Part shown: one piece after another, positions 1 to 64,000 of the stretch
How the letters are laid out: each line of letters starts with the position of its first letter
Position numbering within the stretch: position 1 is the stretch's first letter
NCBI GenBank assembly: GCA_040757335.1
Contig: JBFLXB010000011.1
Coordinates: 1-64,000 of the forward strand
Direction: 5' to 3'
DNA length: 64,000 bases
Origin: Nitrospirota bacterium
GTDB taxonomy: Bacteria; Nitrospirota; Nitrospiria; 2-01-FULL-66-17
Notes under the pieces: model-generated
Told to the model about the DNA's origin: nothing
What the model saw: the letters and a program-made list of their open reading frames with translations, nothing else
Database searches by the model: none
Position numbers and translations under genes: made by a program

Positions 1-102
1 ACCGACGGCTCACCCGAGCCCGCCACCCCGCCCGAGGCCGTCATCCCCCGGCTGCCCCCACGGCGTTCGCCACGCGCCAGGCCTCCGGTTCCCACCTCGT
101 AA
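1..102 (+). CDS. 3' end of a possible proline-rich protein (partial)
   Basis: Frame 1 is open from the window edge to a TAA at 100-102 and would give a 33-residue tail rich in Pro, Arg and Ala that ends PPVPTS. No family is recognisable. A GC-rich frame this short can be open by chance, so it is reported only as a possible cut-off gene running toward the tRNA-Thr gene from the other side. Confidence 0.2.
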   Translation, partial: TDGSPEPATPPEAVIPRLPPRRSPRARPPVPTS

Positions 103-144
103 CGAAGTCAACTGCGGAATCCGGGCTCATAGGTCAGCTCGACC

Positions 145-231
145 TGGCACCAATGTTGGCACCACATCCAGTGTCGGAATAATCAACAAATCGGAGTTTC
201 CTTACAACAGACTGGATCTACGGAGGAAACT
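145..231. repeat. Direct and inverted repeats beside tRNA-Thr 3' end
   Basis: Two copies of TGGCACCA lie at 145-152 and 157-164. An 8-bp inverted repeat, AGTTTCCT (195-202) and AGGAAACT (224-231), ends on the encoded CCA of tRNA-Thr. The stretch 103-230 looks non-coding and less GC-rich than its surroundings. Paired short repeats next to a tRNA 3' end resemble the flank of a tRNA-targeting integrative element. No integrase is visible, so the region may also just be the tRNA trailer or terminator. Confidence 0.3.
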
Positions 232-305
232 GGAGCCGGCGGTCGGGATTGAACCGACGACCTGCTGATTACGAATCAGCTGCTCTACCACTGAGCTACG
301 CCGGC
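231..305 (-). tRNA. tRNA-Thr (anticodon CGU)
   Basis: On the minus strand the 75-nt gene starts GCCGGCG and ends CGCCGGC-T-CCA, so the 7-bp acceptor stem pairs perfectly and CCA is encoded (231-233). The D-arm (GCTC..GAGC), a T-arm with TTCAATC, and the anticodon arm GCTGA-TTCGTAA-TCAGC are all present. The loop places CGT at positions 34-36, which reads ACG (Thr). It begins 15 nt after the rodZ stop codon and may be co-transcribed with it. Confidence 0.95.
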
Positions 306-320
306 GCGGCTTGGCGGGAA

Positions 321-1334
321 CTACTGAAGCGGGTGCGGCGGTACTGTAGTCGAATCGGCCGGCGAAGTCAACGCGGGCGGCACTCGGTCCGAAGGGCTTG
401 ACCGGGACGGTGCCTGCGGCGCGCTCGTCGCAGTCGTGGGGGCCGGAGCGATGGCGGCGCGGGGTGCGGGAGCGCTCTGCGCGCGAGCACTCTGGTTGTC
501 GGCGTTGAGCGCGAGACGCGGTAGGACCACGGTGCGCACGCGGCCGCTGGGCCCGAGTGACGGAATGGGTTCACCGTTGAACTCCACGGTCACTCCGCCG
601 GCGTTCCCGACCGTGAGCCGGAATTCGCGCTCCCCGGACCACCCGACACGTTGTCCGGGCTGCAGCAAAACCTCTTTGGTCTCCCCGTTGTCGATCGTCA
701 CCTGCACCCAACTCGTCTCGTTCGCGGTCACCGCGAGTTGTTGGGGCTTGGAGGCCTCGCGCGGAGGAGCCGTCGCCGGCGCAGGAGCCGTGCTCGGTGG
801 CCCGGCGGGCGGCGTGCTCGGAACCGATTCGGGGACCGGCTCCCCCACGATCGGTTCCCCCGCGCCCGGCACCGGGACGGGTTCGCTCACGGGGGGCGGC
901 GGAAGTTCCATGGGCGCGGCAATGTCCGTCGGGTGCTGATCGGATTGGCTCCGTGGGCTCAACGCCATCACCCCGGAGATCACCACCATCAGCGCCGCAG
1001 CCGTCAGCCCCAGCCCGGTCAGTTTGTGCTGCCACGCGTGCTGGCGACCGGACCGAGCCGCGCGCGCGACCGGGTCGTCCTCCTGGGCGATTTTGAAGTA
1101 CTCCGCGGCGAACTCCTGGTACCGTGTCGACACCTCCCGCTCGTCCAGTCCCAGGCAGCGCGCGTAGGCGCGCAGGAACCCTTTGACGGTGACCTCGGCC
1201 GGCAGCAGGGGGTAGTCGTCGCGCTCCAACGCCTCCAAGGTTTGCAGCCGGATTCGCGTACGCGCGGACACCTCCTCCAGCGACATCCCCCGTTTGCTTC
1301 GTTCCGCGCGCAGGTACTGACCGAGCCGCTCCAT
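321..1334 (-). CDS. rodZ: RodZ-like HTH/DUF4115 membrane protein
   Basis: The 337-residue protein has an N-terminal XRE-type helix-turn-helix of about 75 residues (MERLGQYLRAERSKRGMSLE onward). One transmembrane segment follows at about 105-125, then a Pro/Ala/Ser-rich linker and a beta-rich DUF4115 domain (about 200-280). This is the RodZ architecture: the HTH faces the cytoplasm and binds MreB, and the C-terminal domain lies in the periplasm to support the rod-shape elongation machinery. The long disordered tail after DUF4115 is somewhat unusual. The gene is last in a minus-strand run, 24 nt after the pilus TPR lipoprotein gene. Confidence 0.85.
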   Translation of the reverse strand: MERLGQYLRAERSKRGMSLEEVSARTRIRLQTLEALERDDYPLLPAEVTVKGFLRAYARCLGLDEREVSTRYQEFAAEYFKIAQEDDPVARAARSGRQHAWQHKLTGLGLTAAALMVVISGVMALSPRSQSDQHPTDIAAPMELPPPPVSEPVPVPGAGEPIVGEPVPESVPSTPPAGPPSTAPAPATAPPREASKPQQLAVTANETSWVQVTIDNGETKEVLLQPGQRVGWSGEREFRLTVGNAGGVTVEFNGEPIPSLGPSGRVRTVVLPRLALNADNQSARAQSAPAPRAAIAPAPTTATSAPQAPSRSSPSDRVPPALTSPADSTTVPPHPLQ

Positions 1335-1358
1335 GAGTTTAATGCTCCTCGAAATCGG

Positions 1359-2144
1359 TTACTTGCGAAGGCGCGCGAGATAATTGTTCGCGTCTTCCGC
1401 CCACACGCTGCCCGGAGCCAGTTCGACGACCTTGCGATACGAGTCCTTGGCCTTGTCGGGCATTTCGGCGCGCGCATAGGACTTCGCCAAGTGATAGTGC
1501 CCCTCGGCAAAATCTGGCAATTGCTTGACCGTGATCTCAAAGGCCGCAATGGCCTCGCGATCGGCGCCCTGCTCCTCGTAAATACGTCCGGCCTCAAACG
1601 CCGCCAGCGCGTGCGTGGGGTTCACGCGCAGCGCAGCGGCGAACGCGCGGAGGGCTTGGTCCGGCTGCTTTAGTTTCAAGTAGACCTTGCCCTTGTTGTA
1701 CTGAGCCAGATCCGGGGTCAGATACTGCGGGAAGCTCAGGGCTTTATCGAACTGCTGCAACGCCAGGTCGCTTTTGCCCTGCTCGTCATACACCTTGCCG
1801 AGGTAGTTCCAAGCCTCCGCGTAGCGAGGGTCCAACTTGAGCACGCGCCTGAACTCGCTCGCCGCCTTGTCGTAGTTGCCTTGGACAAAATAGATATGGC
1901 CCAGCGCGTAGTGGGTGTCCCGGTCTTTGGGGTTGAGCTCCGCAGCCTTCTGGAACTCGACGTACGCCGGTTGGATCTGCTGGTCGATCAAGTACGAGTA
2001 CCCCATTTTGTAGTGCGCATCGGCCCTGCGAATGTCCCCTTTATTGGCGCAGCCTGAGAGGAGTATAGCAGACGCCACGGCCCACCCGGCCGCACGCCAC
2101 GGTGCGGACGATTGACGCCGCCGTGCTTGGTCGTTTCCGTGCAC
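1359..2144 (-). CDS. pilW: TPR lipoprotein, PilF/PilW-like type IV pilus pilotin
   Basis: The N-terminus is a lipoprotein signal ending LLSGC, with Cys about residue 32. After it come about six TPR units (for example AYVEFQKAAELNPKDRD and EFRRVLKLDPRYAEAWNYLG) up to the end. At 261 residues this matches PilF/PilW, outer-membrane lipoproteins that guide assembly of the PilQ secretin. PilQ is encoded elsewhere in this window (37839-40115), which supports the role, but TPR lipoproteins are diverse and the symbol is a best guess. The gene sits 14 nt after the PfkB kinase gene. Confidence 0.65.
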   Translation of the reverse strand: MHGNDQARRRQSSAPWRAAGWAVASAILLSGCANKGDIRRADAHYKMGYSYLIDQQIQPAYVEFQKAAELNPKDRDTHYALGHIYFVQGNYDKAASEFRRVLKLDPRYAEAWNYLGKVYDEQGKSDLALQQFDKALSFPQYLTPDLAQYNKGKVYLKLKQPDQALRAFAAALRVNPTHALAAFEAGRIYEEQGADREAIAAFEITVKQLPDFAEGHYHLAKSYARAEMPDKAKDSYRKVVELAPGSVWAEDANNYLARLRK

Positions 2145-2157
2145 CTGGAGGTCCTCC

Positions 2158-3072
2158 TTAGGGTTCGATGTCTTCGAAAAACGTGAGGTGCTTGAACTCT
2201 CGGTACCGCTGTTGAATTTCGAGTCGGGTGAGCGTCCGGAACCGATCGAGGCTGAACGCTTCTACGCAAAACGACGCCAGCACGCTCCCGAAAATCACGG
2301 CCTTGCACAAATTGGCGTGATCCAGGGACGGGTGTTTGGCCAGATGCCCCAAAAACCCCCCGGCAAAGCTGTCGCCGGCGCCGGTCGGGTCAAATACGTG
2401 CTCGAGGGGGAACGCGGGCGCGGCAAAGACCTTCGACCCGGAGAACAAGAGCGCCCCGTACTCCCCGCGCTTGATGATCACCGTGCTCGGCCCCATGCCC
2501 ATGATCGCGCGGCTGGCCTTGACCAGATTGACTTCACCGGCCAACTGTCGGGCCTCGCCATCATTGACGATGAGAATGTCCACCTCGCGCAGCGTACGCT
2601 TCAGCTCCGCCTGTTTGCCCTCGATCCAGAAGTTCATGGTGTCGCACGCGACGATCTTGGGGCGCGTCACCTGTCCGAGCACGTCCCGTTGCAACGCCGG
2701 GTCGATGTTGGCCAGGAACACCAGCGAGGGCTGGCGATACCGGTCCGGGACCTGCGGGGCGAAGCGTTCGAACACATTGAGCTGCGTCTCGAGGGTCTTG
2801 GCTTCGTTGAGCTGGTAGCTGTATTCGCCGCGCCATCGAAAGGTCTTGCCCTTGCTGGTTTCCACCCCGCCGACATCGACGCCTCGGCTTCGCAGAAACT
2901 CCAGGTGGGCCTCGGGGAAATCCTCCCCCACGGTCGCGACAACGTTGACCGCCGTGAAATACGACGCCGAGACCGAGAAATACGTGGCGGACCCGCCCAA
3001 CACCTCGTCCGCTTTCCCGAACGGCGTCTTGACCGAATCCAAGGCCACCGACCCCACGACCAATAAACTCAT
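2158..3072 (-). CDS. PfkB-family sugar/nucleoside kinase
   Basis: A 304-residue ribokinase-fold kinase. It opens SLLVVGSVALDSV, has the GGSATYFSVSASYF substrate region, and carries PfkB signature 2 (DPTGAGDSFAGGFLG) with the catalytic Asp in GAGDS. The start chosen is the ATG whose ATGA overlaps the stop of the preceding lipoprotein gene, with a GGAAGGAG-type ribosome site upstream. The substrate cannot be read from sequence. Placement two genes after mtnP hints at nucleoside or methylthioribose-related metabolism, but this is only context. It is translationally coupled to the upstream gene. Confidence 0.85.
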   Translation of the reverse strand: MSLLVVGSVALDSVKTPFGKADEVLGGSATYFSVSASYFTAVNVVATVGEDFPEAHLEFLRSRGVDVGGVETSKGKTFRWRGEYSYQLNEAKTLETQLNVFERFAPQVPDRYRQPSLVFLANIDPALQRDVLGQVTRPKIVACDTMNFWIEGKQAELKRTLREVDILIVNDGEARQLAGEVNLVKASRAIMGMGPSTVIIKRGEYGALLFSGSKVFAAPAFPLEHVFDPTGAGDSFAGGFLGHLAKHPSLDHANLCKAVIFGSVLASFCVEAFSLDRFRTLTRLEIQQRYREFKHLTFFEDIEP

Positions 3073-3785
3073 ACCCCGCACTCCTTCCCCGTGGCTTGCG
3101 TCTCGCTCGAACGCGGCAGCAGGCTGACCAGGTTGGTCGCAGCCATTGCCAGGACGTCCTGCAGTCTGATCTCTTCGCTGACGGTTTCTTCGACCACCTC
3201 GGTTCCACCCTCCCCCGTCCAGACGAGGTCCCCGCACCGACTGTCCCACACGTCGCCGCGAAGGCGGATGCGCTGCACGCGCTCCGTGGCGCGCTTGGAG
3301 GCAGGAAGGCCCGGTGTGACCGCCGCGGTTGCGGGATCCGACACAGCCCGCGTGGTCCGTTCGTACTGCACGATCCTGGTCAAGAAAAAGTACCGGACAC
3401 CTTCCGCCGCGGCAAACCGCCGCAACAGCCCCGCGTCGATCGTTCCATGCTGTTCATAGTCCCGCATGAGGCGCGTCAAGTCCCCGCTCATGCCCACCTC
3501 ACGCGCGCGGGCCGCGGCGTCGCTGCGTGGGATCACGCGGATCCGCGACAGGTGATTGGAGGCCGCCTGGTCGAGCACGAACCCCACGTCCTCTCGGATC
3601 CCCTCCGGCGCGACCGCGGACGTCACCCCGAGCAGCGCAATGCCCCCGCTTTTCAGACGCGCCCCGTCGAAGTGGGCCGCGCGAAACAGTTGGGTCTCGT
3701 CGTGCGCAATCGACGGGCCGAGCGGCGCGGCGCAACCGCCGGCTGCCAATACGCTGACCATCACGCCGATGAGACGGGCGGTCAC
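3069..3785 (-). CDS. Conserved lipoprotein of unknown function
   Basis: A 238-residue protein with a short lipoprotein signal (LIGVMVSVLAAGGC, lipobox AAGGC). Its body alternates helices and strands, including LLGVTSAVAPEGIREDVGF and a late segment on strand-rich DVWDSRCGDLVWTGEG. I do not recognise a named domain; the pattern resembles small envelope lipoproteins that bind or assemble other components. The GTG start overlaps the mtnP stop codon as GTGA, and the stop overlaps the next ATG as ATGA. All three genes are therefore likely translated together. An upstream extension into mtnP is possible but has no signal-peptide logic. Confidence 0.7.
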   Translation of the reverse strand: MTARLIGVMVSVLAAGGCAAPLGPSIAHDETQLFRAAHFDGARLKSGGIALLGVTSAVAPEGIREDVGFVLDQAASNHLSRIRVIPRSDAAARAREVGMSGDLTRLMRDYEQHGTIDAGLLRRFAAAEGVRYFFLTRIVQYERTTRAVSDPATAAVTPGLPASKRATERVQRIRLRGDVWDSRCGDLVWTGEGGTEVVEETVSEEIRLQDVLAMAATNLVSLLPRSSETQATGKECGV

Positions 3786-4675
3786 CGCGTTCGACCGCCG
3801 AGGAGGAGGGAAAGCCTCGCTTTTTCTCGAGCGGACATGGCGTCCGGCCGGGTGATAATCGCGTACCGGAGCGCCTCCCCGCAGCGGCAGCCCCGCGTCG
3901 CCGAAGCCAGCGTGGGGACCACGGCGGCTAATACGCGTTTGGCCTTGATCACGTTGTCTTGCAGGATTTTGATCACCGCCTCGACCGTGACCGGCGACTC
4001 CTCGTGGTGCCAACAATCGTAGTCGGTCACCAGCGCCAACGTTGCGTAGCACAGCTCAGCCTCGCGCGCGAGTTTGGCCTCGGTGGCGTTGGTCATCCCG
4101 ATCACGTCCACGCCCCACTGCCGATAGATCAGCGATTCTCCGCGGCTGGAGAACTGCGGGCCCTCCATACACAGGTACGTCCCGCGCTCGTGGGAGGTCA
4201 ACCCCAGGCGATGGCAGGCCCCCGCGAGTGCGGTGGTGAGTTCGGAGCAGACCGGGTCCGCGAATGCCACGTGCGCCACGATGCCGCCGTCGAAAAACGT
4301 GGAGACGCGGTGTTTGGTATGGTCGTAGAACTGATCGGGAATCAAGATCTCGCCGGGATGCACCGACTCTTTCATGCTGCCCACGGCGCTGACGGACAAA
4401 ATACGTTCCACCCCCAGTTGCTTCATCGCATGGATATTGGCGCGATAGGGAATGCGGCTCGGGGAGTGGCGATGGCCCCTCCCGTGGCGCGCAAGAAACG
4501 CCACGTCGACTCCGTCGAGCGACCCCACGGTGATGGCGTCGGAGGGGATGCCGAACGGCGTCCGCACCCGAACCCTCTGTTGCGCCTTGAACCCCTCCAT
4601 TTCGTACAACCCGCTGCCGCCGATAATCCCGATCCGCGCCCGTGGAGCGCCCTTGCGCTTACCCGACCTCACCAT
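3782..4675 (-). CDS. mtnP: S-methyl-5'-thioadenosine phosphorylase
   Basis: A 297-residue PNP/MTAP-family enzyme. It shows the phosphate-binding IGIIGGSGLYEMEGF start, the LARHGRGHRHSPSRIPYRAN block, and the substrate-binding GPQFSSRGES and GMTNATEAKLAREAE motifs. It cleaves 5'-methylthioadenosine with phosphate to adenine and methylthioribose-1-phosphate, recycling the by-product of polyamine and related SAM chemistry. The ATG overlaps the miaA end by 7 nt (ATGGTGA), with GGAGAGAGG just before it. No other methionine-salvage (mtn) gene is in the window. Confidence 0.92.
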   Translation of the reverse strand: MVRSGKRKGAPRARIGIIGGSGLYEMEGFKAQQRVRVRTPFGIPSDAITVGSLDGVDVAFLARHGRGHRHSPSRIPYRANIHAMKQLGVERILSVSAVGSMKESVHPGEILIPDQFYDHTKHRVSTFFDGGIVAHVAFADPVCSELTTALAGACHRLGLTSHERGTYLCMEGPQFSSRGESLIYRQWGVDVIGMTNATEAKLAREAELCYATLALVTDYDCWHHEESPVTVEAVIKILQDNVIKAKRVLAAVVPTLASATRGCRCGEALRYAIITRPDAMSAREKARLSLLLGGRTR

Positions 4676-5619
4676 CCCTCTCTCCGCTTCGCTGTGACCC
4701 CGACCGCGTCGTCGAGGCGCGCGACGACGCGGGTGACCACCTCGTCCACCCTCGCGTCATCCTTGACGTCCACCCACCGGACCGCGGGATCGGCGGCAAA
4801 CCAGGTGATCTGCCGTTTCGCGTACCGCCGCGTGTCGCGTTTGGTCAATCGAATCGCTTCGCTCAGATCGTACGCCCCTCCCAGCGCGCCGACGATCTGC
4901 CGATATCCCACCGCGCGCAGGCCTGGTGCGTCGCTTCCATACCCGCGCCGCATCAGTCCCGCGACCTCCTCCTCCAGTCCGGCTTCCACCATCCCGTCGA
5001 CCCGCGCATCGATGCGTCGATAGAGGTCCTCGCGGTCGCGGCGCAAGCCCACGATCACCGCGTCGTAGCGAGGCGCGCGAAACCCGTGGGCTCGCTGCAT
5101 CGCGGACAACGGCGTCCCGGTCAGCTCGAAGACTTCGATCGCGCGCAGCGCCTTGGGCAGATCGTTGGGATGGATCGCGGCCGCCGAAGCGGGATCCACG
5201 TCGCTCAACCGCCGATATACCGCACCGGGTTCGCAGCGCTCGCGCGCCAACCACGCGCTCCGCAGGTCGGGATCCGCGGTCGGGCCATCACACAGTCCCC
5301 ACAAGAGCGCCCGGACGTAGAGCCCGGTCCCGCCGACCAAGAGGACGCGCGCACCGCGGGCGTGCAGCGCCGAGACACAGGCCGCTGCGTCGCGCGCATA
5401 CCGCCCCGCGCTGTAGGCCTCGTCGGGGTCAACCAGGTCCAGCAGGTGGTGGGGCACCCGGCTCCGCTCGGCGACGCTGGGTTTGGCGGTTCCGATATCC
5501 AGACCGCGGTAGACCTGGCGCGAATCCGCGCACACGATCTCGGCGCCCAGCCGTTCCGCGAGGTCCAGCGCCACCTCGCTCTTCCCGACCCCGGTGGGGC
5601 CGACCAAACAGACGATCAT
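4669..5619 (-). CDS. miaA: tRNA dimethylallyltransferase
   Basis: A 316-residue enzyme with the P-loop GPTGVGKSEVA at the N-terminus, then CADSRQVYRGLDIGTAKPS, HHLLDLVDPDEAYSAG and VGGTGLYVRALLWG, all diagnostic for MiaA. It transfers a dimethylallyl group to A37 of tRNAs that read UNN codons. The reading frame extends upstream, but the ATG directly before IVCLVGPTG overlaps the mutL stop as ATGA and gives the family's normal length. The mutL-miaA pairing is common in bacteria. Confidence 0.95.
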   Translation of the reverse strand: MIVCLVGPTGVGKSEVALDLAERLGAEIVCADSRQVYRGLDIGTAKPSVAERSRVPHHLLDLVDPDEAYSAGRYARDAAACVSALHARGARVLLVGGTGLYVRALLWGLCDGPTADPDLRSAWLARERCEPGAVYRRLSDVDPASAAAIHPNDLPKALRAIEVFELTGTPLSAMQRAHGFRAPRYDAVIVGLRRDREDLYRRIDARVDGMVEAGLEEEVAGLMRRGYGSDAPGLRAVGYRQIVGALGGAYDLSEAIRLTKRDTRRYAKRQITWFAADPAVRWVDVKDDARVDEVVTRVVARLDDAVGVTAKRREGW

Positions 5620-7382
5620 CCCCTTCTCCCGAACGCCCGTTCCAAATCCTGGGGCGCGAATCGCAGCGAGACCGGGCGACCGTGTGGGCAGGTGGCGTTG
5701 CGCGGGGTCGCCACCAGGTCGCGGAGCAGCGCGACGGTGGTCTCGTCGTCCAATCGCTGATGGGCTTTCACCGCCGCGTGACACGCCGCCGTGGCCAGCA
5801 GCCGGTGGATCGGCTCACGCGATTCCATCGCGCCGTCCTCCGTCAAGGCTTCCACCATCTCGCGCACCAGGGTCCGCCACGCTACGCCGGCCAGAAGCGC
5901 CGGGACGGCCCGGACCACAAACGTGTTGGGGCCGAACGGCTCGATCTCGACGCCCGCCTCGCGGAGGACGTCGAGTCGCTCGCGGATCGTCAGGGCCTGA
6001 TCCGGCGGATACTCGCACGTTTCCGCAAGCAACAGCGGCTGGCTCGCGGTCGCTCCCCCTGCGTGCTCGGCCACCAGGCGTTCGTACAGCACCCGCTCGT
6101 GCGCCGCGTGTTGGTCGATGACGCGCAGTTCGCCGTCCACTTCCGCCACCAGATAGGTCCGGTCATATTGACCGAAGTACCGAAACAACGGACCCAGCTC
6201 GAGGGAGCGGGGGGGAGCGACCGTGCGGTACGTCGCGGCGGGTTCGCTGATCATCGGGTGCGTGGACGTCGCGTTGGGATCATCCAAGTCGACGCCAACT
6301 TCGACTTCGAGAGACCGGAGCCCCGCGGGAGCCGGAAGATCCGCCGCGGACAGCGCGTCCTGCAGCGCCGCGGTCAGGAGACGCGCCACGTCGTCGGGCC
6401 TGACAAATCGCACTTCGCGTTTGGACGGGTGGACGTTCACGTCGACTTCCGAGGGGGGCATGCGAAGGCACAACACCACAACGGGATGCCGTCCGGTCAT
6501 CAGCCGCGTGGCATAGGCCTGATCCACCGCGCGAAGGAACACCGGATGGCGAACCGGACGGCCGTTCACGTACCACTCCTGACCCTTGCGCGTGGCGCGG
6601 TCGATGTCGGGGCGGGAACAGTATCCGACGACTTCGAGGGACCCTCGCGCGCCGCGAACCGGAATCAACCGCTCCCCCACGGCCTCGCGACCGTACACTT
6701 GGACGAGACGATCAGCCAGATCCTTCGCGGCCGGGTATTCCAGGACGCGCCGCCCTTCGTGGGTCAGGACAAACGACACCCCTGGATGCCCCAGCGCGTG
6801 CTGCTGCACCACCGCGCACACGTGGGACAACTCGGTGGCGGATGACTTGAGGAACTTGTGGCGAGCCGGCGTGTGCGCGAACAGATCGTGGACCGCGATC
6901 ACTGTTCCGGATCGGGGGGCGCTGGGCGCGCGACGAATGACCCGCCCGCCGTCGAGCTCGATTTCGGCGCCTTCGGTTGCGCCTCGCGGCGCGCTGGCGG
7001 CCCGCACGCGCGCCACCGCGGCGATACTGGGCAGCGCCTCGCCGCGAAACCCGAGCGTGGTCAACCGATCGAGGTCGTCCAACGAGCCGATCTTGCTGGT
7101 CGCGTGTCGCTCGAACGCGAGGAGCAGATCGTCCGGCGTCATGCCCTCGCCGTCGTCGGACACGGTCAGGGACCACGACCCGGGGCACGCGGTCTCTACG
7201 TCGATCCGTCGAGCCCCGGCGTCGAGCGCGTTCTCGACCAACTCCTTGACCACCGACGCCGGCCGCTCCACCACCTCCCCCGCCGCAATGCAATCAATCA
7301 ACGCATCAGGCAGCCGACGAATTCTCCCCGTTTCAGCGCCGGCGGTGGGCAACAGGTCCTCGAATGGGAAGGATGGCGACAT
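5616..7382 (-). CDS. mutL: DNA mismatch repair protein MutL
   Basis: 588 residues. The GHKL ATPase part has AAGEVVERPASVVKELVENA, SDDGEGM, GFRGEALPSIAAVA and FAHTPARHKFLKS. The C-terminal dimerisation domain carries the endonuclease motif DQHAAHERVLYE and downstream ACHAAVKAH and CPHGRP metal-site motifs, so this MutL should nick DNA itself, as in bacteria lacking MutH. The ATG used has no clear ribosome site; a TTG at residue 11 (7352) preceded by GAGG is an alternative that would also keep the full ATPase domain. The upstream gap holds a palindromic repeat and hairpin. Confidence 0.93.
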   Translation of the reverse strand: MSPSFPFEDLLPTAGAETGRIRRLPDALIDCIAAGEVVERPASVVKELVENALDAGARRIDVETACPGSWSLTVSDDGEGMTPDDLLLAFERHATSKIGSLDDLDRLTTLGFRGEALPSIAAVARVRAASAPRGATEGAEIELDGGRVIRRAPSAPRSGTVIAVHDLFAHTPARHKFLKSSATELSHVCAVVQQHALGHPGVSFVLTHEGRRVLEYPAAKDLADRLVQVYGREAVGERLIPVRGARGSLEVVGYCSRPDIDRATRKGQEWYVNGRPVRHPVFLRAVDQAYATRLMTGRHPVVVLCLRMPPSEVDVNVHPSKREVRFVRPDDVARLLTAALQDALSAADLPAPAGLRSLEVEVGVDLDDPNATSTHPMISEPAATYRTVAPPRSLELGPLFRYFGQYDRTYLVAEVDGELRVIDQHAAHERVLYERLVAEHAGGATASQPLLLAETCEYPPDQALTIRERLDVLREAGVEIEPFGPNTFVVRAVPALLAGVAWRTLVREMVEALTEDGAMESREPIHRLLATAACHAAVKAHQRLDDETTVALLRDLVATPRNATCPHGRPVSLRFAPQDLERAFGRRG

Positions 7383-7420
7383 TGATAATCGAGATAAGGG
7401 CGAGATCTTCAGTACGCATC

Positions 7421-7442
7421 CGACTCGACGAACGTCGAGTCG
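7421..7442. terminator. 9-bp perfect hairpin
   Basis: CGACTCGAC and GTCGAGTCG flank a GAAC loop. The hairpin abuts the palindromic repeat at 7442-7580 and lies between the cpoB stop and the mutL start. There is no T-run on either strand, so termination is uncertain; it could also belong to the repeat. Confidence 0.35.
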
Positions 7443-7580
7443 AGCCTATTGAGGAATCGGCCGGATGCAAGGCGGAGCGAGCACCGCACCGGTAGGGGCG
7501 TATTGCAATACGCCCCTACGAAACCGTGAGGAGCGGATGCGCAGCGACAACGCCGCAGACGGCCGTTCATCAATAGGCTC
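7442..7580. repeat. Palindromic interspersed repeat, copy 1
   Basis: A 139-bp element with 11-bp perfect terminal inverted repeats (GAGCCTATTGA at 7442-7452 and its complement at 7570-7580) and a central 28-bp perfect palindrome (7492-7519, starting GTAGGGGCGTATTG). It starts 2 nt after the cpoB stop codon. Read on the minus strand, its arms (GCGTTGTCGCTGCGCATCC and GTGCTCGCTCCGCCTTGCAT) match copies at 12497-12615 and 16740-17044. It codes for no protein. It looks like a REP/MITE-type unit. Confidence 0.8.
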
Positions 7581-7581
7581 C

Positions 7582-8430
7582 TTACCGGAGTTCGGCGAGC
7601 TTTTCCTTGGCGAGATTCGCCTCACTCGCCCGCGGAAAATCCTCCAACACCCGCTTCAGCGCGGCGCGAGCCTTCACCTTGTCGCCCACCGCGGCATACG
7701 CAAACCCTTCTTTCAACAGGGCCCCGGGCAATTTTTCGTTTTTCGGAAACTGCGAAATCAGACGGTCGTATTGTTCGATAGCCTGAGGGTACTGCTTGGT
7801 CTGGTAAAACGATTCCCCCAGCCAGTACAAGGCGTGCGGTACCAGAATCGAGTTCGGATACTGTTGGAGAAAGCTCTGGAATCCCTGGATCGCGAACTCG
7901 TAACTTCCCTTGATGAAGTCGTTGTACGCGAGGTTATACGCCTCGACCGGGCTCAACCCGCTGCGGGGCGTACGCCCCGGGACCACCACGCGCTCCTGAT
8001 CCGACGGCGAGGCCTCGGGAGCGGGCGTTAGGCCGGGAACGGGCACCGGCGCGATCGAGGCCTTCCGCTCCTGCTCGGCCATTCGCATTTCGAGCGCTTC
8101 GAACCTGGTGGTGACCTGATTCAGCCGAAAGGATTGGTCGTCGACGGCTTTGGACAGCTCAGAGACACGGTGGGCCTGCTCTTCGAGCCGCCCCTGCATG
8201 GTCTGTACGTCCGCCGCGATCTGATCGAGCCGGACCACCAGGTCGACCTGGCTGCGCTGCCCGGTGGTTGTCCGTTCTTGCGCCAACTTGTCGACCGTAC
8301 CCACCCGGTCGGCAATCTGGTCGAGTTGCCCCCGCATCAGTTCGACGTCGGTCTGCACGTCGACCAGCGCGGCCTGCGTCGCGCACCCGGTCAATAGGGC
8401 GCATGCGAGCCACCATGCTCCCGCGAACAC
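7582..8430 (-). CDS. cpoB: Cell division coordinator CpoB (YbgF), Tol-Pal associated
   Basis: The protein has a lipoprotein-like signal (ACALLTGC), then a coiled-coil heptad region (LMRGQLDQIADRV to about residue 140). Three TPR repeats follow (AIQGFQSFLQQYPNSILVPH, LGESFYQTKQYPQAIEQYD, KARAALKRVLEDFPRAS). This is the CpoB layout, a periplasmic protein that links the Tol-Pal system to peptidoglycan synthesis at division; E. coli CpoB is soluble, so the lipobox is a difference. A GTG start with GGAG just upstream is chosen; a TTG overlapping the pal end (8499) is the alternative. It follows pal by 55 nt. Confidence 0.85.
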   Translation of the reverse strand: MFAGAWWLACALLTGCATQAALVDVQTDVELMRGQLDQIADRVGTVDKLAQERTTTGQRSQVDLVVRLDQIAADVQTMQGRLEEQAHRVSELSKAVDDQSFRLNQVTTRFEALEMRMAEQERKASIAPVPVPGLTPAPEASPSDQERVVVPGRTPRSGLSPVEAYNLAYNDFIKGSYEFAIQGFQSFLQQYPNSILVPHALYWLGESFYQTKQYPQAIEQYDRLISQFPKNEKLPGALLKEGFAYAAVGDKVKARAALKRVLEDFPRASEANLAKEKLAELR

Positions 8431-8485
8431 CGCGCTCCAGCGGCATCGCGCGGGAGCGTTCGTCGAACCCGTAACCGAAATCGCC

Positions 8486-9028
8486 TCAGCGCAACGCAAG
8501 GTGAGCCCGCCGGTTCTTCTGCCAGCACGACTCCTGGTGGTCGCGACAGACCGGCTGCTCCTCACCGTAACTGATCGTCGACAGGTTCGACGCCGGGACA
8601 CCCAGCGCCACCAGCACGCGCTTGACCGCTTCGGCTCGGCGCTCGCCGAGCGCGAGGTTGTACTCGTTGGTTCCACGCTCGTCACAATTCCCTTCGATCC
8701 GGACCTGGACGCTCCCGCGGCTCAACAGCCACTTGGCGTTTTGCTCCAACGCGGCCCGCGCGCTCGGCGTGATCTCGGAACGATCGAAGTCAAAATACAC
8801 GTCGGCCAACCCCGCCGCCGGAGGTGGAGCGGGCGGCGGCGCGACTGCCTGCTCCTCGGCGGCCACCGGCGGCATGACCTCTTCGACGGAAGGCGGAGCC
8901 GCCTCTCCGGGGCGCGCCTGCTCGGCGGATTGGACCGCGGTCTGGGGCTTCTTGGGACAACCGGAAAGGAGCACTGCGAGGGCTGCGGATCCCGCGACGA
9001 CCGTCCATGCTGAACGTGACCAGATCAT
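8486..9028 (-). CDS. pal: Peptidoglycan-associated lipoprotein Pal
   Basis: 180 residues with signal peptide and lipobox VLLSGC, an Ala/Pro/Glu linker, then the OmpA C-terminal-like domain. Its diagnostic blocks are VYFDFDRSEITPSARAAL, EGNCDERGTNEYNLALGERR and a final QKNRRAHLALR. Pal anchors the outer membrane to peptidoglycan and is pulled by TolB/TolA during constriction. The ATG is preceded by GGGAGG. No tolQRAB genes are adjacent, so the Tol genes must be split in this genome or lie outside the window. Confidence 0.95.
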   Translation of the reverse strand: MIWSRSAWTVVAGSAALAVLLSGCPKKPQTAVQSAEQARPGEAAPPSVEEVMPPVAAEEQAVAPPPAPPPAAGLADVYFDFDRSEITPSARAALEQNAKWLLSRGSVQVRIEGNCDERGTNEYNLALGERRAEAVKRVLVALGVPASNLSTISYGEEQPVCRDHQESCWQKNRRAHLALR

Positions 9029-9138
9029 ACCAGAGCCTCCCTGTGTCGAGAATCGATCCCTGGGGCGTGCGCGGCGCCGCGGCATCCCCTCCGCGGTCGT
9101 AGCCAAGCGCGCCCGCACCCTGACGACAAACGGGGTTC

Positions 9139-9167
9139 AGAATACAAAGATCATGGGCAAATTGCAA
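9139..9167 (-). promoter_or_regulatory. Candidate promoter for pal-cpoB
   Basis: On the minus strand TTGCAA (-35, 9162-9167) is followed after 17 nt by TATTCT (-10, 9139-9144). It sits about 110 nt upstream of pal in the divergent gap with the 9240 gene. Confidence 0.4.
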
Positions 9168-9182
9168 GGCAACCGGGCCGCC

Positions 9183-9212
9183 TTGACCCGCCGGTTCACC
9201 GCGTGGTACGCT
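9183..9212 (+). promoter_or_regulatory. Candidate promoter for the MBL-fold gene
   Basis: TTGACC (9183-9188), an 18-nt spacer and TACGCT (9207-9212) lie 27 nt before the ATG at 9240, with AGGG between. Confidence 0.4.
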
Positions 9213-9239
9213 CCCGCCCAATCGTCAGGGTATCTAATT

Positions 9240-10181
9240 ATGGGATATCGACTCGTCGCGTTCTTCGCTTGGTTTTGCGCCCTCGCCGGTCCCCTGGCCG
9301 GGGCCTCCGGAGCTCGGGCCGCCGGGCTGGAGGCCGTTGCCCCGAACGTGTACGTCTTCCCCGGACAAGCCGGCGACGCCAACGCGGGCGTGGTGATCGG
9401 GGACCAAGGCGTGGTGGTGATCGACTCGGGGCCGACGCCCGAAGCCGCCCGGCGGCTGGCCGCGGAGATTAAACGCCTCACGCCCAAGCCCATCCTCTAC
9501 GTCGTGTTCACCCATGCACACGGCGACCACACGCTTTCCGTCCACGAATTGGCGCCCACAAAGGGCATCATCGCTCACGTCTACACCAAGGACTACTTGG
9601 CCGATCACGGCGCGGAGCACCTGAAAACCTATCGCGAGCGGATGGGTGAGGCGGGGGTGCGGGGCGCCAAAGTCACGTTGCCCACGATTACATTTCCGGA
9701 CATGTACAACATTCCGCTCGGCAAGGAACATATCCTGCTCTTCTACCAGGGCCGAGGGCACACGCGGGGCGATATCGTGGCGTACCTGCCGAAGGCGCAC
9801 GTGTTGTTTACCGGCGATTTGGTCTACGCGGGGCGGTTGCCGTGGATGGGCGACGGGTACGCCAAGGAATGGCAGGAAACGCTGGACCGCTTGGCTGTGC
9901 TGGATGTCACCACCATTGTTCCGGGCCACGGTCAGTGGGGCGGCCGGCCGGTGCTGACCACGTTCCGCGAGTACCTCACGGATCTCTACTCGGCGGTCTT
10001 TGTCACCTGGATGATCAAACGTCCGATCGCGACCGCCAAGAAAGAGGTCCAGCTTCCCAAGTACGAAAGCTGGCTCAAATACAAGGAGTGGCTTCCCGCC
10101 AACGTGGAAAAGGTCTACCAAGACTTGGTGGCGGAGTCCGAAGGCGCCCCCTCGTACGAAACCATGCCGCCGGCGCAGTAA
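9240..10181 (+). CDS. Exported metallo-beta-lactamase-fold hydrolase
   Basis: A 313-residue protein with an N-terminal signal peptide (hydrophobic core LVAFFAWFCALAG, cut after ARA). The MBL fold shows the zinc motif THAHGDH, a later metal His in QGRGHTRGD, the bridging Asp in LFTGDLVY and a His in IVPGHGQWG. The metal sites appear complete. It resembles periplasmic MBL proteins of the SoxH/quinoprotein-relay type more than true beta-lactamases, but no substrate can be assigned. A weak promoter lies just upstream, and the gene converges on the DinG-type helicase gene. Confidence 0.8.
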   Translation: MGYRLVAFFAWFCALAGPLAGASGARAAGLEAVAPNVYVFPGQAGDANAGVVIGDQGVVVIDSGPTPEAARRLAAEIKRLTPKPILYVVFTHAHGDHTLSVHELAPTKGIIAHVYTKDYLADHGAEHLKTYRERMGEAGVRGAKVTLPTITFPDMYNIPLGKEHILLFYQGRGHTRGDIVAYLPKAHVLFTGDLVYAGRLPWMGDGYAKEWQETLDRLAVLDVTTIVPGHGQWGGRPVLTTFREYLTDLYSAVFVTWMIKRPIATAKKEVQLPKYESWLKYKEWLPANVEKVYQDLVAESEGAPSYETMPPAQ

Positions 10182-10185
10182 GGGA

Positions 10186-12162
10186 TCAGTCCCTGTCTAC
10201 GCGTGGCGCGCCGCCATGATCTGACCCGAAGAAATTCTCCACTTCCACGAACGAACTGGTGACCGGCGCGGGGGGCAGCGACTCCAAGAAGAATCGGCCG
10301 TAGCCGTGCGTCAGCAGCCGCCGATCCAGGATCGCAATCACGCCGCGATCGCGCCGGCTGCGGATGAGCCGGCCAAAGCCTTGTTTGAGCCAAATCGCGG
10401 CCGCGGGCAGGTGATAGGCCGCGAAGGAATCGAGTCCATCGTGCTTGAGCGCGTCGGTCCGCGCCTGGACAATGGGATCGTCCGGAGGCGCGAACGGGAG
10501 CTTGTCGAGCACTACGCAGGACAGCGCCTCGCCAGGCACGTCGATCCCTTGCCAGAATCCCATGGTCGCGAACAAGAGGGACGGTTCGGCTTGAAAGCGT
10601 TCGATCAACGCCATGCGGGGCCCGTCGCCTTGTTTCAACACGGGATAGGCGAGCCGCCGGCGACACATCTCGAACACCGCGTCCAGCGCGCGGTGGCTGG
10701 TGAACAACACGAACGCGCGGCCGCGGCTGGCCGCCACGATGCGAACCACTTCGTCCGCCACGGCGTCCGTGAAACCCGGATCCCGGGGGAGCGGGAGGTC
10801 CCGAGGGACGTACACCAGCGCCTGCGTCTGATAATTAAACGGCGAGGCGAGGGCCAGTTCCTGGGCGTCGTCGATGCCCAGCCGGCTCTTGAGATACGCG
10901 AAGGACCCGCCCGCGGTGAGCGTGGCGGAGGCAAGTACGCAGGGCGTTCCGGACGAGAAGAGCGTTTCTCGCAGGATGGACGACACGTCGAGCGGCGAGG
11001 CGGACAGCCGCACCACAGCGCCGTTGGTCTCGACCCAAAACACGTACGCGGGATCTTCCGCGCGCCACAGAAACCGGGCATCGCGGCCGAGCGCGGCCAC
11101 GCGTTCGGCCAGCCGCGCCCACCCCTCGCTCGGAGCGCCCAGCGCGTCGATCGCTAGTTTGACCTCCCCCAGCCGCGCCAGCAGATCGAGCCCCGACGCC
11201 GCGGCGCGCTCAGCCGCGTCCGGGACCCACCGGAGCCTCGTGGCGGCGTCGGAACCCGCCACGCAACGCAACGCGTCGAACGCGCGCTCGGCCGCAGCCT
11301 GCAGCCGGTCCACGGCCTCGAAGGCCGTCGCTCGCCCGGATGGATCGCCTCCCGGCAGCGGTTCTCGTCGCAGATCGGCGAGCAGATCGCGCACGCGGTG
11401 CCGCGACACGGTCACCCCCCAGTGGCTCGTCGCCACCTCTTCGAGCACGTGCGCCTCGTCGAAGATGACCGCGGTGTGGTGCGGCACGATCGAGCCGGAG
11501 GCGTGCGGCCCCGCCGCGAGGTCCGCGAAGAACAATGCGTGGTTGACGATGACCAGGTCGGCGCGCGCGGCCCGGCGCTTGGCGCGGGTCAGAAAACAGG
11601 GTTCATATCGCGGACAGGCCGATCCCAGGCACTGATCCCCGGTCACCGACACCAGGGGCCAGAGCGGGTCGTCATCCGCCAGCCACGCCAGCTCCGCCCG
11701 ATCCCCGGTTTCGGTCTCGCCCGCCCACCTCCGGACCGCGTCCACCGCCCCCGGGAGGAGGCTACGGCTGGCTTGCCCTGCGGCATCCTCCAGCCGATAC
11801 AGGCACACGTAGTTCTCCCGGCCCTTGAGCACGCACCAATCCACCGAGCGGTCGAGCGCGCGCTCCACGAGCGGCAACTCCCGGCTGGCGAGCTGGTCCT
11901 GCAACGCCCGCGTTCCGGTGGAGATGACGACTTTCTTCCCGCTCAGCACCGCCGGGATCAGATACGCGAGCGTCTTGCCGGTTCCGGTGCCGGCTTCGAC
12001 CAGCAGGGTCCGGTCGGCATCAAGCGCGTCAGCCACGGCTCGCGCCATGGCCGCCTGTTGGAGCCGAGGCTCAAAGCCCGGGACAACGCGGGCCAGCGCT
12101 CCGCCTGACCGCCACGCGGCGTCGACGGCCTCGATCCATTCGTCAGCGTGGGGAGTTGACAC
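10186..12162 (-). CDS. dinG: DinG/YoaA-family ATP-dependent DNA helicase
   Basis: A 658-residue XPD-like superfamily 2 helicase. Walker A EAGTGTGKT lies at residues 56-64 and the DEAH box at 235-238. Four cysteines between them (C120, C178, C183, C189) are spaced as in the 4Fe-4S domain. C-terminal motifs include the SATL region, ATMGFWQGIDVPG and QGFGRLIRSRRDRG. These enzymes unwind 5'-3' and resolve D-loops, R-loops and damaged forks. No exonuclease domain is fused. The gene is divergent from the small gene at 12211. Confidence 0.93.
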   Translation of the reverse strand: MSTPHADEWIEAVDAAWRSGGALARVVPGFEPRLQQAAMARAVADALDADRTLLVEAGTGTGKTLAYLIPAVLSGKKVVISTGTRALQDQLASRELPLVERALDRSVDWCVLKGRENYVCLYRLEDAAGQASRSLLPGAVDAVRRWAGETETGDRAELAWLADDDPLWPLVSVTGDQCLGSACPRYEPCFLTRAKRRAARADLVIVNHALFFADLAAGPHASGSIVPHHTAVIFDEAHVLEEVATSHWGVTVSRHRVRDLLADLRREPLPGGDPSGRATAFEAVDRLQAAAERAFDALRCVAGSDAATRLRWVPDAAERAAASGLDLLARLGEVKLAIDALGAPSEGWARLAERVAALGRDARFLWRAEDPAYVFWVETNGAVVRLSASPLDVSSILRETLFSSGTPCVLASATLTAGGSFAYLKSRLGIDDAQELALASPFNYQTQALVYVPRDLPLPRDPGFTDAVADEVVRIVAASRGRAFVLFTSHRALDAVFEMCRRRLAYPVLKQGDGPRMALIERFQAEPSLLFATMGFWQGIDVPGEALSCVVLDKLPFAPPDDPIVQARTDALKHDGLDSFAAYHLPAAAIWLKQGFGRLIRSRRDRGVIAILDRRLLTHGYGRFFLESLPPAPVTSSFVEVENFFGSDHGGAPRVDRD

Positions 12163-12210
12163 GGTGTCCGTTCACGATATCGTTACGTCACGGCGCGAGA
12201 GGAGCGGTCG

Positions 12211-12495
12211 ATGGCCGAGATCCAGCTACAGGGCAAGAGCTTGGCGGCGGTGGCACGCGATATCGCCGACGGGATGATCTTTATGACCCCGCTCGTGCTC
12301 AAGAACCTCGATGAAGGCGGGATCCGGGCGCTGTATCACCAACTCAAGAAACTGCAAACCGAGGTGCGCGGGTCCAAGTTCCCGTCCCACGACATCCAAG
12401 GAATCCGCACGCGAAATCTCAAGCTCCAACGCCTGCACCAATCGTTGAACGTCCTGGAACACTCGGCGCGCAAACTCCGCATCAAAATTGCTTAG
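12211..12495 (+). CDS. Small conserved-looking protein of unknown function
   Basis: A 94-residue basic, mostly helical protein (starts MAEIQLQGKSLAAVARDIAD, ends LEHSARKLRIKIA) with no signal peptide or cysteine. GAGAGGAGC precedes the ATG with good spacing. The charged C-terminal half (KKLQTEVRGSKF, RTRNLKLQRLHQSLN) could bind nucleic acid or form a helical hairpin, but I recognise no family. It is divergent from the helicase gene across a 48-bp gap. Its TAG stop is followed within 1 nt by palindromic repeat copy 2. Confidence 0.6.
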   Translation: MAEIQLQGKSLAAVARDIADGMIFMTPLVLKNLDEGGIRALYHQLKKLQTEVRGSKFPSHDIQGIRTRNLKLQRLHQSLNVLEHSARKLRIKIA

Positions 12496-12496
12496 G

Positions 12497-12615
12497 CCTG
12501 TCCATGAATGGGCATCTGCAGCGTTGCCGCTGCGCGTCCGGTCCTCACGTACGCACACAGTGCGCTTCGGTCCGGTGCTCGCGGCGCCTTGCATCTGCCC
12601 CATTCCTGAACAGGC
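12497..12615. repeat. Palindromic interspersed repeat, copy 2
   Basis: A 119-bp element bounded by imperfect inverted ends: GCCTGTCCATGAATGGG at 12497-12513, with 15 of 17 positions complementary to 12599-12615. The internal core CCTCACGTACGCAC, then GTGCTCGCGGCGCCTTGC (12575-12592), is shared with copy 3 and, on the other strand, with copy 1. It fills the gap between the convergent stop codons at 12495 and 12654. Nothing else is visible in that gap. Confidence 0.8.
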
Positions 12616-12653
12616 TGCCCTGAACCGACGACCAGGATACTTCGACAAATTGC

Positions 12654-13322
12654 CTAGCCCGAGGCCGGCAGGTTCGTGGCAACGAAGGGCTCCAGTTTTC
12701 TGTCTTTTTTCTTGAGAGTCTCGGCCAGCTTGAGCGCGTCCTCGCGCGTGGCGAACGATCCCATCCGCACCCGGTAACGAACGCCCGTGTCGGGCAGCAC
12801 GACGCGCGTGACCGACACGGTATACCGGTAGTGACGGACCTTGGCGGCCAGGCGCTCGGCCGATTTCCGGTCCTGGAACGATCCGACCTGCACGGTGTAG
12901 GACTTGCGGTTCACTGGCCGCGACGACTCCACACGTTTGGGCGACGGCTCCGGACGGGACACCCTCGGTTCGGCCGGCGGCTTGGGTTCGAGTTTGGGAG
13001 GCGTCTGGCTCGCGTTGCCCAGCGATTTGTAGAACGTGAACTCCTGGGGTTTGTACGGGGAGTCCTCGCCCGGAGGGCCGGACGCGGCCCGCGGCGCGGA
13101 CGATCCCGGGGCGGACTGGCCGATGACCACTCGCCCCCCGCCGTCGATGGCCGCGTCTCCGCCGGGTTCGGGCGGGGGTTCGGCCAGCCACCGATCCACC
13201 AGCGAATAGGAGACGACGCCCACCACCACGAGCAACGTCACGATGGCGAGATACGGCTTGAGCGAGTGGCCTTGATCGCTCGCGACGCGGCCGACTCGCG
13301 GACCGGAGGGACTGCCGGCCAT
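12654..13322 (-). CDS. SPOR-domain membrane protein
   Basis: 222 residues: a short cytoplasmic N-terminus, one transmembrane helix (about 23-43, YLAIVTLLVVVGVVSYSLV), a long Pro/Ser/Glu-rich periplasmic linker, and a C-terminal SPOR domain (about 145-215; YTVQVGSFQDRKSAERLAAK and RYRVRMGSFATREDALKLAE). SPOR domains bind glycan strands stripped of stem peptides and target proteins to the division septum, so this is likely an FtsN/DedD-type division protein. The ATG shares a base with the queA stop (TGATG). Confidence 0.88.
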   Translation of the reverse strand: MAGSPSGPRVGRVASDQGHSLKPYLAIVTLLVVVGVVSYSLVDRWLAEPPPEPGGDAAIDGGGRVVIGQSAPGSSAPRAASGPPGEDSPYKPQEFTFYKSLGNASQTPPKLEPKPPAEPRVSRPEPSPKRVESSRPVNRKSYTVQVGSFQDRKSAERLAAKVRHYRYTVSVTRVVLPDTGVRYRVRMGSFATREDALKLAETLKKKDRKLEPFVATNLPASG

Positions 13323-14410
13323 CAGAAGATCACCATCGCGTCGCCGTAACTGTAAAACCGGTAGCCCTCGGCCGCGGCCTCGCGGTACAGATCCAAGAGG
13401 GCCGAACGTCCGCACAAGGCCGACGCCAACAACAACGGCGTCGAGCGGGGCAAGTGAAAATTGGTGACCAGCGCGTCCACCGCGCGCCAGCGATACCCCG
13501 GCCGGATGAACAGGGAGGTGTCGCCCGAGAACGCGCGCACGCGGCCCTCCGCGGCCGCGGTTTCGATCAGGCGCGTAGAGGTCGTGCCCACCGCGATCAC
13601 CCGGCTCCCGGACTCGCGGGCGCGGTTGATCGCCTCGGCGGTCTCGGGCGGGACCTCACCCCACTCCGCTTCCATCCGGTGGTCGGCGAGTCGCGCCGCC
13701 CGCAGGGGCTCGAAGGTCCCGGGGCCGACGTGCAGCGTCACCGTGGCGACGTGCACGCCGCGTGCGATGAGTGCGTCAAACACCGCGCGGGTAAAGTGCA
13801 GGCCCGCGGTCGGCGCAGCCACCGACCCCTCGGCGCGCGCGTAGACCGTCTGGTACCTGGCGCGATCAGCCGCGTCCGGCGCGTCCCCGCCGCGCGTTTT
13901 GGCGATGTACGGGGGCAGCGGCACGCGACCGGCTCGATCAAGCCACACCGGGTCGTCCGGGGTGAGACGCAGCCTGGTTCTCCCGGCGGCATTCGGCTCG
14001 AGCACCTCGCCCTCGCCGCCCAGCTCGAACGCGATCCGCTGGCCCGGACGAACCGCACCCTTCACCAGCGCGGTCCACGCACCGCCGTCCCGGCGAATCA
14101 GCAACACCTCCACGCGCCCGCCGCTCGGAATCTTCACGCCATCGAGTCGGGCCGGGATCACGCGCGAATCATTGACGATCATGACATCGCCGGGCGCGCA
14201 GTATCCGGGGAGGTCGAGAAACCGGCGGTGCTCCACGCGGCCGGTTCGGCGGTCGTAGACCAACAGTCGCGACGCGTCGCGAACCGGTGCCGGACGATCC
14301 GCGATCCGCGCCCAGGCCTCCGGATAGTCGAAGGCCTCCAGGCGTTCGTCTTCCCCGACCGTCACGTCGGTCGGTTCAGCGAGCGCGGGAGACGCGGGGA
14401 GTGATGACAT
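13322..14410 (-). CDS. queA: S-adenosylmethionine:tRNA ribosyltransferase-isomerase
   Basis: Family blocks are present: FLDLPGYCAPGDVMIVNDSRVIPARL, YQTVYARAEGSVAAPTAGLHFT, THE-like VTLHVGPGTFEPLR, and FIRPGYRWRAVDALVTNFHLPRSTPLLL. The enzyme moves the ribosyl group of SAM to the 7-deazaguanine of tRNA to form epoxyqueuosine. From the ATG at 14410 it is 362 residues and overlaps the SpoIID gene end by 35 nt. A GTG at 14365 would remove the overlap and give a length nearer the family norm, so the start is uncertain. No tgt or queC-G gene is in the window. Confidence 0.92.
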   Translation of the reverse strand: MSSLPASPALAEPTDVTVGEDERLEAFDYPEAWARIADRPAPVRDASRLLVYDRRTGRVEHRRFLDLPGYCAPGDVMIVNDSRVIPARLDGVKIPSGGRVEVLLIRRDGGAWTALVKGAVRPGQRIAFELGGEGEVLEPNAAGRTRLRLTPDDPVWLDRAGRVPLPPYIAKTRGGDAPDAADRARYQTVYARAEGSVAAPTAGLHFTRAVFDALIARGVHVATVTLHVGPGTFEPLRAARLADHRMEAEWGEVPPETAEAINRARESGSRVIAVGTTSTRLIETAAAEGRVRAFSGDTSLFIRPGYRWRAVDALVTNFHLPRSTPLLLASALCGRSALLDLYREAAAEGYRFYSYGDAMVIF

Positions 14411-15533
14411 CGACGGTCGTCCCAGGGTAGTAGTACCCGATGATCTGATCCGCGGTCCACCCGCGCTCGGCCAGGGCCTTCATGCCCCACTGGCACAGGC
14501 CCACGCCGTGTCCCCAGCCCCCGCCTTCGAACCACGCCTCGACCCGTTGAGTCTCGGGATTGACCGCAAACTCGGTGAGGTCGAAACGCATGCTGGGCAG
14601 GCGGCGGTAGCCGATTATACGGCGCAGCTCTTCCCCCTTCAAGATGAGCGCACCGCCCGCGTGGACGATTCGGACCGCCGAGATGCGTCCCGAGCGGTTG
14701 CGGCCCAACGGCGTGATGGACCCGATGAGACCGACCCGGTACCCCGCCTGGCCCAGGGCCGCCTCGATTTCGTCGAGCGGGACCCGGCGCGTCCACCGGG
14801 CGGCGGGGGACTCGGTGTCGAAGGAGCAGTCCACGCCCTTCAGATACGGCCGGTCGATCCCCCAGACCTCCAGCGCGTCTTCGGTGGGTCCCGCCGACGT
14901 GGAGTGGTACGGGGTGAACGCCAGTTGTCCGCCGAACCGCACCACGCGTCCGGCCGTCGCCTCCACGGCCTTGGAGGTTCGACCATCCTCGCTCGGGATG
15001 CCTCCGTACACCTGACTCTGCACCGTGGCGTCCACGTCGAAGTGGTTGCCGCCGCGTTCGGCCTTCTGGTAGAGCGCATACGTGCGCGCCAGGATCGCCT
15101 GGACCTTCAGCGCCTCCGCGGGCCAGTCGGACGGCACCTCGGACGGCACCACGCTGCGAACGTAGTCTTCGAGGCGCACCTCATTGACCACGAACACGCG
15201 GCGGTCACGTACCGTGATCACGAGGTCGCCGCGCACCGGGGTGCCGTCAACCGTCAGGAACGCCGAGGTTCCGGCGATTCGCACCGGTGGCGTCACCTTG
15301 CGGTCGTTCACGATCAGGCGGCCGCCCGCGCGCTGAACGTGCACGCCGCCGCTGAGCGTGGCCTTCCATCCGTTCCCCGCCACAAAGATAGGACCGGAGC
15401 TGGTGACGGTCACCTCGTGGCGGGCGGCCTCCAGGGCCACGCGAATCCGCTGATCGTCGTCGGAGGCGGCCGCGGCCGGGAACACCCCGGCGGCCAGGGT
15501 CAGCACGGCGAAGAGGAGCGTGCGTGTGATCAA
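14376..15533 (-). CDS. SpoIID/LytB-domain exported protein
   Basis: 385 residues from a TTG start that overlaps the DUF2905 stop as TTGA. A signal peptide (LLFAVLTLAAGVFPAAA) is followed by the SpoIID core: VNEVRLEDYVRSVVPSEVPS, EALKVQAILARTYAL, YGG..TSKAVEATAGRVV, TPYHSTSAGPTEDA and the C-terminal EGGGWGHGVGLCQWGMKALA. SpoIID-type proteins are lytic transglycosylases acting on peptidoglycan. The conserved Glu and the WGHGVG motif are present. Non-sporulating bacteria use them as LytB-like cell-wall factors. No ATG or GTG lies at a suitable place. Confidence 0.87.
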   Translation of the reverse strand: MITRTLLFAVLTLAAGVFPAAAASDDDQRIRVALEAARHEVTVTSSGPIFVAGNGWKATLSGGVHVQRAGGRLIVNDRKVTPPVRIAGTSAFLTVDGTPVRGDLVITVRDRRVFVVNEVRLEDYVRSVVPSEVPSDWPAEALKVQAILARTYALYQKAERGGNHFDVDATVQSQVYGGIPSEDGRTSKAVEATAGRVVRFGGQLAFTPYHSTSAGPTEDALEVWGIDRPYLKGVDCSFDTESPAARWTRRVPLDEIEAALGQAGYRVGLIGSITPLGRNRSGRISAVRIVHAGGALILKGEELRRIIGYRRLPSMRFDLTEFAVNPETQRVEAWFEGGGWGHGVGLCQWGMKALAERGWTADQIIGYYYPGTTVDVITPRVSRAR

Positions 15534-15760
15534 CGCCGGCCGAAGAACCACAGCAGCAGGGTCAGCAGGATGCTCAGGATGATGCTGGTCGTGATGGGAA
15601 GGTAAAAGCGGACGTTGTCGCGTTCGATCGCTATATCGCCGGGCAAACGCCCCAACCACGACAGCCACGTGGGCAGGCGGCTGCCGAGCAGCACCCACAC
15701 ACCCACCAGCACGAAGAGGGCGCCGATGAGGATCAGCGCCTTCCCCATCACGCCGGACAT
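15530..15760 (-). CDS. DUF2905 family small membrane protein
   Basis: 76 residues with two transmembrane helices (about 6-24 and 53-72) and the family's central GRLPGDIAIERDNVRFYLPI. DUF2905 proteins are widespread, function unknown. It starts 6 nt after the nadA stop and overlaps the SpoIID start, so it is part of the nadA operon. Confidence 0.88.
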   Translation of the reverse strand: MSGVMGKALILIGALFVLVGVWVLLGSRLPTWLSWLGRLPGDIAIERDNVRFYLPITTSIILSILLTLLLWFFGRR

Positions 15761-15766
15761 CGGGGA

Positions 15767-16696
15767 CTAGGACGCCGACACAGCGAGCATGCGATCCAAC
15801 GCCTGCTTGGCGCGGACGCGGACGGGCTCCGGAACCGACACCACGTGCTGAAGATCCTCGAGCGACCACAGGATCTTTTCCAGGGTGTTCACGCGCATGT
15901 GCGAGCAGTCGCACCATTGGCATGAAGCATACACACGTTTCTCGGGATTCTCTTTTTGGATCCGATGGAGGATTCCCACCTCGGTCGCCACGATGACCTC
16001 CGGCGCCGACGACGCCTTGGCGGCCCGGCACATGCCGCTGGTGGACAACACGCGATCCCCCAACTCCCGCACGTCGCCCGGGCATTCGGGGTGCACCAGC
16101 ACTTCGGCGGCCGGGTGCGCGGCCTTCATCACCTCCAGGTCCGACGCCATGATGCGGTAATGCACCGGGCAGTACCCGTTGTAGAGAATCAGTTTGCGGC
16201 CGGTTTGCTTGGCCACGTAGTCGCCGAGAAACTGGTCCGGGATGAAGATGACGTCGCGGTCCGGCGGAACGCTCTCCACCACGCGCACCGCGTTGGAGGA
16301 GGTGCAGCAGTAATCGCTCTCCGCCTTGATCGCGGCCGTGCTGTTCACGTAACAGACCACCGCGGCACCCGGATGCTGCGCCTTGAGCGCCCTGAGTTGC
16401 TCGACCGTGATCATGTCCGCCATCGAGCACCCCGCGTCCGGATCGGGCAAGAGCACCAGTTTGTCGGGGTTCAACACCGCCGCGGTTTCAGCCATGAAGT
16501 GCACGCCGCAAAACACGATCACCTTGGCCGGCATCTCCACCGCCATGCGCGACAATTCCAGCGAATCTCCGACGAAATCCGCCACATCCTGGATCTCGCC
16601 GATCTGGTAGTTATGGGAGAGAATGATCGCCTGGCGCTCGGCTTTGAGGCGTTGAATGCGGGCGACCAGCTCTTCGGTTGCGGACAGGGTTGGCAT
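15767..16696 (-). CDS. nadA: Quinolinate synthase A
   Basis: 309 residues. Conserved features: AIILSHNYQIGEIQDVADFVGDSLELSR, CGVHFMAETAAVLNP, the cluster cysteines in FCGVHF, NGYCPVH and SCQWCDCSHM, plus HPEC and STSGM. The enzyme condenses iminoaspartate with dihydroxyacetone phosphate to quinolinate using a 4Fe-4S cluster, in NAD synthesis. The start chosen gives MPTLSATEELVARI; an ATG 18 nt upstream is possible, and neither has a strong ribosome site. It heads a five-gene operon. NadB and NadC are not in the window. Confidence 0.93.
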   Translation of the reverse strand: MPTLSATEELVARIQRLKAERQAIILSHNYQIGEIQDVADFVGDSLELSRMAVEMPAKVIVFCGVHFMAETAAVLNPDKLVLLPDPDAGCSMADMITVEQLRALKAQHPGAAVVCYVNSTAAIKAESDYCCTSSNAVRVVESVPPDRDVIFIPDQFLGDYVAKQTGRKLILYNGYCPVHYRIMASDLEVMKAAHPAAEVLVHPECPGDVRELGDRVLSTSGMCRAAKASSAPEVIVATEVGILHRIQKENPEKRVYASCQWCDCSHMRVNTLEKILWSLEDLQHVVSVPEPVRVRAKQALDRMLAVSAS

Positions 16697-16739
16697 GTGC
16701 GGGGATCTTACCATAGACGGTGGGCGTGGGGCGAGGGAT

Positions 16740-17044
16740 GAGCCTGTCCAGGAACCTGAGCGCGCCAAGGGCGCGAATGCTAATCCGCCGAAGACCTTAC
16801 AGGTGGCGAAGCAACGGTCACCTGCTGCGTTGCCGCTCTCAAGGTAACACGTTAAGGTAACACGGCCGCCTCACCGTCTCGGCGGCGCTCGTGGCTTGGC
16901 GCCACTTCTTCGTGGCGCCACTCGCCTCACGTACGCACCCAGTACGCTGCGGTGCGGGCGCTCGCGGCGCCTTGCGACCCCCCTTCAACAATTCAAACGT
17001 CGGAAGTCCCCGAAGGGGGCATCTGACCGGTTCCTGACAGGCTC
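16740..17044. repeat. Palindromic interspersed repeat, copy 3 (expanded)
   Basis: A 305-bp element filling most of the 462-bp gap between the divergent nadA and DUF4139 genes. Its ends, GAGCCTGTCCAGGAACC (16740-16756) and GGTTCCTGACAGGCTC (17029-17044), are inverted repeats with one inserted base. It shares CCTCACGTACGCAC and the core GCGCTCGCGGCGCCTTGC (16958-16975) with copy 2. Insertions include a tandem AAGGTAACAC (16841-16850, 16854-16863) and a 9-bp hairpin TGGCGCCAC/GTGGCGCCA (16897-16920). No coding capacity is evident. Confidence 0.75.
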
Positions 17045-17158
17045 CGCTACCCGCGGCACAAGGGAATAGCCCCGTACCCACCTATTGGCAAATTGCCGCC
17101 GAATCCGTTATCGTGGCGGCGTTCCATCCCCGTCGTCTAACTCATCAGGAGCGTCCCG

Positions 17159-18817
17159 ATGCTCATTCGTTTTCTGATCGTCACGTCCCTGCTGATCCTT
17201 ACCTACCCCGCGTCAGCCGCACCAAAGGACCTCCCGGCAACCTCCCGAATCGACGCGGTCACGGTGTACCTGCGCAACGCGCGGGTCACACGGGTGGCTA
17301 AGGTCGATTTGCCGGCCGGCGACGCGCGCGTCACGCTGGAAAACCTGCCGGATCAACTGTTGGACCAGTCGCTGCGCGTGTCCGGAACAGGAAGAGCCAA
17401 CGCCCAGGTCTTTGGCGCCACGGTCGAGCGCGTGCCGCACGTCGAGACCACAGCCAAGGACGTGCGCGCGGCGCAGGACAAGGTCACCGCACTCGAAGCG
17501 CAGGACCGCGAGATGGAGGACCGGATCAAACAGGCCACCGCCAGAAAAGAGCTGCTGGATTCGCTGCGGTCCACCTACGTCAAGGAACGGACCGAGAATC
17601 TCGCGGTCCGGCCGATGAGTCCGAAGGAGTGGGGCGATCTGGTTGACTTCGTGGCGAAGCAGTACGACGCGGTGCTCGACGAGATCCGCAAGACCGAATT
17701 CGCTCGCCGCGAACTGGCCAAGCAACTTCAGGCCGCGCGCAAAGAACTCGAACAGATTCGCGCCAAAGGCGGCCTGGTCACCAAGACGGTCGCCGTGGAC
17801 CTGCACGCGGAGAGCGCTGGACCGTTCGAACTGGCCGTGAGCTACGTCGTGGAGTCGGCCGCGTGGAGTCCAATCTGGGACGCGCGGTTGGACGCGGACA
17901 AGCAAACCATTGCCCTCTCGCTCTACGGGTCCGTGCGGCAGACCTCGGGCGAGGATTGGATCGACGTGAGCCTCGCGCTCTCCACCGCCCAGCCCACGCG
18001 CGGCATCGAGGTTCCCGACCTGCCGCCGCAGTACCTGGACATCATCCGCCCCTTGCCGGCTGCTCCCGCAGCCGGCTTGTTACAAAAAGGGAGGGCCGAC
18101 GAGCTGAGAGCCATGGGCACGATGGAATCGTTGGAAGACAAGGACGCCGGCGTCCCGATGGAAGCGGCCGAAGCCGCCGTCACCCAGGGTCTGCTGGCCG
18201 CGACGTTCACCGCGCCGCGGCGCGAATCCGTCGACAGCAGCGGTACCCCCCGCAGAGCCTTTCTCTCGACGTTCCCGCTCAAAGCCGAATTGACGCGACT
18301 CGCCGCGCCCAAGCTCGACGAGCAGACCGTGCTGACCGCCAAAGCCACGAACGAATCCGGCCCCGTGCTGCTCCCTGGTCCGGTCAACGTCTTCCTGGGT
18401 GACGAACTCACCGGCCAGACATTTCTCCCGTTGGTTCCCCCCGGCGACGAGATCAAGCTCGCGTTCGGCCCCGACGACCGCGTGAAGGTCGAACGCAAAA
18501 TCATCGAACGCAAACACGAAACCACCGGCGTCTTCTCCAAAGAAGACCTCTACCGGTATCGCATCCGCACCACGGTCAAAAACCTCTACCCCACGCCCGT
18601 CACGGTCACGATCCTCGATCAGGTCCCGATCAGCCGCGACGAGACGATCAAAGTGACGATCTTGGATGGCTCCACCAAACCCACGGAATCCGAAGACCCC
18701 ATCAAGCCCGGCGTGCGCCGCTACACCTACACGTTGCAGCCGAAGGCGGAACAGGTGATCGAGTTGGGATACGAGGTGCGGTTCCCAAAGGGGCAGATGG
18801 TTGGGGGACTTGAGTGA
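17159..18817 (+). CDS. DUF4139 (MuiA-like) exported protein
   Basis: 552 residues. A signal peptide (FLIVTSLLILTYPASA) is followed by an N-terminal DUF4140-like domain (IDAVTVYLRNARVTRVAKVD), a coiled coil at about 100-200, and a large C-terminal beta-rich DUF4139 domain (about 205-550, with VESAAWSPIWDARLD and QTSGEDWIDVSLALSTAQP). The family includes MuiA, a mucoidy inhibitor, but its molecular role is unknown. AGGAG precedes the ATG by 7 nt. The gene is divergent from nadA. Confidence 0.87.
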   Translation: MLIRFLIVTSLLILTYPASAAPKDLPATSRIDAVTVYLRNARVTRVAKVDLPAGDARVTLENLPDQLLDQSLRVSGTGRANAQVFGATVERVPHVETTAKDVRAAQDKVTALEAQDREMEDRIKQATARKELLDSLRSTYVKERTENLAVRPMSPKEWGDLVDFVAKQYDAVLDEIRKTEFARRELAKQLQAARKELEQIRAKGGLVTKTVAVDLHAESAGPFELAVSYVVESAAWSPIWDARLDADKQTIALSLYGSVRQTSGEDWIDVSLALSTAQPTRGIEVPDLPPQYLDIIRPLPAAPAAGLLQKGRADELRAMGTMESLEDKDAGVPMEAAEAAVTQGLLAATFTAPRRESVDSSGTPRRAFLSTFPLKAELTRLAAPKLDEQTVLTAKATNESGPVLLPGPVNVFLGDELTGQTFLPLVPPGDEIKLAFGPDDRVKVERKIIERKHETTGVFSKEDLYRYRIRTTVKNLYPTPVTVTILDQVPISRDETIKVTILDGSTKPTESEDPIKPGVRRYTYTLQPKAEQVIELGYEVRFPKGQMVGGLE

Positions 18818-18843
18818 ATTGCCTCCCTCTCTGAAGGTGGCCA

Positions 18844-19158
18844 TTGAAAACGCTTGACGACTGCTTTGGTCACCGAGTTCGACTCACCGATGAGCGACTC
18901 GCCCACATCTTGGAGCACCCGGAAATGGAGGCGATGGGCCTTGAGATCGAACGAGTGCTACGGCACCCGCAACTGGTCCGTCGGTCGCGTTCGGACGAGA
19001 CGGCGCGGCTGTTCTACGAGTTTTACGCGCAGACGGTCGTGGGTGGAAAATGGCTCTGTATTGTGGTCAAATGTGCGATAGACGATGCGTTTGTGGTCAC
19101 CGCCTATCTGACGGACAAACCGAAAGCCGGAGAAGACCTATGGCCGACAAAAAGCTGA
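18844..19158 (+). CDS. DUF4258/PBECR-like putative RelE-fold toxin
   Basis: 104 residues from a TTG start with GAAGG upstream. It contains LTDERLAHILEHPEME, a middle RSRSDETARLFYEF, and the strand pair KWLCIVVKCAIDDAFVVTAYLTD. This order matches small RelE/barnase-like nuclease-fold proteins annotated DUF4258 or PBECR; catalytic residues cannot be assigned by eye. The last 19 nt overlap the DUF2283 gene, a typical toxin-antitoxin arrangement. Function is inferred from fold resemblance and gene pairing only. Confidence 0.6.
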   Translation: MKTLDDCFGHRVRLTDERLAHILEHPEMEAMGLEIERVLRHPQLVRRSRSDETARLFYEFYAQTVVGGKWLCIVVKCAIDDAFVVTAYLTDKPKAGEDLWPTKS

Positions 19159-19352
19159 AAGTGTGGTTTGACGCGGAAGGCGATTTCCTGGAAGTCCAGT
19201 TCAGCGATGCCCCAGGCTACATGCGCGAAACCGCCCATGACGCCGTGATGCAACGAGTTGATGCAGAGGGCAAAGTCATCGGTTTCAGCATTCTTGGCGT
19301 CAGCCGTTTCAAGAAAGACCGGCCGCTCGAAACCGACCTGACCGCGGCCTGA
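19140..19352 (+). CDS. DUF2283 protein, putative antitoxin
   Basis: 70 residues: KLKVWFDAEGDFLEVQFSD, then DAVMQRVDAEGKVIGFSILG, the DUF2283 signature. Such proteins often lie beside DUF4258-type genes and are candidate antitoxins. The ATG has GGAGAAG upstream and sits inside the preceding gene, so the pair is translated together. No DNA-binding motif is seen, so self-regulation would need another mechanism. Confidence 0.75.
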   Translation: MADKKLKVWFDAEGDFLEVQFSDAPGYMRETAHDAVMQRVDAEGKVIGFSILGVSRFKKDRPLETDLTAA

Positions 19353-19361
19353 CGAGAGGGG

Positions 19362-19420
19362 GCGTCGACCGATTCCCCATCGGTTGACGCGCTGCCTGGC
19401 GCAAGTCGCGACCGCCAGGC
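19362..19420. terminator. Two adjacent hairpins between convergent genes
   Basis: First hairpin 19362-19390: GCGTCGACCGAT, TCCCC loop, ATCGGTTGACGC (12 bp, one G-T). Second hairpin 19394-19420: GCCTGGCG and CGCCAGGC around an 11-nt loop; on the minus strand it follows the TAA of the 19424 gene. They probably stop transcription from both sides. Confidence 0.5.
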
Positions 19421-19423
19421 AAA

Positions 19424-19810
19424 TTACGGAACGACCTGGACCTTGATCCATTCGGCGACGGCTTGCGGTTCGCCCGAGCGAGGCTTCACCTCGACCTTAC
19501 GGCCCTGCTGCAGATCGCCGATCGCGCCGATTTGATTCGGTTGCTTCTGCGGGCTCCGGTCTAGCCAGATCAGGGTCCGGTCCGTGATCCCGACCGTCTG
19601 GATGCCCGATGGATCCGAGATGGTCGCCGTCCTCTTCTCCGGATCTACGGACTGAAGGGTTCCGATCAGCGTCGACGTATTCGATAGCCCGGGCGATTGT
19701 CCGATTGGGATGAACATTTCGGTCGCCTGCTGCCCAGAGGCGTCGAGGGCGCTTCCCAGCGCCACGACCATGACTACCAGTCCCAGGCAGCGGTTCAGCT
19801 CGGCTATCAC
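19424..19810 (-). CDS. Small exported protein of unknown function
   Basis: About 128 residues. The N-terminal LVVMVVALGSALDASG looks like a signal peptide. The mature part is a small beta domain (STLIGTLQSVDPEKRTATISD, VGITDRTLIWLDR, GRKVEVKPR), like DUF5666-type OB-like modules. The start is uncertain. The exact anti-16S sequence AAGGAGGTGAT (minus strand, ending near 19806) overlaps the GTG used here and favours a start slightly downstream (CTG at 19798 or ATG near 19771). A TTG at 19852 would overlap the cytochrome stop. It follows the diheme cytochrome gene and may share its transcript. Confidence 0.55.
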   Translation of the reverse strand: MIAELNRCLGLVVMVVALGSALDASGQQATEMFIPIGQSPGLSNTSTLIGTLQSVDPEKRTATISDPSGIQTVGITDRTLIWLDRSPQKQPNQIGAIGDLQQGRKVEVKPRSGEPQAVAEWIKVQVVP

Positions 19811-19848
19811 CTCCTTCCCATTTCCAGAGAGGCCGTCACGCGGGCCGC

Positions 19849-21240
19849 TCAAGACGTCTCGATAAGTTGTGCACGCGCGCTCCGTTGGGCATCGATGGCC
19901 TGTTCGGTCAGACCACGCCGCCTGAAGAGACTGCGGCCCGCCTTCTCCGCCAGCTCCCTGGCCTTCTGCAAATGCGCGACCGCCTCGGGATGGAGCCCTC
20001 CGCCGTCCAAGACGTTGATGCTGGCTTGCGTCTCGCTGACGGCTCGTTTGAGGAGTTCCCTGGCTTCGTTGCGTTCAGCGAATCCCTTCCCGGCGCTGGA
20101 CTCCAGGAGCTCGATGCTCTCCCGAATGTTCTCCAGGGCGTTGAGGACGCGGAGAAACCCAGCCACCGCCACCACCTGGGTCGCATCCAGCCTGATGCCG
20201 ACCCCTCGCGGATCGCTCTGGGCCAGCACCCGCCCGGCTGGTGAGTTATTGAAAGCATCGCCGTTGTAGAACGCCACCGCTCCCTCGATGGTCTCGACGG
20301 CGTTGTTGTGAAAGAACGGGCCGGTGTCGGCCGCTTCCACCAATGGAGGGGTGTTGAAGGTGCCGTCGCCCGGCCTTCCCAGGCCGTCGTCGGGCGGGTT
20401 CCGCACGCCGGAGAGATCAGCCGGTTGGTCCGGCAGGTTCTCCACACCGGTATTGAAGTTCGCATTGCCAAAAGTCCCGGCGCCGACGTTCGCGCTCGCC
20501 CCGGCATTGGCATGGCAGAGATTACACTTGCCCAGCCCGTTATCCAGGAAGATTTCCTGCCCGCGTGTTGGCACCACCCCTTTCAGCGGCAACGGCAAGA
20601 CGAGGTCTTGCCGCCGGCCCAGGGCGAGCATGAACGCCTCGATGGCGTCCAACTCCTCCTCCGTCGGGAGACGAAAATCCACGTCCGGCACCCGATTCAA
20701 CGTCTTGGTGAAATGCTGGATAACGGCCCCGGTGGCGAAAGAACGCAGCGCGCCATCGCCGGGCGCGCCGTCCCCCGACCAGCCCGTGCGTGGTCCCTGG
20801 TTGCTGTTGACGGACGTTCGCAGCGCGAGCACGTGGGGTACCCCGCGCATGACGAACGTGTTCTCCAGGTCGTCGAACCCGTCCAGATTCTCCAGGATGA
20901 GGCCGAACTGGCGCATCAATGCTGGATTCTCGAAATTCTCTGTGAGGTCGGGGTTGAACTCGGCAACGAACAATGGATCAGTCGCCGGTAAGGTGGCGAT
21001 GAACGCGGGATCAAGGGTGAAGTTATTCTGGGCAGGGTGGCAGGTCCCGCAGGTCCGGCCGTTCCCGTTGAACGTCTCGTTGAAGAAGATCTCCCTCCCC
21101 TTGGAGACAAGGTCGCTCGGAGAAGGTGGCGGCGCCTTGCAAGCCGAAAGCGTCGACAACCCGCCCGCCACCCCGCATGCAACCACCAGCCAGGAGGACG
21201 CACGCCAACGGCTCTGGCGCTGGTTCGGCCGCTTACTCAT
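19849..21240 (-). CDS. Diheme cytochrome c peroxidase/MauG-like lipoprotein
   Basis: 463 residues. The signal ends LSTLSAC (lipobox-like). Two haem c sites follow, CGTCH near residue 63 and CNLCH near residue 238. Around them lie FENPALMRQFG, FVMRGVPHVLAL and a distal FFHNNAVETIEGAVAFY, as in diheme peroxidases of the CCP/MauG superfamily. A roughly 100-residue helical C-terminal extension (ELLKRAVSETQASINVLDGG onward) is not part of the usual enzyme. The ATG at 21240 follows GAGGAGACAT. It likely acts in the periplasm, perhaps with the cytochrome at 22487, but substrate and electron partner are not known. Confidence 0.8.
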   Translation of the reverse strand: MSKRPNQRQSRWRASSWLVVACGVAGGLSTLSACKAPPPSPSDLVSKGREIFFNETFNGNGRTCGTCHPAQNNFTLDPAFIATLPATDPLFVAEFNPDLTENFENPALMRQFGLILENLDGFDDLENTFVMRGVPHVLALRTSVNSNQGPRTGWSGDGAPGDGALRSFATGAVIQHFTKTLNRVPDVDFRLPTEEELDAIEAFMLALGRRQDLVLPLPLKGVVPTRGQEIFLDNGLGKCNLCHANAGASANVGAGTFGNANFNTGVENLPDQPADLSGVRNPPDDGLGRPGDGTFNTPPLVEAADTGPFFHNNAVETIEGAVAFYNGDAFNNSPAGRVLAQSDPRGVGIRLDATQVVAVAGFLRVLNALENIRESIELLESSAGKGFAERNEARELLKRAVSETQASINVLDGGGLHPEAVAHLQKARELAEKAGRSLFRRRGLTEQAIDAQRSARAQLIETS

Positions 21241-21621
21241 ATATGTCTCCTCGCTCGGCGTCCGTGGCATAACGTTTCTCGTACGGCGCCAGCTCGGCCG
21301 TCTCCGAACTATCAGCCTCACATCGATGAACTTGCAAAAATGCGGCCACCGCAGGAGCCACCGTCGCCTTGCTGGAGCCTCGCGATGCCGGTGACATTAC
21401 GTATTTGACGCTCATCCGCCACGGCCCGGGCTTGTGTTTGGCGCGCAGAACGCTCGGGTCGTGGGCACTCGGCGCAGGTCTCGATCACGGCTGGGCGGGC
21501 TCGATGTGTTGACCGATCCGTGGCAGTCCGCGACGGGTGCGACGGCTCCGCGTCTCTCGACTCTCCCGGCTTGCGTCCTTTTCAAGACTCCTCCGTCTAT
21601 AGGGGTGAAAGGAGGCCTCAC
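21241..21621. other. 381-bp gap between divergent cytochrome and arsM genes
   Basis: No convincing gene. A 60-codon minus-strand frame (21233-21415, starting MSVKYVMSPA) is open and overlaps the cytochrome start by 8 nt, but has no recognisable sequence. A strong GAAAGGAGG ribosome site sits before arsM. No ArsR-type operator is clear. Confidence 0.5.
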
Positions 21622-22425
21622 ATGACTGAGCGAACACATCAGGAGATCCGGGAATTGGTGCGGGAGAACTACGGCCAGGTGGCCAAGGCTGGTGGCGGGG
21701 GGTGCGGATGCGCACCTGCGTGTTGCAGCCCGGACAATGCTGTGCCGGTGGAGGATGCGGCCCTGGCCATAGGTTATTCGCAGGACGACGTGGCCGCAGT
21801 GCCCCAGGGCGCGAACCTGGGCCTGGGGTGCGGCAATCCCCAGGCGATGGCTGCGCTGCGACCTGGGGAAACTGTGCTCGATCTGGGCAGCGGCGGCGGC
21901 TTCGATTGCTTTCTGGCCGCAAAAGCCGTGGGGCCGCAAGGACGCGTGATCGGCGTGGACATGACGCCGGACATGGTGGAGAGAGCTCGCCGCAACGCGG
22001 AGCAGGCGGGTCTGGGACGGGCGGAGTTCCGCCTGGGGGAGATCGAGCATTTGCCGGTGGCGGACGACACCATCGACGTGATCATATCGAACTGCGTGAT
22101 CAACCTCTCACCCGAAAAGGAGCTGGTCTTTCGAGAAGCATGGCGCGTGCTCAAGCCAGGCGGACGCCTGGCCGTTTCAGACATCGTGGCCACGGCCGAG
22201 CTTCCCGAAACCGTGAAAAACGATCCCGCGCTGTACGCCGGCTGCATGGCCGGGGCCGCGTTGATCAACGACCTCGAAGCCCTGTTGGCGCGGATCGGGT
22301 TTCATACCATTCGCATCACGCCCAAGGACGGGAGTCAGGCGCTTATCCGAGAATGGGCTCCGGAGCTTGAGATCGCGGACGTTCTGATCTCGGCGACGAT
22401 CGAGGCGGTCAAACCCGCTGCGTGA
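21622..22425 (+). CDS. arsM: Arsenite S-adenosylmethionine methyltransferase
   Basis: 267 residues with class I methyltransferase motifs: VLDLGSGGGFDCFLAAK, VIGVDMTPDMVERARRNAE and LKPGGRLAVSDIV. The three family cysteines for As(III) are C70, C158 (ISNCVINLS) and C208 (YAGCMAG); the C158-C208 spacing of 50 equals that of characterised ArsM. A Cys-rich N-terminus (C28, C30, C34, C35) adds possible metal ligands. The enzyme methylates As(III) to mono-, di- and trimethyl species. GAAAGGAGG precedes the ATG. No arsR, arsC or arsB gene is adjacent. Confidence 0.93.
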   Translation: MTERTHQEIRELVRENYGQVAKAGGGGCGCAPACCSPDNAVPVEDAALAIGYSQDDVAAVPQGANLGLGCGNPQAMAALRPGETVLDLGSGGGFDCFLAAKAVGPQGRVIGVDMTPDMVERARRNAEQAGLGRAEFRLGEIEHLPVADDTIDVIISNCVINLSPEKELVFREAWRVLKPGGRLAVSDIVATAELPETVKNDPALYAGCMAGAALINDLEALLARIGFHTIRITPKDGSQALIREWAPELEIADVLISATIEAVKPAA

Positions 22426-22486
22426 CGGTTGGGTTGACACCGGTCCCCGGAACTGAGATCGTGGGACGTCTCCCCGGGCGTGTTGG

Positions 22487-23164
22487 ATGGCCGCACCTCG
22501 CTTCCTCGCACTGACGCTGGCACTGATGGCCGCGAGTATGGCGGTGGGCGTGAACCGCGTCGACCGCATGGACCGCGAGACCGTGGCCATGCGGATGATG
22601 GGCGGCATGATGCCGCCCATGATGCGGGACATGATGAGCGGCCGCCTCCCGCCCGGCGTGCGACCCGAGGACCTGCCCGATCCCGACGGCGCGGGAGCCA
22701 TGCTGCTGCGTCGCTACTGCACGCAGTGCCACGAGCTCCCCAGCCCGACCATGCACGCGGCCGATGACTGGCCTGCAGTGGAGGCCAGGATGTTTTCACG
22801 CATGGCGATGATGGCGGACATGCGGCACGGGATGCGCGGCATGATGCGACGGCACGGAATGGGAGCGATCGAAGCGCCGACCCAACGCGAGCAGGAGCGA
22901 CTGCTCGCGTACCTCAAGCGGTACGCCCTGCGGCCGGCTGAGGCACAAACCCTGGGACCACCGGACACCCCTGGCCTCGCCCTCTTCCGGCAAACGTGCA
23001 GCCGCTGCCACATCCTCCCCGACCCCGCACTCCATACCCCCGACGAGTGGCCGCTCGTGGTGGGGCGGATGCGGGAGAACATGGAAAGAATGGGTAAACC
23101 TGCGATCAGCGATCAGGACCACGACGAGATCGTGGGCTATTTGCGGGAACGCTCCAGGCAGTGA
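22487..23164 (+). CDS. Methionine-rich diheme cytochrome c
   Basis: 225 residues with an N-terminal signal-like segment and two haem-binding sites, CTQCH (78-82) and CSRCH (171-175). Two methionine-dense stretches stand out: 10 Met in residues 28-50 (including MRMMGGMMPPMMRDMM) and 9 Met in 102-125. Each haem motif is followed by a similar DEWP/DDWP..V..RM pattern, suggesting duplication. Met-rich segments often bind Cu(I) or supply haem ligands; the role here is unknown. It starts 61 nt after arsM on the same strand. The ATG used is weakly supported by a ribosome site. Confidence 0.75.
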   Translation: MAAPRFLALTLALMAASMAVGVNRVDRMDRETVAMRMMGGMMPPMMRDMMSGRLPPGVRPEDLPDPDGAGAMLLRRYCTQCHELPSPTMHAADDWPAVEARMFSRMAMMADMRHGMRGMMRRHGMGAIEAPTQREQERLLAYLKRYALRPAEAQTLGPPDTPGLALFRQTCSRCHILPDPALHTPDEWPLVVGRMRENMERMGKPAISDQDHDEIVGYLRERSRQ

Positions 23165-23332
23165 CAGGCTGCGGCCGGCGCTGCGCGAGGCATCTTGACT
23201 TCATCCATACACGTGCCGCAAAGTAGGTGTTTCCACGAACCGACTCCGCACCCAGCGGAGCCAGGTTCCAACGAGCCGGTCAACAGCGTCGCGAGCCTCG
23301 GCGCGGGACGCAAACACGGGAGGGAGATAGCC

Positions 23333-23968
23333 ATGGCGATACGACTAGGAGACGTGGTCCCCGACTTCACCGCGGAGTCCACGCAAGGAACTATTAGATT
23401 TCACGAGTGGATCGGCAACGGGTGGGCGATTCTGTTCTCCCACCCCAAGGACTTCACGCCCGTCTGCACGACCGAGCTTGGAGCCGTGGCAAAGCTCAAA
23501 GACAAGTTCGCGCAACGGGGCGTGAAATTTCTGGCGCTGAGCGTGGACAGCACTGCGGATCATCAGAAGTGGATCTCGGACATCAATGAGACCCAGAATT
23601 GCGTAGTGGACTATCCCATCATCGGCGACGTGGATCGAAGGGTGTCGATGATGTACGACATGATCCACCCCAACGCGATCGACAACCTGACCGTGCGCTC
23701 GGTGTTCATCATCGGCCCGGACAAGAAACTCAAATTGACGCTCACGTATCCGGCCTCGACCGGACGCAACTTCGACGAGATCCTTCGCGTGGTCGAGTCG
23801 CTCCAGCTCACCGCCAAATTCAGCGTGGCCACGCCCGCGGACTGGAAACCCGGCCAAGACTGCATCATCTCGCCGTCCGTGCCCGACGCCGACGTCCCGG
23901 CCAAATTCCCCAAAGGCTCCCGGACCATCAAACCGTACCTGCGCACCACGCCGCAGCCGAACCTGTAA
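23333..23968 (+). CDS. 1-Cys peroxiredoxin (Prx6 type)
   Basis: 211 residues. The peroxidatic motif is HPKDFTPVCTTE with Cys45, and the long C-terminal half (ATPADWKPGQDCIISPSVPD) is typical of Prx6/AhpE-like long peroxiredoxins. It reduces hydrogen peroxide, organic peroxides and peroxynitrite. A second Cys occurs in NCVVDYP and a third in [22 protein letters not shown] precedes the ATG. A strong hairpin terminator follows at once, and the 168-bp upstream gap may hold its own promoter. Confidence 0.93.
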   Translation: MAIRLGDVVPDFTAESTQGTIRFHEWIGNGWAILFSHPKDFTPVCTTELGAVAKLKDKFAQRGVKFLALSVDSTADHQKWISDINETQNCVVDYPIIGDVDRRVSMMYDMIHPNAIDNLTVRSVFIIGPDKKLKLTLTYPASTGRNFDEILRVVESLQLTAKFSVATPADWKPGQDCIISPSVPDADVPAKFPKGSRTIKPYLRTTPQPNL

Positions 23969-23969
23969 C

Positions 23970-24007
23970 GGCAAAGGGGGGCGTTCAACCGAACGCCCCC
24001 CTTTGCC
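23970..24007. terminator. 17-bp perfect hairpin after the peroxiredoxin gene
   Basis: GGCAAAGGGGGGCGTTC, AACC loop, then the exact complement ending TTTGCC, beginning 2 nt after the stop codon. The run of Gs/Cs gives a very stable stem and acts between convergent genes. The remaining gap to 24167 shows nothing else I can support. Confidence 0.75.
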
Positions 24008-24167
24008 ACTTGCGTTGCCTCTTCCGTAACCGGGGATCGTTATAGGTGGACCATCTGGGCCTGCGTGAACCAGACGCCTCGGCTTCAGGGCGCACCAGCC
24101 AAGCCCTTTGCGGGCTCACGAGTCAAGGAACCACCCCTGAAAGGCGGGTCGCCCCTGAACGAACGCT

Positions 24168-25196
24168 TTACACCGCTTTAGCGATCAGGGTTTCCGCGAT
24201 CTGGATCGCGTTGAGGGCGGCGCCTTTGCGGAGGTTGTCGGACACCACCCAGAGGTTCAGGCCGTTGTTGACGGACTGGTCTTCGCGGATGCGACCGACA
24301 AAGACCTCGTCTTTGCCCGAGGCGTCGAGCGGCATGGGGTAGAGTTTTCGGACCGGGTCGTCGAACACGATGACACCCGGCATCGCGCTGAGCAGGGAGC
24401 GCGCGTCATTGGGCTTGAGCGGCCGCTCCAGTTCCACGTTCACCGCCTCGGAGTGGCAGCGCATGACCGGCACACGAACCGTGGTGGCGGTGATCCGCAT
24501 GTTGGGTTCGCCCAGAATTTTCTGCGTTTCGCGGACGATCTTCACTTCCTCGGAGCAGTCGCCGCCTTCGCCGAACGAGCCGATCTGGGGCAGGAGGTTG
24601 AACGCAATCTGGTGCGGGTAGACCTCGGCCTTGACCTCCTTGAACGTGAGCAGCGACTTGGTCTGCTCGATCAGTTCGTCCATCGCGGCCGCGCCGGTTC
24701 CGGACACGGATTGAAACGTGGTGACCACGACCCGCTTGATCCCGACGGCGTCGTGCAGGGGCTTGAGCGCCATCACGAGCGGCGTGGTCGTGCAATTGGG
24801 GATCGCGATGATTCGCCGCGAGGCCTTGTCCAGCACGTGCGCGTTGACTTCGGGCACCACCAGCGGCACGTCCGCGTCCATGCGAAACACCGCGCTGTCG
24901 TCGATCACCACCACGCCCGCCGCGCCCAGGCGAGGGCCGTAGTCGCGGCTGATCGCGTCGGTGGCGGAGATGAACGCGAAGTCCACGCCTTTGAAATCGC
25001 TCGACGGCGTGAGCTCTTCCACGGTCCAATCTTTCCCTTGGCAGGACAGGGTCTCGCCCGCCGAGCGCTTGGACGCGAAGAGGCGCAGGCCACCCAGCGG
25101 GAACTTGCGTTCCTCCAGGATCTCCAGGCTCTCCCGGCCCACCGCGCCGGTGGCCCCGATCACGGCCACGGTATAGTGAGATTTTTTGGTGATCAT
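24168..25196 (-). CDS. asd: Aspartate-semialdehyde dehydrogenase
   Basis: 342 residues. An N-terminal NADP-binding VAVIGATGAVGRESLEILEE is followed by the SATDAISRDYGPRLGAAGVVVIDDSA region. The catalytic Cys lies in IAIPNCTTTPLVMAL, and HCHSEAV-type blocks are present (RVPVMRCHSEAVNVE). It reduces aspartyl phosphate to the semialdehyde that feeds lysine, methionine, threonine and diaminopimelate. ATGs at 25196 and 25205 are both possible; a GGATGGAAG sits before the former. A GC-rich hairpin lies just upstream, so asd may have reduced read-through from the leu/ilv run. Confidence 0.94.
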   Translation of the reverse strand: MITKKSHYTVAVIGATGAVGRESLEILEERKFPLGGLRLFASKRSAGETLSCQGKDWTVEELTPSSDFKGVDFAFISATDAISRDYGPRLGAAGVVVIDDSAVFRMDADVPLVVPEVNAHVLDKASRRIIAIPNCTTTPLVMALKPLHDAVGIKRVVVTTFQSVSGTGAAAMDELIEQTKSLLTFKEVKAEVYPHQIAFNLLPQIGSFGEGGDCSEEVKIVRETQKILGEPNMRITATTVRVPVMRCHSEAVNVELERPLKPNDARSLLSAMPGVIVFDDPVRKLYPMPLDASGKDEVFVGRIREDQSVNNGLNLWVVSDNLRKGAALNAIQIAETLIAKAV

Positions 25197-25215
25197 CGCT
25201 TCCATCCAAAGCAGA

Positions 25216-25241
25216 GAGGGGCGCACGAACGTGCGCCCCTC
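25216..25241. terminator. 11-bp hairpin upstream of asd
   Basis: GAGGGGCGCAC and GTGCGCCCCTC pair perfectly around a 4-nt loop. The hairpin lies between the Ig-like protein gene and asd, both minus strand; the minus-strand tail (TCTGCTTTGG) is only mildly T-rich. It may end the leuB-side transcript or attenuate asd. Confidence 0.6.
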
Positions 25242-25271
25242 CGCGTCATTCGCGTGCCGACACGCTCCTCG

Positions 25272-25694
25272 TTACTTTGCCCCGGTGGTCGAGAACGGCA
25301 GCCGGTACGGCGCGCCCTCGAGCTCGGAACCGTCTTTCGCTTTGGCCGACCACACCGTCACCTGATACACCGAATCGGGCTTGAGTTTGCCTTCGGGCCT
25401 GAAGCGAAGAGTAGTGGGACTCACCCAGGTGTACTGGCCGTCGAACTCGATCGGCTCACCATTGTGATCGGTGGCGCCGCGCTGATCCATGCTCACCTCG
25501 TCCTGGGTGGCCGGGTCCATCGGCCGGTCGAACACGATCTCGATGACCAGGTCATTGAGCTTCGGAATCGTTTTCCCGTACTCGGGGTAGGTCTTGACGA
25601 TCTGGACGCCCTTCTCCTCGGCGTCCGCCACCGCAAGCCCGAGTGCTCCCACCCCGAAGACCACCAACGCAATACCCACCCACACACGCTTCAT
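25272..25694 (-). CDS. Exported protein with Big_5/SbsA-like Ig domain
   Basis: 140 residues. A signal peptide (GIALVVFGVGALGLAVADA) precedes one Ig-like domain with VKTYPEYGKTIPKLNDLVIE, FDRPMDPATQ and TLRFRPEGKLKPDSVYQVTVW. This is the Big_5 pattern of small copper-handling or structural periplasmic proteins. The ATG with GGAGG upstream is preferred to one 21 nt earlier. It follows leuB by 29 nt in the same direction, with no evident functional link. Confidence 0.8.
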   Translation of the reverse strand: MKRVWVGIALVVFGVGALGLAVADAEEKGVQIVKTYPEYGKTIPKLNDLVIEIVFDRPMDPATQDEVSMDQRGATDHNGEPIEFDGQYTWVSPTTLRFRPEGKLKPDSVYQVTVWSAKAKDGSELEGAPYRLPFSTTGAK

Positions 25695-25723
25695 GCCCGA
25701 CCCTCCTGGTGACACGTGGCTGT

Positions 25724-26797
25724 TCAGGCGATCGCCTCCGCGATCAGCCCGCCCATTTCCCGCGTCCCCGTCTTGGTCATGCCCGGCTGCATGATGTCGG
25801 CCGTGCGGTACCCCTGCTCCAAGACGCGCGACACCGCGCGCTCGATCGCGGCGGCGTCGTCTTCGAGGTCGAACGAGTGCCGCAACATCATCGCTGCCGA
25901 AAGGATCGTCGCAATAGGGTTGGCGATATCCTTCCCGGCGATATCCGGCGCGCTCCCGTGGATGGGCTCGTACAATCCGACCCGCCCGCCGAGGCTCGCC
26001 GACGGCAGCATCCCGATCGACCCCGTCAACATGGACGCTTCGTCGCTTAAGATATCACCGAACAGGTTGGTCGTCACGATCACGTCGAACTGCTTGGGCC
26101 ACCGGATCAACTGCATGGCGCAGTTGTCCACGTACATATGCTTAAGCTCCACGTCCGGGAAGTCGGCGTGCACCCGAGTCACCACCCTCCGCCACAGCTC
26201 CGTGGCCTCGAGCACGTTGGCCTTGTCCACGCTGGTCACGAGCTTCCGGCGCTTGCGGGCGAGGCCGAACGCCACGCGTGCGATGCGCTCGATCTCCGGC
26301 GTGGTGTAGACCTCGGTGTTGATGCCGCGCTCCCCGCCCTCGTAGGGCGCCACCCCGCGGGGCGTGCCGAAGTAGATCCCCCCGGTCAGCTCCCGGACCA
26401 CCAGGATGTCGATGCCGTCGATGATCTCCCGTTTCAACGGGGAGGCGTCCGCCAGCAGGGGAAACACGACCGCCGGCCTCAGGTTGGCGAAGGTGCCGAG
26501 TCGTTCGCGAAGCCCCAGGAGCGCCCGCTCCGGGCGTACCGAGTAGTCGAGGCCTTCCCATTTGGGCCCGCCCACCGCGCCGAGCAGCACGGCATCCGCG
26601 TCCATCGCGGCCTTGAGCGTCTCGTCGGGCAACGGCACGCCGAACCGATCGATCGCCGCGCCGCCCACCACAGCCTCGCGGAACTCGAACCGCCGGCCTC
26701 GTTGCTTCGCCACGGCATCGAGGACGCGCACGGCCTCGGGGACGATTTCCCGCCCCACGCCGTCCCCGGGCAGCAATGTGATCTGAAAGGCCTTCAT
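25724..26797 (-). CDS. leuB: 3-isopropylmalate dehydrogenase
   Basis: 357 residues, beginning [18 protein letters not shown]. It has the substrate-binding [34 protein letters not shown], a [15 protein letters not shown] block, and the NAD-binding [22 protein letters not shown]. It oxidatively decarboxylates 3-isopropylmalate in leucine synthesis. The start overlaps the upstream membrane-protein stop (ATGA). leuC and leuD are not in the window. Confidence 0.96.
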
Positions 26798-27321
26798 GAC
26801 GACACGCGCTGGTCAGCCCCCGCCACGTCGGACATGGGGGGTGACAGCCGAGCGGGGCTCGGCGCGACCGGCGGCACCGCGATGGCCCCGGAGGAGCTGG
26901 TGGAGGCGCTGGTCGCGAGCCGCGCGCCCAGGCGCCCTCCCGACCTTCCCAGCGCCTGCATGAAATACGCGGTCATGAGAAAGATCCCCATGTTGACCAA
27001 CGTCACGAACAGGGGGGTCTGAAAGCCTTCGAGATGAAACCCCACCGGGAACGATCCGGCTTCCAGCCACGCCCACCCCACCACGCCCAGGTACGTGGCC
27101 CCTACTCCGCGGCTCCCCCACTGTCCGGCGTTGTGCCCGCCCCACACGCCGATGGCCAACCCCAGGAGTACCGGGCAGAGCAGCGTGAACAGGAACATGG
27201 CTATGCGAAGAGACGCGGACGGCAACCCGACGGAAGCCAGCTGACGGGCGGCCACGGCCATCACGGCGAGGGCGCCGAACGCGCCGGCGGAATAGAGCCA
27301 CTTGCGGGACGAAGAGTTCAT
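26794..27321 (-). CDS. Membrane protein of unknown function
   Basis: 175 residues with four predicted transmembrane helices (about 9-27, 38-60, 73-88, 103-122) and a disordered Ala/Ser/Pro-rich tail. No family is recognised. It overlaps leuA on one side and leuB on the other by ATGA junctions, so it is expressed with them. That position between two leucine genes is its only functional clue. The low-complexity tail may not be conserved. Confidence 0.65.
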
Positions 27322-28865
27322 ACCAATCCGACGCGCGGCTCGTTGCCGCCCGGCCTGGACGCCCGCGCGGCCAGCTTGTTCAACGCGCTGAGGTACGCTC
27401 GAGCCGACGCGATGATGATGTCGGTGTCGGCACCGTGCCCCGACACCGACCGGCCGTCTTCCTCCACCGTCACGGTCACCTCGCCCAAGGCGTCGGTGCC
27501 ACCCGTGATGCCTTTGACCACGTAGGAGATCAATCGGCTCTTGGTCTGGGTGAGCGACGCAATGGTCCGGTACGCGGCGTCCACAGGGCCGTCTCCCTGT
27601 CCCGTGGACTTGATGAGGCGGTCCCCGGCGGCCAGCTCTACGGTTGCGGTGGGGGTGGTCGAGGTCCCGCTCTCGACGTGCAGCGCCACCAAACGGAACG
27701 CTTCGCTCGGCCGGTCGATCTCTTCGGAAATAATCGTCTCGAGGTCCTCTTCGAAGATCTCCTTCTTGGTATCCGCGAGCCGCTTCAGACGCTCGAACGC
27801 GTGCTCCAACTCCGTCTCGCTCGGTCGATACCCGAGCTCCTCGAGTTTATTCTTGAAGGCGTGGCGCCCCGAGTGTTTGCCCAGCACGATGTGCGTCTTG
27901 CCCACGCCCACGGACTCGGGCCGCATGATTTCGTAGGTCATCTTTTCCTTCAGCAACCCGTCCTGGTGAATGCCGGACTCGTGCGCAAAGGCATTGCCGC
28001 CCACGATCGCCTTGTTGGGCTGGACCAGCATCCCGGTGATCTTGCTCACCAAGCGGCTCGTTTTGGCGATCTCTTCGGTGACGACGCGGGTATCCGCTCC
28101 GAACGAGTCTTTCCGCGTGCGCAACGCCATGACGACTTCTTCCAACGCCGCGTTGCCCGCACGCTCCCCGATGCCGTTGATCGTGCACTCCACTTGCCCG
28201 GCTCCCTCGAGCACGGCCGTCAGTGAGTTGGCCGTGGACAGGCCCAAGTCGTTGTGGCAATGAACCGACAGGACCGCGCGGTCCATGTTGGGAACTCGTC
28301 GCCGGATGGTGCGAAGCATCTCGGCGAACTCGTGAGGGGTCGCGTAGCCGACCGTGTCCGCGATGTTCACGGTCCGGGCGCCCGCGGCGATCACGGCTTC
28401 CAGCACCTCGCACAAATACGCCAGCTCGGACCGCGTGGCGTCCATGGGGGAAAACTCCACGTCCTCCACGTAGCCTCGCGCGCGCTCGACCATCTCGACC
28501 GCGCGGGTGAGCGCCTCAGCTCGCGTGAGCCGAAATTGGTGCTTGAGGTGAATGTCGGACGTAGAAATAAACGTGTGGATCCGGGTCCTGGCCCCGCCCT
28601 TCAGCGCCTCCCATGCGCGATCCACGTCACCCGGTTTGGCCCTGGCGAGGCTGCAGATGACGGGCCCCTCGACCTCCTGCGCAATCCGACGCACGGCCTC
28701 GAAATCCCCTGGCGAGCTGAAGGCGAAGCCCGCCTCGATCACGTCCACGCCCAGGCGCGCGAGTTGCCGCGCGATGGCGAGCTTCTCCTCGACGGTCATG
28801 CTGGCGCCGGGCGACTGCTCGCCGTCGCGCAGGGTCGTGTCGAAAATTGTGATGTTTCTGGTCAT
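27318..28865 (-). CDS. leuA: 2-isopropylmalate synthase
   Basis: 515 residues. The catalytic TIM barrel has IFDTTLRDGEQSPGASM, the metal motif HCHNDLGLSTANSL, and GERAGNAALEEVVMAL. The C-terminal leucine-sensing regulatory domain is present (about 390-505; ETELEHAFERLKRLADTKK and later VTVTVEEDGRSVSGHGADTD). It condenses acetyl-CoA with 2-oxoisovalerate, the first committed step of leucine synthesis, and should be feedback-inhibited by leucine. Type LeuA1 by length. Confidence 0.96.
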   Translation of the reverse strand: MTRNITIFDTTLRDGEQSPGASMTVEEKLAIARQLARLGVDVIEAGFAFSSPGDFEAVRRIAQEVEGPVICSLARAKPGDVDRAWEALKGGARTRIHTFISTSDIHLKHQFRLTRAEALTRAVEMVERARGYVEDVEFSPMDATRSELAYLCEVLEAVIAAGARTVNIADTVGYATPHEFAEMLRTIRRRVPNMDRAVLSVHCHNDLGLSTANSLTAVLEGAGQVECTINGIGERAGNAALEEVVMALRTRKDSFGADTRVVTEEIAKTSRLVSKITGMLVQPNKAIVGGNAFAHESGIHQDGLLKEKMTYEIMRPESVGVGKTHIVLGKHSGRHAFKNKLEELGYRPSETELEHAFERLKRLADTKKEIFEEDLETIISEEIDRPSEAFRLVALHVESGTSTTPTATVELAAGDRLIKSTGQGDGPVDAAYRTIASLTQTKSRLISYVVKGITGGTDALGEVTVTVEEDGRSVSGHGADTDIIIASARAYLSALNKLAARASRPGGNEPRVGLV

Positions 28866-28889
28866 CGGGCTACAAACAAATGGATTTCC

Positions 28890-29684
28890 TTACGCGCGCA
28901 CGTCGCGATCCCGCAGCTCATCCTCCCCCGCCTCGAACCCCAACACGGGGCCACGCGGCGACCGGGACCACCGACGCTGCGCCGCCTGCACCGGGCCCAT
29001 GATCACCCCGGACGCGGCATACAGCGCGAACAAGGCAAACAGCATCACCTGCGGCGCCGCGGTAACCACCATCACCAACAGCACGGCCGCCACCAACATT
29101 TGAAACGGTCGGCGATCACGCAGCTCGAGGCCCTTGAAGCTCCAATACCGAATGTTGCTGACCATCAGAAACGCCAACACATAGGTCATCATCACGATCA
29201 ACAACGGCTTCATCTCCGCGCCCAGGCGCAGGATGTGGTCGTCGAACAGCACGGTGGCGGCGAGCAGTCCGGCCGCGGCGGGTATCGGCAAGCCCACAAA
29301 GTACCGGCTCTCCACGGTGCCGACTTGCACGTTGAACCGCGCCAACCTCAGTGCGCCGCACGCAACGAACAGAAATGCCGCCACCCACCCGATCCGTCCG
29401 TAGTTGGTGAGCGCCCAGGAGTAGATTAACAGCCCCGGCGCAACTCCGAACGAGACCAGATCCGCGAGCGAGTCGTACTCCACCCCGAACTTACTGGTGG
29501 TTCTCGTCATTCGCGCGACGCGACCGTCCAGGCTGTCGAACACGGTGGCGACCAAGATCGCGATCGCCGCGGATACGTGGTCCGCGTTGAACACCGCGAT
29601 CACGGCGTAAAACCCGCTCAGGAGATTGCCGGTGGTAAACAAGTTGGGCAACAAGTACACCCCGCGCCGATTTCTCGTCGTCAT
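28890..29684 (-). CDS. pssA: CDP-diacylglycerol-serine O-phosphatidyltransferase
   Basis: 264 residues. The CDP-alcohol phosphotransferase motif DG-x2-AR-x8-G-x3-D-x3-D is complete (begins DGRVARMTRTTSKFG). About six to eight transmembrane helices follow, starting LLPNLFTTGNLLSGFYAVIA. It makes phosphatidylserine in the inner membrane. The ATG chosen overlaps the psd stop as ATGA; an ATG 6 nt upstream is equally possible. Coupling to psd gives the two-step route to phosphatidylethanolamine. Confidence 0.94.
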   Translation of the reverse strand: MTTRNRRGVYLLPNLFTTGNLLSGFYAVIAVFNADHVSAAIAILVATVFDSLDGRVARMTRTTSKFGVEYDSLADLVSFGVAPGLLIYSWALTNYGRIGWVAAFLFVACGALRLARFNVQVGTVESRYFVGLPIPAAAGLLAATVLFDDHILRLGAEMKPLLIVMMTYVLAFLMVSNIRYWSFKGLELRDRRPFQMLVAAVLLVMVVTAAPQVMLFALFALYAASGVIMGPVQAAQRRWSRSPRGPVLGFEAGEDELRDRDVRA

Positions 29685-30304
29685 GGCCATACCCCCAGCA
29701 CGGTGCTCGCCCCGGACACACGCTCTCCCGGCTTGACCGCCACGCGGACGGTCAGCGGCAGGTACACGTCCATCCGGGACCCGAATCGGATCAACCCGTA
29801 ACGTCGGCCCCGTTCCACGGAGGCTCCTTCCCGCACCCAGGTCACGATCCGCCGCGCGATAAATCCCGCGATCTGCACGAACATCACCCGCTGGCCCTGC
29901 GCCGTCTCCAGCACCAAGGCTTGCTGCTCGTTGTCCAGCGACGCCTTCTCGTTGAACGCGGCAAAGAACTTCCCCGGGTAATAATACCGGCCCACGATTC
30001 GACCGTCGCACGGGATCCGGTTCACGTGAACGTCGGTCAGGCCCATGAAGATGCTGACCCGTTGCACATCCTCCTTGAGCACCCTCGGCTCGAACAGGCG
30101 CTCGACCGCGAGCACTTTGCCGTCCGCGGGGGAGACGATCGCGCGGGGATCATCGGGAACCAGGCGACGGGGATTGCGGAAAAACCACAGCGTGAACCCT
30201 GCGGCTGCGGCCAGGAGCGCGGCAACCACCGTCCACCCCTGCCACCACGCCAGCCCGGCGAGCGCAGCCGGCGTGGCGATGAACGGGATCCCTTCGATGA
30301 CCAC
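29681..30304 (-). CDS. psd: Phosphatidylserine decarboxylase proenzyme (short type)
   Basis: 207 residues from a GTG start with AAGGGG 5 nt upstream; this avoids overlap with ilvC and gives the normal length of short Psd. Two N-terminal transmembrane helices are followed by RNPRRLVPDDPRAIVSPADG and GLTDVHVNRIPCDG. The self-cleavage site is LIRFGSRMDVYLP with Ser176 becoming the pyruvoyl group. It decarboxylates phosphatidylserine to phosphatidylethanolamine. A longer frame runs upstream into ilvC but is not protein-like. Confidence 0.92.
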   Translation of the reverse strand: MVIEGIPFIATPAALAGLAWWQGWTVVAALLAAAAGFTLWFFRNPRRLVPDDPRAIVSPADGKVLAVERLFEPRVLKEDVQRVSIFMGLTDVHVNRIPCDGRIVGRYYYPGKFFAAFNEKASLDNEQQALVLETAQGQRVMFVQIAGFIARRIVTWVREGASVERGRRYGLIRFGSRMDVYLPLTVRVAVKPGERVSGASTVLGVWP

Positions 30305-30339
30305 CGGGGCCCCTTGCCAAGCCTCAGATGGGCTCAATC

Positions 30340-31353
30340 TCAGTTTTTGTCCTTGTCGACCAGCCGGCCCTGTTTGAGCCACGGCATCATCGCCCGCAGG
30401 CGTGCGCCAACGTCTTCGATGGGGTGGGATTCGCCCTGACGCAACAACGCGTTGAACACCGGGCGTCCGGCCCGATTTTCCAGGATCCATTCTTTGGCAA
30501 AGCGCCCACTCTGGATCTCGCCCAAAATGCGTTTCATCTCGGCCCGGGTGTCGTCGGTGATGACGCGCGGTCCGCGCGTCACGTCGCCGTACTTGGCGGT
30601 GTTACTGATCGAATACCGCATGGTGGAGATCCCTCCTTCGTAGATCAAGTCCACGATCAACTTCACCTCGTGTAGACACTCGAAATACGCCATCTCAGGG
30701 GAGTACCCCGCCTCGACCAATGTCTCGTACCCTGCCTGGATGAGCGCGGTCAGCCCCCCGCACAACACCACTTGCTCGCCGAAGAGGTCGGTTTCGCACT
30801 CCTCGCGGAACGTGGTTTCGATCACCCCGGCCTTGGTGCCGCCGATGGCCCTGGCATAGGCGAGCCCCACCCGTCTCGTGAGCCCGGAGGGATCTTGGTG
30901 CACGGCCAGAAGCGACGGCACGCCGCTGCCCTTGGAGAACTCGGATCGCACCAGGTGGCCCGGCCCCTTGGGGGCGACCATGAACACGTTCATGTCGGGG
31001 CGCGGCACGATCTGCCCGAAGTGGATGTTGAACCCGTGCGCGAACGCGAGGTACCCGCCGGACTTGAAATGGGGGGAGATTTCTCGGCTGTAGATGTCGG
31101 CCTGCAACTCGTCGGGCGCGAGGATCATCAACACGTCGCAGCGTTTGGCTGCGTCCGCCACCGGCATGGCTTTTAGTCCCGCGCGTTCGGCCTTCTCCCA
31201 CGACGCGCCAGGCCGAACCGCCACCAGGACGTCCACGCCGCTGTCCTTCAGATTGTTGGCGTGCGCGTGCCCTTGGCTCCCGTACCCGACGATCCCGACG
31301 GTTTTCCCCTTCAGATCGCCCAAATCCGCGTCCTGGTCATAGTAGATCTTCAT
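30340..31353 (-). CDS. ilvC: Ketol-acid reductoisomerase (NADP+)
   Basis: 337 residues, class I. The Rossmann part has [21 protein letters not shown] and VRPG. The metal-binding knotted domain has [41 protein letters not shown] and [26 protein letters not shown]. It converts acetolactate or acetohydroxybutyrate to the dihydroxy acids of valine, leucine and isoleucine synthesis. It is 45 nt downstream of ilvN. Confidence 0.97.
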
Positions 31354-31398
31354 CAGTCTCTCCCGATCAACGCCGCCCGCCGCGACGGTGCGACCACG

Positions 31399-31926
31399 TC
31401 ACTTCGCCTCGACCATATGCGGCCGGCGCCGCTGGTCCACCGCGGTCTTGACCTCGTCCCGCATGATGGCGATGCGACCCGACCGGACCAACTCCTTGAT
31501 ACCCAACGGCCGGAGTTGATTGATAAACGCCTCGACCTTCTCACGATCGCCGGTGATCTCCACGGTATACGTTCCCGGAGTCGAGTCCACGATCTTCGCG
31601 CGGAAGACCTCGATGATTCGGAAGACCTCGGCCCGATCTTCAGCGCGGGTGTGGATCTTGACCAAGGCGGTTTCCCGCTCGACGTAGGCGTGTTCGGTCA
31701 GGTCCACCACCTTGATCACGTCGATCAGCTTATTGAGCTGCTTGTTGACCTGTTCGAGGATTCGGTCGTCGCCGGTGGTCACGATCGTGATCATGGACAT
31801 CGTGGGGTCGGCGGTGGGCCCGACCGACAGACTTTCGATGTTGAATCCCCGGGCGGAGAAGAGGCTGGCCACGCGCGCCAGCACGCCGAACTTGTTTTCC
31901 ACCAACAGGGAGATGATGTGCTCCAT
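31399..31926 (-). CDS. ilvN: Acetolactate synthase small (regulatory) subunit
   Basis: 175 residues. The N-terminal ACT domain (ISLLVENKFGVLARVASLFSARGFNIESL) is followed by a C-terminal ALS_ss domain (VDSTPGTYTVEITGDREKVEAFINQL). It binds valine and adjusts IlvB activity. It sits 18 nt after ilvB and is followed by ilvC. Confidence 0.96.
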   Translation of the reverse strand: MEHIISLLVENKFGVLARVASLFSARGFNIESLSVGPTADPTMSMITIVTTGDDRILEQVNKQLNKLIDVIKVVDLTEHAYVERETALVKIHTRAEDRAEVFRIIEVFRAKIVDSTPGTYTVEITGDREKVEAFINQLRPLGIKELVRSGRIAIMRDEVKTAVDQRRRPHMVEAK

Positions 31927-31944
31927 GGCGCAACTCGTCCCGCG

Positions 31945-33708
31945 CTACGCGAGCGAGATCGACTCTTTCTGCGCGTCTTGCGCGGCGGGCGCCGGACGTG
32001 TGGCGTCGGTGGGCGGGTCCTCATACACCATCTGATTGATCGCGCCGCCCGCGGGCACCATCGGATAGCAGTTCTCGTACGGGTCGACCTGAAAGTCCAT
32101 CAACACGAGCTTCTTGGACGCGAACGCCTCATCAAGCACTTCTTCGACCTCATGCGGCTCGGTGGCGCGCAGCCCCACCGCGCCGTACGCTTCGGCCAAC
32201 TTCACGTAGTCCGGGCCCCCTTCGAGTCGGCTGGCGGAGTAGTGCCCCTGGTAGAAGAGCTGCTGCCATTGCCGCACCATCCCGTGATAACCGTTGTTCA
32301 AGATCGCCACCTTGACCGGCAGGTCGTAGACCATCGCGGTGGCGAGTTCCTGAAGGTTCATTTGAAAGCTGCCGTCACCCGTCACGCAGACCACCAGTTG
32401 GCCAGGAAACGCTCGCTGGGCACCCAGCGCAGCGGGAAACCCGTACCCCATCGTGCCCAGCCCGCCGGAGTTAAGCCAGGTACGGGGCTTGGCGAACTTG
32501 TAGAACTGCGCGGTCCACATCTGGTGTTGACCGACGTCCGAGGTGATGATCGCTTCCCCGTGCGTGCGGCGGTAGATCATATCAATGACAAACTGAGGTT
32601 TGATTACCTTGGGGTCCGGCTTATAGGCGAGCGGCCGCTCGCTCTGCCAGGCCGCAATCTGTTGCAGCCACGGCGTTTTTCCCTCGCGCTTCTTGCCGCC
32701 CACGATCGCGGTGGCCTGCGCCAACAGGTCGCGCAGCACGGGTTTGGCGTCTCCCACGATCGGGATATCCACGTGGATGTTCTTTCGGATCGATGTCGGA
32801 TCCACGTCGATGTGGATGATCTTCGCCTTGGGTACGAACTCGCTGATCTTTCCGGTCACGCGATCGTCGAACCGAGCGCCCACCGCGATCAGCAGATCGC
32901 AGTGGTGAACCGCCATATTCGTGGCGTGGGAGCCGTGCATCCCGAGCATGCCGAGCGACAGCGGGTGCGTCCCGGGAAACGCGCCCAACCCCATCAGCGT
33001 CATGGTAACCGGAATGTTGAGCAGTTCAGCCAGTCCGTAGAGTTCTTCGCTGGCGTCGGAATTGATCACCCCGCCCCCGACATACAGGACCGGACGCTCG
33101 GCGCGGGCCATAGCCTCCGCCGCCTGTTTGATCTGCCACTTGTTGCCTTCATACGTGGGGTTATACCCCCGGATGTACACCTTGTCGGGGTAGGCAAACT
33201 CCATAGACGCCATGGTGACGTCTTTGGGAATGTCCACGAGCACGGGACCAGGGCGCCCGGTTCCCGCCAGGTAAAAGGCCTCTTTGATCGTGGTCGCCAA
33301 CTCCGACACGTCTTTGACGAGGTAGTTGTGCTTGGTAACCGACCGGCTGATGCCGACGATGTCGGCCTCTTGAAACGCGTCGTTGCCGATGAGCGACGAC
33401 ACCACCTGCCCCGTGAAAAGCACGATCGGACACGAGTCCATATGGGCGTTGACGAGCCCCGTCACCGTGTTGGTCGCACCCGGACCCGATGTGACCAGCG
33501 CCACCCCCACCTTGCCCGTGGCGCGGGCATAGGCTTCGGCCATGTGGACCGCGGCCTGTTCATGCCGTACGAGCACGAAGTCGAGGTCTTTGTCCTGGTA
33601 CAACACGTCGAAAATTTTCAGCACGACGCCGCCGGGCAGCCCGAACACGGTCTTGACGCCTTCGCGCTTTAACGACTCGACGAATATTTCAGCACCCGTC
33701 AGCTTCAT
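31945..33708 (-). CDS. ilvB: Acetolactate synthase large (catalytic) subunit
   Basis: 587 residues, ThDP-dependent. The N-terminal domain has the catalytic Glu in [20 protein letters not shown] and the [10 protein letters not shown] motif. The C-terminal ThDP-binding motif is [17 protein letters not shown] to [10 protein letters not shown], and an FAD/central domain contains [12 protein letters not shown]. It makes acetolactate from pyruvate and heads the long ilv-psd-pss-leu operon. A sigma-70-type promoter lies 107 nt upstream. Confidence 0.97.
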
Positions 33709-33814
33709 CGTGCATCCCCGTGGGTCAAGGACATTAAAGGATGGTACGTGGCGGCCACCACGCGAATCGGTTCGACGTCAATCGAACTGATTGAGAATAA
33801 ACAAAATTCGGTCC

Positions 33815-33844
33815 ACCATACCACGGAGAAAACGAGGAAGTCAA
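33815..33844 (-). promoter_or_regulatory. Promoter of the ilvB operon
   Basis: Minus strand: TTGACT (33839-33844), 18-nt spacer, TATGGT (33815-33820). The predicted leader to ilvB is about 100 nt and has a short CAATC..GATTG repeat and a CGTGG..CCACG hairpin, but no peptide with branched-chain codons or T-box features that I can see. Confidence 0.55.
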
Positions 33845-33898
33845 CTCAAGGGAGGTAATTCAGGGTAGGTGATCTGACGCCGGACAGCCCCGGTGAAT

Positions 33899-34795
33899 TT
33901 ACTGAACCGCGGAGCTCACCATCGCGTGTTGGAGGCGATCGCCGACCATGACGGGCTCGGTGGTCTTGGTCAAGTACGCCGACGACGACTCCTCCTGGAC
34001 CGCCAGAATCCGCAACACCCCGACGGGTCGGTCCGGCGCTCCGCGCCGACCGCCGATACCCGGACGGATGACGGCGAACTCCTCACCGGGCTTCACCCCC
34101 TGAGCCGAACCCAGGTCGGTGTATACCACGGTCGCCTCGCCGGCGAGCAAGAGTTCATCCCGGACCGCCACGATATGACCGGCGAGATCAGCGGCCTCCT
34201 CACCAGTCGGTATCGCCACCGATTCAAACGGGATCACCCAGTCATCGAGCGTCACGTAGTCGTTGGACGAGACGATCTCCGCGCTCCAATACCGCCCGAA
34301 GGCTTGCTTCATCTCCACGGTCGCCACCACGCGCACGACGTACCCCATGTTGCGCCCCGAGTCCGGGTGTTCCACAAACTGCTCCCGTCGCGCGATCGCA
34401 TAGCGGTCGTGAGGTTTCACGTCCTGGGACCGATCGAACTTCAGCGTGACCAAATCGTGAACGGCCAGTAACACCTTGCCCGTCGGATGCCCAACCACTT
34501 CGCCGACGACATCGGTGTGTGGTCGAATCCCGTCAATCGGGGAACGCAACTCGCTCGGCTCCGGCGCGGCTTGGAGCTCCTCGGCTGCCGGACCATCCTG
34601 ACCTTCGGATTCGGCCGCAGCGTCGGGCGGAGTTGCCGGCGGGGCGACCGACTCGGAGGGAGGAACTGCGGCCGCGGTCTCCTCTGGTTGGTCGGGCGGA
34701 GGCATCGTACTCGCGCCGACGATCGCGGCCGTCGCAATGATCCATACCGCGGCCACAGCCAGTGTATACAGTCCCCGTACGTTTCGGTTGCTCAT
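33899..34795 (-). CDS. Membrane-anchored protein with FlgT_C-like domain, function unknown
   Basis: 298 residues. One N-terminal transmembrane or signal segment (LAVAAVWIIATAAIVGA) is followed by about 50 residues rich in Pro/Ala/Glu. A beta-rich body follows with DVKPHDRYAIARREQFVEHP, NMGYVVRVVATVEMKQAF and, repeated, QGVKPGEEFAVIRPGIGG. This repeated GDxF-VxR-type unit resembles the FlgT C-terminal or related LysM-associated modules, but assignment is tentative. GAAGGAG precedes the ATG and a good promoter lies about 30 nt upstream. It appears to be monocistronic. Confidence 0.65.
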   Translation of the reverse strand: MSNRNVRGLYTLAVAAVWIIATAAIVGASTMPPPDQPEETAAAVPPSESVAPPATPPDAAAESEGQDGPAAEELQAAPEPSELRSPIDGIRPHTDVVGEVVGHPTGKVLLAVHDLVTLKFDRSQDVKPHDRYAIARREQFVEHPDSGRNMGYVVRVVATVEMKQAFGRYWSAEIVSSNDYVTLDDWVIPFESVAIPTGEEAADLAGHIVAVRDELLLAGEATVVYTDLGSAQGVKPGEEFAVIRPGIGGRRGAPDRPVGVLRILAVQEESSSAYLTKTTEPVMVGDRLQHAMVSSAVQ

Positions 34796-34825
34796 TGCTC
34801 GCGCTCCTTCAGGGTGAACACCTCC

Positions 34826-34853
34826 ACCATAACAAAAGGCGGTTGGGTGTCAA
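34826..34853 (-). promoter_or_regulatory. Promoter of the 33899-34795 gene
   Basis: Minus strand: TTGACA (34848-34853), 16-nt spacer, TATGGT (34826-34831), about 30 nt before the ATG at 34795. Confidence 0.6.
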
Positions 34854-34900
34854 GGAACTTGACCACCACTGAGCCGGGAGAGGGAACGTGTAGTTGAGGA

Positions 34901-34987
34901 TGGTGCCGAAGGGGGGATTTGAACCCCCACGGGCGTACGCCCACTAGACCCTGAACCTAGCGTGTCTGCCAGTTCCACCACTTCGGC
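34901..34987 (-). tRNA. tRNA-Leu (anticodon CAG)
   Basis: 87 nt with a long variable arm (TGGGCGTACGCCCGT), as expected for Leu. The acceptor GCCGAAG pairs with CTTCGGC, discriminator A, and the 3' CCA is encoded (34901-34903). The anticodon arm is CTAGG-TTCAGGG-TCTAG (last pair G-T), placing CAG at 34-36 to read CUG. The T-loop is GTTCAAATC. Confidence 0.96.
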
Positions 34988-34995
34988 CCGCGCGG

Positions 34996-35025
34996 ATCGT
35001 AGCAAATGAAAAGAAATGCTGTCAA
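34996..35025 (-). promoter_or_regulatory. Promoter of tRNA-Leu
   Basis: Minus strand: TTGACA (35020-35025), 18-nt spacer rich in T, TACGAT (34996-35001), 8 nt before the mature 5' end. Confidence 0.6.
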
Positions 35026-35064
35026 TTCTGAGAACAGCGACGGTCGCCGTCGCGCGACGCGTGG

Positions 35065-35553
35065 TTAGGGCAAGACGTTGAGCGAGCCGGGTCCCTGAAA
35101 CTCCAACCCTTCGACGACGTTCAGGTTCTCTTTTACGATTTCGGTAAAGACTTTGATTTGTTCGTCGCGGTTGGCCACGTTCAGCGCGTCCGTGGGCTGT
35201 TCCTTGGCGAGCCAGGGTCCCTTGTCATTCCAGGTGAGTTCCGCGTACCCCTTCGCCTTGAGCCCATCGCGCATCGTCTGCCAGTCTCCGTCCACGAGGA
35301 CCTGAAAACGGGTGCGCAAGAACGTGGGCGACGCAAAGGAAATACCATACCAGCACTTGTGCTCTTTGAACTTGAAGTGCCAGCCCCGAAAGTGCTTGTA
35401 GTCCTGACTGCGGAGGATCGAAATTTTAAAATCGATCGCCAGATTGGTAAAGATCTGGCTCAACAGCCGAGAGAGGTTGACGGACAGGCGTTCGTAGCGC
35501 TTGATCAGTTCCAGGTCGTCGCTGACGAACGGAACAAACGGTTCCATGGCCAT
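35065..35553 (-). CDS. Protein of unknown function
   Basis: 162 residues, soluble, with no signal peptide. The N-terminal half is helical (DDLELIKRYERLSVNLSRLL, FTNLAIDFKISI). The second half is strand-rich with aromatic residues (HFKFKEHKCWYGISFASPTF, RFQVLVDGDWQTMRDGLKAKG) and a WNDKGPW motif. The pattern recalls small restriction- or repair-associated proteins, but I could not place it in a family. GGAG lies 8 nt before the ATG. It is flanked by tRNA-Leu and an Ig-like lipoprotein gene with no evident partner. Confidence 0.6.
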   Translation of the reverse strand: MAMEPFVPFVSDDLELIKRYERLSVNLSRLLSQIFTNLAIDFKISILRSQDYKHFRGWHFKFKEHKCWYGISFASPTFLRTRFQVLVDGDWQTMRDGLKAKGYAELTWNDKGPWLAKEQPTDALNVANRDEQIKVFTEIVKENLNVVEGLEFQGPGSLNVLP

Positions 35554-35601
35554 GGGAACGACTCCTATCGACCCGAGAGGAGTGCGACTGTATCACAGAG
35601 G

Positions 35602-35637
35602 CCGCTGACAGACAAGCGCAAGGCTCTGTGTCAGCGG
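35602..35637. terminator. 9-bp hairpin after the Ig-like lipoprotein gene
   Basis: CCGCTGACA (35602-35610) pairs with TGTCAGCGG (35629-35637) across an 18-nt loop, in the 133-bp gap between two minus-strand genes. There is no T-run, so this is a weak call. Confidence 0.35.
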
Positions 35638-35686
35638 GACGGCACGGGCAACAGAGTGGAATCACCAGGTGGGCGATTCCGGAGCG

Positions 35687-36172
35687 TCAGCACTGGGATG
35701 CCGTGACGTTTACGGTCCATATCGCCGTGGCAACGCCAACCGACGCCGTCACCGTGCCATTAACCGAGATATCCTCGGCCGCGCTGCACGCTGGCACGAC
35801 CCATTGGGCGTACACATCCGTTGGTGAAAGCCCCTGATCGTCGGTAGTCGTCTCGAACAGTGTTGCGTCAGCCCCGTTAAGGGCGGTACCTCCCGTCCGA
35901 TCCGACAGCATGAACACCGCCCCGCCGGCGAAGAACCGGATCGTCACACCGGGCACGGGGTTTCCGCTCGCATCAAGCACCTGAAAGGCGAGCGGCGACG
36001 CGGTCCCGTCGGTCCCCCCCCCGCTGTTGCTGTACGTCACCGTCAGATCTCCGGGCGCCGAAATCGTTGCCCCTTGCGGAGTGGTCTCGTCACCGCACGA
36101 TGAGAGCGAAAGGGCCGCCAGACTCAGCACCAGGAGACCGGCCACCCGCTTGGCTGTCGAAATCGTGTTCAC
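35687..36172 (-). CDS. Lipoprotein with a bacterial Ig-like (Big_1) domain
   Basis: 161 residues. Signal peptide and lipobox SLSSC precede an invasin-type Ig fold: PLAFQVLDASGNPVPGVTIRF, then TDDQGLSPTDVYAQWV and a C-terminal NGTVTASVGVATAIWTVNV. Cysteines in VVPACSAA and at the C-terminus may form a disulfide. The GTG start overlaps the aroKB stop as GTGA, with GAGGAGG upstream, so it is co-translated with that gene although unrelated in function. Confidence 0.8.
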   Translation of the reverse strand: MNTISTAKRVAGLLVLSLAALSLSSCGDETTPQGATISAPGDLTVTYSNSGGGTDGTASPLAFQVLDASGNPVPGVTIRFFAGGAVFMLSDRTGGTALNGADATLFETTTDDQGLSPTDVYAQWVVPACSAAEDISVNGTVTASVGVATAIWTVNVTASQC

Positions 36173-37842
36173 AGCGAACCTCCTCTGCGTGCGTTGCGCG
36201 TGCGATGGGTAAGCTTAGCACGCCGCGTGTCCTTGGCAACCAGTGCAGCCCGCCACATTCCGATAATGTCTTTCTCCACCACCGGCTCGACGGTCACACG
36301 GCCGATCTCCCTCGGCAAAACGAAGTGCACCCGCCCCTCCCGGACTTTTTTGTCCAGGCGCACGGTCTGGATCGCCCGCGCCGCGGTGATCTTGGGCAGC
36401 ACGGTCGGAAGCCCCAGGCGTTCCAACAATGTCCGTTGTCGACGCACGACCATCTGGTCGCAGAAATTCAGTTGGGCGGCCAACCGGGCCGCGAAATCCA
36501 TTCCGATGGCCACCGCTTCGCCGTGGCGGATCGTGGAGTATCCCGTGAGCGTCTCGACCACGTGTCCTGCCGTGTGGCCGTAATTCAAGATTCTCCGCAG
36601 CCCGGTCTCCCGTTCGTCCTGCCGCACCACGTCCGCTTTCACGGCCGCCGAACGGCGGACCACCTCCACGAGTACATCGGGCACGCCGCCCAGGATCGAC
36701 TCCGCGTGTTCTTCGAGATAGGAAAAAAATGGCGCGTCGGCGATCACCCCGTATTTGACGACCTCCGCCAGTCCCGCCACCAGCTCCCGGCGCGGCAGCG
36801 TGCGTAACGTCGCCACGTCTGCGTACACCATGATGGGATGATGGAACGCTCCGATCAGGTTCTTGCCCCTCGGGTGGTCGACGCCGGTCTTCCCGCCGAT
36901 GCTCGAGTCGACTTGGGCCACCACGGTCGTAGGCACCTGGACGTAGCGGACGCCGCGGAGATACGTGGCCGCCACAAAACCGGTGAGGTCACCGATGACG
37001 CCGCCTCCGAGCGCGACCAGGATGTCGCCCCGTTCGAATCGTCGCCGCACGAGTTCGTCGTACACTCGGCTGGCGGTCGGAAGGGTCTTGTACCGTTCGC
37101 CATCCGGAATGGTGACGACGGTGGGACGGAACCCCGCCCGGCTGAGACTGGCAGCCACCCGCCCCGCGTAGGCTTTGCCCACGCGGGGGTTGGTGATCAT
37201 CGCCACGGTACAGGCGCGCGTGTGGGCGGCCAGGCGCTCGCCCAGCCGATCGAGCGTGTCCCACCCGATGTGGACGTCGTATTTCGAGGCCCCCGCGTCG
37301 ACTGAGATAACGCCGGATGCCGGCTGAAGGCGCGCCACGATCGCGGACGTCACCTCCTCCACGGTTTGATCCGATGTATCGATGTGAATGAGCGCTTCGC
37401 GGTAATAGGGCTCGCGCTGGACCAGCAGACTCGCGAGCACGTCCGCTTGTCGATCAGCCCCCAACAGGGGCCGGTCGGTCGCTTCGTTGATCCGCGCGGC
37501 CGCTACGTCAGGTTTGGTCTTGAGCCAGATCGTCAAGCCCGCGCGCCGGAGTCGGGCACGGTTGCGAGCATCCATCACCGCGCCGCCCCCGGTGGCGATG
37601 ACCAGGCGCCGGCCGCTCACGACCCGGCCGATCGCCCGGCGCTCCAGCGCCCGAAATCTCGGCTCGCCATATCGATGGAAGATCTGTGCGACCGACAAGC
37701 GGGCGGCGCGCTCAACCAGAGCGTCGGTATCCACGAACGCCATCCCGAGACGTTTGGCGAGCCGGCGTCCCACGCTGGACTTCCCGGAGCCCATCGACCC
37801 GACCAAGACGATGTTCTCTCCCGCTTGCGGCACGCCGGTCAC
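36169..37842 (-). CDS. aroKB: Fused shikimate kinase / 3-dehydroquinate synthase
   Basis: 557 residues in one continuous frame. Residues about 1-170 are AroK: P-loop GSMGSGKSSVGRRLA, FVDTDALVE and ATGGGAVMDARNR. Residues about 190-557 are AroB: IPDGERYKTLPTASRVYDEL, GGGVIGDLTGFVAATYLRGV, DSSIGGKTGVDHPRGKNLIGAF and LNYGHTAGHVVETLTGYSTIRHGEAV, with its metal ligands present. AroB makes 3-dehydroquinate and AroK phosphorylates shikimate. The GTG start overlaps the pilQ stop (GTGA). The separate genes are neighbours in many bacteria; here they are one protein. Confidence 0.93.
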   Translation of the reverse strand: MTGVPQAGENIVLVGSMGSGKSSVGRRLAKRLGMAFVDTDALVERAARLSVAQIFHRYGEPRFRALERRAIGRVVSGRRLVIATGGGAVMDARNRARLRRAGLTIWLKTKPDVAAARINEATDRPLLGADRQADVLASLLVQREPYYREALIHIDTSDQTVEEVTSAIVARLQPASGVISVDAGASKYDVHIGWDTLDRLGERLAAHTRACTVAMITNPRVGKAYAGRVAASLSRAGFRPTVVTIPDGERYKTLPTASRVYDELVRRRFERGDILVALGGGVIGDLTGFVAATYLRGVRYVQVPTTVVAQVDSSIGGKTGVDHPRGKNLIGAFHHPIMVYADVATLRTLPRRELVAGLAEVVKYGVIADAPFFSYLEEHAESILGGVPDVLVEVVRRSAAVKADVVRQDERETGLRRILNYGHTAGHVVETLTGYSTIRHGEAVAIGMDFAARLAAQLNFCDQMVVRRQRTLLERLGLPTVLPKITAARAIQTVRLDKKVREGRVHFVLPREIGRVTVEPVVEKDIIGMWRAALVAKDTRRAKLTHRTRNARRGGSL

Positions 37843-40115
37843 ACACGTTTGACGATCGTCGGGGTGATGAAAATCAACAACTCCTGGTTGGACGTGCTGG
37901 CGCTCTCGCGTTTGAACAACCACCCGATCACGGGCACCTTGTAGAACCACGGCACGCCGGTGATCGACTCACTCTTGGACGTTTCAAAAATCCCGCCGAT
38001 GACCGTGGTTTCGCCGTCCAGGACCATCACTTCGGTCGAGGCCTCGCGTTTGCTGATGCTGGGCGCGCCGGTCCGCGAGCTGGTGAAACTCCCGATCGCG
38101 TTCTTGGTCGCTTTGATCTTCATGATCACGCTGCCGTTCGGCGTGATATGCGGAGTGACGGTTAGATTCAAGGTGGCGTCGACAAACTGCGTCTGGGTGC
38201 CGTTGTTCGAGGTGGTCTCGTAGGGAATCGAGTCCCCCTGCTGAATAATGGCCTCCTTGTTGTCGATCGTCACCACGCGGGGGCTGGAAATGATCTTCGT
38301 TTCACCCAAGACTTCGCCGGCCGACAACCGAAGATCCAGATTGAAGGGATTGACCCCGGTCAGTCGCCCGAACTGCACCCCGACGTTTCCGATCGGACCG
38401 GCGCCGCCGGAGGCCGGCAGGTTCACCGCAAACGTCGGGGACTGGGTATTAAACGCCCCGGTTGCGCCGGCGTTCAAGGCGATCTGATTCGAGCCGGAAG
38501 TCTCCTTAGTGGCCAGGCCCCATTGCACCCCGAGGTCGCGCGCAAAATTGGTGTTGGCCTGGACGATCCGGGTTTCGATCAAGACCTGGGGCTTGGGAAG
38601 ATCCAGCAGCTTAATGAGCTGTTGGATCTCGTTGATGTTCATCTGGATGTCCTTGGCGATGAGACTATTCGTCGACTCGTTGACCGTCAGCTCGCCGCGC
38701 GAACTCAGGTTTTTCTTGAGCGTGGTGGACAGGTCCGCAGCCTTGGCGTAGTTGACCGGAATGATCAGGGTCTTGAGGTCCTCGGCTTTGACCTGGGCTT
38801 CCTTCGCCTTGGCCGCCTCGTCCTGCTGCTTGGCAATGTTGCCGTTGGTGTCGATCCGGATAATGTTCCCCTCCCGGACCTGACCCAGTCCTTTCGACTT
38901 CAGAATGATGTCGAGCGCCTGATCCCAGGGGACGTTGAATAGCTTCAACGTAATCTTGCCTTTCACTTCTTCCCCGACCACGAGGTTCAAATCGCTGACG
39001 TCGGCGATCAGACGCAGGACGTTGGAAACCTCCGCATCTTGAAAATCCAGGGAGATCTTTTGTCCGCTGAACCCGTTGGCCCCGAGCGTCAGTGGGCCCG
39101 GGGGCTCGACTTCCAGCGTGGGCGGCGACGATCCTGAAGTTGCTGCCTCATTCCCGGACGCTTTGGGAGCGGGCAGTGGCACGGCGACCGCGGCCACCGG
39201 CGCGTCGGACTCCGCTTTCGGCGGCGCAGCGGCTGCGGCGGGAGCCTGCGGCATGGCCGGCGCCTCGGACGGCGCGGCGCGGGTCAGACGCAGCGTTACC
39301 CCCTGGTCTTGAGGCAACACGGTGTACGAAACGGCTTTCTTCAGGTCCAAGACCACGCGTACCTTCAGCGGATCCCGGTGCTGGCCGATTCGCGCTTGAG
39401 TCACCAACGTATTGGCTTCAGCCTTGACCACCGAGGGAGTGACCGCGCTGCGCGTCTCCGGGAGGTCGATGACCAACCGGCCCTGGCCGAGCGTGAACAC
39501 GTTGGGTGAGGCCAAGACTCCGTCGGCGGCGATGTTCACGTCCACGAAAGTCTTCTGTGGGACAATGCTCACCGCGGTGATCTGAGACGCGACGGCAGGA
39601 GGCGCCGGAACAGGAGGCTCGGCGAGTTCAACCTGCGGTTCCTCGGGCGCGACCTCTTGCGCGACCGGCGGCGCAACCAGGGTGGCGGCCGGCGGGGCTT
39701 TTGCAAAGTCCACGGCGAGCATCGTGCCCCCGTCGTCGCGGGAAATTTGATAGTCGGCGGCCCGCGACAGCAGGATCGTCAACCGACCGATGCGCTGATC
39801 CTCTCCAGCTTGCTGGGGCACGATGTCCGTCACGGGATCCACACTCACGTTGCGCTGTTCGGCGAACGCGCCGAAATTCGTCGCCATCAGCTCGACGATC
39901 AGTTGCGGCGGCTCATCCAGCCGGAACGCCGTGTAATTGAGGGGACCATCGCCGGTGAGCGCGATCCGCGTCACGTCCGGAAGATCCTCCACTCGAAGGT
40001 CCGTAACGGTGGTCGAGGGGGGGGGCTCGGCCGGAGGGGCGACCTGCGTACTCGGCGCCGCGCACGCGGCCAACATTACGACGCACAGGTGGATGACGAA
40101 CGACTTCGACCTCAT
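37839..40115 (-). CDS. pilQ: Type IV pilus secretin PilQ
   Basis: 758 residues. Signal peptide with a lipobox-like MLAAC (Cys18). Two AMIN domains follow (about 35-125 and 170-260, for peptidoglycan binding), then a Pro/Ala linker and an STN/secretin N0 region (ISLDFQDAEVSNVLRLIADV). Next is a NolW-like N1 domain, then the secretin core ending in TVIGGIFETSKSESITGVPW and NQELLIFITPTIVKRV. It forms the outer-membrane ring through which the pilus passes. The ATG overlaps the pilP stop as ATGA. Confidence 0.96.
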   Translation of the reverse strand: MRSKSFVIHLCVVMLAACAAPSTQVAPPAEPPPSTTVTDLRVEDLPDVTRIALTGDGPLNYTAFRLDEPPQLIVELMATNFGAFAEQRNVSVDPVTDIVPQQAGEDQRIGRLTILLSRAADYQISRDDGGTMLAVDFAKAPPAATLVAPPVAQEVAPEEPQVELAEPPVPAPPAVASQITAVSIVPQKTFVDVNIAADGVLASPNVFTLGQGRLVIDLPETRSAVTPSVVKAEANTLVTQARIGQHRDPLKVRVVLDLKKAVSYTVLPQDQGVTLRLTRAAPSEAPAMPQAPAAAAAPPKAESDAPVAAVAVPLPAPKASGNEAATSGSSPPTLEVEPPGPLTLGANGFSGQKISLDFQDAEVSNVLRLIADVSDLNLVVGEEVKGKITLKLFNVPWDQALDIILKSKGLGQVREGNIIRIDTNGNIAKQQDEAAKAKEAQVKAEDLKTLIIPVNYAKAADLSTTLKKNLSSRGELTVNESTNSLIAKDIQMNINEIQQLIKLLDLPKPQVLIETRIVQANTNFARDLGVQWGLATKETSGSNQIALNAGATGAFNTQSPTFAVNLPASGGAGPIGNVGVQFGRLTGVNPFNLDLRLSAGEVLGETKIISSPRVVTIDNKEAIIQQGDSIPYETTSNNGTQTQFVDATLNLTVTPHITPNGSVIMKIKATKNAIGSFTSSRTGAPSISKREASTEVMVLDGETTVIGGIFETSKSESITGVPWFYKVPVIGWLFKRESASTSNQELLIFITPTIVKRV

Positions 40116-40651
40116 TCCAAGCCCTCCTCGCGCGTCCGCAGATCCAACACGATGTCCCGCGTCCGTGTCTCGCCGAAGAAATCGACGTATTGCTCCACCA
40201 CGGTCAGATCCCTGGCCGTGATCCGTTTGACGACTCCGCGGTTGGGGCCCACGCGGGTGCCGATCCGCACCGCGTAGCCCTTCCCGTCCGGCATCTCGAG
40301 CATTCCATAGGTCCCGAGCTGTCCCCACACGACCGCGACGAATTTCAGTTCGGACACCTCGCGACGTTGGAGCGGGGGCAGCAGGTCCACGTTTCTTTTC
40401 CCGCCAGTGACGATAAGCGACCTGAACGGATCCCGGCGGCCTGAGGGGTTATAGGTGAACTCCTCCTTCGGCGGAGGTGGCGGCACGGCCTCCGGCGTGG
40501 GTGCCGTCACCACCGCCGGCGCGACGGCGGCCTGCGTGGCGGGCGTGGCCCTCGGCGGCTTCTCCAAGGGCGGTTCGGAGTCGGCGCAGCCCGCCGCCAG
40601 GAAGGACGCGCAGACCACCGCGACCGTCGTGACCATTCCGAGTCTAGGCAC
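40112..40651 (-). CDS. pilP: Type IV pilus alignment lipoprotein PilP
   Basis: 179 residues. Signal peptide with lipobox LAAGC is followed by a Pro-rich linker and the beta-sandwich PilP domain (RRDPFRSLIV, SELKFVAVVWGQLGTYGMLE, GYAVRIGTRVGPNRGVVKRI). It links the inner-membrane PilMNO complex to PilQ. GTG at 40651 with GGAGGG upstream is used; it overlaps the pilO end by 8 nt. An ATG at 40636 is an alternative. Confidence 0.93.
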   Translation of the reverse strand: MPRLGMVTTVAVVCASFLAAGCADSEPPLEKPPRATPATQAAVAPAVVTAPTPEAVPPPPPKEEFTYNPSGRRDPFRSLIVTGGKRNVDLLPPLQRREVSELKFVAVVWGQLGTYGMLEMPDGKGYAVRIGTRVGPNRGVVKRITARDLTVVEQYVDFFGETRTRDIVLDLRTREEGLE

Positions 40652-41327
40652 CGGTCCCTCCGCGATTCTTCGGCGGCGGTTGCGGCGTCGCGGCCGCGCG
40701 CTTCTCGCCGGGCGGTCCATTGGCCGCCCCGGACGCGGCGGCGTCCTCCATCGCGGCGAAGGCTGTGGCGCGGAACGTGGTTTGAATCATTAGACGATCC
40801 TTATCCAGTTTGCCGCCCCCCATCTTCAGGCCGGACACGTTGACGATCCGCGGCAGCTTACCGATCCGATCGAAAAAGGCGGCCACCGAGTGATAACTTC
40901 CGGCCACTTCCACCTCGACCGGAATTTCGGTGTAAAGCCCGGATGATCCGGGTCGCCGATCCGAGGGCTTCCATAACTTGAAGTCCAGTCCCGTCTTGAT
41001 CCCTAGATCAGACACCTGCTTCAACAACGTGGCCACTTCGGACTCCGCCGGGAGCTGCTCCTTCAGCAGCGCCAACTGTTTGGCCAATTCCGCATTTTCG
41101 CGCTTGAGTTCCTCCAGCCGTCGGGCCTTGGCTTGATTGACGTTGATTTCGTTATTGATTTGCGCGATCTGCTGTTCAAGCGCTGCAATTTCCGCGTTCT
41201 TGGGGATGTAGATGAACCAGACGAAGGCGGCGAGCAGCGCGATGACCAGAATCGCAGCCAACACCGCCTTTTGATAGGGCGGGAGGGCCTTCAGAGATTC
41301 GGCGTTGAGTGTCAGATTCAGGGCCAT
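40644..41327 (-). CDS. pilO: Type IV pilus alignment protein PilO
   Basis: 227 residues. A short cytoplasmic N-terminus and one transmembrane helix (about 20-42) are followed by a coiled coil and a ferredoxin-like periplasmic domain (LGIKTGLDFKLWKPS, EIPVEVEVAGSYHSVAAFFDRIGKLPRIVNV). It dimerises with PilN. A charged Pro-rich tail follows the fold. It is 4 nt after pilN. Confidence 0.94.
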   Translation of the reverse strand: MALNLTLNAESLKALPPYQKAVLAAILVIALLAAFVWFIYIPKNAEIAALEQQIAQINNEINVNQAKARRLEELKRENAELAKQLALLKEQLPAESEVATLLKQVSDLGIKTGLDFKLWKPSDRRPGSSGLYTEIPVEVEVAGSYHSVAAFFDRIGKLPRIVNVSGLKMGGGKLDKDRLMIQTTFRATAFAAMEDAAASGAANGPPGEKRAAATPQPPPKNRGGTGA

Positions 41328-41331
41328 CCGC

Positions 41332-41880
41332 TCAGACCACCAGCAGGCACTTCAGCTTGAAGTTGTACACGGGAATTCCCCCCTCGCTGACTTGCCGGGA
41401 CTCGATCAACTGAATCTCTTTGATATGGTTCGACGCTTTGAGATTATTGATGTATTCGACGATCTCCGCGTTGGTCACAGCCCGTCCTTCCAGATCCACC
41501 TTGCCGCCCTGTTCGGTGAGCGAGGTCAACCACACACGGTCGGGCAGATGTCGGCTCAATTCATCGAGGAGCCGAACCGGCCCGGTCTGGTTTTTCCGAA
41601 GTTGTTCGATGATCCCGATTTTCTCTTCATAATCCTTTTTGTTCTTCTCGTAATTCTCGACTTCTTTGACCTTCGCCTTCAGGGCGTTGAGTTCTTCGTT
41701 GAGCGCCACCTTTTCCTGTTCGAGCGCGTTGACGCGGGCCACCATCGACCACCACACGAAGCCCATGCCTCCGATCAATAGCAGGGCCACCGCGACAACA
41801 CTGACCAACCCGCCCGGCCCCTTGCCGGTGCGGCGAGCCCGCTTCGGACGCTCGACCCCGAGGAGATTGACCTTGATCAT
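41332..41880 (-). CDS. pilN: Type IV pilus assembly protein PilN
   Basis: 182 residues beginning MIKVNLL, the conserved PilM-binding tail. One transmembrane helix (about 28-50) is followed by a coiled coil (ALEQEKVALNEELNALKAKV) and a small periplasmic ferredoxin-like domain. It is translationally coupled to pilM by ATGA overlap. Confidence 0.95.
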   Translation of the reverse strand: MIKVNLLGVERPKRARRTGKGPGGLVSVVAVALLLIGGMGFVWWSMVARVNALEQEKVALNEELNALKAKVKEVENYEKNKKDYEEKIGIIEQLRKNQTGPVRLLDELSRHLPDRVWLTSLTEQGGKVDLEGRAVTNAEIVEYINNLKASNHIKEIQLIESRQVSEGGIPVYNFKLKCLLVV

Positions 41881-42941
41881 CGGTCACCCGCCCGCCGGGT
41901 CGCGAGGCCAACCACCACGGAGGCCTGCGGGCCCACTTCGGCGATCAAATCGGGGTCCACCGTCTTCGGGTTGACCTTGATGTGACGAAACGGATCCATC
42001 AGCTCAACCGGGACACCCAGCCGTTCCGAAAGGAACGGGGCCAAGCCGCTGAGCTTCGCGGTCCCGCCGCTCAAGAGGACCCGATCGATGGTCTCTTGGG
42101 TCGAGGTGGAACGGAAATAGTCGAACGAGCGGCCGATCTCTGCGGCGAGTTCACCGTTCATGGTGGTGATCACCTCGGCCAAGGCGTCCGGATTGATCCC
42201 GTCGACGGATTCGCCGCGTTTGGCCCGCTCCGCGGCGTCGTAACTGACGTTGAGGTCGCGCTGTATCGTCTCGGTGTATCGGTTTCCGCCGGTGGAGATG
42301 TCGCGGGTAAACGAGAAATTTCCCCCTTTGACGATGTGGATGTTCATCACACTGGCCCCGATGTTGACCAACGCGACGACTTCCGAGCCGGCGGACCCGT
42401 ACGCCTCGCCATACACGTTTTCCAACGTGAACGCGTCGACGTCCACGACCACGGGATTCAATGCGGCCTCGGTGACCAAGGAGGTATACTCCGCGAGCCG
42501 ATCCTTCTTCACCGCCGCGAGGATCACGGTCATCGTGTCCTTACCGTCGGTGGCGTCGGCGGTCGGCAGGATATGAAAGTCGAGGTTGACGTCGTTGACG
42601 TCGAACGGAATGTACTGTTCCGCCTCCCACTTGATCGACTCCTCCAGTTCCTCCTCGGTCATCGGCGGCACGTTGATCTTCTTGACGATCACCGAGTGCC
42701 CGGACACCGAGATCACCACATCCTTGGCCTTCACCGCCTGCTCGCGGAGCAGGTCTTTGAGCGCGTCAATCACGCGCCCGGCATCCATCACCGCGCCATC
42801 CACGATGAGTTCGGGATCGATCGTCTTGATCCCGAATTTTTCCAGAACGTACCCCTTCTTCGTCGATTTGAGCTGAAGGAGCTTGATGGCGCTGGATCCG
42901 ATATCGAGTCCGATCACCGGTTGTACGCGCTGAAGGAACAT
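41877..42941 (-). CDS. pilM: Type IV pilus assembly ATPase-fold protein PilM
   Basis: 354 residues, actin-like fold: VIGLDIGSSAIKLLQLK, the PPMTEEELEESIKWEAEQYIPFD block typical of PilM, VVDVDAFTLENVYGE, and a second phosphate loop VLLSGGTAKLSGLAPFL. It forms the cytoplasmic ring that binds PilN. It follows the small HTH gene by 13 nt. Confidence 0.96.
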   Translation of the reverse strand: MFLQRVQPVIGLDIGSSAIKLLQLKSTKKGYVLEKFGIKTIDPELIVDGAVMDAGRVIDALKDLLREQAVKAKDVVISVSGHSVIVKKINVPPMTEEELEESIKWEAEQYIPFDVNDVNLDFHILPTADATDGKDTMTVILAAVKKDRLAEYTSLVTEAALNPVVVDVDAFTLENVYGEAYGSAGSEVVALVNIGASVMNIHIVKGGNFSFTRDISTGGNRYTETIQRDLNVSYDAAERAKRGESVDGINPDALAEVITTMNGELAAEIGRSFDYFRSTSTQETIDRVLLSGGTAKLSGLAPFLSERLGVPVELMDPFRHIKVNPKTVDPDLIAEVGPQASVVVGLATRRAGDR

Positions 42942-42954
42942 AGTGTTGTGGCCC

Positions 42955-43161
42955 CTATCGTTCGCGACGGTCGGTCCGTCGCTTGATTAGGCGTTCGATC
43001 TCCCGACGATTCTTATCCGAATACAGCCGCCAGTTGCGCCAGTCCCGGCCCACTCCGCTGATGAGCCCCTGGCGCTCCCACCGGAACAGCGTGGCCTTGG
43101 AGATATCGAACGTGTCACAAATCTCTTGCGCCTTATACGATCGCTTGCGGCTCTGAGGCAT
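42955..43161 (-). CDS. Small MerR-like HTH protein heading the pil operon
   Basis: 68 residues. A MerR-type winged helix is seen: YKAQEICDTFDISKATLFRW, ERQGLISGVGRDWRNWRLYS, then a basic tail (RREIERLIKRRTDRRER). No effector-binding domain remains, so it would be a DNA-binding protein without a sensor. It lies 13 nt before pilM and is read from the same promoter, which carries a palindrome, so autoregulation and control of pilMNOPQ is likely. Confidence 0.82.
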   Translation of the reverse strand: MPQSRKRSYKAQEICDTFDISKATLFRWERQGLISGVGRDWRNWRLYSDKNRREIERLIKRRTDRRER

Positions 43162-43213
43162 TGGGCACGGGGCTCACCGGCAATCCGCTCTGGGATCTTC
43201 CTGGAAACGGCAG

Positions 43214-43243
43214 TAAGTATACTTAGTATGGTCATCCTGTCAA
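43214..43243 (-). promoter_or_regulatory. Promoter and palindromic operator of HTH-pilMNOPQ
   Basis: Minus strand: TTGACA (43238-43243), 16-nt spacer, TATACT (43216-43221), both near consensus. A perfect 12-bp palindrome, TAAGTATACTTA (43214-43225), covers the -10 box. The -35 box overlaps the TGA stop of the phosphatase/PFK fusion gene (43240-43242). The HTH gene ATG is about 50 nt downstream. Confidence 0.75.
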
Positions 43244-45618
43244 GGAGATTTCGAGGACCGGGGTGCGGAGGCCGGAAGCGCCGAGGGCCTGTTGAGGCCC
43301 TGCTCGGGTCTCATGACGGGAGAGGCCGTTCCGTGCATCCTCGCAAACACGGCCCAGTCGAAGGGTTTGGGCGCGACGGCGTGCAGCGGGATCGCGTCGA
43401 CCTGGCCCTCTCCTGGCGAAGCGGCCAGACACCCGACGATGGCCGCAGGGTCCTCCACCAATCGCCGCACCGTTTCGTACGCCAGGAACTGGGCGAGCGC
43501 CTTGTCTTCCGGAACAGGCGGCGCGCCACGCAGCGTGTGTCCCAAGATCGTGGCTTTGGTCGCAACACTGAGGGGATATCGCTCCGACGTCACTTGGAGC
43601 TGCGGCCACTCGGCGATGGTTCGAGCGACGTAGTCGACCAAACCCTGCACCCCGCCGTCCGGGTGATGGCGGTGCGGCGTGCGCTCGGCCACCACGAAGA
43701 GATGACTCTTGTTGGGCACACCGAGACTGCGACGTAGCGTGCCCAGGATCACGTCGTCGATATACGCATCGGGCTCCGGATGCTCGTTGACCAGAATGCC
43801 TTCGGCCCGCGCCTGATACGCACAAGTCAGCGCCAAGTGCCCGGCTCCCGCACCCATCACCTCCACGAAGAAGATGCTGCCCATGGCGGCGCTGGTCGCC
43901 TTGAGCGACTCGAGGGATTGATTGGCCAGCGCGACCGCGGAGTGAAACCCCAGCGACGTGGTGCGGGCCAGGTTATTGTCGATGGTGCCGGGCATCCCGA
44001 CCACCTGAACCCCGAACCCTTCGAACAACGCCCGCGCGCCGCGCAGGCTCCCATCGCCGCCGATCACGACCAACGCGCCGTCCTTCACGAACGGCTCCAG
44101 GTGCGCCATCGCGACGCGTTGTACCCGCTCGTCTTTGAACTCTTCGAAGCGGCTGCTCCCGATCGGGCTGCTCGCGTGGCTGGCCAACCCGCGCGTGGCC
44201 TGTTCGGTGACGGGCTCGATCCAGTTGTTCGCCAATCCCAAAAACCCGTGGCGGACGAACCGCACCGCCAGCCCGTACTCATCGCCGCTCGCTCGCAGCT
44301 CCTTAAGCGCCGCGCCGGCTCCGGCAAAGTCCCCGCCCGACACCAGCGCGACCAGTTGTTTGATCCGGCCCGGCGCCAGCGTGACGCGGTCGCGGCGTTC
44401 GCGCTCCACGGTCGCCCACACATCGCGCGCCGCCCGTTCGTGGGCGGAGAGACCGACCGCGGTCGAGTAACCCGACAACTCGCCATGCTCGCAGGTCAGC
44501 AACACGACATTGTCCTGTCCCTCCTTGTACTCGCCGAACTCGGCGAAGGCCTCGCGAAACGGGCGGGGGTCGAGATAGGTGATCAACGCGCGCAGCGTAG
44601 AGCTGTGGGTATACAGGCAGGCCACGCCCCCCTGGTGCGCGAGGCCGAGGCGATGAATGCCGTCGATCACGTCCAGGTACAGATCGAAGAACGAGTGACC
44701 GCCGGGATAGCTATACAACGGATGTTTGATCAGTCGTTTGGCAATTTTCACCTCCACCCCCAATGCCCGCGCCGCCTCTTCGACCTCCACGGCTTTTTCC
44801 ACGCCCGTCGCCCATCCGAAATCCTGCGATTCCAACGAGGCATCCACGCTCGCCACGTCCTTGGTCTGTGGACCCAGGACGGCCCGGACCCGCTCGAACA
44901 GTTGGGTGGTGTTGGGACTCGAGCTCACGTAGTGGACAAAGGTCGCGGGATCGAGGTAATTGGGGAGCCGCAGGAAGTCCAGCTGCCGGCCGACCACACC
45001 CAGCATTTGGGCCATGGCTCGGCCCACCGCGTCCGCCTTCAACAGGCCCCGGTCCGGGTCCAAGGTGTTGGCGAGCCTCCTTCCCACGCGGTATGTGCCG
45101 CTCTCCACCCGCGACACGCCGTGGCGCAGCGCAAACAGGAGCGCACGATCGGCCAGGTCCCGCGGCAACAACCAGAAGCGATCCTCACCCAAGTCCAACA
45201 CGATGCGCTCGCCGATCAACTGCGGGGTGAGCTGCGCGCGGGGGACGATGGCCACCGGACGGCGGCGAAGGGGTTTCGTGGTCCTGCCGATCGGCGCACG
45301 CAGCAGCGGCGACAGGGCGCCCTCGGCCAGCGCGCGATTCCAAGCCGCGTAGAAGACCAAGGGATCGTCCCCACACGCGGTTTCGATCAGTGCCTCCCGC
45401 GCCGCTCGATAGGAGGCGGCGTCTGGCGTTCCGGTCTTGAGACGGTCCACGAACTCCTTCACCGCGCCGACCGCTGTGCTGGCCCGCGCCACACGATCGG
45501 TGGCAACCGGAGGCGCCTCAGGCCGAGTCACTCCGTCCACGGTAGATTCCCGGCGGGCCAAGGCTTCGCCGTATGCCACGAGTCCCTCGATGGTCACGAA
45601 GTTCAGGTCGTCAGTCAT
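43240..45618 (-). CDS. Histidine phosphatase / phosphofructokinase-A fusion
   Basis: 792 residues. Residues about 155-400 carry histidine-phosphatase features: LRHG (H166), GGHSFFDLYLDVIDG, and the second His in ACLYTHSSTLRALITYL (H338). Residues about 420-745 are PFK-A-like: SGGDFAGAG, the Arg in GSSRFEEF, IGGDGSLRGA, MPGTIDNN and VEVMGAGAGHLAL. By eye against E. coli PfkA, Arg72, Asp103 and Asp127 are kept, but Arg162 and Arg243, which hold the F6P phosphate, align with Ser and Lys, Asp129 with Asn and Arg171 with Ala. Substrate is therefore open. The N-terminal 150 residues are unassigned. ATG at 45618 has AGGTGG upstream; GTG at 45627 is possible. Confidence 0.75.
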   Translation of the reverse strand: MTDDLNFVTIEGLVAYGEALARRESTVDGVTRPEAPPVATDRVARASTAVGAVKEFVDRLKTGTPDAASYRAAREALIETACGDDPLVFYAAWNRALAEGALSPLLRAPIGRTTKPLRRRPVAIVPRAQLTPQLIGERIVLDLGEDRFWLLPRDLADRALLFALRHGVSRVESGTYRVGRRLANTLDPDRGLLKADAVGRAMAQMLGVVGRQLDFLRLPNYLDPATFVHYVSSSPNTTQLFERVRAVLGPQTKDVASVDASLESQDFGWATGVEKAVEVEEAARALGVEVKIAKRLIKHPLYSYPGGHSFFDLYLDVIDGIHRLGLAHQGGVACLYTHSSTLRALITYLDPRPFREAFAEFGEYKEGQDNVVLLTCEHGELSGYSTAVGLSAHERAARDVWATVERERRDRVTLAPGRIKQLVALVSGGDFAGAGAALKELRASGDEYGLAVRFVRHGFLGLANNWIEPVTEQATRGLASHASSPIGSSRFEEFKDERVQRVAMAHLEPFVKDGALVVIGGDGSLRGARALFEGFGVQVVGMPGTIDNNLARTTSLGFHSAVALANQSLESLKATSAAMGSIFFVEVMGAGAGHLALTCAYQARAEGILVNEHPEPDAYIDDVILGTLRRSLGVPNKSHLFVVAERTPHRHHPDGGVQGLVDYVARTIAEWPQLQVTSERYPLSVATKATILGHTLRGAPPVPEDKALAQFLAYETVRRLVEDPAAIVGCLAASPGEGQVDAIPLHAVAPKPFDWAVFARMHGTASPVMRPEQGLNRPSALPASAPRSSKSP

Positions 45619-45665
45619 CGATGCCACCTACTCGTTCGTGTGACTCCGATTCGCAAGAGATCCCG

Positions 45666-46694
45666 TCAGACCGACTTCACCAACGCGACGACGGTGTGCA
45701 GTCCCGAGGTTCCGCGCGGGTACGCCCGTGCGGCGGTCTCCACCTGGCGCGTCCCGTCCCGCCCCTCCGCCCGCACCACCAGCGTATGAGCGCCGGGAGA
45801 CGGCACGCGCCACTCGTAGGTCCAGTGAGTCCAGGCATAGGGCGGCGACGGTGACAGCGTCGCGTCATGCCATGTCAGGCCGTTGTCCGCACTCACCTCC
45901 ACGCGCCTGATCCCGTGCAGCCCCCCGAACGCGATGCCGCGGATCTCCTGGGTTGCGCCGGTCACCACCTGATAGTGTCCCGGTCGGTCGATACGGGACG
46001 TGACCGGGATCAGGCCCTCGTCGGTCCAGCCGCGTTCCTGCCAATACCCCTTGTGGTCGCGCTCGGCCACCTCGATCTCAGTCAACCATTTCACGTTCTT
46101 GATCCCGAAGATGCCCGGTACCACCGCCCGCAGGGGGTAGCCGTGGTCTCGCGGCAACGACACCCCGTTCATCGAGTGCGCCAACAACACGTCGCCGCGC
46201 AGGGCGCGCTCGAAGGTGATGCTGTCGTGGTAACCGTCCGCGCCTCGAAACACCACGTCAACGGCCGTGTCCAGTGGCCTGGCCTCTTCGAGCAGATGCG
46301 CCAACGGAAAACCGGCCCAGAGCGCGTTGCTGATCAAGCTCCCTCCCGGTTCATTGTCGATACACTGCAGGGTGACCACCTGGTCGACCGAGCGCTGTTC
46401 GAGCACGTCGGCGTATCGCAGGGTCCGGGGTCGCTCCACCGCGCCGTGGAGCGCGAGCGCCCAGTCCGCCACACGAATCGTTGAACCCAGTTCCAGGGAG
46501 TGGTCGCTGTAGTTGACGCGATAGAACTGATCGTTCGGCGTGAGAAACGGCGTCTCGCGAGGCGGCACCGAAAACAGCCGGCCCCAAAAAAACACCCCGG
46601 CTTCAACGGGGCTCGTCACGCTCACCACGGCCCCTGCCGCGGTCGCCGCCAGCAGACGGCGCCGGCTGAACGGGCGCGACATTCGAAGGATCAT
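45666..46694 (-). CDS. Tat-exported sulfite-oxidase-fold molybdoenzyme
   Basis: 342 residues. Tat-type signal SRRRLLAATAAGAVVSV. The Moco domain has NDQFYRVNYS, the molybdenum-ligand Cys111 in TLQCIDNEPGG, and LPRDHGYPLRAVVPGIFGIKNVKWL. A C-terminal Mo-co dimerisation domain follows (GLHGIRRVEVSADNGLTWHDA, TYEWRVPSPGAHTLVVRA). It resembles SorA and related periplasmic oxidases; sulfite is likely but unproven. The cytochrome c gene immediately upstream suggests a SorAB-like pair. Start ATG at 46694; 46682 is possible. Confidence 0.85.
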   Translation of the reverse strand: MILRMSRPFSRRRLLAATAAGAVVSVTSPVEAGVFFWGRLFSVPPRETPFLTPNDQFYRVNYSDHSLELGSTIRVADWALALHGAVERPRTLRYADVLEQRSVDQVVTLQCIDNEPGGSLISNALWAGFPLAHLLEEARPLDTAVDVVFRGADGYHDSITFERALRGDVLLAHSMNGVSLPRDHGYPLRAVVPGIFGIKNVKWLTEIEVAERDHKGYWQERGWTDEGLIPVTSRIDRPGHYQVVTGATQEIRGIAFGGLHGIRRVEVSADNGLTWHDATLSPSPPYAWTHWTYEWRVPSPGAHTLVVRAEGRDGTRQVETAARAYPRGTSGLHTVVALVKSV

Positions 46695-46755
46695 GAACCG
46701 TCCTGCACGCCCGGCCGGACGCTGACAAGTGTCCGCGTCGGGCTCCGTGGGGTGT

Positions 46756-47211
46756 TTATAAAATGCCCGCCACGCGCTGCGCCCATCGCACGTAGCCCAC
46801 GATCTTCGCGACGTCTTCGTCGGATACGCCGGGCACGGGCGGCATGTTGCCGAACCCCCAATGATGAGCCGTGACCCCGCGATTCACGGCCAACAAAAAC
46901 GCCTGGTCGCCGTGATGGCCGGGCTCATAGATCTTCGACAGAAACGAGGGGCCGCGTCCCGTGCCTGCAGCGTGAACGCCGTGGCAACGCGCGCAATGCG
47001 TGTCGAATAGGCGTTTACCGTCGGTGTGTTCAGCGGGCACGTCTGCTGCGGCCACCTGCGCGGCAACGGGGTTACTCGATGCCCCGCCTTCACACGCGGA
47101 CAGTCCCAGGGCGCCGGCCATTGCCCCGGCCGTAAACAGCCGTCGTACTCCGTCACGCCAACGGAACCACCTCGTCCGCCGGCAGGCCGTGGGGATGCGG
47201 TCCCACACCAT
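46756..47211 (-). CDS. Monohaem cytochrome c lipoprotein
   Basis: 151 residues. The N-terminal segment ends with lipobox GLSAC. One CARCH haem site is followed by a later Met ligand in FGNMPPVPGVSDEDVAKIVGYVRW, a class I cytochrome c. GGGAGGTGACG precedes the ATG at 47211. It lies directly upstream of the molybdoenzyme gene and is the probable electron acceptor for it. Confidence 0.88.
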   Translation of the reverse strand: MVWDRIPTACRRTRWFRWRDGVRRLFTAGAMAGALGLSACEGGASSNPVAAQVAAADVPAEHTDGKRLFDTHCARCHGVHAAGTGRGPSFLSKIYEPGHHGDQAFLLAVNRGVTAHHWGFGNMPPVPGVSDEDVAKIVGYVRWAQRVAGIL

Positions 47212-47269
47212 CGTCACCTCCCTGTGCACCACGGGATGATAGTCGCGCACGCGCCGAAACGCAAACCAC

Positions 47270-48364
47270 TCACCCCTGCAGCGCCATCAGTTCGCCAAAC
47301 ACCCGAGACAGGGCTCCGAGCTCCCGCGCGTGCGACCAGAGCAATGCCGGTGAGAGCCGGGGGTTGACGTGCGTGAACATGGCGGTGAGCACCAGCCGCG
47401 ACGCCGGAAACTGTCGATGCAACAGGACGCTGCCGACGCACGGCAGGATATGGTCGTACACGCTGTGCAGGATGACGAGCCGACTGCGCAGCCGCTCAGC
47501 GGGTTCTCGCACCGAGAGTTCCGCGATCGTGTTCCTGAACTCGCGGAGGATTCGTTCCCATTGCTCGGGCGCGCGATCCGGATGAAACGCTCGCATCGCC
47601 GCCACGCAGGCTTGGCCCGCGGGCGACAGCGCGGTAATGCTGGCGTCGATCTCCCCCCACGGTTCCCACGGCCGTCGTCGGCCGATCGCCAGCGTGACCT
47701 CGCGGATGCGATCCCGCTCAGCGGGCGGCGGATCGAAGTGATCGACCACCGCCCGCAGCACGAGAGACCGTCCGTAGGGATCAACGGGCACGGCGATCCC
47801 GTCGCTGCGATACACGTCCTGAAACACCGCCCGCATCAGCTCCCCAAAATCAGCGTAGCCGCCGAATACGCCGAGAAACTCCGGTGGAGCGCTCAAATCG
47901 GGTCGCAAGGCAGCCTTGAGGCTCAGCGTACCCACATAACTCAAACCGATCAGGGCCAACGGTCGTGGCCCACACCAGGCGGACGATTGTCTCACATGAC
48001 TGACCAACCCGACGATCTGGTCGATCGTGGTGGGCGTGAACTCCAGCGCCCGCACCGCAGGGTAATCAGGAGTCAGGACCAGGAACCCGGTTTCCGCCAG
48101 CGCGGTGGCGAAGTTGATGAGACGCGGATCGTCGATGGATTCCGGAACGAACCCGCCGTTCAACACGATCGTCGCGGAGTGGACCGGAGGCTGGTACAGC
48201 CGGACCTGAAGCAGCCCCCCAGTGACCGGCACCACGCGCTCCACCACCGACACGGGGTGGGTCCACCGCTGAAACGGCGAGGGTCGGTTCGGACGCGCGA
48301 TGCGCCAGAAGACGTGCCAGGTGTTGCGCGTGTTCCTCCAGGTCGACCGTTGTGCCGCCGCCAT
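47270..48364 (-). CDS. Alpha/beta-hydrolase-fold protein of unknown substrate
   Basis: 364 residues, soluble. The N-terminal ATIVLNGGFVPESIDDPRLI looks like an oxyanion strand. The nucleophile elbow is IGLSYVGTLSLKAAL (Ser with G-x-S-x-x-G rather than G-x-S-x-G), and a late His may lie in TMFTHVNPRL. The acid is not obvious. The motif order fits the alpha/beta-hydrolase superfamily. It starts with ATG GCGGCG and lies upstream of the cytochrome c gene on the same strand, with divergent ompA on the other side. Confidence 0.7.
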   Translation of the reverse strand: MAAAQRSTWRNTRNTWHVFWRIARPNRPSPFQRWTHPVSVVERVVPVTGGLLQVRLYQPPVHSATIVLNGGFVPESIDDPRLINFATALAETGFLVLTPDYPAVRALEFTPTTIDQIVGLVSHVRQSSAWCGPRPLALIGLSYVGTLSLKAALRPDLSAPPEFLGVFGGYADFGELMRAVFQDVYRSDGIAVPVDPYGRSLVLRAVVDHFDPPPAERDRIREVTLAIGRRRPWEPWGEIDASITALSPAGQACVAAMRAFHPDRAPEQWERILREFRNTIAELSVREPAERLRSRLVILHSVYDHILPCVGSVLLHRQFPASRLVLTAMFTHVNPRLSPALLWSHARELGALSRVFGELMALQG

Positions 48365-48437
48365 GCCGCCGCTATTTCATCCCAACCGTACGTCTAATGT
48401 AAAGCGGCCGTCGGTCGAGAATTTCCCACTGTCTGGC

Positions 48438-48467
48438 TTGACATTCCAAACGCCCCTTTCCTATATA
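48438..48467 (+). promoter_or_regulatory. Promoter of the OmpA-like lipoprotein gene
   Basis: TTGACA (48438-48443), 18-nt spacer, TATATA (48462-48467); TATACT (48464-48469) overlaps. It is about 45 nt before the ATG, with AAGGAGG between. Confidence 0.6.
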
Positions 48468-48511
48468 CTACGCGGATCGTCTTGCCGCTTCGTCCACACC
48501 AAGGAGGACCC

Positions 48512-49192
48512 ATGAAACACCCAGAACGGCCCGGCCCCCTTCACTGGCTCCTGATCCCGATGCTGGTGGGCGGAGCGGGGTCCCTCACCGGTTGCGAAAA
48601 CATGAACCGCACCCAAAAGGGGGCTGTGGCCGGCGCAGCGGTCGGGGCCGGAATGGGCGCCCTGATCGGCAAACAGAGCGGGAGTGCCACCGGCGGCGCC
48701 TTGATTGGCGGCGCGATCGGCGCCGTCTCCGGCGGACTGATCGGCAACTACATGGACCGGCAAGCCGAAGAAATGGAGAAGATGGCGGACACCAAACGCT
48801 CAGGGGACGGGATCATCGTGACCATGAGGGACAAGATCCTCTTTGACGTGGACAGCGCGAGTATCAAGCCCGCCGGGGTCAAGAGCCTTGACCAGCTGGC
48901 GTCGGTCTTGGTCAAGTACCCGAAAACCACGATCACGGTTGCAGGGCACACCGACAACACCGGACGCCCGGACTACAACCTCAAGCTCTCCGAGCGTCGG
49001 GCGAACGCGGTCAAGTTCGCTCTCGCCGACCGCGGCGTCCAGTCCAACCGGATCGCGACGATGGGGTTCGGGGCTCAGAGTCCCGTCGCTTCGAACGTTA
49101 CCCCGGACGGGCGGGCGGAAAATCGCCGGGTCGAGCTGCACATCGTCCCCGACGAGGATCTTCGAAAAGAAGCGGAAGGCCAAGGCGGCTGA
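48512..49192 (+). CDS. OmpA-family lipoprotein with glycine zipper
   Basis: 226 residues. Signal peptide with lipobox SLTGC. A glycine-zipper stretch at about 38-80 (AGAAVGAGMGALIG, GGAIGAVSGGLIG) could insert in the outer membrane. A C-terminal OmpA peptidoglycan-binding domain follows (ILFDVDSASIKPAGVKSL, VAGHTDNTGRPDYNLKLSERRA, ENRRVELHIVP). It is like Pcp/OprF-tail lipoproteins that tether outer membrane to cell wall, and is distinct from the pal at 8486. AAGGAGGACCC precedes the ATG. Confidence 0.9.
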   Translation: MKHPERPGPLHWLLIPMLVGGAGSLTGCENMNRTQKGAVAGAAVGAGMGALIGKQSGSATGGALIGGAIGAVSGGLIGNYMDRQAEEMEKMADTKRSGDGIIVTMRDKILFDVDSASIKPAGVKSLDQLASVLVKYPKTTITVAGHTDNTGRPDYNLKLSERRANAVKFALADRGVQSNRIATMGFGAQSPVASNVTPDGRAENRRVELHIVPDEDLRKEAEGQGG

Positions 49193-49261
49193 CACCCCAG
49201 AGTTCAGCTCCTCCCGGATTCGGCGTGTTCTTGCTCCACGCTCCGCGACCGCTATGGTGGC

Positions 49262-49290
49262 TGGACACCTCGCCGCCTTTTCGCTACACT
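49262..49290 (+). promoter_or_regulatory. Candidate promoter of the PP2C-UPF0182 genes
   Basis: TGGACA (49262-49267), 17-nt spacer, TACACT (49285-49290), 85 nt before the PP2C start. Confidence 0.4.
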
Positions 49291-49375
49291 GACGCGGTTT
49301 CTCAACCTCAGATCAACGATTCACCGCGTCGCAAGGCGCGGGACGAGAGAATGCCGTGAAGGAGTATCCCGCTGC

Positions 49376-50134
49376 ATGAAGATTCGGTCCGCTGGCTCGA
49401 CACACGTCGGACGGGTCCGCAACTCGAACGAAGACCACTTTGGGGCGTTCGACGACCTCGCGCTCTACGTGGTCGCCGACGGGATGGGCGGCCACGCTGC
49501 GGGAGAAGTGGCCAGTCTGATGGCCGTTCAGACGGTCCGCGACGCCTTCCTGGAGGCCGCCTCCGATCGTACCCTGCCGTCGGGGCGGGAGTATGACCCC
49601 AGCCGGCGCCTGGTCTGGGCCATCGAACAAGCCAACCAACGCATTTACACCGCCGGGGTTGAAAACCAAGCCCTCGCCGGGATGGGAACGACGGTGGCGG
49701 CGGTGTGGGTGGAGAATGATGCCGCCTACGTCGCACACGTGGGTGACAGCCGGGTCTATCGCCTGCACGGCCCCGCGTTCGATCAAGTGACGGCGGACCA
49801 CTCTTTGGTCAATGATTACCTCAGCCGGGGCATCATGACCCCGGACGAGGCCGCAGCCCACCCGATGAAACACGTGTTGGTCCGCGCGCTCGGCACCGCA
49901 CCCACGGTCTCGGTCGATGTCCGCCGCATTCCGCTCGAAGCCGGCGATCTCTTCCTGCTCTGCTCGGATGGGTTGTCCAACGTGGTCCCGGTCGAAGAAC
50001 TCGCCGCGATCCTCTCCAAACCGGACAGCGCGCACCTGAGCGCCCAATGCCAGGCGTTGATCGACGCGGCAAACCGTCACGGCGGCCTCGATAACATCAC
50101 GGCCGTGTTGGTCCTCGCCGACGACGGGCCGTAG
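49376..50134 (+). CDS. PP2C-family Ser/Thr protein phosphatase
   Basis: 252 residues. The PP2C metal-binding motifs are in order: RVRNSNEDHFGAF, VVADGMGGHAAGEVASLMA, AHVGDSRVYRL, TADHSLVNDYLSRG, CSDGLSNVV and GGLDNITAVLV. It dephosphorylates Ser/Thr (Stp1/PrpC type). The partner kinase is not in the window. AAGGAG lies upstream of the ATG. It is 28 nt before the UPF0182 gene. Confidence 0.93.
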   Translation: MKIRSAGSTHVGRVRNSNEDHFGAFDDLALYVVADGMGGHAAGEVASLMAVQTVRDAFLEAASDRTLPSGREYDPSRRLVWAIEQANQRIYTAGVENQALAGMGTTVAAVWVENDAAYVAHVGDSRVYRLHGPAFDQVTADHSLVNDYLSRGIMTPDEAAAHPMKHVLVRALGTAPTVSVDVRRIPLEAGDLFLLCSDGLSNVVPVEELAAILSKPDSAHLSAQCQALIDAANRHGGLDNITAVLVLADDGP

Positions 50135-50162
50135 TTCCTCACCTCATCCAGGGGGATCAGTG

Positions 50163-52829
50163 ATGTCGATGCGTGCGTGGATCCTGCTTGCACTCGTCCT
50201 GCTCGTCGTCGTGTTTGGCGGCGCGCTCCTCTCGCTCTATGTCGACGCATTGTGGTTCTCGGAGGTCGGATATCTCTTCGTATTCTCCACCAAACTGAAA
50301 ACCCAGGTCACGCTCGCGGCCGTCATCGGCCTCGCCATGTTCGCCTGGCTCGCCGCCAACGTGCTCGTGGCCTCGCGCCGGCGCCTGACGCTGGTCCCGC
50401 CCCCTTGGGACGCGCTGTTGGCCGGGCGGCCGATTCGCCCGTTGCTCCTGGCTGCCGCGGCGGTCATCGCTGCCGCGCAAGGGCTACAGGCCGCGAGCCA
50501 GTGGCAGGCGTATCTGTTGTTCACCAACCCGATCGCATTCGGCCAATCCGATCCCCTGTTCGGCGAAGATGTCGGATTCTACGTCTTCACGTTGCCGTTC
50601 TTGGTGACGATCAAACAGTGGCTGTTCACCGGCGTCGTGGTGGCCGCCGCGGCGAGCGCCGTGCTGTACGTGGCGAACCAGGAAATTCGGATCGAACCGA
50701 ACCGTTTCTCCATCACGCCCGCCGCCCGCCGGCATCTCCTGTGGGTGGCCGCCGCGGCCGCCCTGGTGGTCGCCTGGGGCTATCGGCTCGATCAGTACCA
50801 GTTGCTGTACGGCCGACGAGGTGTGATCTTTGGGGCCGGGTACGCCGACATCCACGCCCGACTCCCGGCCCTGTACGTGATGGTCGTGGTCGCGGTCGCC
50901 GCGGCCGCGGTACTGATCATCAGCGCAAACCGCCGTGGCTGGGGACTGCCGCTGGCGGCTGGCGCGGCCATCCCGGTGACGGCCCTGGTTGGTGGTTCGT
51001 TGATTCCCGACCTGCTTCACCGCTTCCAGGTCCTCCCGAACGAGATCGTGATGGAACGACCCTACATCGAACACAACATCCGGCTCACGCGCTTCGCGTA
51101 CGGCCTCGACCACGTCGAAGCCAAGGAATTCCCGGCCTCCGACCAGCTGACCCCCAAGCAGGTCGCATCGAACACGCTGACGACCAACAACATTCGCCTG
51201 TGGGATCATCGCCCGCTCCTCTCCACCTATCGACAGCTCCAACAGATCCGCACCTATTACGACTTCATCGACGTGGACAACGACCGCTACGTGATCAACG
51301 GAGAGCTTCGGCAGGTCATGATCTCCCCCCGCGAACTCTCGTATCGGAACCTGCCCAGTCGGATCTGGATCAACGAACACCTCACATACACTCACGGGTA
51401 CGGCGTGACGCTCGGGCCCGTGAACCGCGTCACGCAGGAAGGGCTTCCGGAGTTCTTCATCAAGAACATCCCGCCCGCTTCGTCGACCACCATCAAGGTG
51501 ACCCGTCCCGAGCTGTACTACGGCGAACTGCCGAACGACTACGTGTTCGTCCACACCGCGAACCCCGAGTTTGACTATCCGTCCAGCGACACGAGCCAAT
51601 ACACCACGTACGCGGGTACGGGCGGGATCCCGATGTCGTCGTTCGTCCGGAAGGCCGCGTTCGCCGCCTCCTTCGGGTCGATGAAGATCCTCCTGTCCGA
51701 CGACATCACCGCCGAGAGCCGCATCATGATCAACCGCGCGATCCAGGATCGCGCGACCAAGTTGACTCCGTTCCTCCGGTACGACCAGGACCCGTATATC
51801 GTGATCACGGACGAGGGACGGCTGGTCTGGATCCTGGATGGGTATACGACGACGGATCGGATGCCGTATTCGACGCCGTTGCGGGGGGTGGGCAACTACA
51901 TCCGTAACTCGGTGAAACTCACCATCGACGCGTACGACGGCCGGATCACCGCCTACATCAGCGCGCCCGACGATCCACTCATCCGCGCCTACGCCGCCGC
52001 GTTCCCCGGGCTCCTTCAACCGATCGACGCCATGCCCGCCGATCTGCGTGCACACCTGCGCTACCCCCAGGACCTGTTCCGGATCCAATCGCACCTATTC
52101 GCCACGTATCACATGGAGGATCCCCAAATTTTCTACAACAAGGAGGATCTCTGGGCGATCCCGCAGAAGGGCGAGCAGGACATGGAGCCGTATTACACGA
52201 TCATGAAACTCCCCGGTGAAGCGCGCGAAGAGTTCATCCTCATGATCCCGTACACACCCGCCAAACGCGACAACATGGCGGCGTGGCTCGCCGCGCGGTC
52301 GGACGGCGTCCACTACGGAAAGCTGATCGTCTATTTGTTTCCCAAACAGAAGTTGGTCTATGGCCCGCGGCAAATCGAAGCGCGGATCGACCAGGACGCG
52401 TTGGTCTCTCAGCAGCTCACGCTCTGGACGCAGCGCGGGTCGCAGGCGATCCGGGGCAGCCTGCTCGTTATCCCGATTGAGGATTCGCTGTTGTACGTGG
52501 AGCCGCTGTACCTCGCGGCATCTGAGTCGGGCTCGCTGCCTGAGCTTCGACGGGTCATCGTCGCGTTCGGAAATCGCCTGTTGATGGAGCCGGATCTGGA
52601 CGCGGCGCTCGCCGGCTTGTTCGGAGGTCGGGCACTGGACGTGGCCGGTCCGGCGTCGCCGCGGGAGCTCGCCGCCGGGCCCCCGGGGACCGCCGTCTCG
52701 CTCAGCCGTCAGGCCCTCGAGTACTACCGTCGGGCGCAGACCGCTCTGCGGGAAGGGCGGTGGGAGGCCTACGGCGCGGAGCTCAAGCAGCTGGAACAGG
52801 CCCTGGAAGCGCTTGCCAAGACGCCCTAG
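50163..52829 (+). CDS. UPF0182 family large membrane protein
   Basis: 888 residues. About seven N-terminal transmembrane helices (within residues 1-290), interrupted by SLYVDALWFSEVGYLFVFST and DPLFGEDVGFYVFTLPFLV, are followed by a large external domain with RPYIEHNIRLTRFAYGLD, RTYYDFIDVDNDRYVING and LPNDYVFVHT. These are diagnostic of UPF0182, whose function is unknown. GGGGGATCAGTG precedes ATG50163; the GTG at 50160 is an alternative. The C-terminal 80 residues contain a TPR-like helix pair (ALEYYRRAQTALREGRWEA). Confidence 0.93.
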   Translation: MSMRAWILLALVLLVVVFGGALLSLYVDALWFSEVGYLFVFSTKLKTQVTLAAVIGLAMFAWLAANVLVASRRRLTLVPPPWDALLAGRPIRPLLLAAAAVIAAAQGLQAASQWQAYLLFTNPIAFGQSDPLFGEDVGFYVFTLPFLVTIKQWLFTGVVVAAAASAVLYVANQEIRIEPNRFSITPAARRHLLWVAAAAALVVAWGYRLDQYQLLYGRRGVIFGAGYADIHARLPALYVMVVVAVAAAAVLIISANRRGWGLPLAAGAAIPVTALVGGSLIPDLLHRFQVLPNEIVMERPYIEHNIRLTRFAYGLDHVEAKEFPASDQLTPKQVASNTLTTNNIRLWDHRPLLSTYRQLQQIRTYYDFIDVDNDRYVINGELRQVMISPRELSYRNLPSRIWINEHLTYTHGYGVTLGPVNRVTQEGLPEFFIKNIPPASSTTIKVTRPELYYGELPNDYVFVHTANPEFDYPSSDTSQYTTYAGTGGIPMSSFVRKAAFAASFGSMKILLSDDITAESRIMINRAIQDRATKLTPFLRYDQDPYIVITDEGRLVWILDGYTTTDRMPYSTPLRGVGNYIRNSVKLTIDAYDGRITAYISAPDDPLIRAYAAAFPGLLQPIDAMPADLRAHLRYPQDLFRIQSHLFATYHMEDPQIFYNKEDLWAIPQKGEQDMEPYYTIMKLPGEAREEFILMIPYTPAKRDNMAAWLAARSDGVHYGKLIVYLFPKQKLVYGPRQIEARIDQDALVSQQLTLWTQRGSQAIRGSLLVIPIEDSLLYVEPLYLAASESGSLPELRRVIVAFGNRLLMEPDLDAALAGLFGGRALDVAGPASPRELAAGPPGTAVSLSRQALEYYRRAQTALREGRWEAYGAELKQLEQALEALAKTP

Positions 52830-52836
52830 GGCCGCT

Positions 52837-53892
52837 ATGCTTGCCGCAATGTTGCTGCCGACTCCACCGCAACGGACGCCCGCCGTTTCATCCGACGTGA
52901 ACATGCCTGCGCTGATCGGGCAGAGCCCCACGATCCGTCAGTTACACGACGCCATCCGGCAGGTGTCCGACTCGCCGACGACGGTACTGATTCTGGGAGA
53001 AACCGGTACGGGCAAGGAGCTCGTGGCGAGGGTGCTGCACGATCTCAGCAGCCGGCGTGCGGGCCCGTTCGTCGCCGTCAACTGCGCGGCAATCCCCGAC
53101 GACCTGATCGAGAGCGAATTGTTCGGGCACGAGCGCGGGGCCTTCACCGACGCACACGCGACGCGCCGAGGCCAATTCGAGATGGCAAACGGCGGAACCC
53201 TCTTTTTGGACGAGATCGGCGATCTGAGCCTCCGAGCTCAGGGCAATCTCTTGAGAGTCATCGAGGAGCGGATGTTTGCACGAGTGGGGGGCACCGAGCC
53301 CATTCGGGTGGACGTGCGTCTCCTTGGCGCGACCAACGTGGACTTGGAACAGGCCGTGCGAAACGGAGGGTTCCGAGAAGACCTGTACCACCGATTGAAC
53401 GTCGTCCCGATACAGGTCCCTCCGCTGCGCGAACGGTCCGAGGACATCCCGATGTTGGTCGAACATTTTTTGGCTCGAGCCAACCAGGAACACGGCTCCC
53501 AGAAAACCATCGCGCCCGAAGTGATGGACCGTTTAGCGGGGTATGACTGGCCGGGAAACGTCCGGGAGATGGAGAACCTCATGGCGCGCTTGGTCGCGCT
53601 CGCCGCCAACCCGGTCATTCAAGAGGACGACCTGCCCCTCAAGGTTCGAGCCCGAGCGAGAACCCGCACCCTCGCCGAGGATGTCCGGCGCGGGGCGGTC
53701 TCGTTGACCCAAGCCGTCGATGCCTTCGAGCGCGAGTTGATTCTGGACGCCCTCACACGCACCTCCCACGTGCAGGTGCGAGCGGCCAAGGCGTTGGGCA
53801 TTACCCGACGCATCCTGAAGTACAAGATGGACGCGCTCGGGATTCCCGTGACCCGTCCGCGCGCCCGCCCCATCCGCCGTCAGGCGGCGTAG
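52837..53892 (+). CDS. Sigma-54-dependent activator (PspF-like, no receiver)
   Basis: 351 residues. The AAA+ domain has Walker A GETGTGKE (54-61), the sigma-54 loop GAFTDA (101-106), Walker B GGTLFLDEIGDL and the RxDLYxRL-type FREDLYHRLNVVPIQVPPLRER. A C-terminal Fis-type HTH follows (VQVRAAKALGITRRILKYKM). There is no receiver, GAF or PAS domain, as in PspF. The usual GAFTGA is GAFTDA here, a variant at the residue facing sigma-54. The start near the upstream stop is uncertain; 52849 is another ATG. The target is not known; the cell-envelope genes downstream are a possibility. Confidence 0.9.
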   Translation: MLAAMLLPTPPQRTPAVSSDVNMPALIGQSPTIRQLHDAIRQVSDSPTTVLILGETGTGKELVARVLHDLSSRRAGPFVAVNCAAIPDDLIESELFGHERGAFTDAHATRRGQFEMANGGTLFLDEIGDLSLRAQGNLLRVIEERMFARVGGTEPIRVDVRLLGATNVDLEQAVRNGGFREDLYHRLNVVPIQVPPLRERSEDIPMLVEHFLARANQEHGSQKTIAPEVMDRLAGYDWPGNVREMENLMARLVALAANPVIQEDDLPLKVRARARTRTLAEDVRRGAVSLTQAVDAFERELILDALTRTSHVQVRAAKALGITRRILKYKMDALGIPVTRPRARPIRRQAA

Positions 53893-53923
53893 CAACGTTC
53901 CCGCGGCCTCCGCGCAACGTCGA

Positions 53924-53952
53924 TTGACGCTCCCCAGGGCCTCTGTTAGACT
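53924..53952 (+). promoter_or_regulatory. Promoter giving a leaderless moxR-like transcript
   Basis: TTGACG (53924-53929), 17-nt spacer, TAGACT (53947-53952), then 6 nt before the GTG at 53959. Transcription should start at or next to the start codon, and no ribosome site is present. Confidence 0.6.
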
Positions 53953-53958
53953 GGCCGC

Positions 53959-54906
53959 GTGCTCGCTGACCCGCAGGCCAAGATCGCCGCGCTCCACGAC
54001 AACATTGAGCGGGTCATCTGCGGCAAATCCGATGTCGTCACGCTCGCGATGGTCACGTTGCTCGCCCGCGGGCACCTGTTGATCGAAGACGTCCCCGGCG
54101 TCGGGAAGACCACGTTGGCCCACAGCTTTGCGCGGTCCCTGAGCTGCAGCTTCAAACGAATCCAGTTCACCAGCGACCTCCTGCCCTCCGATATCATCGG
54201 GCTCTCGGTGCTCAACCAGACCAGCCGCGAATTCGAGTTCCGGCCCGGACCGATCTTTGCCAACATCGTGCTGGCCGATGAAATCAATCGAACCACGCCC
54301 AAGACTCAAAGCAGCCTGTTGGAGGCGATGAACGACGCCCAGGTGTCGGTGGACAGCCACACCCACCCGCTGCCGCGGCCCTTCATGGTGATCGCCACAC
54401 AAAACCCCGTCGAATACCACGGAACCTATCCGTTGCCCGAATCGCAACTCGACCGGTTCATGATCCGCGCGCACATGGGGTACCCCGACGTCGAGGACGA
54501 GAAACGCATCATCACGGCGAAACACTTGGTGGGTCGCGCGGAGGAGATCTCGCCGGTGCTCGGCGCGGACGACGTCGTCGCTCTGCAGGAAATCACCTCT
54601 CGCGTGACCATCGACGACGGATTGGTGGACTATCTGATGGCGATCGTCTCCGCGACGCGATCGCGCCCGGACGTGGACTTGGGCGTCAGCACGCGTGGAG
54701 CGGTGTTCCTCTATCGGGCCACCCAGGCGATGGCGTTGATCGAGGGCCGAACCTACGCGCTGCCAGACGACGTGAAACGCCTCGCCGTCCCCGTGTTCGC
54801 CCACCGAATCGTGGTGAATCCTGGAGTCGAATCGTTCGACCGCCGGAATGACGACGCCAAAGACATCTTGACCGAGATCCTGGACCAAGTTCCCGTTCCG
54901 CTGTAA
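53959..54906 (+). CDS. MoxR-family AAA ATPase
   Basis: 315 residues. Walker A EDVPGVGKTTLAHSFARSL, RIQFTSDLLPSDIIGLSVL, Walker B NIVLADEINRTTPKTQSSLLEAM, sensor 1 MVIATQNPVEYHGTYPLPESQLDRF, and a C-terminal lid STRGAVFLYRATQAMALIEGR. MoxR ATPases act as chaperone-like factors for DUF58/VWA-domain partners, consistent with the next gene. The GTG start lacks a ribosome site and lies 6 nt after a -10 box, so the mRNA is probably leaderless. Confidence 0.94.
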   Translation: MLADPQAKIAALHDNIERVICGKSDVVTLAMVTLLARGHLLIEDVPGVGKTTLAHSFARSLSCSFKRIQFTSDLLPSDIIGLSVLNQTSREFEFRPGPIFANIVLADEINRTTPKTQSSLLEAMNDAQVSVDSHTHPLPRPFMVIATQNPVEYHGTYPLPESQLDRFMIRAHMGYPDVEDEKRIITAKHLVGRAEEISPVLGADDVVALQEITSRVTIDDGLVDYLMAIVSATRSRPDVDLGVSTRGAVFLYRATQAMALIEGRTYALPDDVKRLAVPVFAHRIVVNPGVESFDRRNDDAKDILTEILDQVPVPL

Positions 54907-54925
54907 TCGCCCGTATGGGGCGCCC

Positions 54926-56083
54926 GTGACCGCCACCGCTGCGTCGTTGATGCCTCGCTCCGGCCGCAAACCGGGCGCATCCTCGGCCACCCCTCGTCCG
55001 CGTCAACGGACGACCCGATCGGCCAAAGTGACGCCCACCGGCATTCGGTTCCTGCTCTTGGCGCTCGCGGTCGGGCTCGCCGCGGTCAACACCGGCAACA
55101 ATATTCTCTACCTCCTGTTCGCGATGATGCTGAGTCTCATCGTCGTGGCAGGTCTCTTTTCCGAGCGCGTCCTCGCCCGCCTCGGCGCCACGCGGTCGCT
55201 GCCCCTGCGATTGTTCGCCGACACCCCCACCCCATACCAGATGGTGCTGAGCAACGGCAAACGGTTCATGCCCGCGTTTTCGCTCCGGATCCGAGAAGGA
55301 CGGGGAGCGTTCCGTCTGGACGCCGCCGAGCACCGGTGTCCCCGACTCGAACCCGGCGGGGCGGTCACCATCGACTCGGTCGCCACGTTCCGAGACCGCG
55401 GCGTGCACCATCTTCCCGGAATCGAAGTCATCACCACCTTCCCCTTCGGCCTGTTCGAAAAAACGTTACGAATACCGGTCGAAACGGATCTGCTCGTCTA
55501 CCCATCACTCGACTCTCTGCGACGCTCGTCCGGACGGCCGTTGATGGAGGACGGCCCGTCCGGAACGCACAGGGGCACCGCCGGAGTGTCTCACATTCGG
55601 GAGTACCGAACGGGAGATGATCCACGGTTCATCCACTGGAAACATTCGGCGCGGAGGGCGAAGCTTGTCATTCGTGAGCCCGAGCGCGAGGGAGCGCGCT
55701 CGCTCGTGCTGGTCTTCAGCAACCGACTGCCTCCGGATCCCCTGCCCATCCATCGCGCGTGGTTCGAAGATGCGGTCCGTCTGACCGCGTCGCTCGCGGA
55801 TCGGGCGATCCGAGACGGTCGGGAGGTCCTGATGGCCACCTGGGATGGGACCACCCGCATGGGGCGCGGCGCGCTCCATTTGGAGCGAGTGCTCCGGACC
55901 CTGGCGACGATCGGTCCTACCACGACTCAGGCGGGCGACCGGCTGGTCGCGTGGTCAGGGGATCTCGCCCAACAGACCGTCCACCTTATCTTGGTGTGGG
56001 ACGATCCGCAGTGGTCGACGATCCGGCCACGGTGCGAGCGCGTGTGGGTCGTGGCCCAAGATGTCTCCAGGGACGCGTCGTGA
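54926..56083 (+). CDS. DUF58 domain-containing protein
   Basis: 385 residues. Basic N-terminus, then two transmembrane helices (about 40-80, LLLALAVGLAAVNTGNNILY and MMLSLIVVAGLF). The DUF58 core is GVSHIREYRTGDDPRFIHWKHSAR, followed by a VWA-like region (SLVLVFSNRL). It is the usual partner of MoxR and transglutaminase genes, forming a cell-envelope module of uncertain activity. It starts with GTG 20 nt after moxR; the stop overlaps the next GTG. Confidence 0.92.
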   Translation: MTATAASLMPRSGRKPGASSATPRPRQRTTRSAKVTPTGIRFLLLALAVGLAAVNTGNNILYLLFAMMLSLIVVAGLFSERVLARLGATRSLPLRLFADTPTPYQMVLSNGKRFMPAFSLRIREGRGAFRLDAAEHRCPRLEPGGAVTIDSVATFRDRGVHHLPGIEVITTFPFGLFEKTLRIPVETDLLVYPSLDSLRRSSGRPLMEDGPSGTHRGTAGVSHIREYRTGDDPRFIHWKHSARRAKLVIREPEREGARSLVLVFSNRLPPDPLPIHRAWFEDAVRLTASLADRAIRDGREVLMATWDGTTRMGRGALHLERVLRTLATIGPTTTQAGDRLVAWSGDLAQQTVHLILVWDDPQWSTIRPRCERVWVVAQDVSRDAS

Positions 56084-58092
56084 CGCGCGCGGCTCGACGG
56101 GCGTCCCACGTCATGGCCCTCGTCGGCTTGGCCTCGCTCGCCGTGACGGGTCAGATCGGCGCGCCCTGGCTGGCCGCCGGCGCGCTCGCCGTCCTCGCCA
56201 GCGCGGCCATGGATGCGACCCGACTGTCCCTGAACGCCCAAGCGCCGTGGGCGAACCTGCTGATCCTGGCGGCGTTGGGCTTCGCAGTGGCGGATTCGCT
56301 GTGGCTCTCGCCCAGTTTGCTCCACGTCGGCGCGCATCTGCTCATCGTGCTCATGCTGACGCGACTGCGCCACCGCAATGCCCGGGAATACCTGCAGTTG
56401 GTCGTGATTGTCTTCCTTCAGATGGTCGCGGCGGCGGGACTGGCCGCCCACGGGACCTTCAACGCGGGATTCGCCGCCTACCTCCCGGTCATGGTATGGG
56501 TGCTGGTCCATTACCACCTGCTCTCGGAGGCGGAGCGCGCCGAGACCGGACCGAGCGAGCCGCCGGCAGGCCTCGCGCCTTGGACCGCCGCTGCGGCACT
56601 CACCGCGATCATCGCCGCGGGGGTCCTCTTCCTCTTTCTCCCCCGCATGGGGCTCGAGCTGTTGGGCGTCATCCCGCAGAAAGATGTCCGTTTATCCGGG
56701 TTTTCGCCCCAGGTCCGTTTGGGCGCCATCGGGCCGGTCAAGCGCGATCCCACGATCGTGATGCGTGTGGCGGGTCCGTCCGTCGGACTCGGCGGCGAAC
56801 TCCTCTACCTTCGCGGCGCCGTGTTCGACACGTTTGACGGTCAGAGCTGGCTGGCCACGACCCCCGCGCGTCGGATGCTCCCGCAAGACGGCGAGGGCAG
56901 GTTTGCGCTGGGCCGAGCCGTGGGCGACGCTCCCACGATGGCGATTCGCGCCGAACCGCTCGACACCCCGGTGCTCTTTACGCCGGAACGAACCGACGCG
57001 GTGGCCGGACCGTTTGCGGCGATCCTCGTGGACGACGACGAGATCTTCAATCTTCCCTATGCCCCTGGAATCCGCCAGACCTACGAGGTCTGGCGGCGGC
57101 CCCAAGCCACCGCGTCTTCCACCGGCGCCCGAGGCGGCGAACGCTACCTGCGGCGGACTGGATCGGCGCGCATCGCCGAACTTGCCGGCCAGGTGGCGGC
57201 TTCCTCGACCACGCCCCGGGGCCGGTCCCTCGCGGTGGAACGGTTCCTCCGAACCCGTTACACCTATACCCTGGACGTCCCGGGCGGCGAGGATCGGCCG
57301 GTGGAAACGTTCCTCTTCGATCGCCGGTCGGGATATTGCGAACACTTCGCGAGCGCCATGGCGCTCATGTTGCGCGAGCTCGGCATTCCCGCCCGACTGG
57401 TGACCGGGTTTCTCGTCCAGGAATGGAACCCGTTTGGGCAGTACGCCATCGTCCGCCAAGGGGACGCCCACGCCTGGGTCGAAGCGTTCCTGCCCGAGTC
57501 GGGATGGACGCGCTTCGACCCCACGCCGCCGGCGCCGCTTGCCGACCGTCCGTGGACGGGACGGGTCGAACACTACCTCGACAGCCTGCGCACAGGATGG
57601 GATCGCTACGTGTTGGATTTCAGCCTTGGGGACCAGCATGCCGCGATCGAGCGCGCCGAAGCCGAATGGAACCTCCTCCGTACCAACGTGACCAGCGGAC
57701 TCGCTTCCGTGCGCCGGCGTGTGGAACGCGTGTCGGATACCGCGTGGATCATCGGCGGACTCGTCGCCCTCTTCGCGTTGGCCGGGGTGGTCACGCGGCG
57801 GGGGGTGCGGTGGCCGACACGTCGCCCCCCGCCGTCCGACGACGCGTCGATTGCGTTCTACCAACGACTCCTGCGCCTACTGGAGCAACGCGGCGTGACA
57901 AAACCGTCGGCGGTAACCCCGCTGGAATTCGCGGTGCACCACGCATCGCGGCTGGATTACGCCACGGAGATCCGGCGCGTCACGGAGCGGTACTATGAAG
58001 TCCGGTACGGGCGCCGACGCCTGTCACCGACCGAACGCCGAGCGTTGGAAACCGATCTGGCCGTGATCGAACGGGAGGGTCGCCGCTCCTAG
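56080..58092 (+). CDS. TgpA-like transmembrane transglutaminase
   Basis: 670 residues from a GTG that overlaps the DUF58 stop (GTGA). About six to seven N-terminal transmembrane helices are followed by a DUF3488-type region, then the transglutaminase core: Cys420 in SGYCEHFASAMALML, His464 in GDAHAWVEAF and Asp480 in TRFDPTPPAP. One transmembrane helix (about 550-570) and a cytoplasmic tail end the protein. TgpA of Pseudomonas is essential and periplasmic in its catalytic part. The triad looks intact, so the enzyme should be active. The last 4 nt overlap the convergent gene at 58089. Confidence 0.92.
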   Translation: MTRAARRASHVMALVGLASLAVTGQIGAPWLAAGALAVLASAAMDATRLSLNAQAPWANLLILAALGFAVADSLWLSPSLLHVGAHLLIVLMLTRLRHRNAREYLQLVVIVFLQMVAAAGLAAHGTFNAGFAAYLPVMVWVLVHYHLLSEAERAETGPSEPPAGLAPWTAAAALTAIIAAGVLFLFLPRMGLELLGVIPQKDVRLSGFSPQVRLGAIGPVKRDPTIVMRVAGPSVGLGGELLYLRGAVFDTFDGQSWLATTPARRMLPQDGEGRFALGRAVGDAPTMAIRAEPLDTPVLFTPERTDAVAGPFAAILVDDDEIFNLPYAPGIRQTYEVWRRPQATASSTGARGGERYLRRTGSARIAELAGQVAASSTTPRGRSLAVERFLRTRYTYTLDVPGGEDRPVETFLFDRRSGYCEHFASAMALMLRELGIPARLVTGFLVQEWNPFGQYAIVRQGDAHAWVEAFLPESGWTRFDPTPPAPLADRPWTGRVEHYLDSLRTGWDRYVLDFSLGDQHAAIERAEAEWNLLRTNVTSGLASVRRRVERVSDTAWIIGGLVALFALAGVVTRRGVRWPTRRPPPSDDASIAFYQRLLRLLEQRGVTKPSAVTPLEFAVHHASRLDYATEIRRVTERYYEVRYGRRRLSPTERRALETDLAVIEREGRRS

Positions 58093-58487
58093 AAGCGCAC
58101 GCGGACGAGCGCAGCCGAGACGCTCAGGTTCGGCGTTTCGCCCGGCGGCGAAGTCACGGCAGGCTCGATCGCGGGCACACGCCACGTGAGCTGCCCCCGG
58201 TCGACGTTGATCATAGCGTAGCGCGCAACCTGGGAGAGCCCGTAGATTGTTCCGGCGATCACGCCGATTCCCGCACCGGTGGTCATGTACTGGAGATGGT
58301 CGCCGGGGTCGTCGGTGAGCACCATCACCCCCGCTCCCACCAACGCGCCGATCAGCCCGCCGTAAAATCCGTCGACCAACACGTCGCCCATCTCGTTGTT
58401 CGCCGCGCGCGCCGGCTCCGGTGCCGCGACAACCAGCGCAGCCCCCAACACGAACCACCACGCGCTCATCCGAATCCTCCCCATCAT
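58089..58487 (-). CDS. Small exported glycine-zipper-like protein, unknown function
   Basis: 132 residues. A signal peptide (AWWFVLGAALVVAAPEPARA) is followed by a Gly-rich hydrophobic segment (GLIGALVGAGVMVL, TGAGIGVIAGTIYGLSQVA) and a short C-terminal beta segment ending SAALVRVRF. This resembles small outer-membrane or periplasmic glycine-zipper proteins; no family can be named. The ATG overlaps the ribD stop as ATGA, so it is co-expressed with ribD. Its 3' end overlaps the convergent transglutaminase gene by 4 nt. Confidence 0.65.
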   Translation of the reverse strand: MMGRIRMSAWWFVLGAALVVAAPEPARAANNEMGDVLVDGFYGGLIGALVGAGVMVLTDDPGDHLQYMTTGAGIGVIAGTIYGLSQVARYAMINVDRGQLTWRVPAIEPAVTSPPGETPNLSVSAALVRVRF

Positions 58488-59575
58488 AGGTAACCCTCCA
58501 CGATCACGTCCTCCCCCAATCGCCGGATCAACGTTTCCCGGAGCATCAGGGCGTCGGTCAAGCGCTTCGGCGATCGCCCGCCGATCGCGCTGATCGCGTC
58601 CCGACCTCCCAGGAGTTTCGGCGCCAGCATGACGACGACTTTCTGGACGACCCCGGACCGTAGGGCCGAGGCGTTGACCTCGGCACCGCCTTCGATGAGG
58701 ACCGAGGTGATGTCCATCGCACCAAGCCGTCGCATCAGATCCCGCAAATCGACCATCCCGTCTCGGGACCTCGTTGTCAGGACACGCACGCCGCGCTGCT
58801 CCAAACGCCGACGGCGTACCGCCGACGCCCGACTGGTCGTCGCGATGATGACCGCGGAGCCTCGGCGCGGCTTCAGGGCGCGGGCCGTCGGCGGGGTCGC
58901 CAACCGCTCGTCCACGATCACGCGGTGGGGGGTTCGCCTCCCTCGGCCGCCCCTTGCCGTCAGCTCGGGATCGTCCGCCAGGACCGTCCCCAATCCCACC
59001 AGCACCGCGTCGACTCGATCACGCAAACGATGGGTATAGTCGCGGGCCCGCGCGCCGCTGATCCAGCGCGATTCACCGCTGGACGTCGCAATCTTCCCGT
59101 CGAGCGTGGAGGCGATTTTCAACGTCACGAAGGGACGACCCGTTCTAATCCAGCGGGCATACGCTTCGTTCACGCGTTTCGCACGATCCCTGAGGACCCC
59201 CACGGTCGTCTCGATGTGGTGCTCGCGCAATCGCGCGATCCCTCGCCCCGACACGTTGGGATTGGGGTCCTCGGTGGCGATCACCACCCTGTTCGCCCCG
59301 GATGACAGAATCGCGTCCGTACAGGGAGGCGTGCGTTTGTCGAGGTGACAACACGGCTCGAGCGTGACGTACAACGTCGCGCCGCGAGCAAGGGTCGCGG
59401 CATTGCGAAGGGCGATGACTTCTGCATGGGGTTCTCCCGCCCGCCGGTGATACCCTTCGCCGACGATGCGTCCGCCGCGAACGACCACGGCCCCGACCGC
59501 AGGGTTGGGGCTGGTGCGCCCGCGCGCTCGCGCCGCAAGCGCAAGCGCACGACGCATGTACGCCTCGTCAGACAC
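58484..59575 (-). CDS. ribD: Riboflavin biosynthesis deaminase/reductase RibD
   Basis: 363 residues. The N-terminal deaminase has GEPHAEVIALRNAATLARG and the zinc motif EPCCHLDKRTPPCTDAIL. The C-terminal reductase has PFVTLKIASTLDGKIATSSGESRWISG and VDAVLVGLGTVLADDPELTAR. It catalyses two steps of riboflavin synthesis. The GTG start is 8 nt after a consensus-like -10 and has no ribosome site, so the mRNA is likely leaderless. No FMN riboswitch is visible upstream. ribE, ribBA and ribH are not in the window. Confidence 0.95.
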   Translation of the reverse strand: MSDEAYMRRALALAARARGRTSPNPAVGAVVVRGGRIVGEGYHRRAGEPHAEVIALRNAATLARGATLYVTLEPCCHLDKRTPPCTDAILSSGANRVVIATEDPNPNVSGRGIARLREHHIETTVGVLRDRAKRVNEAYARWIRTGRPFVTLKIASTLDGKIATSSGESRWISGARARDYTHRLRDRVDAVLVGLGTVLADDPELTARGGRGRRTPHRVIVDERLATPPTARALKPRRGSAVIIATTSRASAVRRRRLEQRGVRVLTTRSRDGMVDLRDLMRRLGAMDITSVLIEGGAEVNASALRSGVVQKVVVMLAPKLLGGRDAISAIGGRSPKRLTDALMLRETLIRRLGEDVIVEGYL

Positions 59576-59583
59576 GGCCGACG

Positions 59584-59612
59584 ATTATCGGGGAACGCGT
59601 TGGCGCTGTCAA
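59584..59612 (-). promoter_or_regulatory. Promoter giving a leaderless ribD transcript
   Basis: Minus strand: TTGACA (59607-59612), 17-nt spacer, GATAAT (59584-59589), then 8 nt to the GTG at 59575. The match to sigma-70 consensus is strong (11 of 12 positions), and transcription should start at about 59577. Confidence 0.7.
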
Positions 59613-59687
59613 CGCGGGCGGGTCTATCCTCAGAACGGCCTCGGGACATTCGGGGACCGGAGCCTCGTCAGGTTCATGAGGTTAGAG

Positions 59688-60494
59688 CTACTGGGATCGC
59701 GCCCGCGACAACCAGGCCCAGCGTCCCAGCGGGGGAGCCTCGACACCCAGCGACGCCGTCAGCCTGCGCCGGAGCGCGTCTCCGTCCAAGTCCCGGTCGA
59801 TTTCGCCGGCCGCGACCAACGAGATGGCACCGCTCTCCTCGGAGACCACGATGGCCAGTGCGTCACTGTCCTCCGTGATCCCGATGGCCGCACGATGCCG
59901 AGTACCGGTTCCCGCCGCGTCGCCGCTGAGCGTTCGGGCGGAGAGCGGCAGGAAGCACCCTGCTGCGGCGATCCGACCGCCTCGCAAGATCACAGCGCCG
60001 TCGTGCAAGGGCGAATACGGGAGAAACAAGCTGATCAGCAGATCCTTGGAGAGCCGCGCGTCGATCACGGTCCCAACCTCAACGGCGTCCAGGAGTTCCT
60101 GGGTCCGTTCGATCACGATGAGCGCTCCGATCCTACGGTTCGCGAGCGCAACCGCGGCCTTGAGCACCTCTTCGACGGCCAAACGGGCCTCGGGCTCGGG
60201 CGTCCGGTGGGCGGGGAACTGCGCGATCGAAGCCAGGGCTCGTCGGATCTCTGGCTGAAGGATAATCACCAGTGCCAGGACGAGTTCGGGCCACCAACGG
60301 GCAAGAGGCCAGTCGTTCGGGAACAGGCCAGCCCACTGGCCGAACACCGCTCCGACAAAGACGACCCCCGTACCGGCGACGACCCGGCGGGCGCCGGGAG
60401 CGCGGGCGCGGATCGCGATCCAGATCAGTACCGCACCGGCGAGCGTCGCGCCCAGCAGATCAGGCCACGCGAGACCGAACGGCGACGCCGACAT
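59688..60494 (-). CDS. cdaA: Diadenylate cyclase CdaA
   Basis: 268 residues. Three N-terminal transmembrane helices (about 10-75) are followed by the DAC domain with SPLHDGAVILRGGRIAAAGCFLPLS and GTRHRAAIGITEDSDALAIVVSEE. The catalytic DGA and RHR motifs are both intact. It makes cyclic di-AMP, which controls potassium and cell-wall homeostasis. It is followed on the minus strand by ribD and preceded by folP. The CdaA regulator (CdaR) is not in the window. Confidence 0.95.
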   Translation of the reverse strand: MSASPFGLAWPDLLGATLAGAVLIWIAIRARAPGARRVVAGTGVVFVGAVFGQWAGLFPNDWPLARWWPELVLALVIILQPEIRRALASIAQFPAHRTPEPEARLAVEEVLKAAVALANRRIGALIVIERTQELLDAVEVGTVIDARLSKDLLISLFLPYSPLHDGAVILRGGRIAAAGCFLPLSARTLSGDAAGTGTRHRAAIGITEDSDALAIVVSEESGAISLVAAGEIDRDLDGDALRRRLTASLGVEAPPLGRWAWLSRARSQ

Positions 60495-60497
60495 CGC

Positions 60498-61394
60498 TTA
60501 GCCCGCTACGGGGTGGACCACGCGGGAGGGGCGTTTGATCGCCTCTACCGTGGCCACCACCTGCGCCATCGCGTCCACGTCGTGGACGCGCACGATCGCC
60601 GCGCCCTGCCAACTCGCGATGGCCACGGCGGCCGCCGTGGCCATCAACCGCTCCGCGGTCGGCCTAGGCGAGTGAACCCCGTCGTAGGCGAGGAAGGATT
60701 TCCGCGACGGGCCCACCACCACGGGGTAACCCAGCGCGCGGACACGATCCAACCCCGCAAGGATCTGGTAGCTGTACCGGGGGTCCGCACCGACAAACCA
60801 GCCCAATCCAGGGTCCACCAGGATGCGGGCGTCGTCGATCCCCGCTGAACGCGCCGCGGCGATGCGCTGGCGCAGAAAGTCACACACGGTGTCGATGACG
60901 TCGTCGTAACGCACGTCGCGGCGGGTGGTGCGCGGGGTGGGGTCTTTTGCGTACATGAGAACGACGGAGGCCTTGGCCGCGGCCACCGCGCCGGCCATCT
61001 CGGGATCTCCCCGCAACGCAGAGACGTCGTTGACCATCGCGGCACCGGCGGCCAGCGCCTCGCGGGCCACGGCAGCCTTGGTGGTGTCGACGGAGACCGG
61101 CACGCGCAGTTCGCGCACCAGCGCGCGAACCACCGGGATGACGCGCCGTCGCTCCTCATCGAGCGACACGTCCTGGGAGTCGGGCCCCGTGGATTCGCCG
61201 CCCACGTCGATCCACTCGGCCCCCGCGGCCTCGAACCGCCGAGCCCGGTCCACCGCAGCGTCAACGGTCGTGGTTTGACCGCCGTCCCAGAACGAATCGG
61301 GCGTGACGTTCAAGATGCCCATTACCTGGGTGCGCTGGTCGTGGACCACCCTGTCTCCATCAGTCTTGTGCGGCGCGAGGGTCGCCGAGCGCAA
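60498..61394 (-). CDS. folP: Dihydropteroate synthase
   Basis: 298 residues. VMGILNVTPDSFWDGGQTTT, EWIDVGGESTGPDSQDVSLDEE, VNDVSALRGDPEMAGAVA, ILVDPGLGWFVG and VVVGPSRKSFLA are the family's pterin- and pABA-binding blocks. It joins pterin and para-aminobenzoate in folate synthesis and is the sulfonamide target. It lies between ftsH (33 nt upstream) and cdaA (3 nt downstream), an order found in other bacteria. Confidence 0.96.
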   Translation of the reverse strand: MRSATLAPHKTDGDRVVHDQRTQVMGILNVTPDSFWDGGQTTTVDAAVDRARRFEAAGAEWIDVGGESTGPDSQDVSLDEERRRVIPVVRALVRELRVPVSVDTTKAAVAREALAAGAAMVNDVSALRGDPEMAGAVAAAKASVVLMYAKDPTPRTTRRDVRYDDVIDTVCDFLRQRIAAARSAGIDDARILVDPGLGWFVGADPRYSYQILAGLDRVRALGYPVVVGPSRKSFLAYDGVHSPRPTAERLMATAAAVAIASWQGAAIVRVHDVDAMAQVVATVEAIKRPSRVVHPVAG

Positions 61395-61427
61395 GACTTC
61401 ACCGGGTTGAGAGGGAGGAGCTGTCCG

Positions 61428-63227
<1,800 letters not shown>

Positions 63228-63362
63228 GCAGACGTTGCCTCCTCGTCGCCCCTGCATCGCGGCACCTGCGCGCCCTCGACCGGCAGGGTCAGACGTGAAG
63301 CTGATCTTACCACAGCGTTTTCCGGCTTTACAACACGGCCGGGCGGGCCGCCGCTCGCTCGG

Positions 63363-63899
63363 TCAATCCTGGTCGTCAACCTGATCGAGCACGGCGATGT
63401 AGGGCAGGTTGCGGTACTGGTTCTTGTAGTCCAACCCGTACCCCACGACGTACTTGTTGGGGATCGTGAACCCCACGTACTCCAACGTGACGTTCACGGT
63501 CCGGCGTTCCGGCTTGTCCAGCAGTGCGCACACGCGCAAGGAATTCGGATGGCGCACCAGGAGCTTTTTCTTGAGGAAGCTCAACGTCAGCCCGGAATCC
63601 ACGATGTCCTCGACCAGGATGACGTCGTGTCCCTTGATGTCGACCGTGAGATCCGAAATGACCTTCACGCGACCGCTGGAACGTGACGATTGGTAACTCG
63701 ACACTACCAGGAAGTCCACCTCCGCCGGCACGTGGACGGCCCGAATCAGGTCGGAGAAGAACGCGAACGCGCCCTTGAGCACGCCGATCATGACCACGTC
63801 GCGCCCTTGGTAATCTTCGCTGATCCTTCGCCCCAAGTCCTTGACCCGCCGGGCGATCTCCTGTTGGTTGATCAACGGTTTGCCGAAGACGCGTGTCAC
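63363..63899 (-). CDS. hpt: Hypoxanthine phosphoribosyltransferase
   Basis: 178 residues. The PRPP-binding motif is [22 protein letters not shown], and the pyrophosphate loop region [21 protein letters not shown] is also present. The C-terminal [28 protein letters not shown] is the family's purine-binding part. It salvages hypoxanthine and guanine. The GTG start overlaps the stop of an upstream gene as GTGA. The tilS-hpt-ftsH order is common. Confidence 0.95.
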
Positions 63900-64000
63900 G
63901 GTCTGGCTTCCTTTTGCCCCGGAACCCCTACGCTCGCGACTTCCACCTCGATCGCCGGTCCTCCCGGTTTCGGGTGATACCGACGGTCACGGCGAAATCC
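63896..64000 (-). CDS. C-terminal end of an upstream gene (partial)
   Basis: The minus strand is open from the window edge to a TGA at 63898-63896 and gives 34 residues, ending [10 protein letters not shown]. The stop overlaps the hpt start (GTGA), a hallmark of operon members in this window, which favours a real gene. TilS is the usual gene upstream of hpt, but the tail alone does not identify it. Confidence 0.5.
   Translation of the reverse strand, partial: GFRRDRRYHPKPGGPAIEVEVASVGVPGQKEARP

Follow-up and report, generated by a model that had tools for sequence, protein, structure and literature searches.

The stretch of DNA analysed here, referred to below as the window, comprises 64,000 nucleotides from a Nitrospirota bacterium and carries at 22487..23164 (+) an open reading frame for a Met-rich dihaem cytochrome c of 225 aa. 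The codon-phase GC of this frame (0.69/0.50/0.83) is coding-like, and its product was classified as a class I-type c cytochrome on the basis of a match to Pfam Cytochrome_CBB3 (PF13442) above the cut-off (30.6 bits, cut-off 27) together with two CxxCH motifs, CTQCH for haem 1 (residues 78-82; 22718..22732, +) and CSRCH for haem 2 (residues 171-175; 22997..23011, +), with the Cys and His of both motifs present in 72/72 aligned relatives. No curated equivalog was found for the protein, the Pfam match being generic and all NCBIfam matches sub-threshold. Residues 1-20 (22487..22546, +) were read by eye as a signal peptide or signal anchor, with a helix at residues 6-20 in the structural model; the only Cys residues are the four of the haem motifs, and, with no Cys before residue 78, a lipobox is absent. 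Judging from its N-terminus and its haem motifs, the cytochrome is probably exported.

Methionine accounts for 27 of the 225 residues, with 10 in an N-terminal arm (residues 28-50; 22568..22636, +) and 9 in an inter-haem stretch (residues 102-125; 22790..22861, +). An earlier, sequence-only reading of this DNA had counted 19 Met in these two stretches and placed them before and between the haem motifs, and both the recount and the CxxCH positions at 78 and 171 agree with it. The same reading had called this density unusual, which was confirmed: the maximum of 10 Met per 25 residues in the cytochrome is followed by only 5 in the runner-up among the 307 stop-to-stop frames of at least 100 aa in the window, and the combination of 10 Met in 23 residues with 9 in a separate 24 was reproduced by 0/20000 composition shuffles of the protein, compared to 570/20000 for a single stretch of 9 Met in 24 residues.

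The gene is preceded on the same strand by arsM, encoding an arsenite methyltransferase (21622..22425, +; NF008823, 361 bits, cut-off 263), which ends 61 bases before the cytochrome start; no terminator-like or promoter-like site was found in this gap, and the two genes are possibly co-transcribed. A peroxiredoxin with a 1-cysPrx_C domain (23333..23968, +) starts 168 bases downstream; its AhpC-TSA and 1-cysPrx_C matches exceed their cut-offs, while the NCBIfam peroxiredoxin match (200 bits) falls narrowly below the cut-off of 211. The divergent upstream gene (19849..21321, −; start uncertain) had been described as diheme peroxidase-like, and two CxxCH motifs are indeed present, but the label itself is weak because the matches to CCP_MauG (19.7 bits, cut-off 25.6) and MbnH (30.2 bits, cut-off 362.85) are all sub-threshold.

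The cytochrome family and its conserved methionines

Relatives of the cytochrome were detected at E 1e-10 in 20/269 genomes of the class, and a profile search recovered relatives, many of them partial matches, in 42/395 sampled genomes of the phylum. An alignment query of a named contig collection returned 157 relatives, and a single-protein scan returned none. The best 80 of the 157 were used, with hosts which, judging from the record titles, belong to Nitrospirota, Nitrospinota, Acidobacteriota, Gemmatimonadota and several proteobacterial groups; only L099 (Tepidiphilus olei J18) among the 80 carries no MAG label. Together with the window and nine loci from the genome survey, these gave 90 loci for comparison, 85 of which carry both haem motifs in frame. 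Members with at least six Met in the 50 residues before the first CxxCH and at least five between the haems were termed Met-rich (43 loci, with 42 in the rest), a threshold chosen after inspection of the Met counts that leaves L061 and L074 narrowly below and counted with the rest. The alignment retained 73 of the 85 full-length rows, the other 12 having been removed because their identity fell below 36.5% or because they stood on a hand-made list of five overlong or otherwise odd frames. On the family tree, which was built from few columns and has long branches and near-copy rows (L098/L101; L066/L069), the Met-rich label changes 10 times compared to 28.5 times for shuffled labels, and it is thus clustered by descent.

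Conservation of individual Met residues was evaluated by aligning the window protein with 42 Met-rich and 30 other relatives. In the N-terminal arm, M37, M38, M42, M45, M46, M49 and M50 are each present in 33-42 of the 42 Met-rich relatives and in 1-12 of the 30 others; between the haems, M108 and M109 are each kept in 40/42 Met-rich relatives, compared to 6/30 and 5/30 of the others. The Met share of the N-terminal and inter-haem regions in the Met-rich group reaches 32% and 27%, with Leu at 4% of the N-terminal region, so the stretches do not reflect general hydrophobicity, and the conserved Met residues appear to have been selected for their thioether groups and not as hydrophobic filling. 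The conserved Met clusters in a predicted exported protein are a feature that the family shares with Met-rich Cu(I)-binding envelope proteins. M102 and M195 behave differently: they are invariant in 72/72 relatives, the Met-poor ones included (M102 in 30/30), and are candidate haem ligands because of this invariance in both groups; H90 (69/72) and H183 (70/72) are nearly invariant beside them in a model that contains no haem. M102 may therefore serve in haem ligation and not belong to a metal site, given that the Met-poor relatives also keep it.

Several forms of the family deviate from the dihaem Met-rich type. Single-haem, half-size relatives of 126-148 aa with one CxxCH and 1-7 Met (L011, L013, L014, L015, L016, L017) occur in two other families of the class, and the dihaem form may have arisen by duplication. 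In genomes of family f2, broken copies with internal stops or an early end (L045:9416-9955, L026:9800-10093, L012:1477-1551) lie near heavy-metal pump genes, which suggests recurrent loss. The Met-poor betaproteobacterial relatives (L104-L108, L115, L120-L124, L128, L130) are flanked by a recurrent, unrelated-looking gene set, a stable context unlike those of the Met-rich members. A plasmid search with the L098 protein yielded a single match, over 32% of the query, and the PHROGs search gave one chance-level match.

Gene contexts of the relatives and of the window genome

For comparison of the contexts, called neighbour genes were clustered, their motifs were checked, and contexts were scored within six genes of the cytochrome, some neighbourhoods being shortened by contig ends. 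Copper/silver-specific genes (a CusA-type pump with the Met triad, a copper ATPase or a CusF-like protein) were found at 11/43 Met-rich loci against 2/42 of the rest (p 0.014), any soft-metal transport gene at 18/43 against 2/42 (p 6e-5), an FCSD/SQR-like flavoprotein at 11/43 against 1/42 (p 0.0034) and a small SHOCT membrane protein at 18/43 against 0/42 (p 8e-7), none of these associations being significant once relatedness is allowed for (four independent pairs on the tree). The independent pairs were divided between same and opposite directions as 1.1/1.0 for copper/silver genes, 1.3/1.0 for any metal gene, 1.2/0.0 for the flavoprotein, 0.8/0.0 for SHOCT and 1.5/0.0 for "metal or flavoprotein". 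Any scored context was present at 35/43 Met-rich loci and 3/42 of the rest; the window is among the eight Met-rich loci with none. L074 and L095 have a copper ATPase nearby although they are below the Met-rich threshold. Five of the 90 loci had been excluded for having fewer than two CxxCH in frame (L026, L045, L048, L064, L076); four of these adjoin or lie near a Met-triad CusA, and the fifth adjoins a SHOCT gene.

In an alignment of the L067 pump with E. coli CusA (3k07), the three Met residues that make up the metal site of the E. coli protein are matched; all three are kept in 15 of the 23 related proteins checked, that of the window's own genome included, and some of the other eight are fragments. 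The order cusCBA, cusF-like gene, cytochrome was observed in L059, L067, L070, L079 and L085, where a SHOCT gene intervenes in L067 and in L070, and two other genes do so in L085. A second arrangement, in L098-L101, brings together a P1B ATPase devoid of the copper motif, a SHOCT gene and a Met-rich protein; in L098 the ATPase scores as cadmium-type and the Met-rich neighbour is an LTXXQ protein. In L022, L055 and L078 the cytochrome is accompanied by the flavoprotein and SHOCT, and flavoprotein and copper-type clusters occur together at 0/43 Met-rich loci. The motif checks ruled out that all P-type ATPases and HME pumps near the family are copper transporters: the ATPases of L098-L101, L068, L026 and L072 were counted as "other P1B" (by motif, partly by eye), that of L092, which resembles no heavy-metal pump, was dropped from the counts, and the HME pumps of L062, L098, L100, L101 and L044_3, which do not have the Met triad, were left out.

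Some further genes were noted at these loci. Mercury transport-like genes lie near the cytochrome at L060:3529-4155, L075:9142-9498 and L072:10124-10318, assigned to MerF by Pfam in L072 and to MerT by eye in the other two. In L019 (4574-8966) and L022 (12605-17011), genes for an MMPL-type transporter, a LolA-like protein and a DUF1302 protein (tested in L019) are located upstream of the flavoprotein/SHOCT/cytochrome group and possibly constitute an envelope export system; in the window genome, the counterpart of L019's sulfur-type MMPL gene reaches only 25%. An F510_1955 glycosylhydrolase-like gene directly precedes the cytochrome in two distant hosts (L085:6807-7712, tested; L109:7086-7982, clustered).

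The SHOCT gene is directly adjacent to the cytochrome at 14/43 Met-rich loci and at the fragment locus L064. Its products (for example, L022:10091-10327, L067:7561-7845, L098:8517-8789) are about 74-112 aa long and end in a SHOCT tail; most begin with a Met/Gly-rich stretch, and a single hydrophobic segment was recognised by eye. The window genome encodes three relatives (91%, 68% and 44%; G000:C23:57271-57495, C18:6088-6312 and C1:207716-207901), and one of these genes is followed after 27 bases by that of a copper-translocating ATPase (TIGR01511, 596 bits, cut-off 397), while a gene for a copper-resistance multicopper oxidase (TIGR01480, 841 bits, cut-off 479) lies about 2.3 kb away on its upstream side. 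The small SHOCT membrane protein is likely a copper-related partner.

At the level of whole genomes, a close relative of the L067 CusA (E 1e-250 or better) was found in 135/269 genomes of the class, that is, in 17/20 of those with a family member, Met-poor and broken members included, and in 118/249 of those without (Fisher p 0.0018, ignoring descent and completeness); among 20 hand-picked control genomes, 7 carried it. In the window's own genome, a Met-triad CusA is encoded on a different contig, adjoined by genes resembling cusB and cusC by eye, and the 19.5 kb around it contains no CxxCH gene. The window cytochrome itself adjoins neither a copper nor a sulfide gene, which counts against a copper function; it gives the impression of a member that has become separated from the genes usually found beside the family, the genome's copper machinery being encoded at other sites. 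Replacement of the multicopper oxidase by the cytochrome was ruled out: the multicopper oxidase domain PF07732 was detected in 38/40 sampled genomes, 18/20 with the cytochrome and 20/20 without, so the cytochrome is no substitute for that enzyme.

Proposed role and alternative explanations

The AlphaFold2 model of the cytochrome (73 sequences; pLDDT 84.2, pTM 0.71) shows the N-terminal Met arm as partly helical, with low confidence, and places the second Met stretch mostly in a long helix (residues 92-123). No PDB entry reached E 0.001 in a Foldseek search with this model. The C-terminal haem domain is similar to that of the sulfite dehydrogenase cytochrome subunit SorB (2blf_B; VIA Z 8.2, rmsd 2.4, 66 residues), although such a low Z can reflect common arrangements, and the fold comparison barely covered the N-terminal and Met-rich parts. 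This domain fold and weak sequence matches are shared with SorB and with DHC (2fwt, 3u99; PF09626), from which the present protein differs in having two haem motifs and Met arms; identity with either was rejected, the SorB equivalog of NCBIfam scoring 26.1 bits against a cut-off of 93 and the DHC Pfam 19.3 bits against a gathering threshold of 22.2. In the dense MxxM/MM patterns of an exported protein, and in being encoded partly beside CusCBA or copper ATPases, the family resembles Met-rich copper envelope proteins such as CusF, the CusB N-terminus and the loops of the CopA multicopper oxidase, but here the Met stretches are located in a dihaem cytochrome.

We propose, with a probability of about 0.5, that the protein is exported and that this dihaem cytochrome binds Cu(I)/Ag(I) through its Met arms, coupling soft-metal or sulfide handling to electron transfer. 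The two Met elements, the arm before haem 1 and the helix between the haems, would provide a periplasmic site for Cu(I) or a comparable soft cation, e.g., Ag(I), beside an electron-accepting haem pair. In copper/silver islands, the cytochrome would hold Cu(I) and pass an electron to the c-type respiratory pool, working together with CusCBA and CusF-like proteins; within sulfur islands, this module would receive electrons from the FCSD/SQR-like flavoprotein, with copper tolerated or exploited. The metal binding, the direction of electron flow and the partners in the host are putative; Cu(I) binding is suggested by the conserved Met residues, by the gene contexts and by the Cu(I) binding of model peptides of Met-rich domains described in PMC11840665. 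The suggestion of soft-metal binding made from the sequence alone gains indirect support from the Met conservation in several phyla and from the copper/silver efflux, mercury transport-like or other P1B ATPase genes that often neighbour the relatives, and its arsenic part is not supported: copper(I)-like metals, and not arsenic, are the probable substrates of the cytochrome.

Periplasmic Cu(I) oxidation is usually credited to multicopper oxidases, which use oxygen. A more specific version of the proposal, which we consider rather doubtful, makes the cytochrome a cuprous oxidase that does not use oxygen directly, with electrons passing from Cu(I) or another soft cation on the Met arms through the haems to the respiratory chain, the SHOCT protein docking it at the membrane and the module having been lent to sulfide flavoproteins. 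Oxidation of Cu(I) by the cytochrome is speculative; if it occurred, Cu(I) would be converted to the less toxic Cu(II). A Met-armed dihaem cytochrome tied to CusCBA would wire soft-metal handling to respiration in a form usable without oxygen, in hosts that include Nitrospira, relatives of Manganitrophus and sulfur oxidisers. The gene contexts show one cytochrome module recurring beside copper genes and beside sulfide genes. Because copper affects the assembly of c-type cytochromes (work cited in PMC10304878), the protein might also be a cytochrome adapted to tolerate copper. Observations of possible relevance include, according to PMC5744179, a thiocyanate-induced fccAB + copCD cluster in Thioalkalivibrio, where the copper is thought to serve thiocyanate dehydrogenase, and, according to PMC10092412, a cytochrome c gene of Nitratiruptor induced by Cu and Cd. 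A search of the open-access literature, with subscription literature mostly outside it, recognised no paper on this family or on a Met-rich cytochrome linked to copper, and the exact phrase "methionine-rich cytochrome" was absent from the open-access literature searched.

Alternatively, the protein could be an ordinary dihaem electron carrier, originally the haem partner of an FCSD/SQR-like flavoprotein, in which the Met residues serve packing or protein contact rather than metal binding in the cell; we regard this as possible, if unlikely. Like FccA, it carries two c-haems in a small chain, and the family profile weakly matches the flavocytochrome c haem subunits across both haem motifs (3vrd_A, E 1.2e-4; 1fcd_C, E 5.3e-4), behind a CcoP fusion that is the best PDB match (E 3.3e-7, in several weak pieces); a single-sequence search of the cytochrome against FccA gave E 0.37. 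The flavoprotein gene close to 11 of the 43 Met-rich members and the SorB-like C-terminal domain also fit such a carrier. However, the Met-poor relatives share the haem motifs and M102/M195, mostly without the additional Met, which are hence dispensable for electron transfer as such, and 18 of the 43 Met-rich members are in soft-metal contexts. The Met-rich arms belong to this family and not to FccA, the flavoprotein of the family scores higher against sulfide:quinone reductases (two cases tested), and most members, that of the window included, have no flavoprotein nearby. Identification of the window gene as FccA itself was rejected, as no partner flavoprotein adjoins it and its genome contains no close relative of one (best 29%).

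The genes adjoining the cytochrome in the window were searched against the 90 family loci and 64 further loci, which include repeats and other regions. A clear match to the window ArsM was found at 1/89 other family loci (L057, 45%, an ArsM-like gene downstream of the cytochrome, truncated by the contig end), with weaker matches at L076 (37%) and L081 (32%). The peroxiredoxin likewise had a match at 1/89 (L024, 82%, second gene downstream) and, outside the 89, at L027 (70%), where a decayed cytochrome copy lies about 5.5 kb away, and neither the MauG-like gene nor the small gene on its far side had a match outside the window's own DNA. The redox/metal-stress cluster suggested earlier, for which synteny in other genomes had been named as a check, is therefore not a conserved linkage, and the position of arsM beside the cytochrome is probably a local arrangement rather than a recurrent arsenic operon.

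It is improbable that the Met residues act as an oxidant sink, in which surface Met would be oxidised by peroxide or hypochlorite and repaired, shielding the haems in concert with the peroxiredoxin. The adjoining peroxiredoxin gene and its counterparts in L024 and near the decayed copy of L027 would suit this idea, and repair of oxidised Met in E. coli CusF is the topic of PMC9302797; against it stand the single match among the 89 other loci and the recurrent neighbour clusters, among which no Met sulfoxide reductase was recognised. Quite improbable, too, is a mere accident of composition without function: the inter-haem segment does vary in length and Met count among relatives, and Met-poor relatives still have 15% Met there, but none of the shuffles reproduced the pattern and the same Met positions are conserved across several phyla.

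Binding or oxidation of As(III) by the cytochrome together with ArsM, as the sequence-only reading had considered, is the least probable explanation, since the arsM gene 61 bases upstream with no terminator-like site between and the ArsM-like gene of L057 are set against 88/89 other loci with no clear ArsM match and against the nature of the added residues, which are Met, the sole Cys being those of the haems and As(III) sites usually being built from Cys. A second ArsM-like methyltransferase gene (L141:2034-2579, −; 44% to the window ArsM) is located on contig C16 of the same genome, a few kb from the CusA-type pump genes.

Follow-up and report, generated by a model that had tools for sequence, protein, structure and literature searches.

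What does a protein do that joins a histidine-phosphatase fold to a phosphofructokinase (PFK), and do both halves still work as enzymes? The question is raised by a gene on the minus strand (43240..45618, stop included) of the window, the stretch of 64,000 nucleotides of Nitrospirota contig JBFLXB010000011.1 that was analysed. The gene is a single intact ORF encoding 792 amino acids, with its ATG at 45618 and an AGGTGG stretch resembling a ribosome-binding site just upstream; the program-called ORF opens three codons earlier, at a GTG. An open frame of 669 codons lies antisense to it (43780-45789, plus strand) and is probably a by-product of high GC content. Residues 1-122 (45253..45618, minus strand, as are all parts of the gene) form a mostly helical region, delimited by the AlphaFold2 model, the Pfam scan, conservation and dN/dS; it matched no known family in the Pfam scan and is the least conserved part of the protein. 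Residues 123-155 (45154..45252) form a beta hairpin, seen in the AlphaFold2 model and conserved, which precedes the phosphatase core. The histidine-phosphatase (branch 1) fold covers residues 156-390 (44449..45153) and contains R165-H166-G167, N236, S264 and H338. The PFK-A domain covers residues 419-745 (43384..44364), as placed by Pfam and residue alignment. The original prediction had proposed a histidine phosphatase joined to a divergent PFK-A, with the kinase of the PFK-1 fold and the domain order reversed relative to PFK-2/FBPase-2. This was borne out: both folds were detected in the one ORF, and the PF00365 domain is C-terminal.

The window protein alone gave only a weak match to His_Phos_1 (E 0.03-0.1, under the Pfam cut-off). 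Across the fusion family, 45 of the 46 members matched, with a best E of 7.2e-8. When the full-length model was searched with Foldseek, the best 50 matches were all PFKs, and the N-terminal part was therefore modelled alone. The AlphaFold2 model of residues 1-415, built from a 46-sequence alignment, had a pLDDT of 85 and a pTM of 0.87. Its Foldseek matches were histidine phosphatases and phosphoglycerate mutases, including PhoE, CobC and TIGAR, with a target TM of 0.76 and an E of 6e-7 for PhoE (1h2e). The fold was thus present at about residues 156-390, within the region 155-400 where it had been expected. R165, H166, G167 and H338 are invariant in the 46 members, and the earlier assignment of H166 and His 338 as phosphatase residues was correct. 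Two further changes had escaped the original prediction: in the alignment, all members compared have Asn236 for the second catalytic Arg and Ser264 for the acid Glu. In addition, the Glu of the PGGES segment is replaced by His or Asn. This alignment included E. coli GpmA, YtjC and CobC and two phosphatases of the window genome, and three alignment modes agreed; hhalign profile comparisons against single phosphatases gave no useful information, and the multiple alignment was used instead. Both the second Arg and the Glu belong to the residues listed as catalytic for the superfamily, as with Arg57 and Glu82 in Rv2135c (PMC3866925). Because two of the four usual catalytic residues are gone, phosphatase activity cannot be assumed. 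Judged from the alignment, Glu/Asp263 and Asp266 might stand in for the missing acid, and the domain may be a ligand-binding domain or a slow phosphatase. PFKFB2 was its top sequence match among solved structures, at a non-significant E of 0.43. By sequence the domain thus shows no specific tie to FBPase-2, and its structural matches are branch-1 phosphatases and mutases in general.

The PF00365 match covered residues 424-718 (E 4.6e-53, 180.8 bits against a cut-off of 30.9). The domain scored under the curated cut-offs of all NCBIfam PFK models, for example 167.7 against 371.35 for TIGR02482. Residues were compared in 33 fusion members and 21 standalone PFKs of the same class, using E. coli PfkA numbering. 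Gly11, Arg72, Asp103, Gly104, Asp127, Met169, Gly170, Glu222, His249 and Arg252 were kept in all 33 fusion members, and Thr125 was Thr or Ser. Arg171 was Ala and Arg243 was Lys in every member, Arg162 was Ser apart from one Thr and one Asn, and Asp129 was Asn in 32 of the 33. The standalone PFKs had Arg162 and Asp129 in all cases and Arg171 and Arg243 in most. In the window protein, the kept residues are R490 (Arg72), D522 (Asp103) and D547 (Asp127), and the changed residues are S581 (Arg162), A590 (Arg171), K688 (Arg243) and N549 (Asp129). The retention of Arg72, Asp103 and Asp127 and the changes of Arg162 to Ser, Arg243 to Lys, Asp129 to Asn and MGR to MGA, all read from this one protein by the original prediction, hold family-wide. 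A His-rich loop specific to the family follows Glu222, with a conserved ERTPHRHHP-GG stretch (residues 645-656 in the window protein). The full-length model is poor over much of residues 575-660. In the PFK tree, the stem of the fusion clade carried 5.2 changes per column, compared with about 0.1-0.3 inside it. A long stem followed by tight conservation is as expected when a function changes and is then held under constraint. The tree grouped the fusion PFK with E. coli PfkA, a placement that is unsafe given the program's long-branch warning. The standard PfkA of the window genome (L001:1435-2463; G000:C1:110395) has Thr for Asp103 (GGTGS) and ASTIDND for PGTIDND and keeps all Arg of the fructose 6-phosphate (F6P) site, the reverse of the fusion protein; position 103 of the standard PfkA is Asn or Glu in several relatives within the class.

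With the family profile, 97 full-length fusions and three in fragments were found in 396 Nitrospirota genomes. All of the genomes that carry the fusion belong to the window's class, Nitrospiria, by their record lineages. The sampled genomes elsewhere in Nitrospirota had plain PFKs only, and no stand-alone N-terminal part was seen in Nitrospirota. The fusion was carried by 33 of 58 near relatives, one frame-shifted copy included. This distribution indicates that the fusion is an old, class-wide feature which has been lost in some lineages. A scan of genome contigs with exact 8-residue patterns, a method of limited reach beyond Nitrospirota, gave 55 fusion loci that were 58-79% identical and nearly all Nitrospirota by record titles; the one labelled Nitrosospira is most likely a misnamed Nitrospira. 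The plasmid search returned plain PFKs only. Where it could be computed for related pairs, dN/dS was 0.04-0.11 in the phosphatase and PFK domains. For the helical N-terminus, the values were about 0.09-0.30. Purifying selection on each of the two main domains is strong. The broken copies in Manganitrophus (L055:9278; G050:C1:3678950) were considered as a natural two-gene split and rejected, as they are one G short in a run of G, a probable base-call error. The other apparent split of the gene was a masked stretch. Many species, including that of the window, have a standard PFK in the same genome as the fusion. Three near-complete genomes of the Nitrospira family (G043, G054 and G057) encode no PF00365 protein besides the fusion. 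We also considered a hetero-oligomer in which a standard PFK lends Arg162 and Arg243; it is unlikely as a general rule, since these three genomes lack any such partner. PF00365 proteins are absent altogether from several relatives, which implies that PFK itself is dispensable in Nitrospiria.

A pyruvate kinase gene (pyk) lies within 750 bp of the fusion gene at 50 loci (18 tandem, 29 divergent and 3 convergent), a count made from a table in which a few loci may share a species. The neighbouring pyruvate kinases fall into two groups, about 37-39% and at least 62% identical to the reference. The variety of orientation and group implies that the two genes stayed neighbours, or became neighbours again, as the region was rearranged, and this speaks for a shared role. 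The frequent adjacency outside the window's family ties the fusion to glycolysis. In the window's own family, the fusion gene lies between a molybdopterin oxidoreductase gene and pilMNOPQ, and pyk is elsewhere. Downstream of pilMNOPQ, a 593-aa ORF (36169-37950, minus strand) was identified by eye from its translation as AroK-AroB, an apparent fusion of shikimate kinase and 3-dehydroquinate synthase. A barnase-like ribonuclease gene and a barstar gene each adjoin the fusion in 19 Nitrospira loci (for example L033:10419-10877 and L038:6571-7125, with similar Nitrospira loci). Class I FBPase was present in 57 of the 58 relatives, with two copies in the window genome, and the idea that the fusion fills in for a missing FBPase was rejected on this count. 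At G000:C2:33868-35069, a gene for a 220-aa histidine phosphatase is immediately followed, on the same strand, by a class I FBPase gene.

The analysis established the fusion, both folds, the invariant substitutions, the selection, the phylogenetic spread and the pyk linkage. Starting from these, we tentatively favour, at somewhat less than even confidence, a kinase that uses ATP, has an altered sugar site and is gated by a phosphatase-fold domain that binds a ligand and is possibly inactive. The protein would be a Nitrospiria-specific descendant of an ATP-type phosphofructokinase, with a rebuilt sugar-phosphate site, joined to a histidine-phosphatase-fold domain minus half of its catalytic set. 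By sequence, the two sites have changed in parallel, each keeping its catalytic core residues and losing Arg that grip phosphate. The PFK domain would still move phosphate from MgATP via Asp127, and the acceptor may be a different sugar or sugar phosphate from F6P, or F6P itself at low affinity. The phosphatase-fold domain would bind a phosphorylated metabolite without efficient turnover and would gate the kinase. The whole protein would serve alongside pyruvate kinase as a component of a switch between glycolysis and gluconeogenesis. The gated kinase is consistent with the invariant ATP/Mg and catalytic residues beside three replaced Arg of the sugar-phosphate site, the family-specific loop, the long PFK stem and low dN/dS in both domains, N236 and S264 in every member beside invariant R165, H166 and H338, pyk adjacency at 50 loci and the nearly universal class I FBPase. 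Against it, the invariance of the nucleophile His is no less compatible with an active phosphatase than with a sensor, residue 263 (E or D) and D266 might take the place of the lost acid, the fusion could be the working PFK of the three genomes that have no other, and pyk is not adjacent in the window's own family. The earlier suggestion of another substrate or a regulatory role is supported; the analogy with PFK-2/FBPase-2 that came with it is weakened, as no specific tie to FBPase-2 was found. In broader terms, it is possible, if rather doubtful, that the protein is a bifunctional or ligand-gated sugar kinase which produces or detects a phosphosugar with a regulatory role and determines which way glycolysis runs in nitrite-oxidising autotrophs and related bacteria. 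We regard with similar reserve the proposal that such a kinase arose independently of PFK-2/FBPase-2, its phosphatase-fold domain being a sensor or an opposing activity.

The same conserved residues can be read as a two-way enzyme, in which a single phosphorylated sugar, serving as a signal or cycle intermediate, is formed by the PFK domain and removed by the phosphatase domain. We consider this unlikely, and it is likewise improbable that such an enzyme is the bacterial counterpart of PFK-2/FBPase-2 with another kinase fold. In its favour, a kinase fold and a phosphatase fold are joined and each is conserved, the RHG motif and the second His never vary, and the linkage to pyk is glycolytic. 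However, no member keeps the second Arg or the acid Glu, and the sequence has no specific tie to FBPase-2. Bacteria are not known to signal through fructose-2,6-bisphosphate. Small histidine phosphatases can hydrolyse fructose 1,6-bisphosphate (FBP), for example GPM2 of M. tuberculosis (PMC4535450), which favours a two-way enzyme. The protein could also be a normal ATP-dependent 6-phosphofructokinase that gained a domain and binds F6P less tightly, with its catalytic residues kept, pyk adjoining in many genomes and no other PFK-family protein in some near-complete ones. A pfkA gene beside a pyruvate kinase gene is common in some other bacteria. We nevertheless judge an ordinary PFK improbable, as all three Arg of the sugar-phosphate and transition-state site are changed in every member, a standard PFK is present in the same genome in many species, that of the window included, and the relatives that have no PF00365 protein make PFK dispensable in the class. 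Least probable is a scaffold or sensor made from two former enzymes, for although phosphate-binding Arg are invariantly lost from both active sites, the invariance of D103, D127, H166 and H338 would not be typical of enzymes that are fully dead.

In the open-access papers searched, no description of the fusion protein was found. Few enzymes have been studied as thoroughly as PFK, yet no mention of a phosphatase-fold fusion turned up when a recent review of its superfamily was searched by terms (PMC12203962). Overall, the data suggest an enzyme or regulator linked to glycolysis, of a kind not described before, and conserved across many families of the class that holds the main nitrite oxidisers and the complete ammonia oxidisers. 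If the fusion controls the sugar-phosphate node, it would represent a separate evolutionary route to the role of eukaryotic PFK-2/FBPase-2. It also calls for caution in annotation, as automatic naming would yield 6-phosphofructokinase although key residues for the F6P phosphate are gone.

Compared with bacterial PfkA (E. coli, G. stearothermophilus), the fusion shares the fold, the ATP site, Asp127, Glu222, His249, Arg252 and Arg72. It differs in having Ser for Arg162, Ala for Arg171, Lys for Arg243, Asn for Asp129, the His-rich loop after Glu222 and an extra N-terminal part of 415 residues; most of the effector-site residues checked are not kept, but E187 is. With the branch-1 phosphatases (PhoE, CobC, dPGM, TIGAR) it shares the fold, the RHG nucleophile motif, the second His and the PGG-x-S segment. 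Unlike them, it has Asn for the second Arg, Ser for the acid Glu and His or Asn in PGGES, and the domain is tied to a kinase and a helical N-terminal region. Eukaryotic PFK-2/FBPase-2 (PFKFB) also combines a kinase and a histidine-phosphatase fold in one chain. However, the fusion's kinase has an unrelated fold (PF00365, not the P-loop PFK-2 domain), the domain order is opposite, the phosphatase catalytic set is incomplete and the sequence similarity is not significant. Yeast PFK subunits likewise carry an N-terminal domain derived from gene fusion, glyoxalase-like according to the superfamily review (PMC12203962); there the added fold is another one, and the PFK is eukaryotic and tandem-duplicated.
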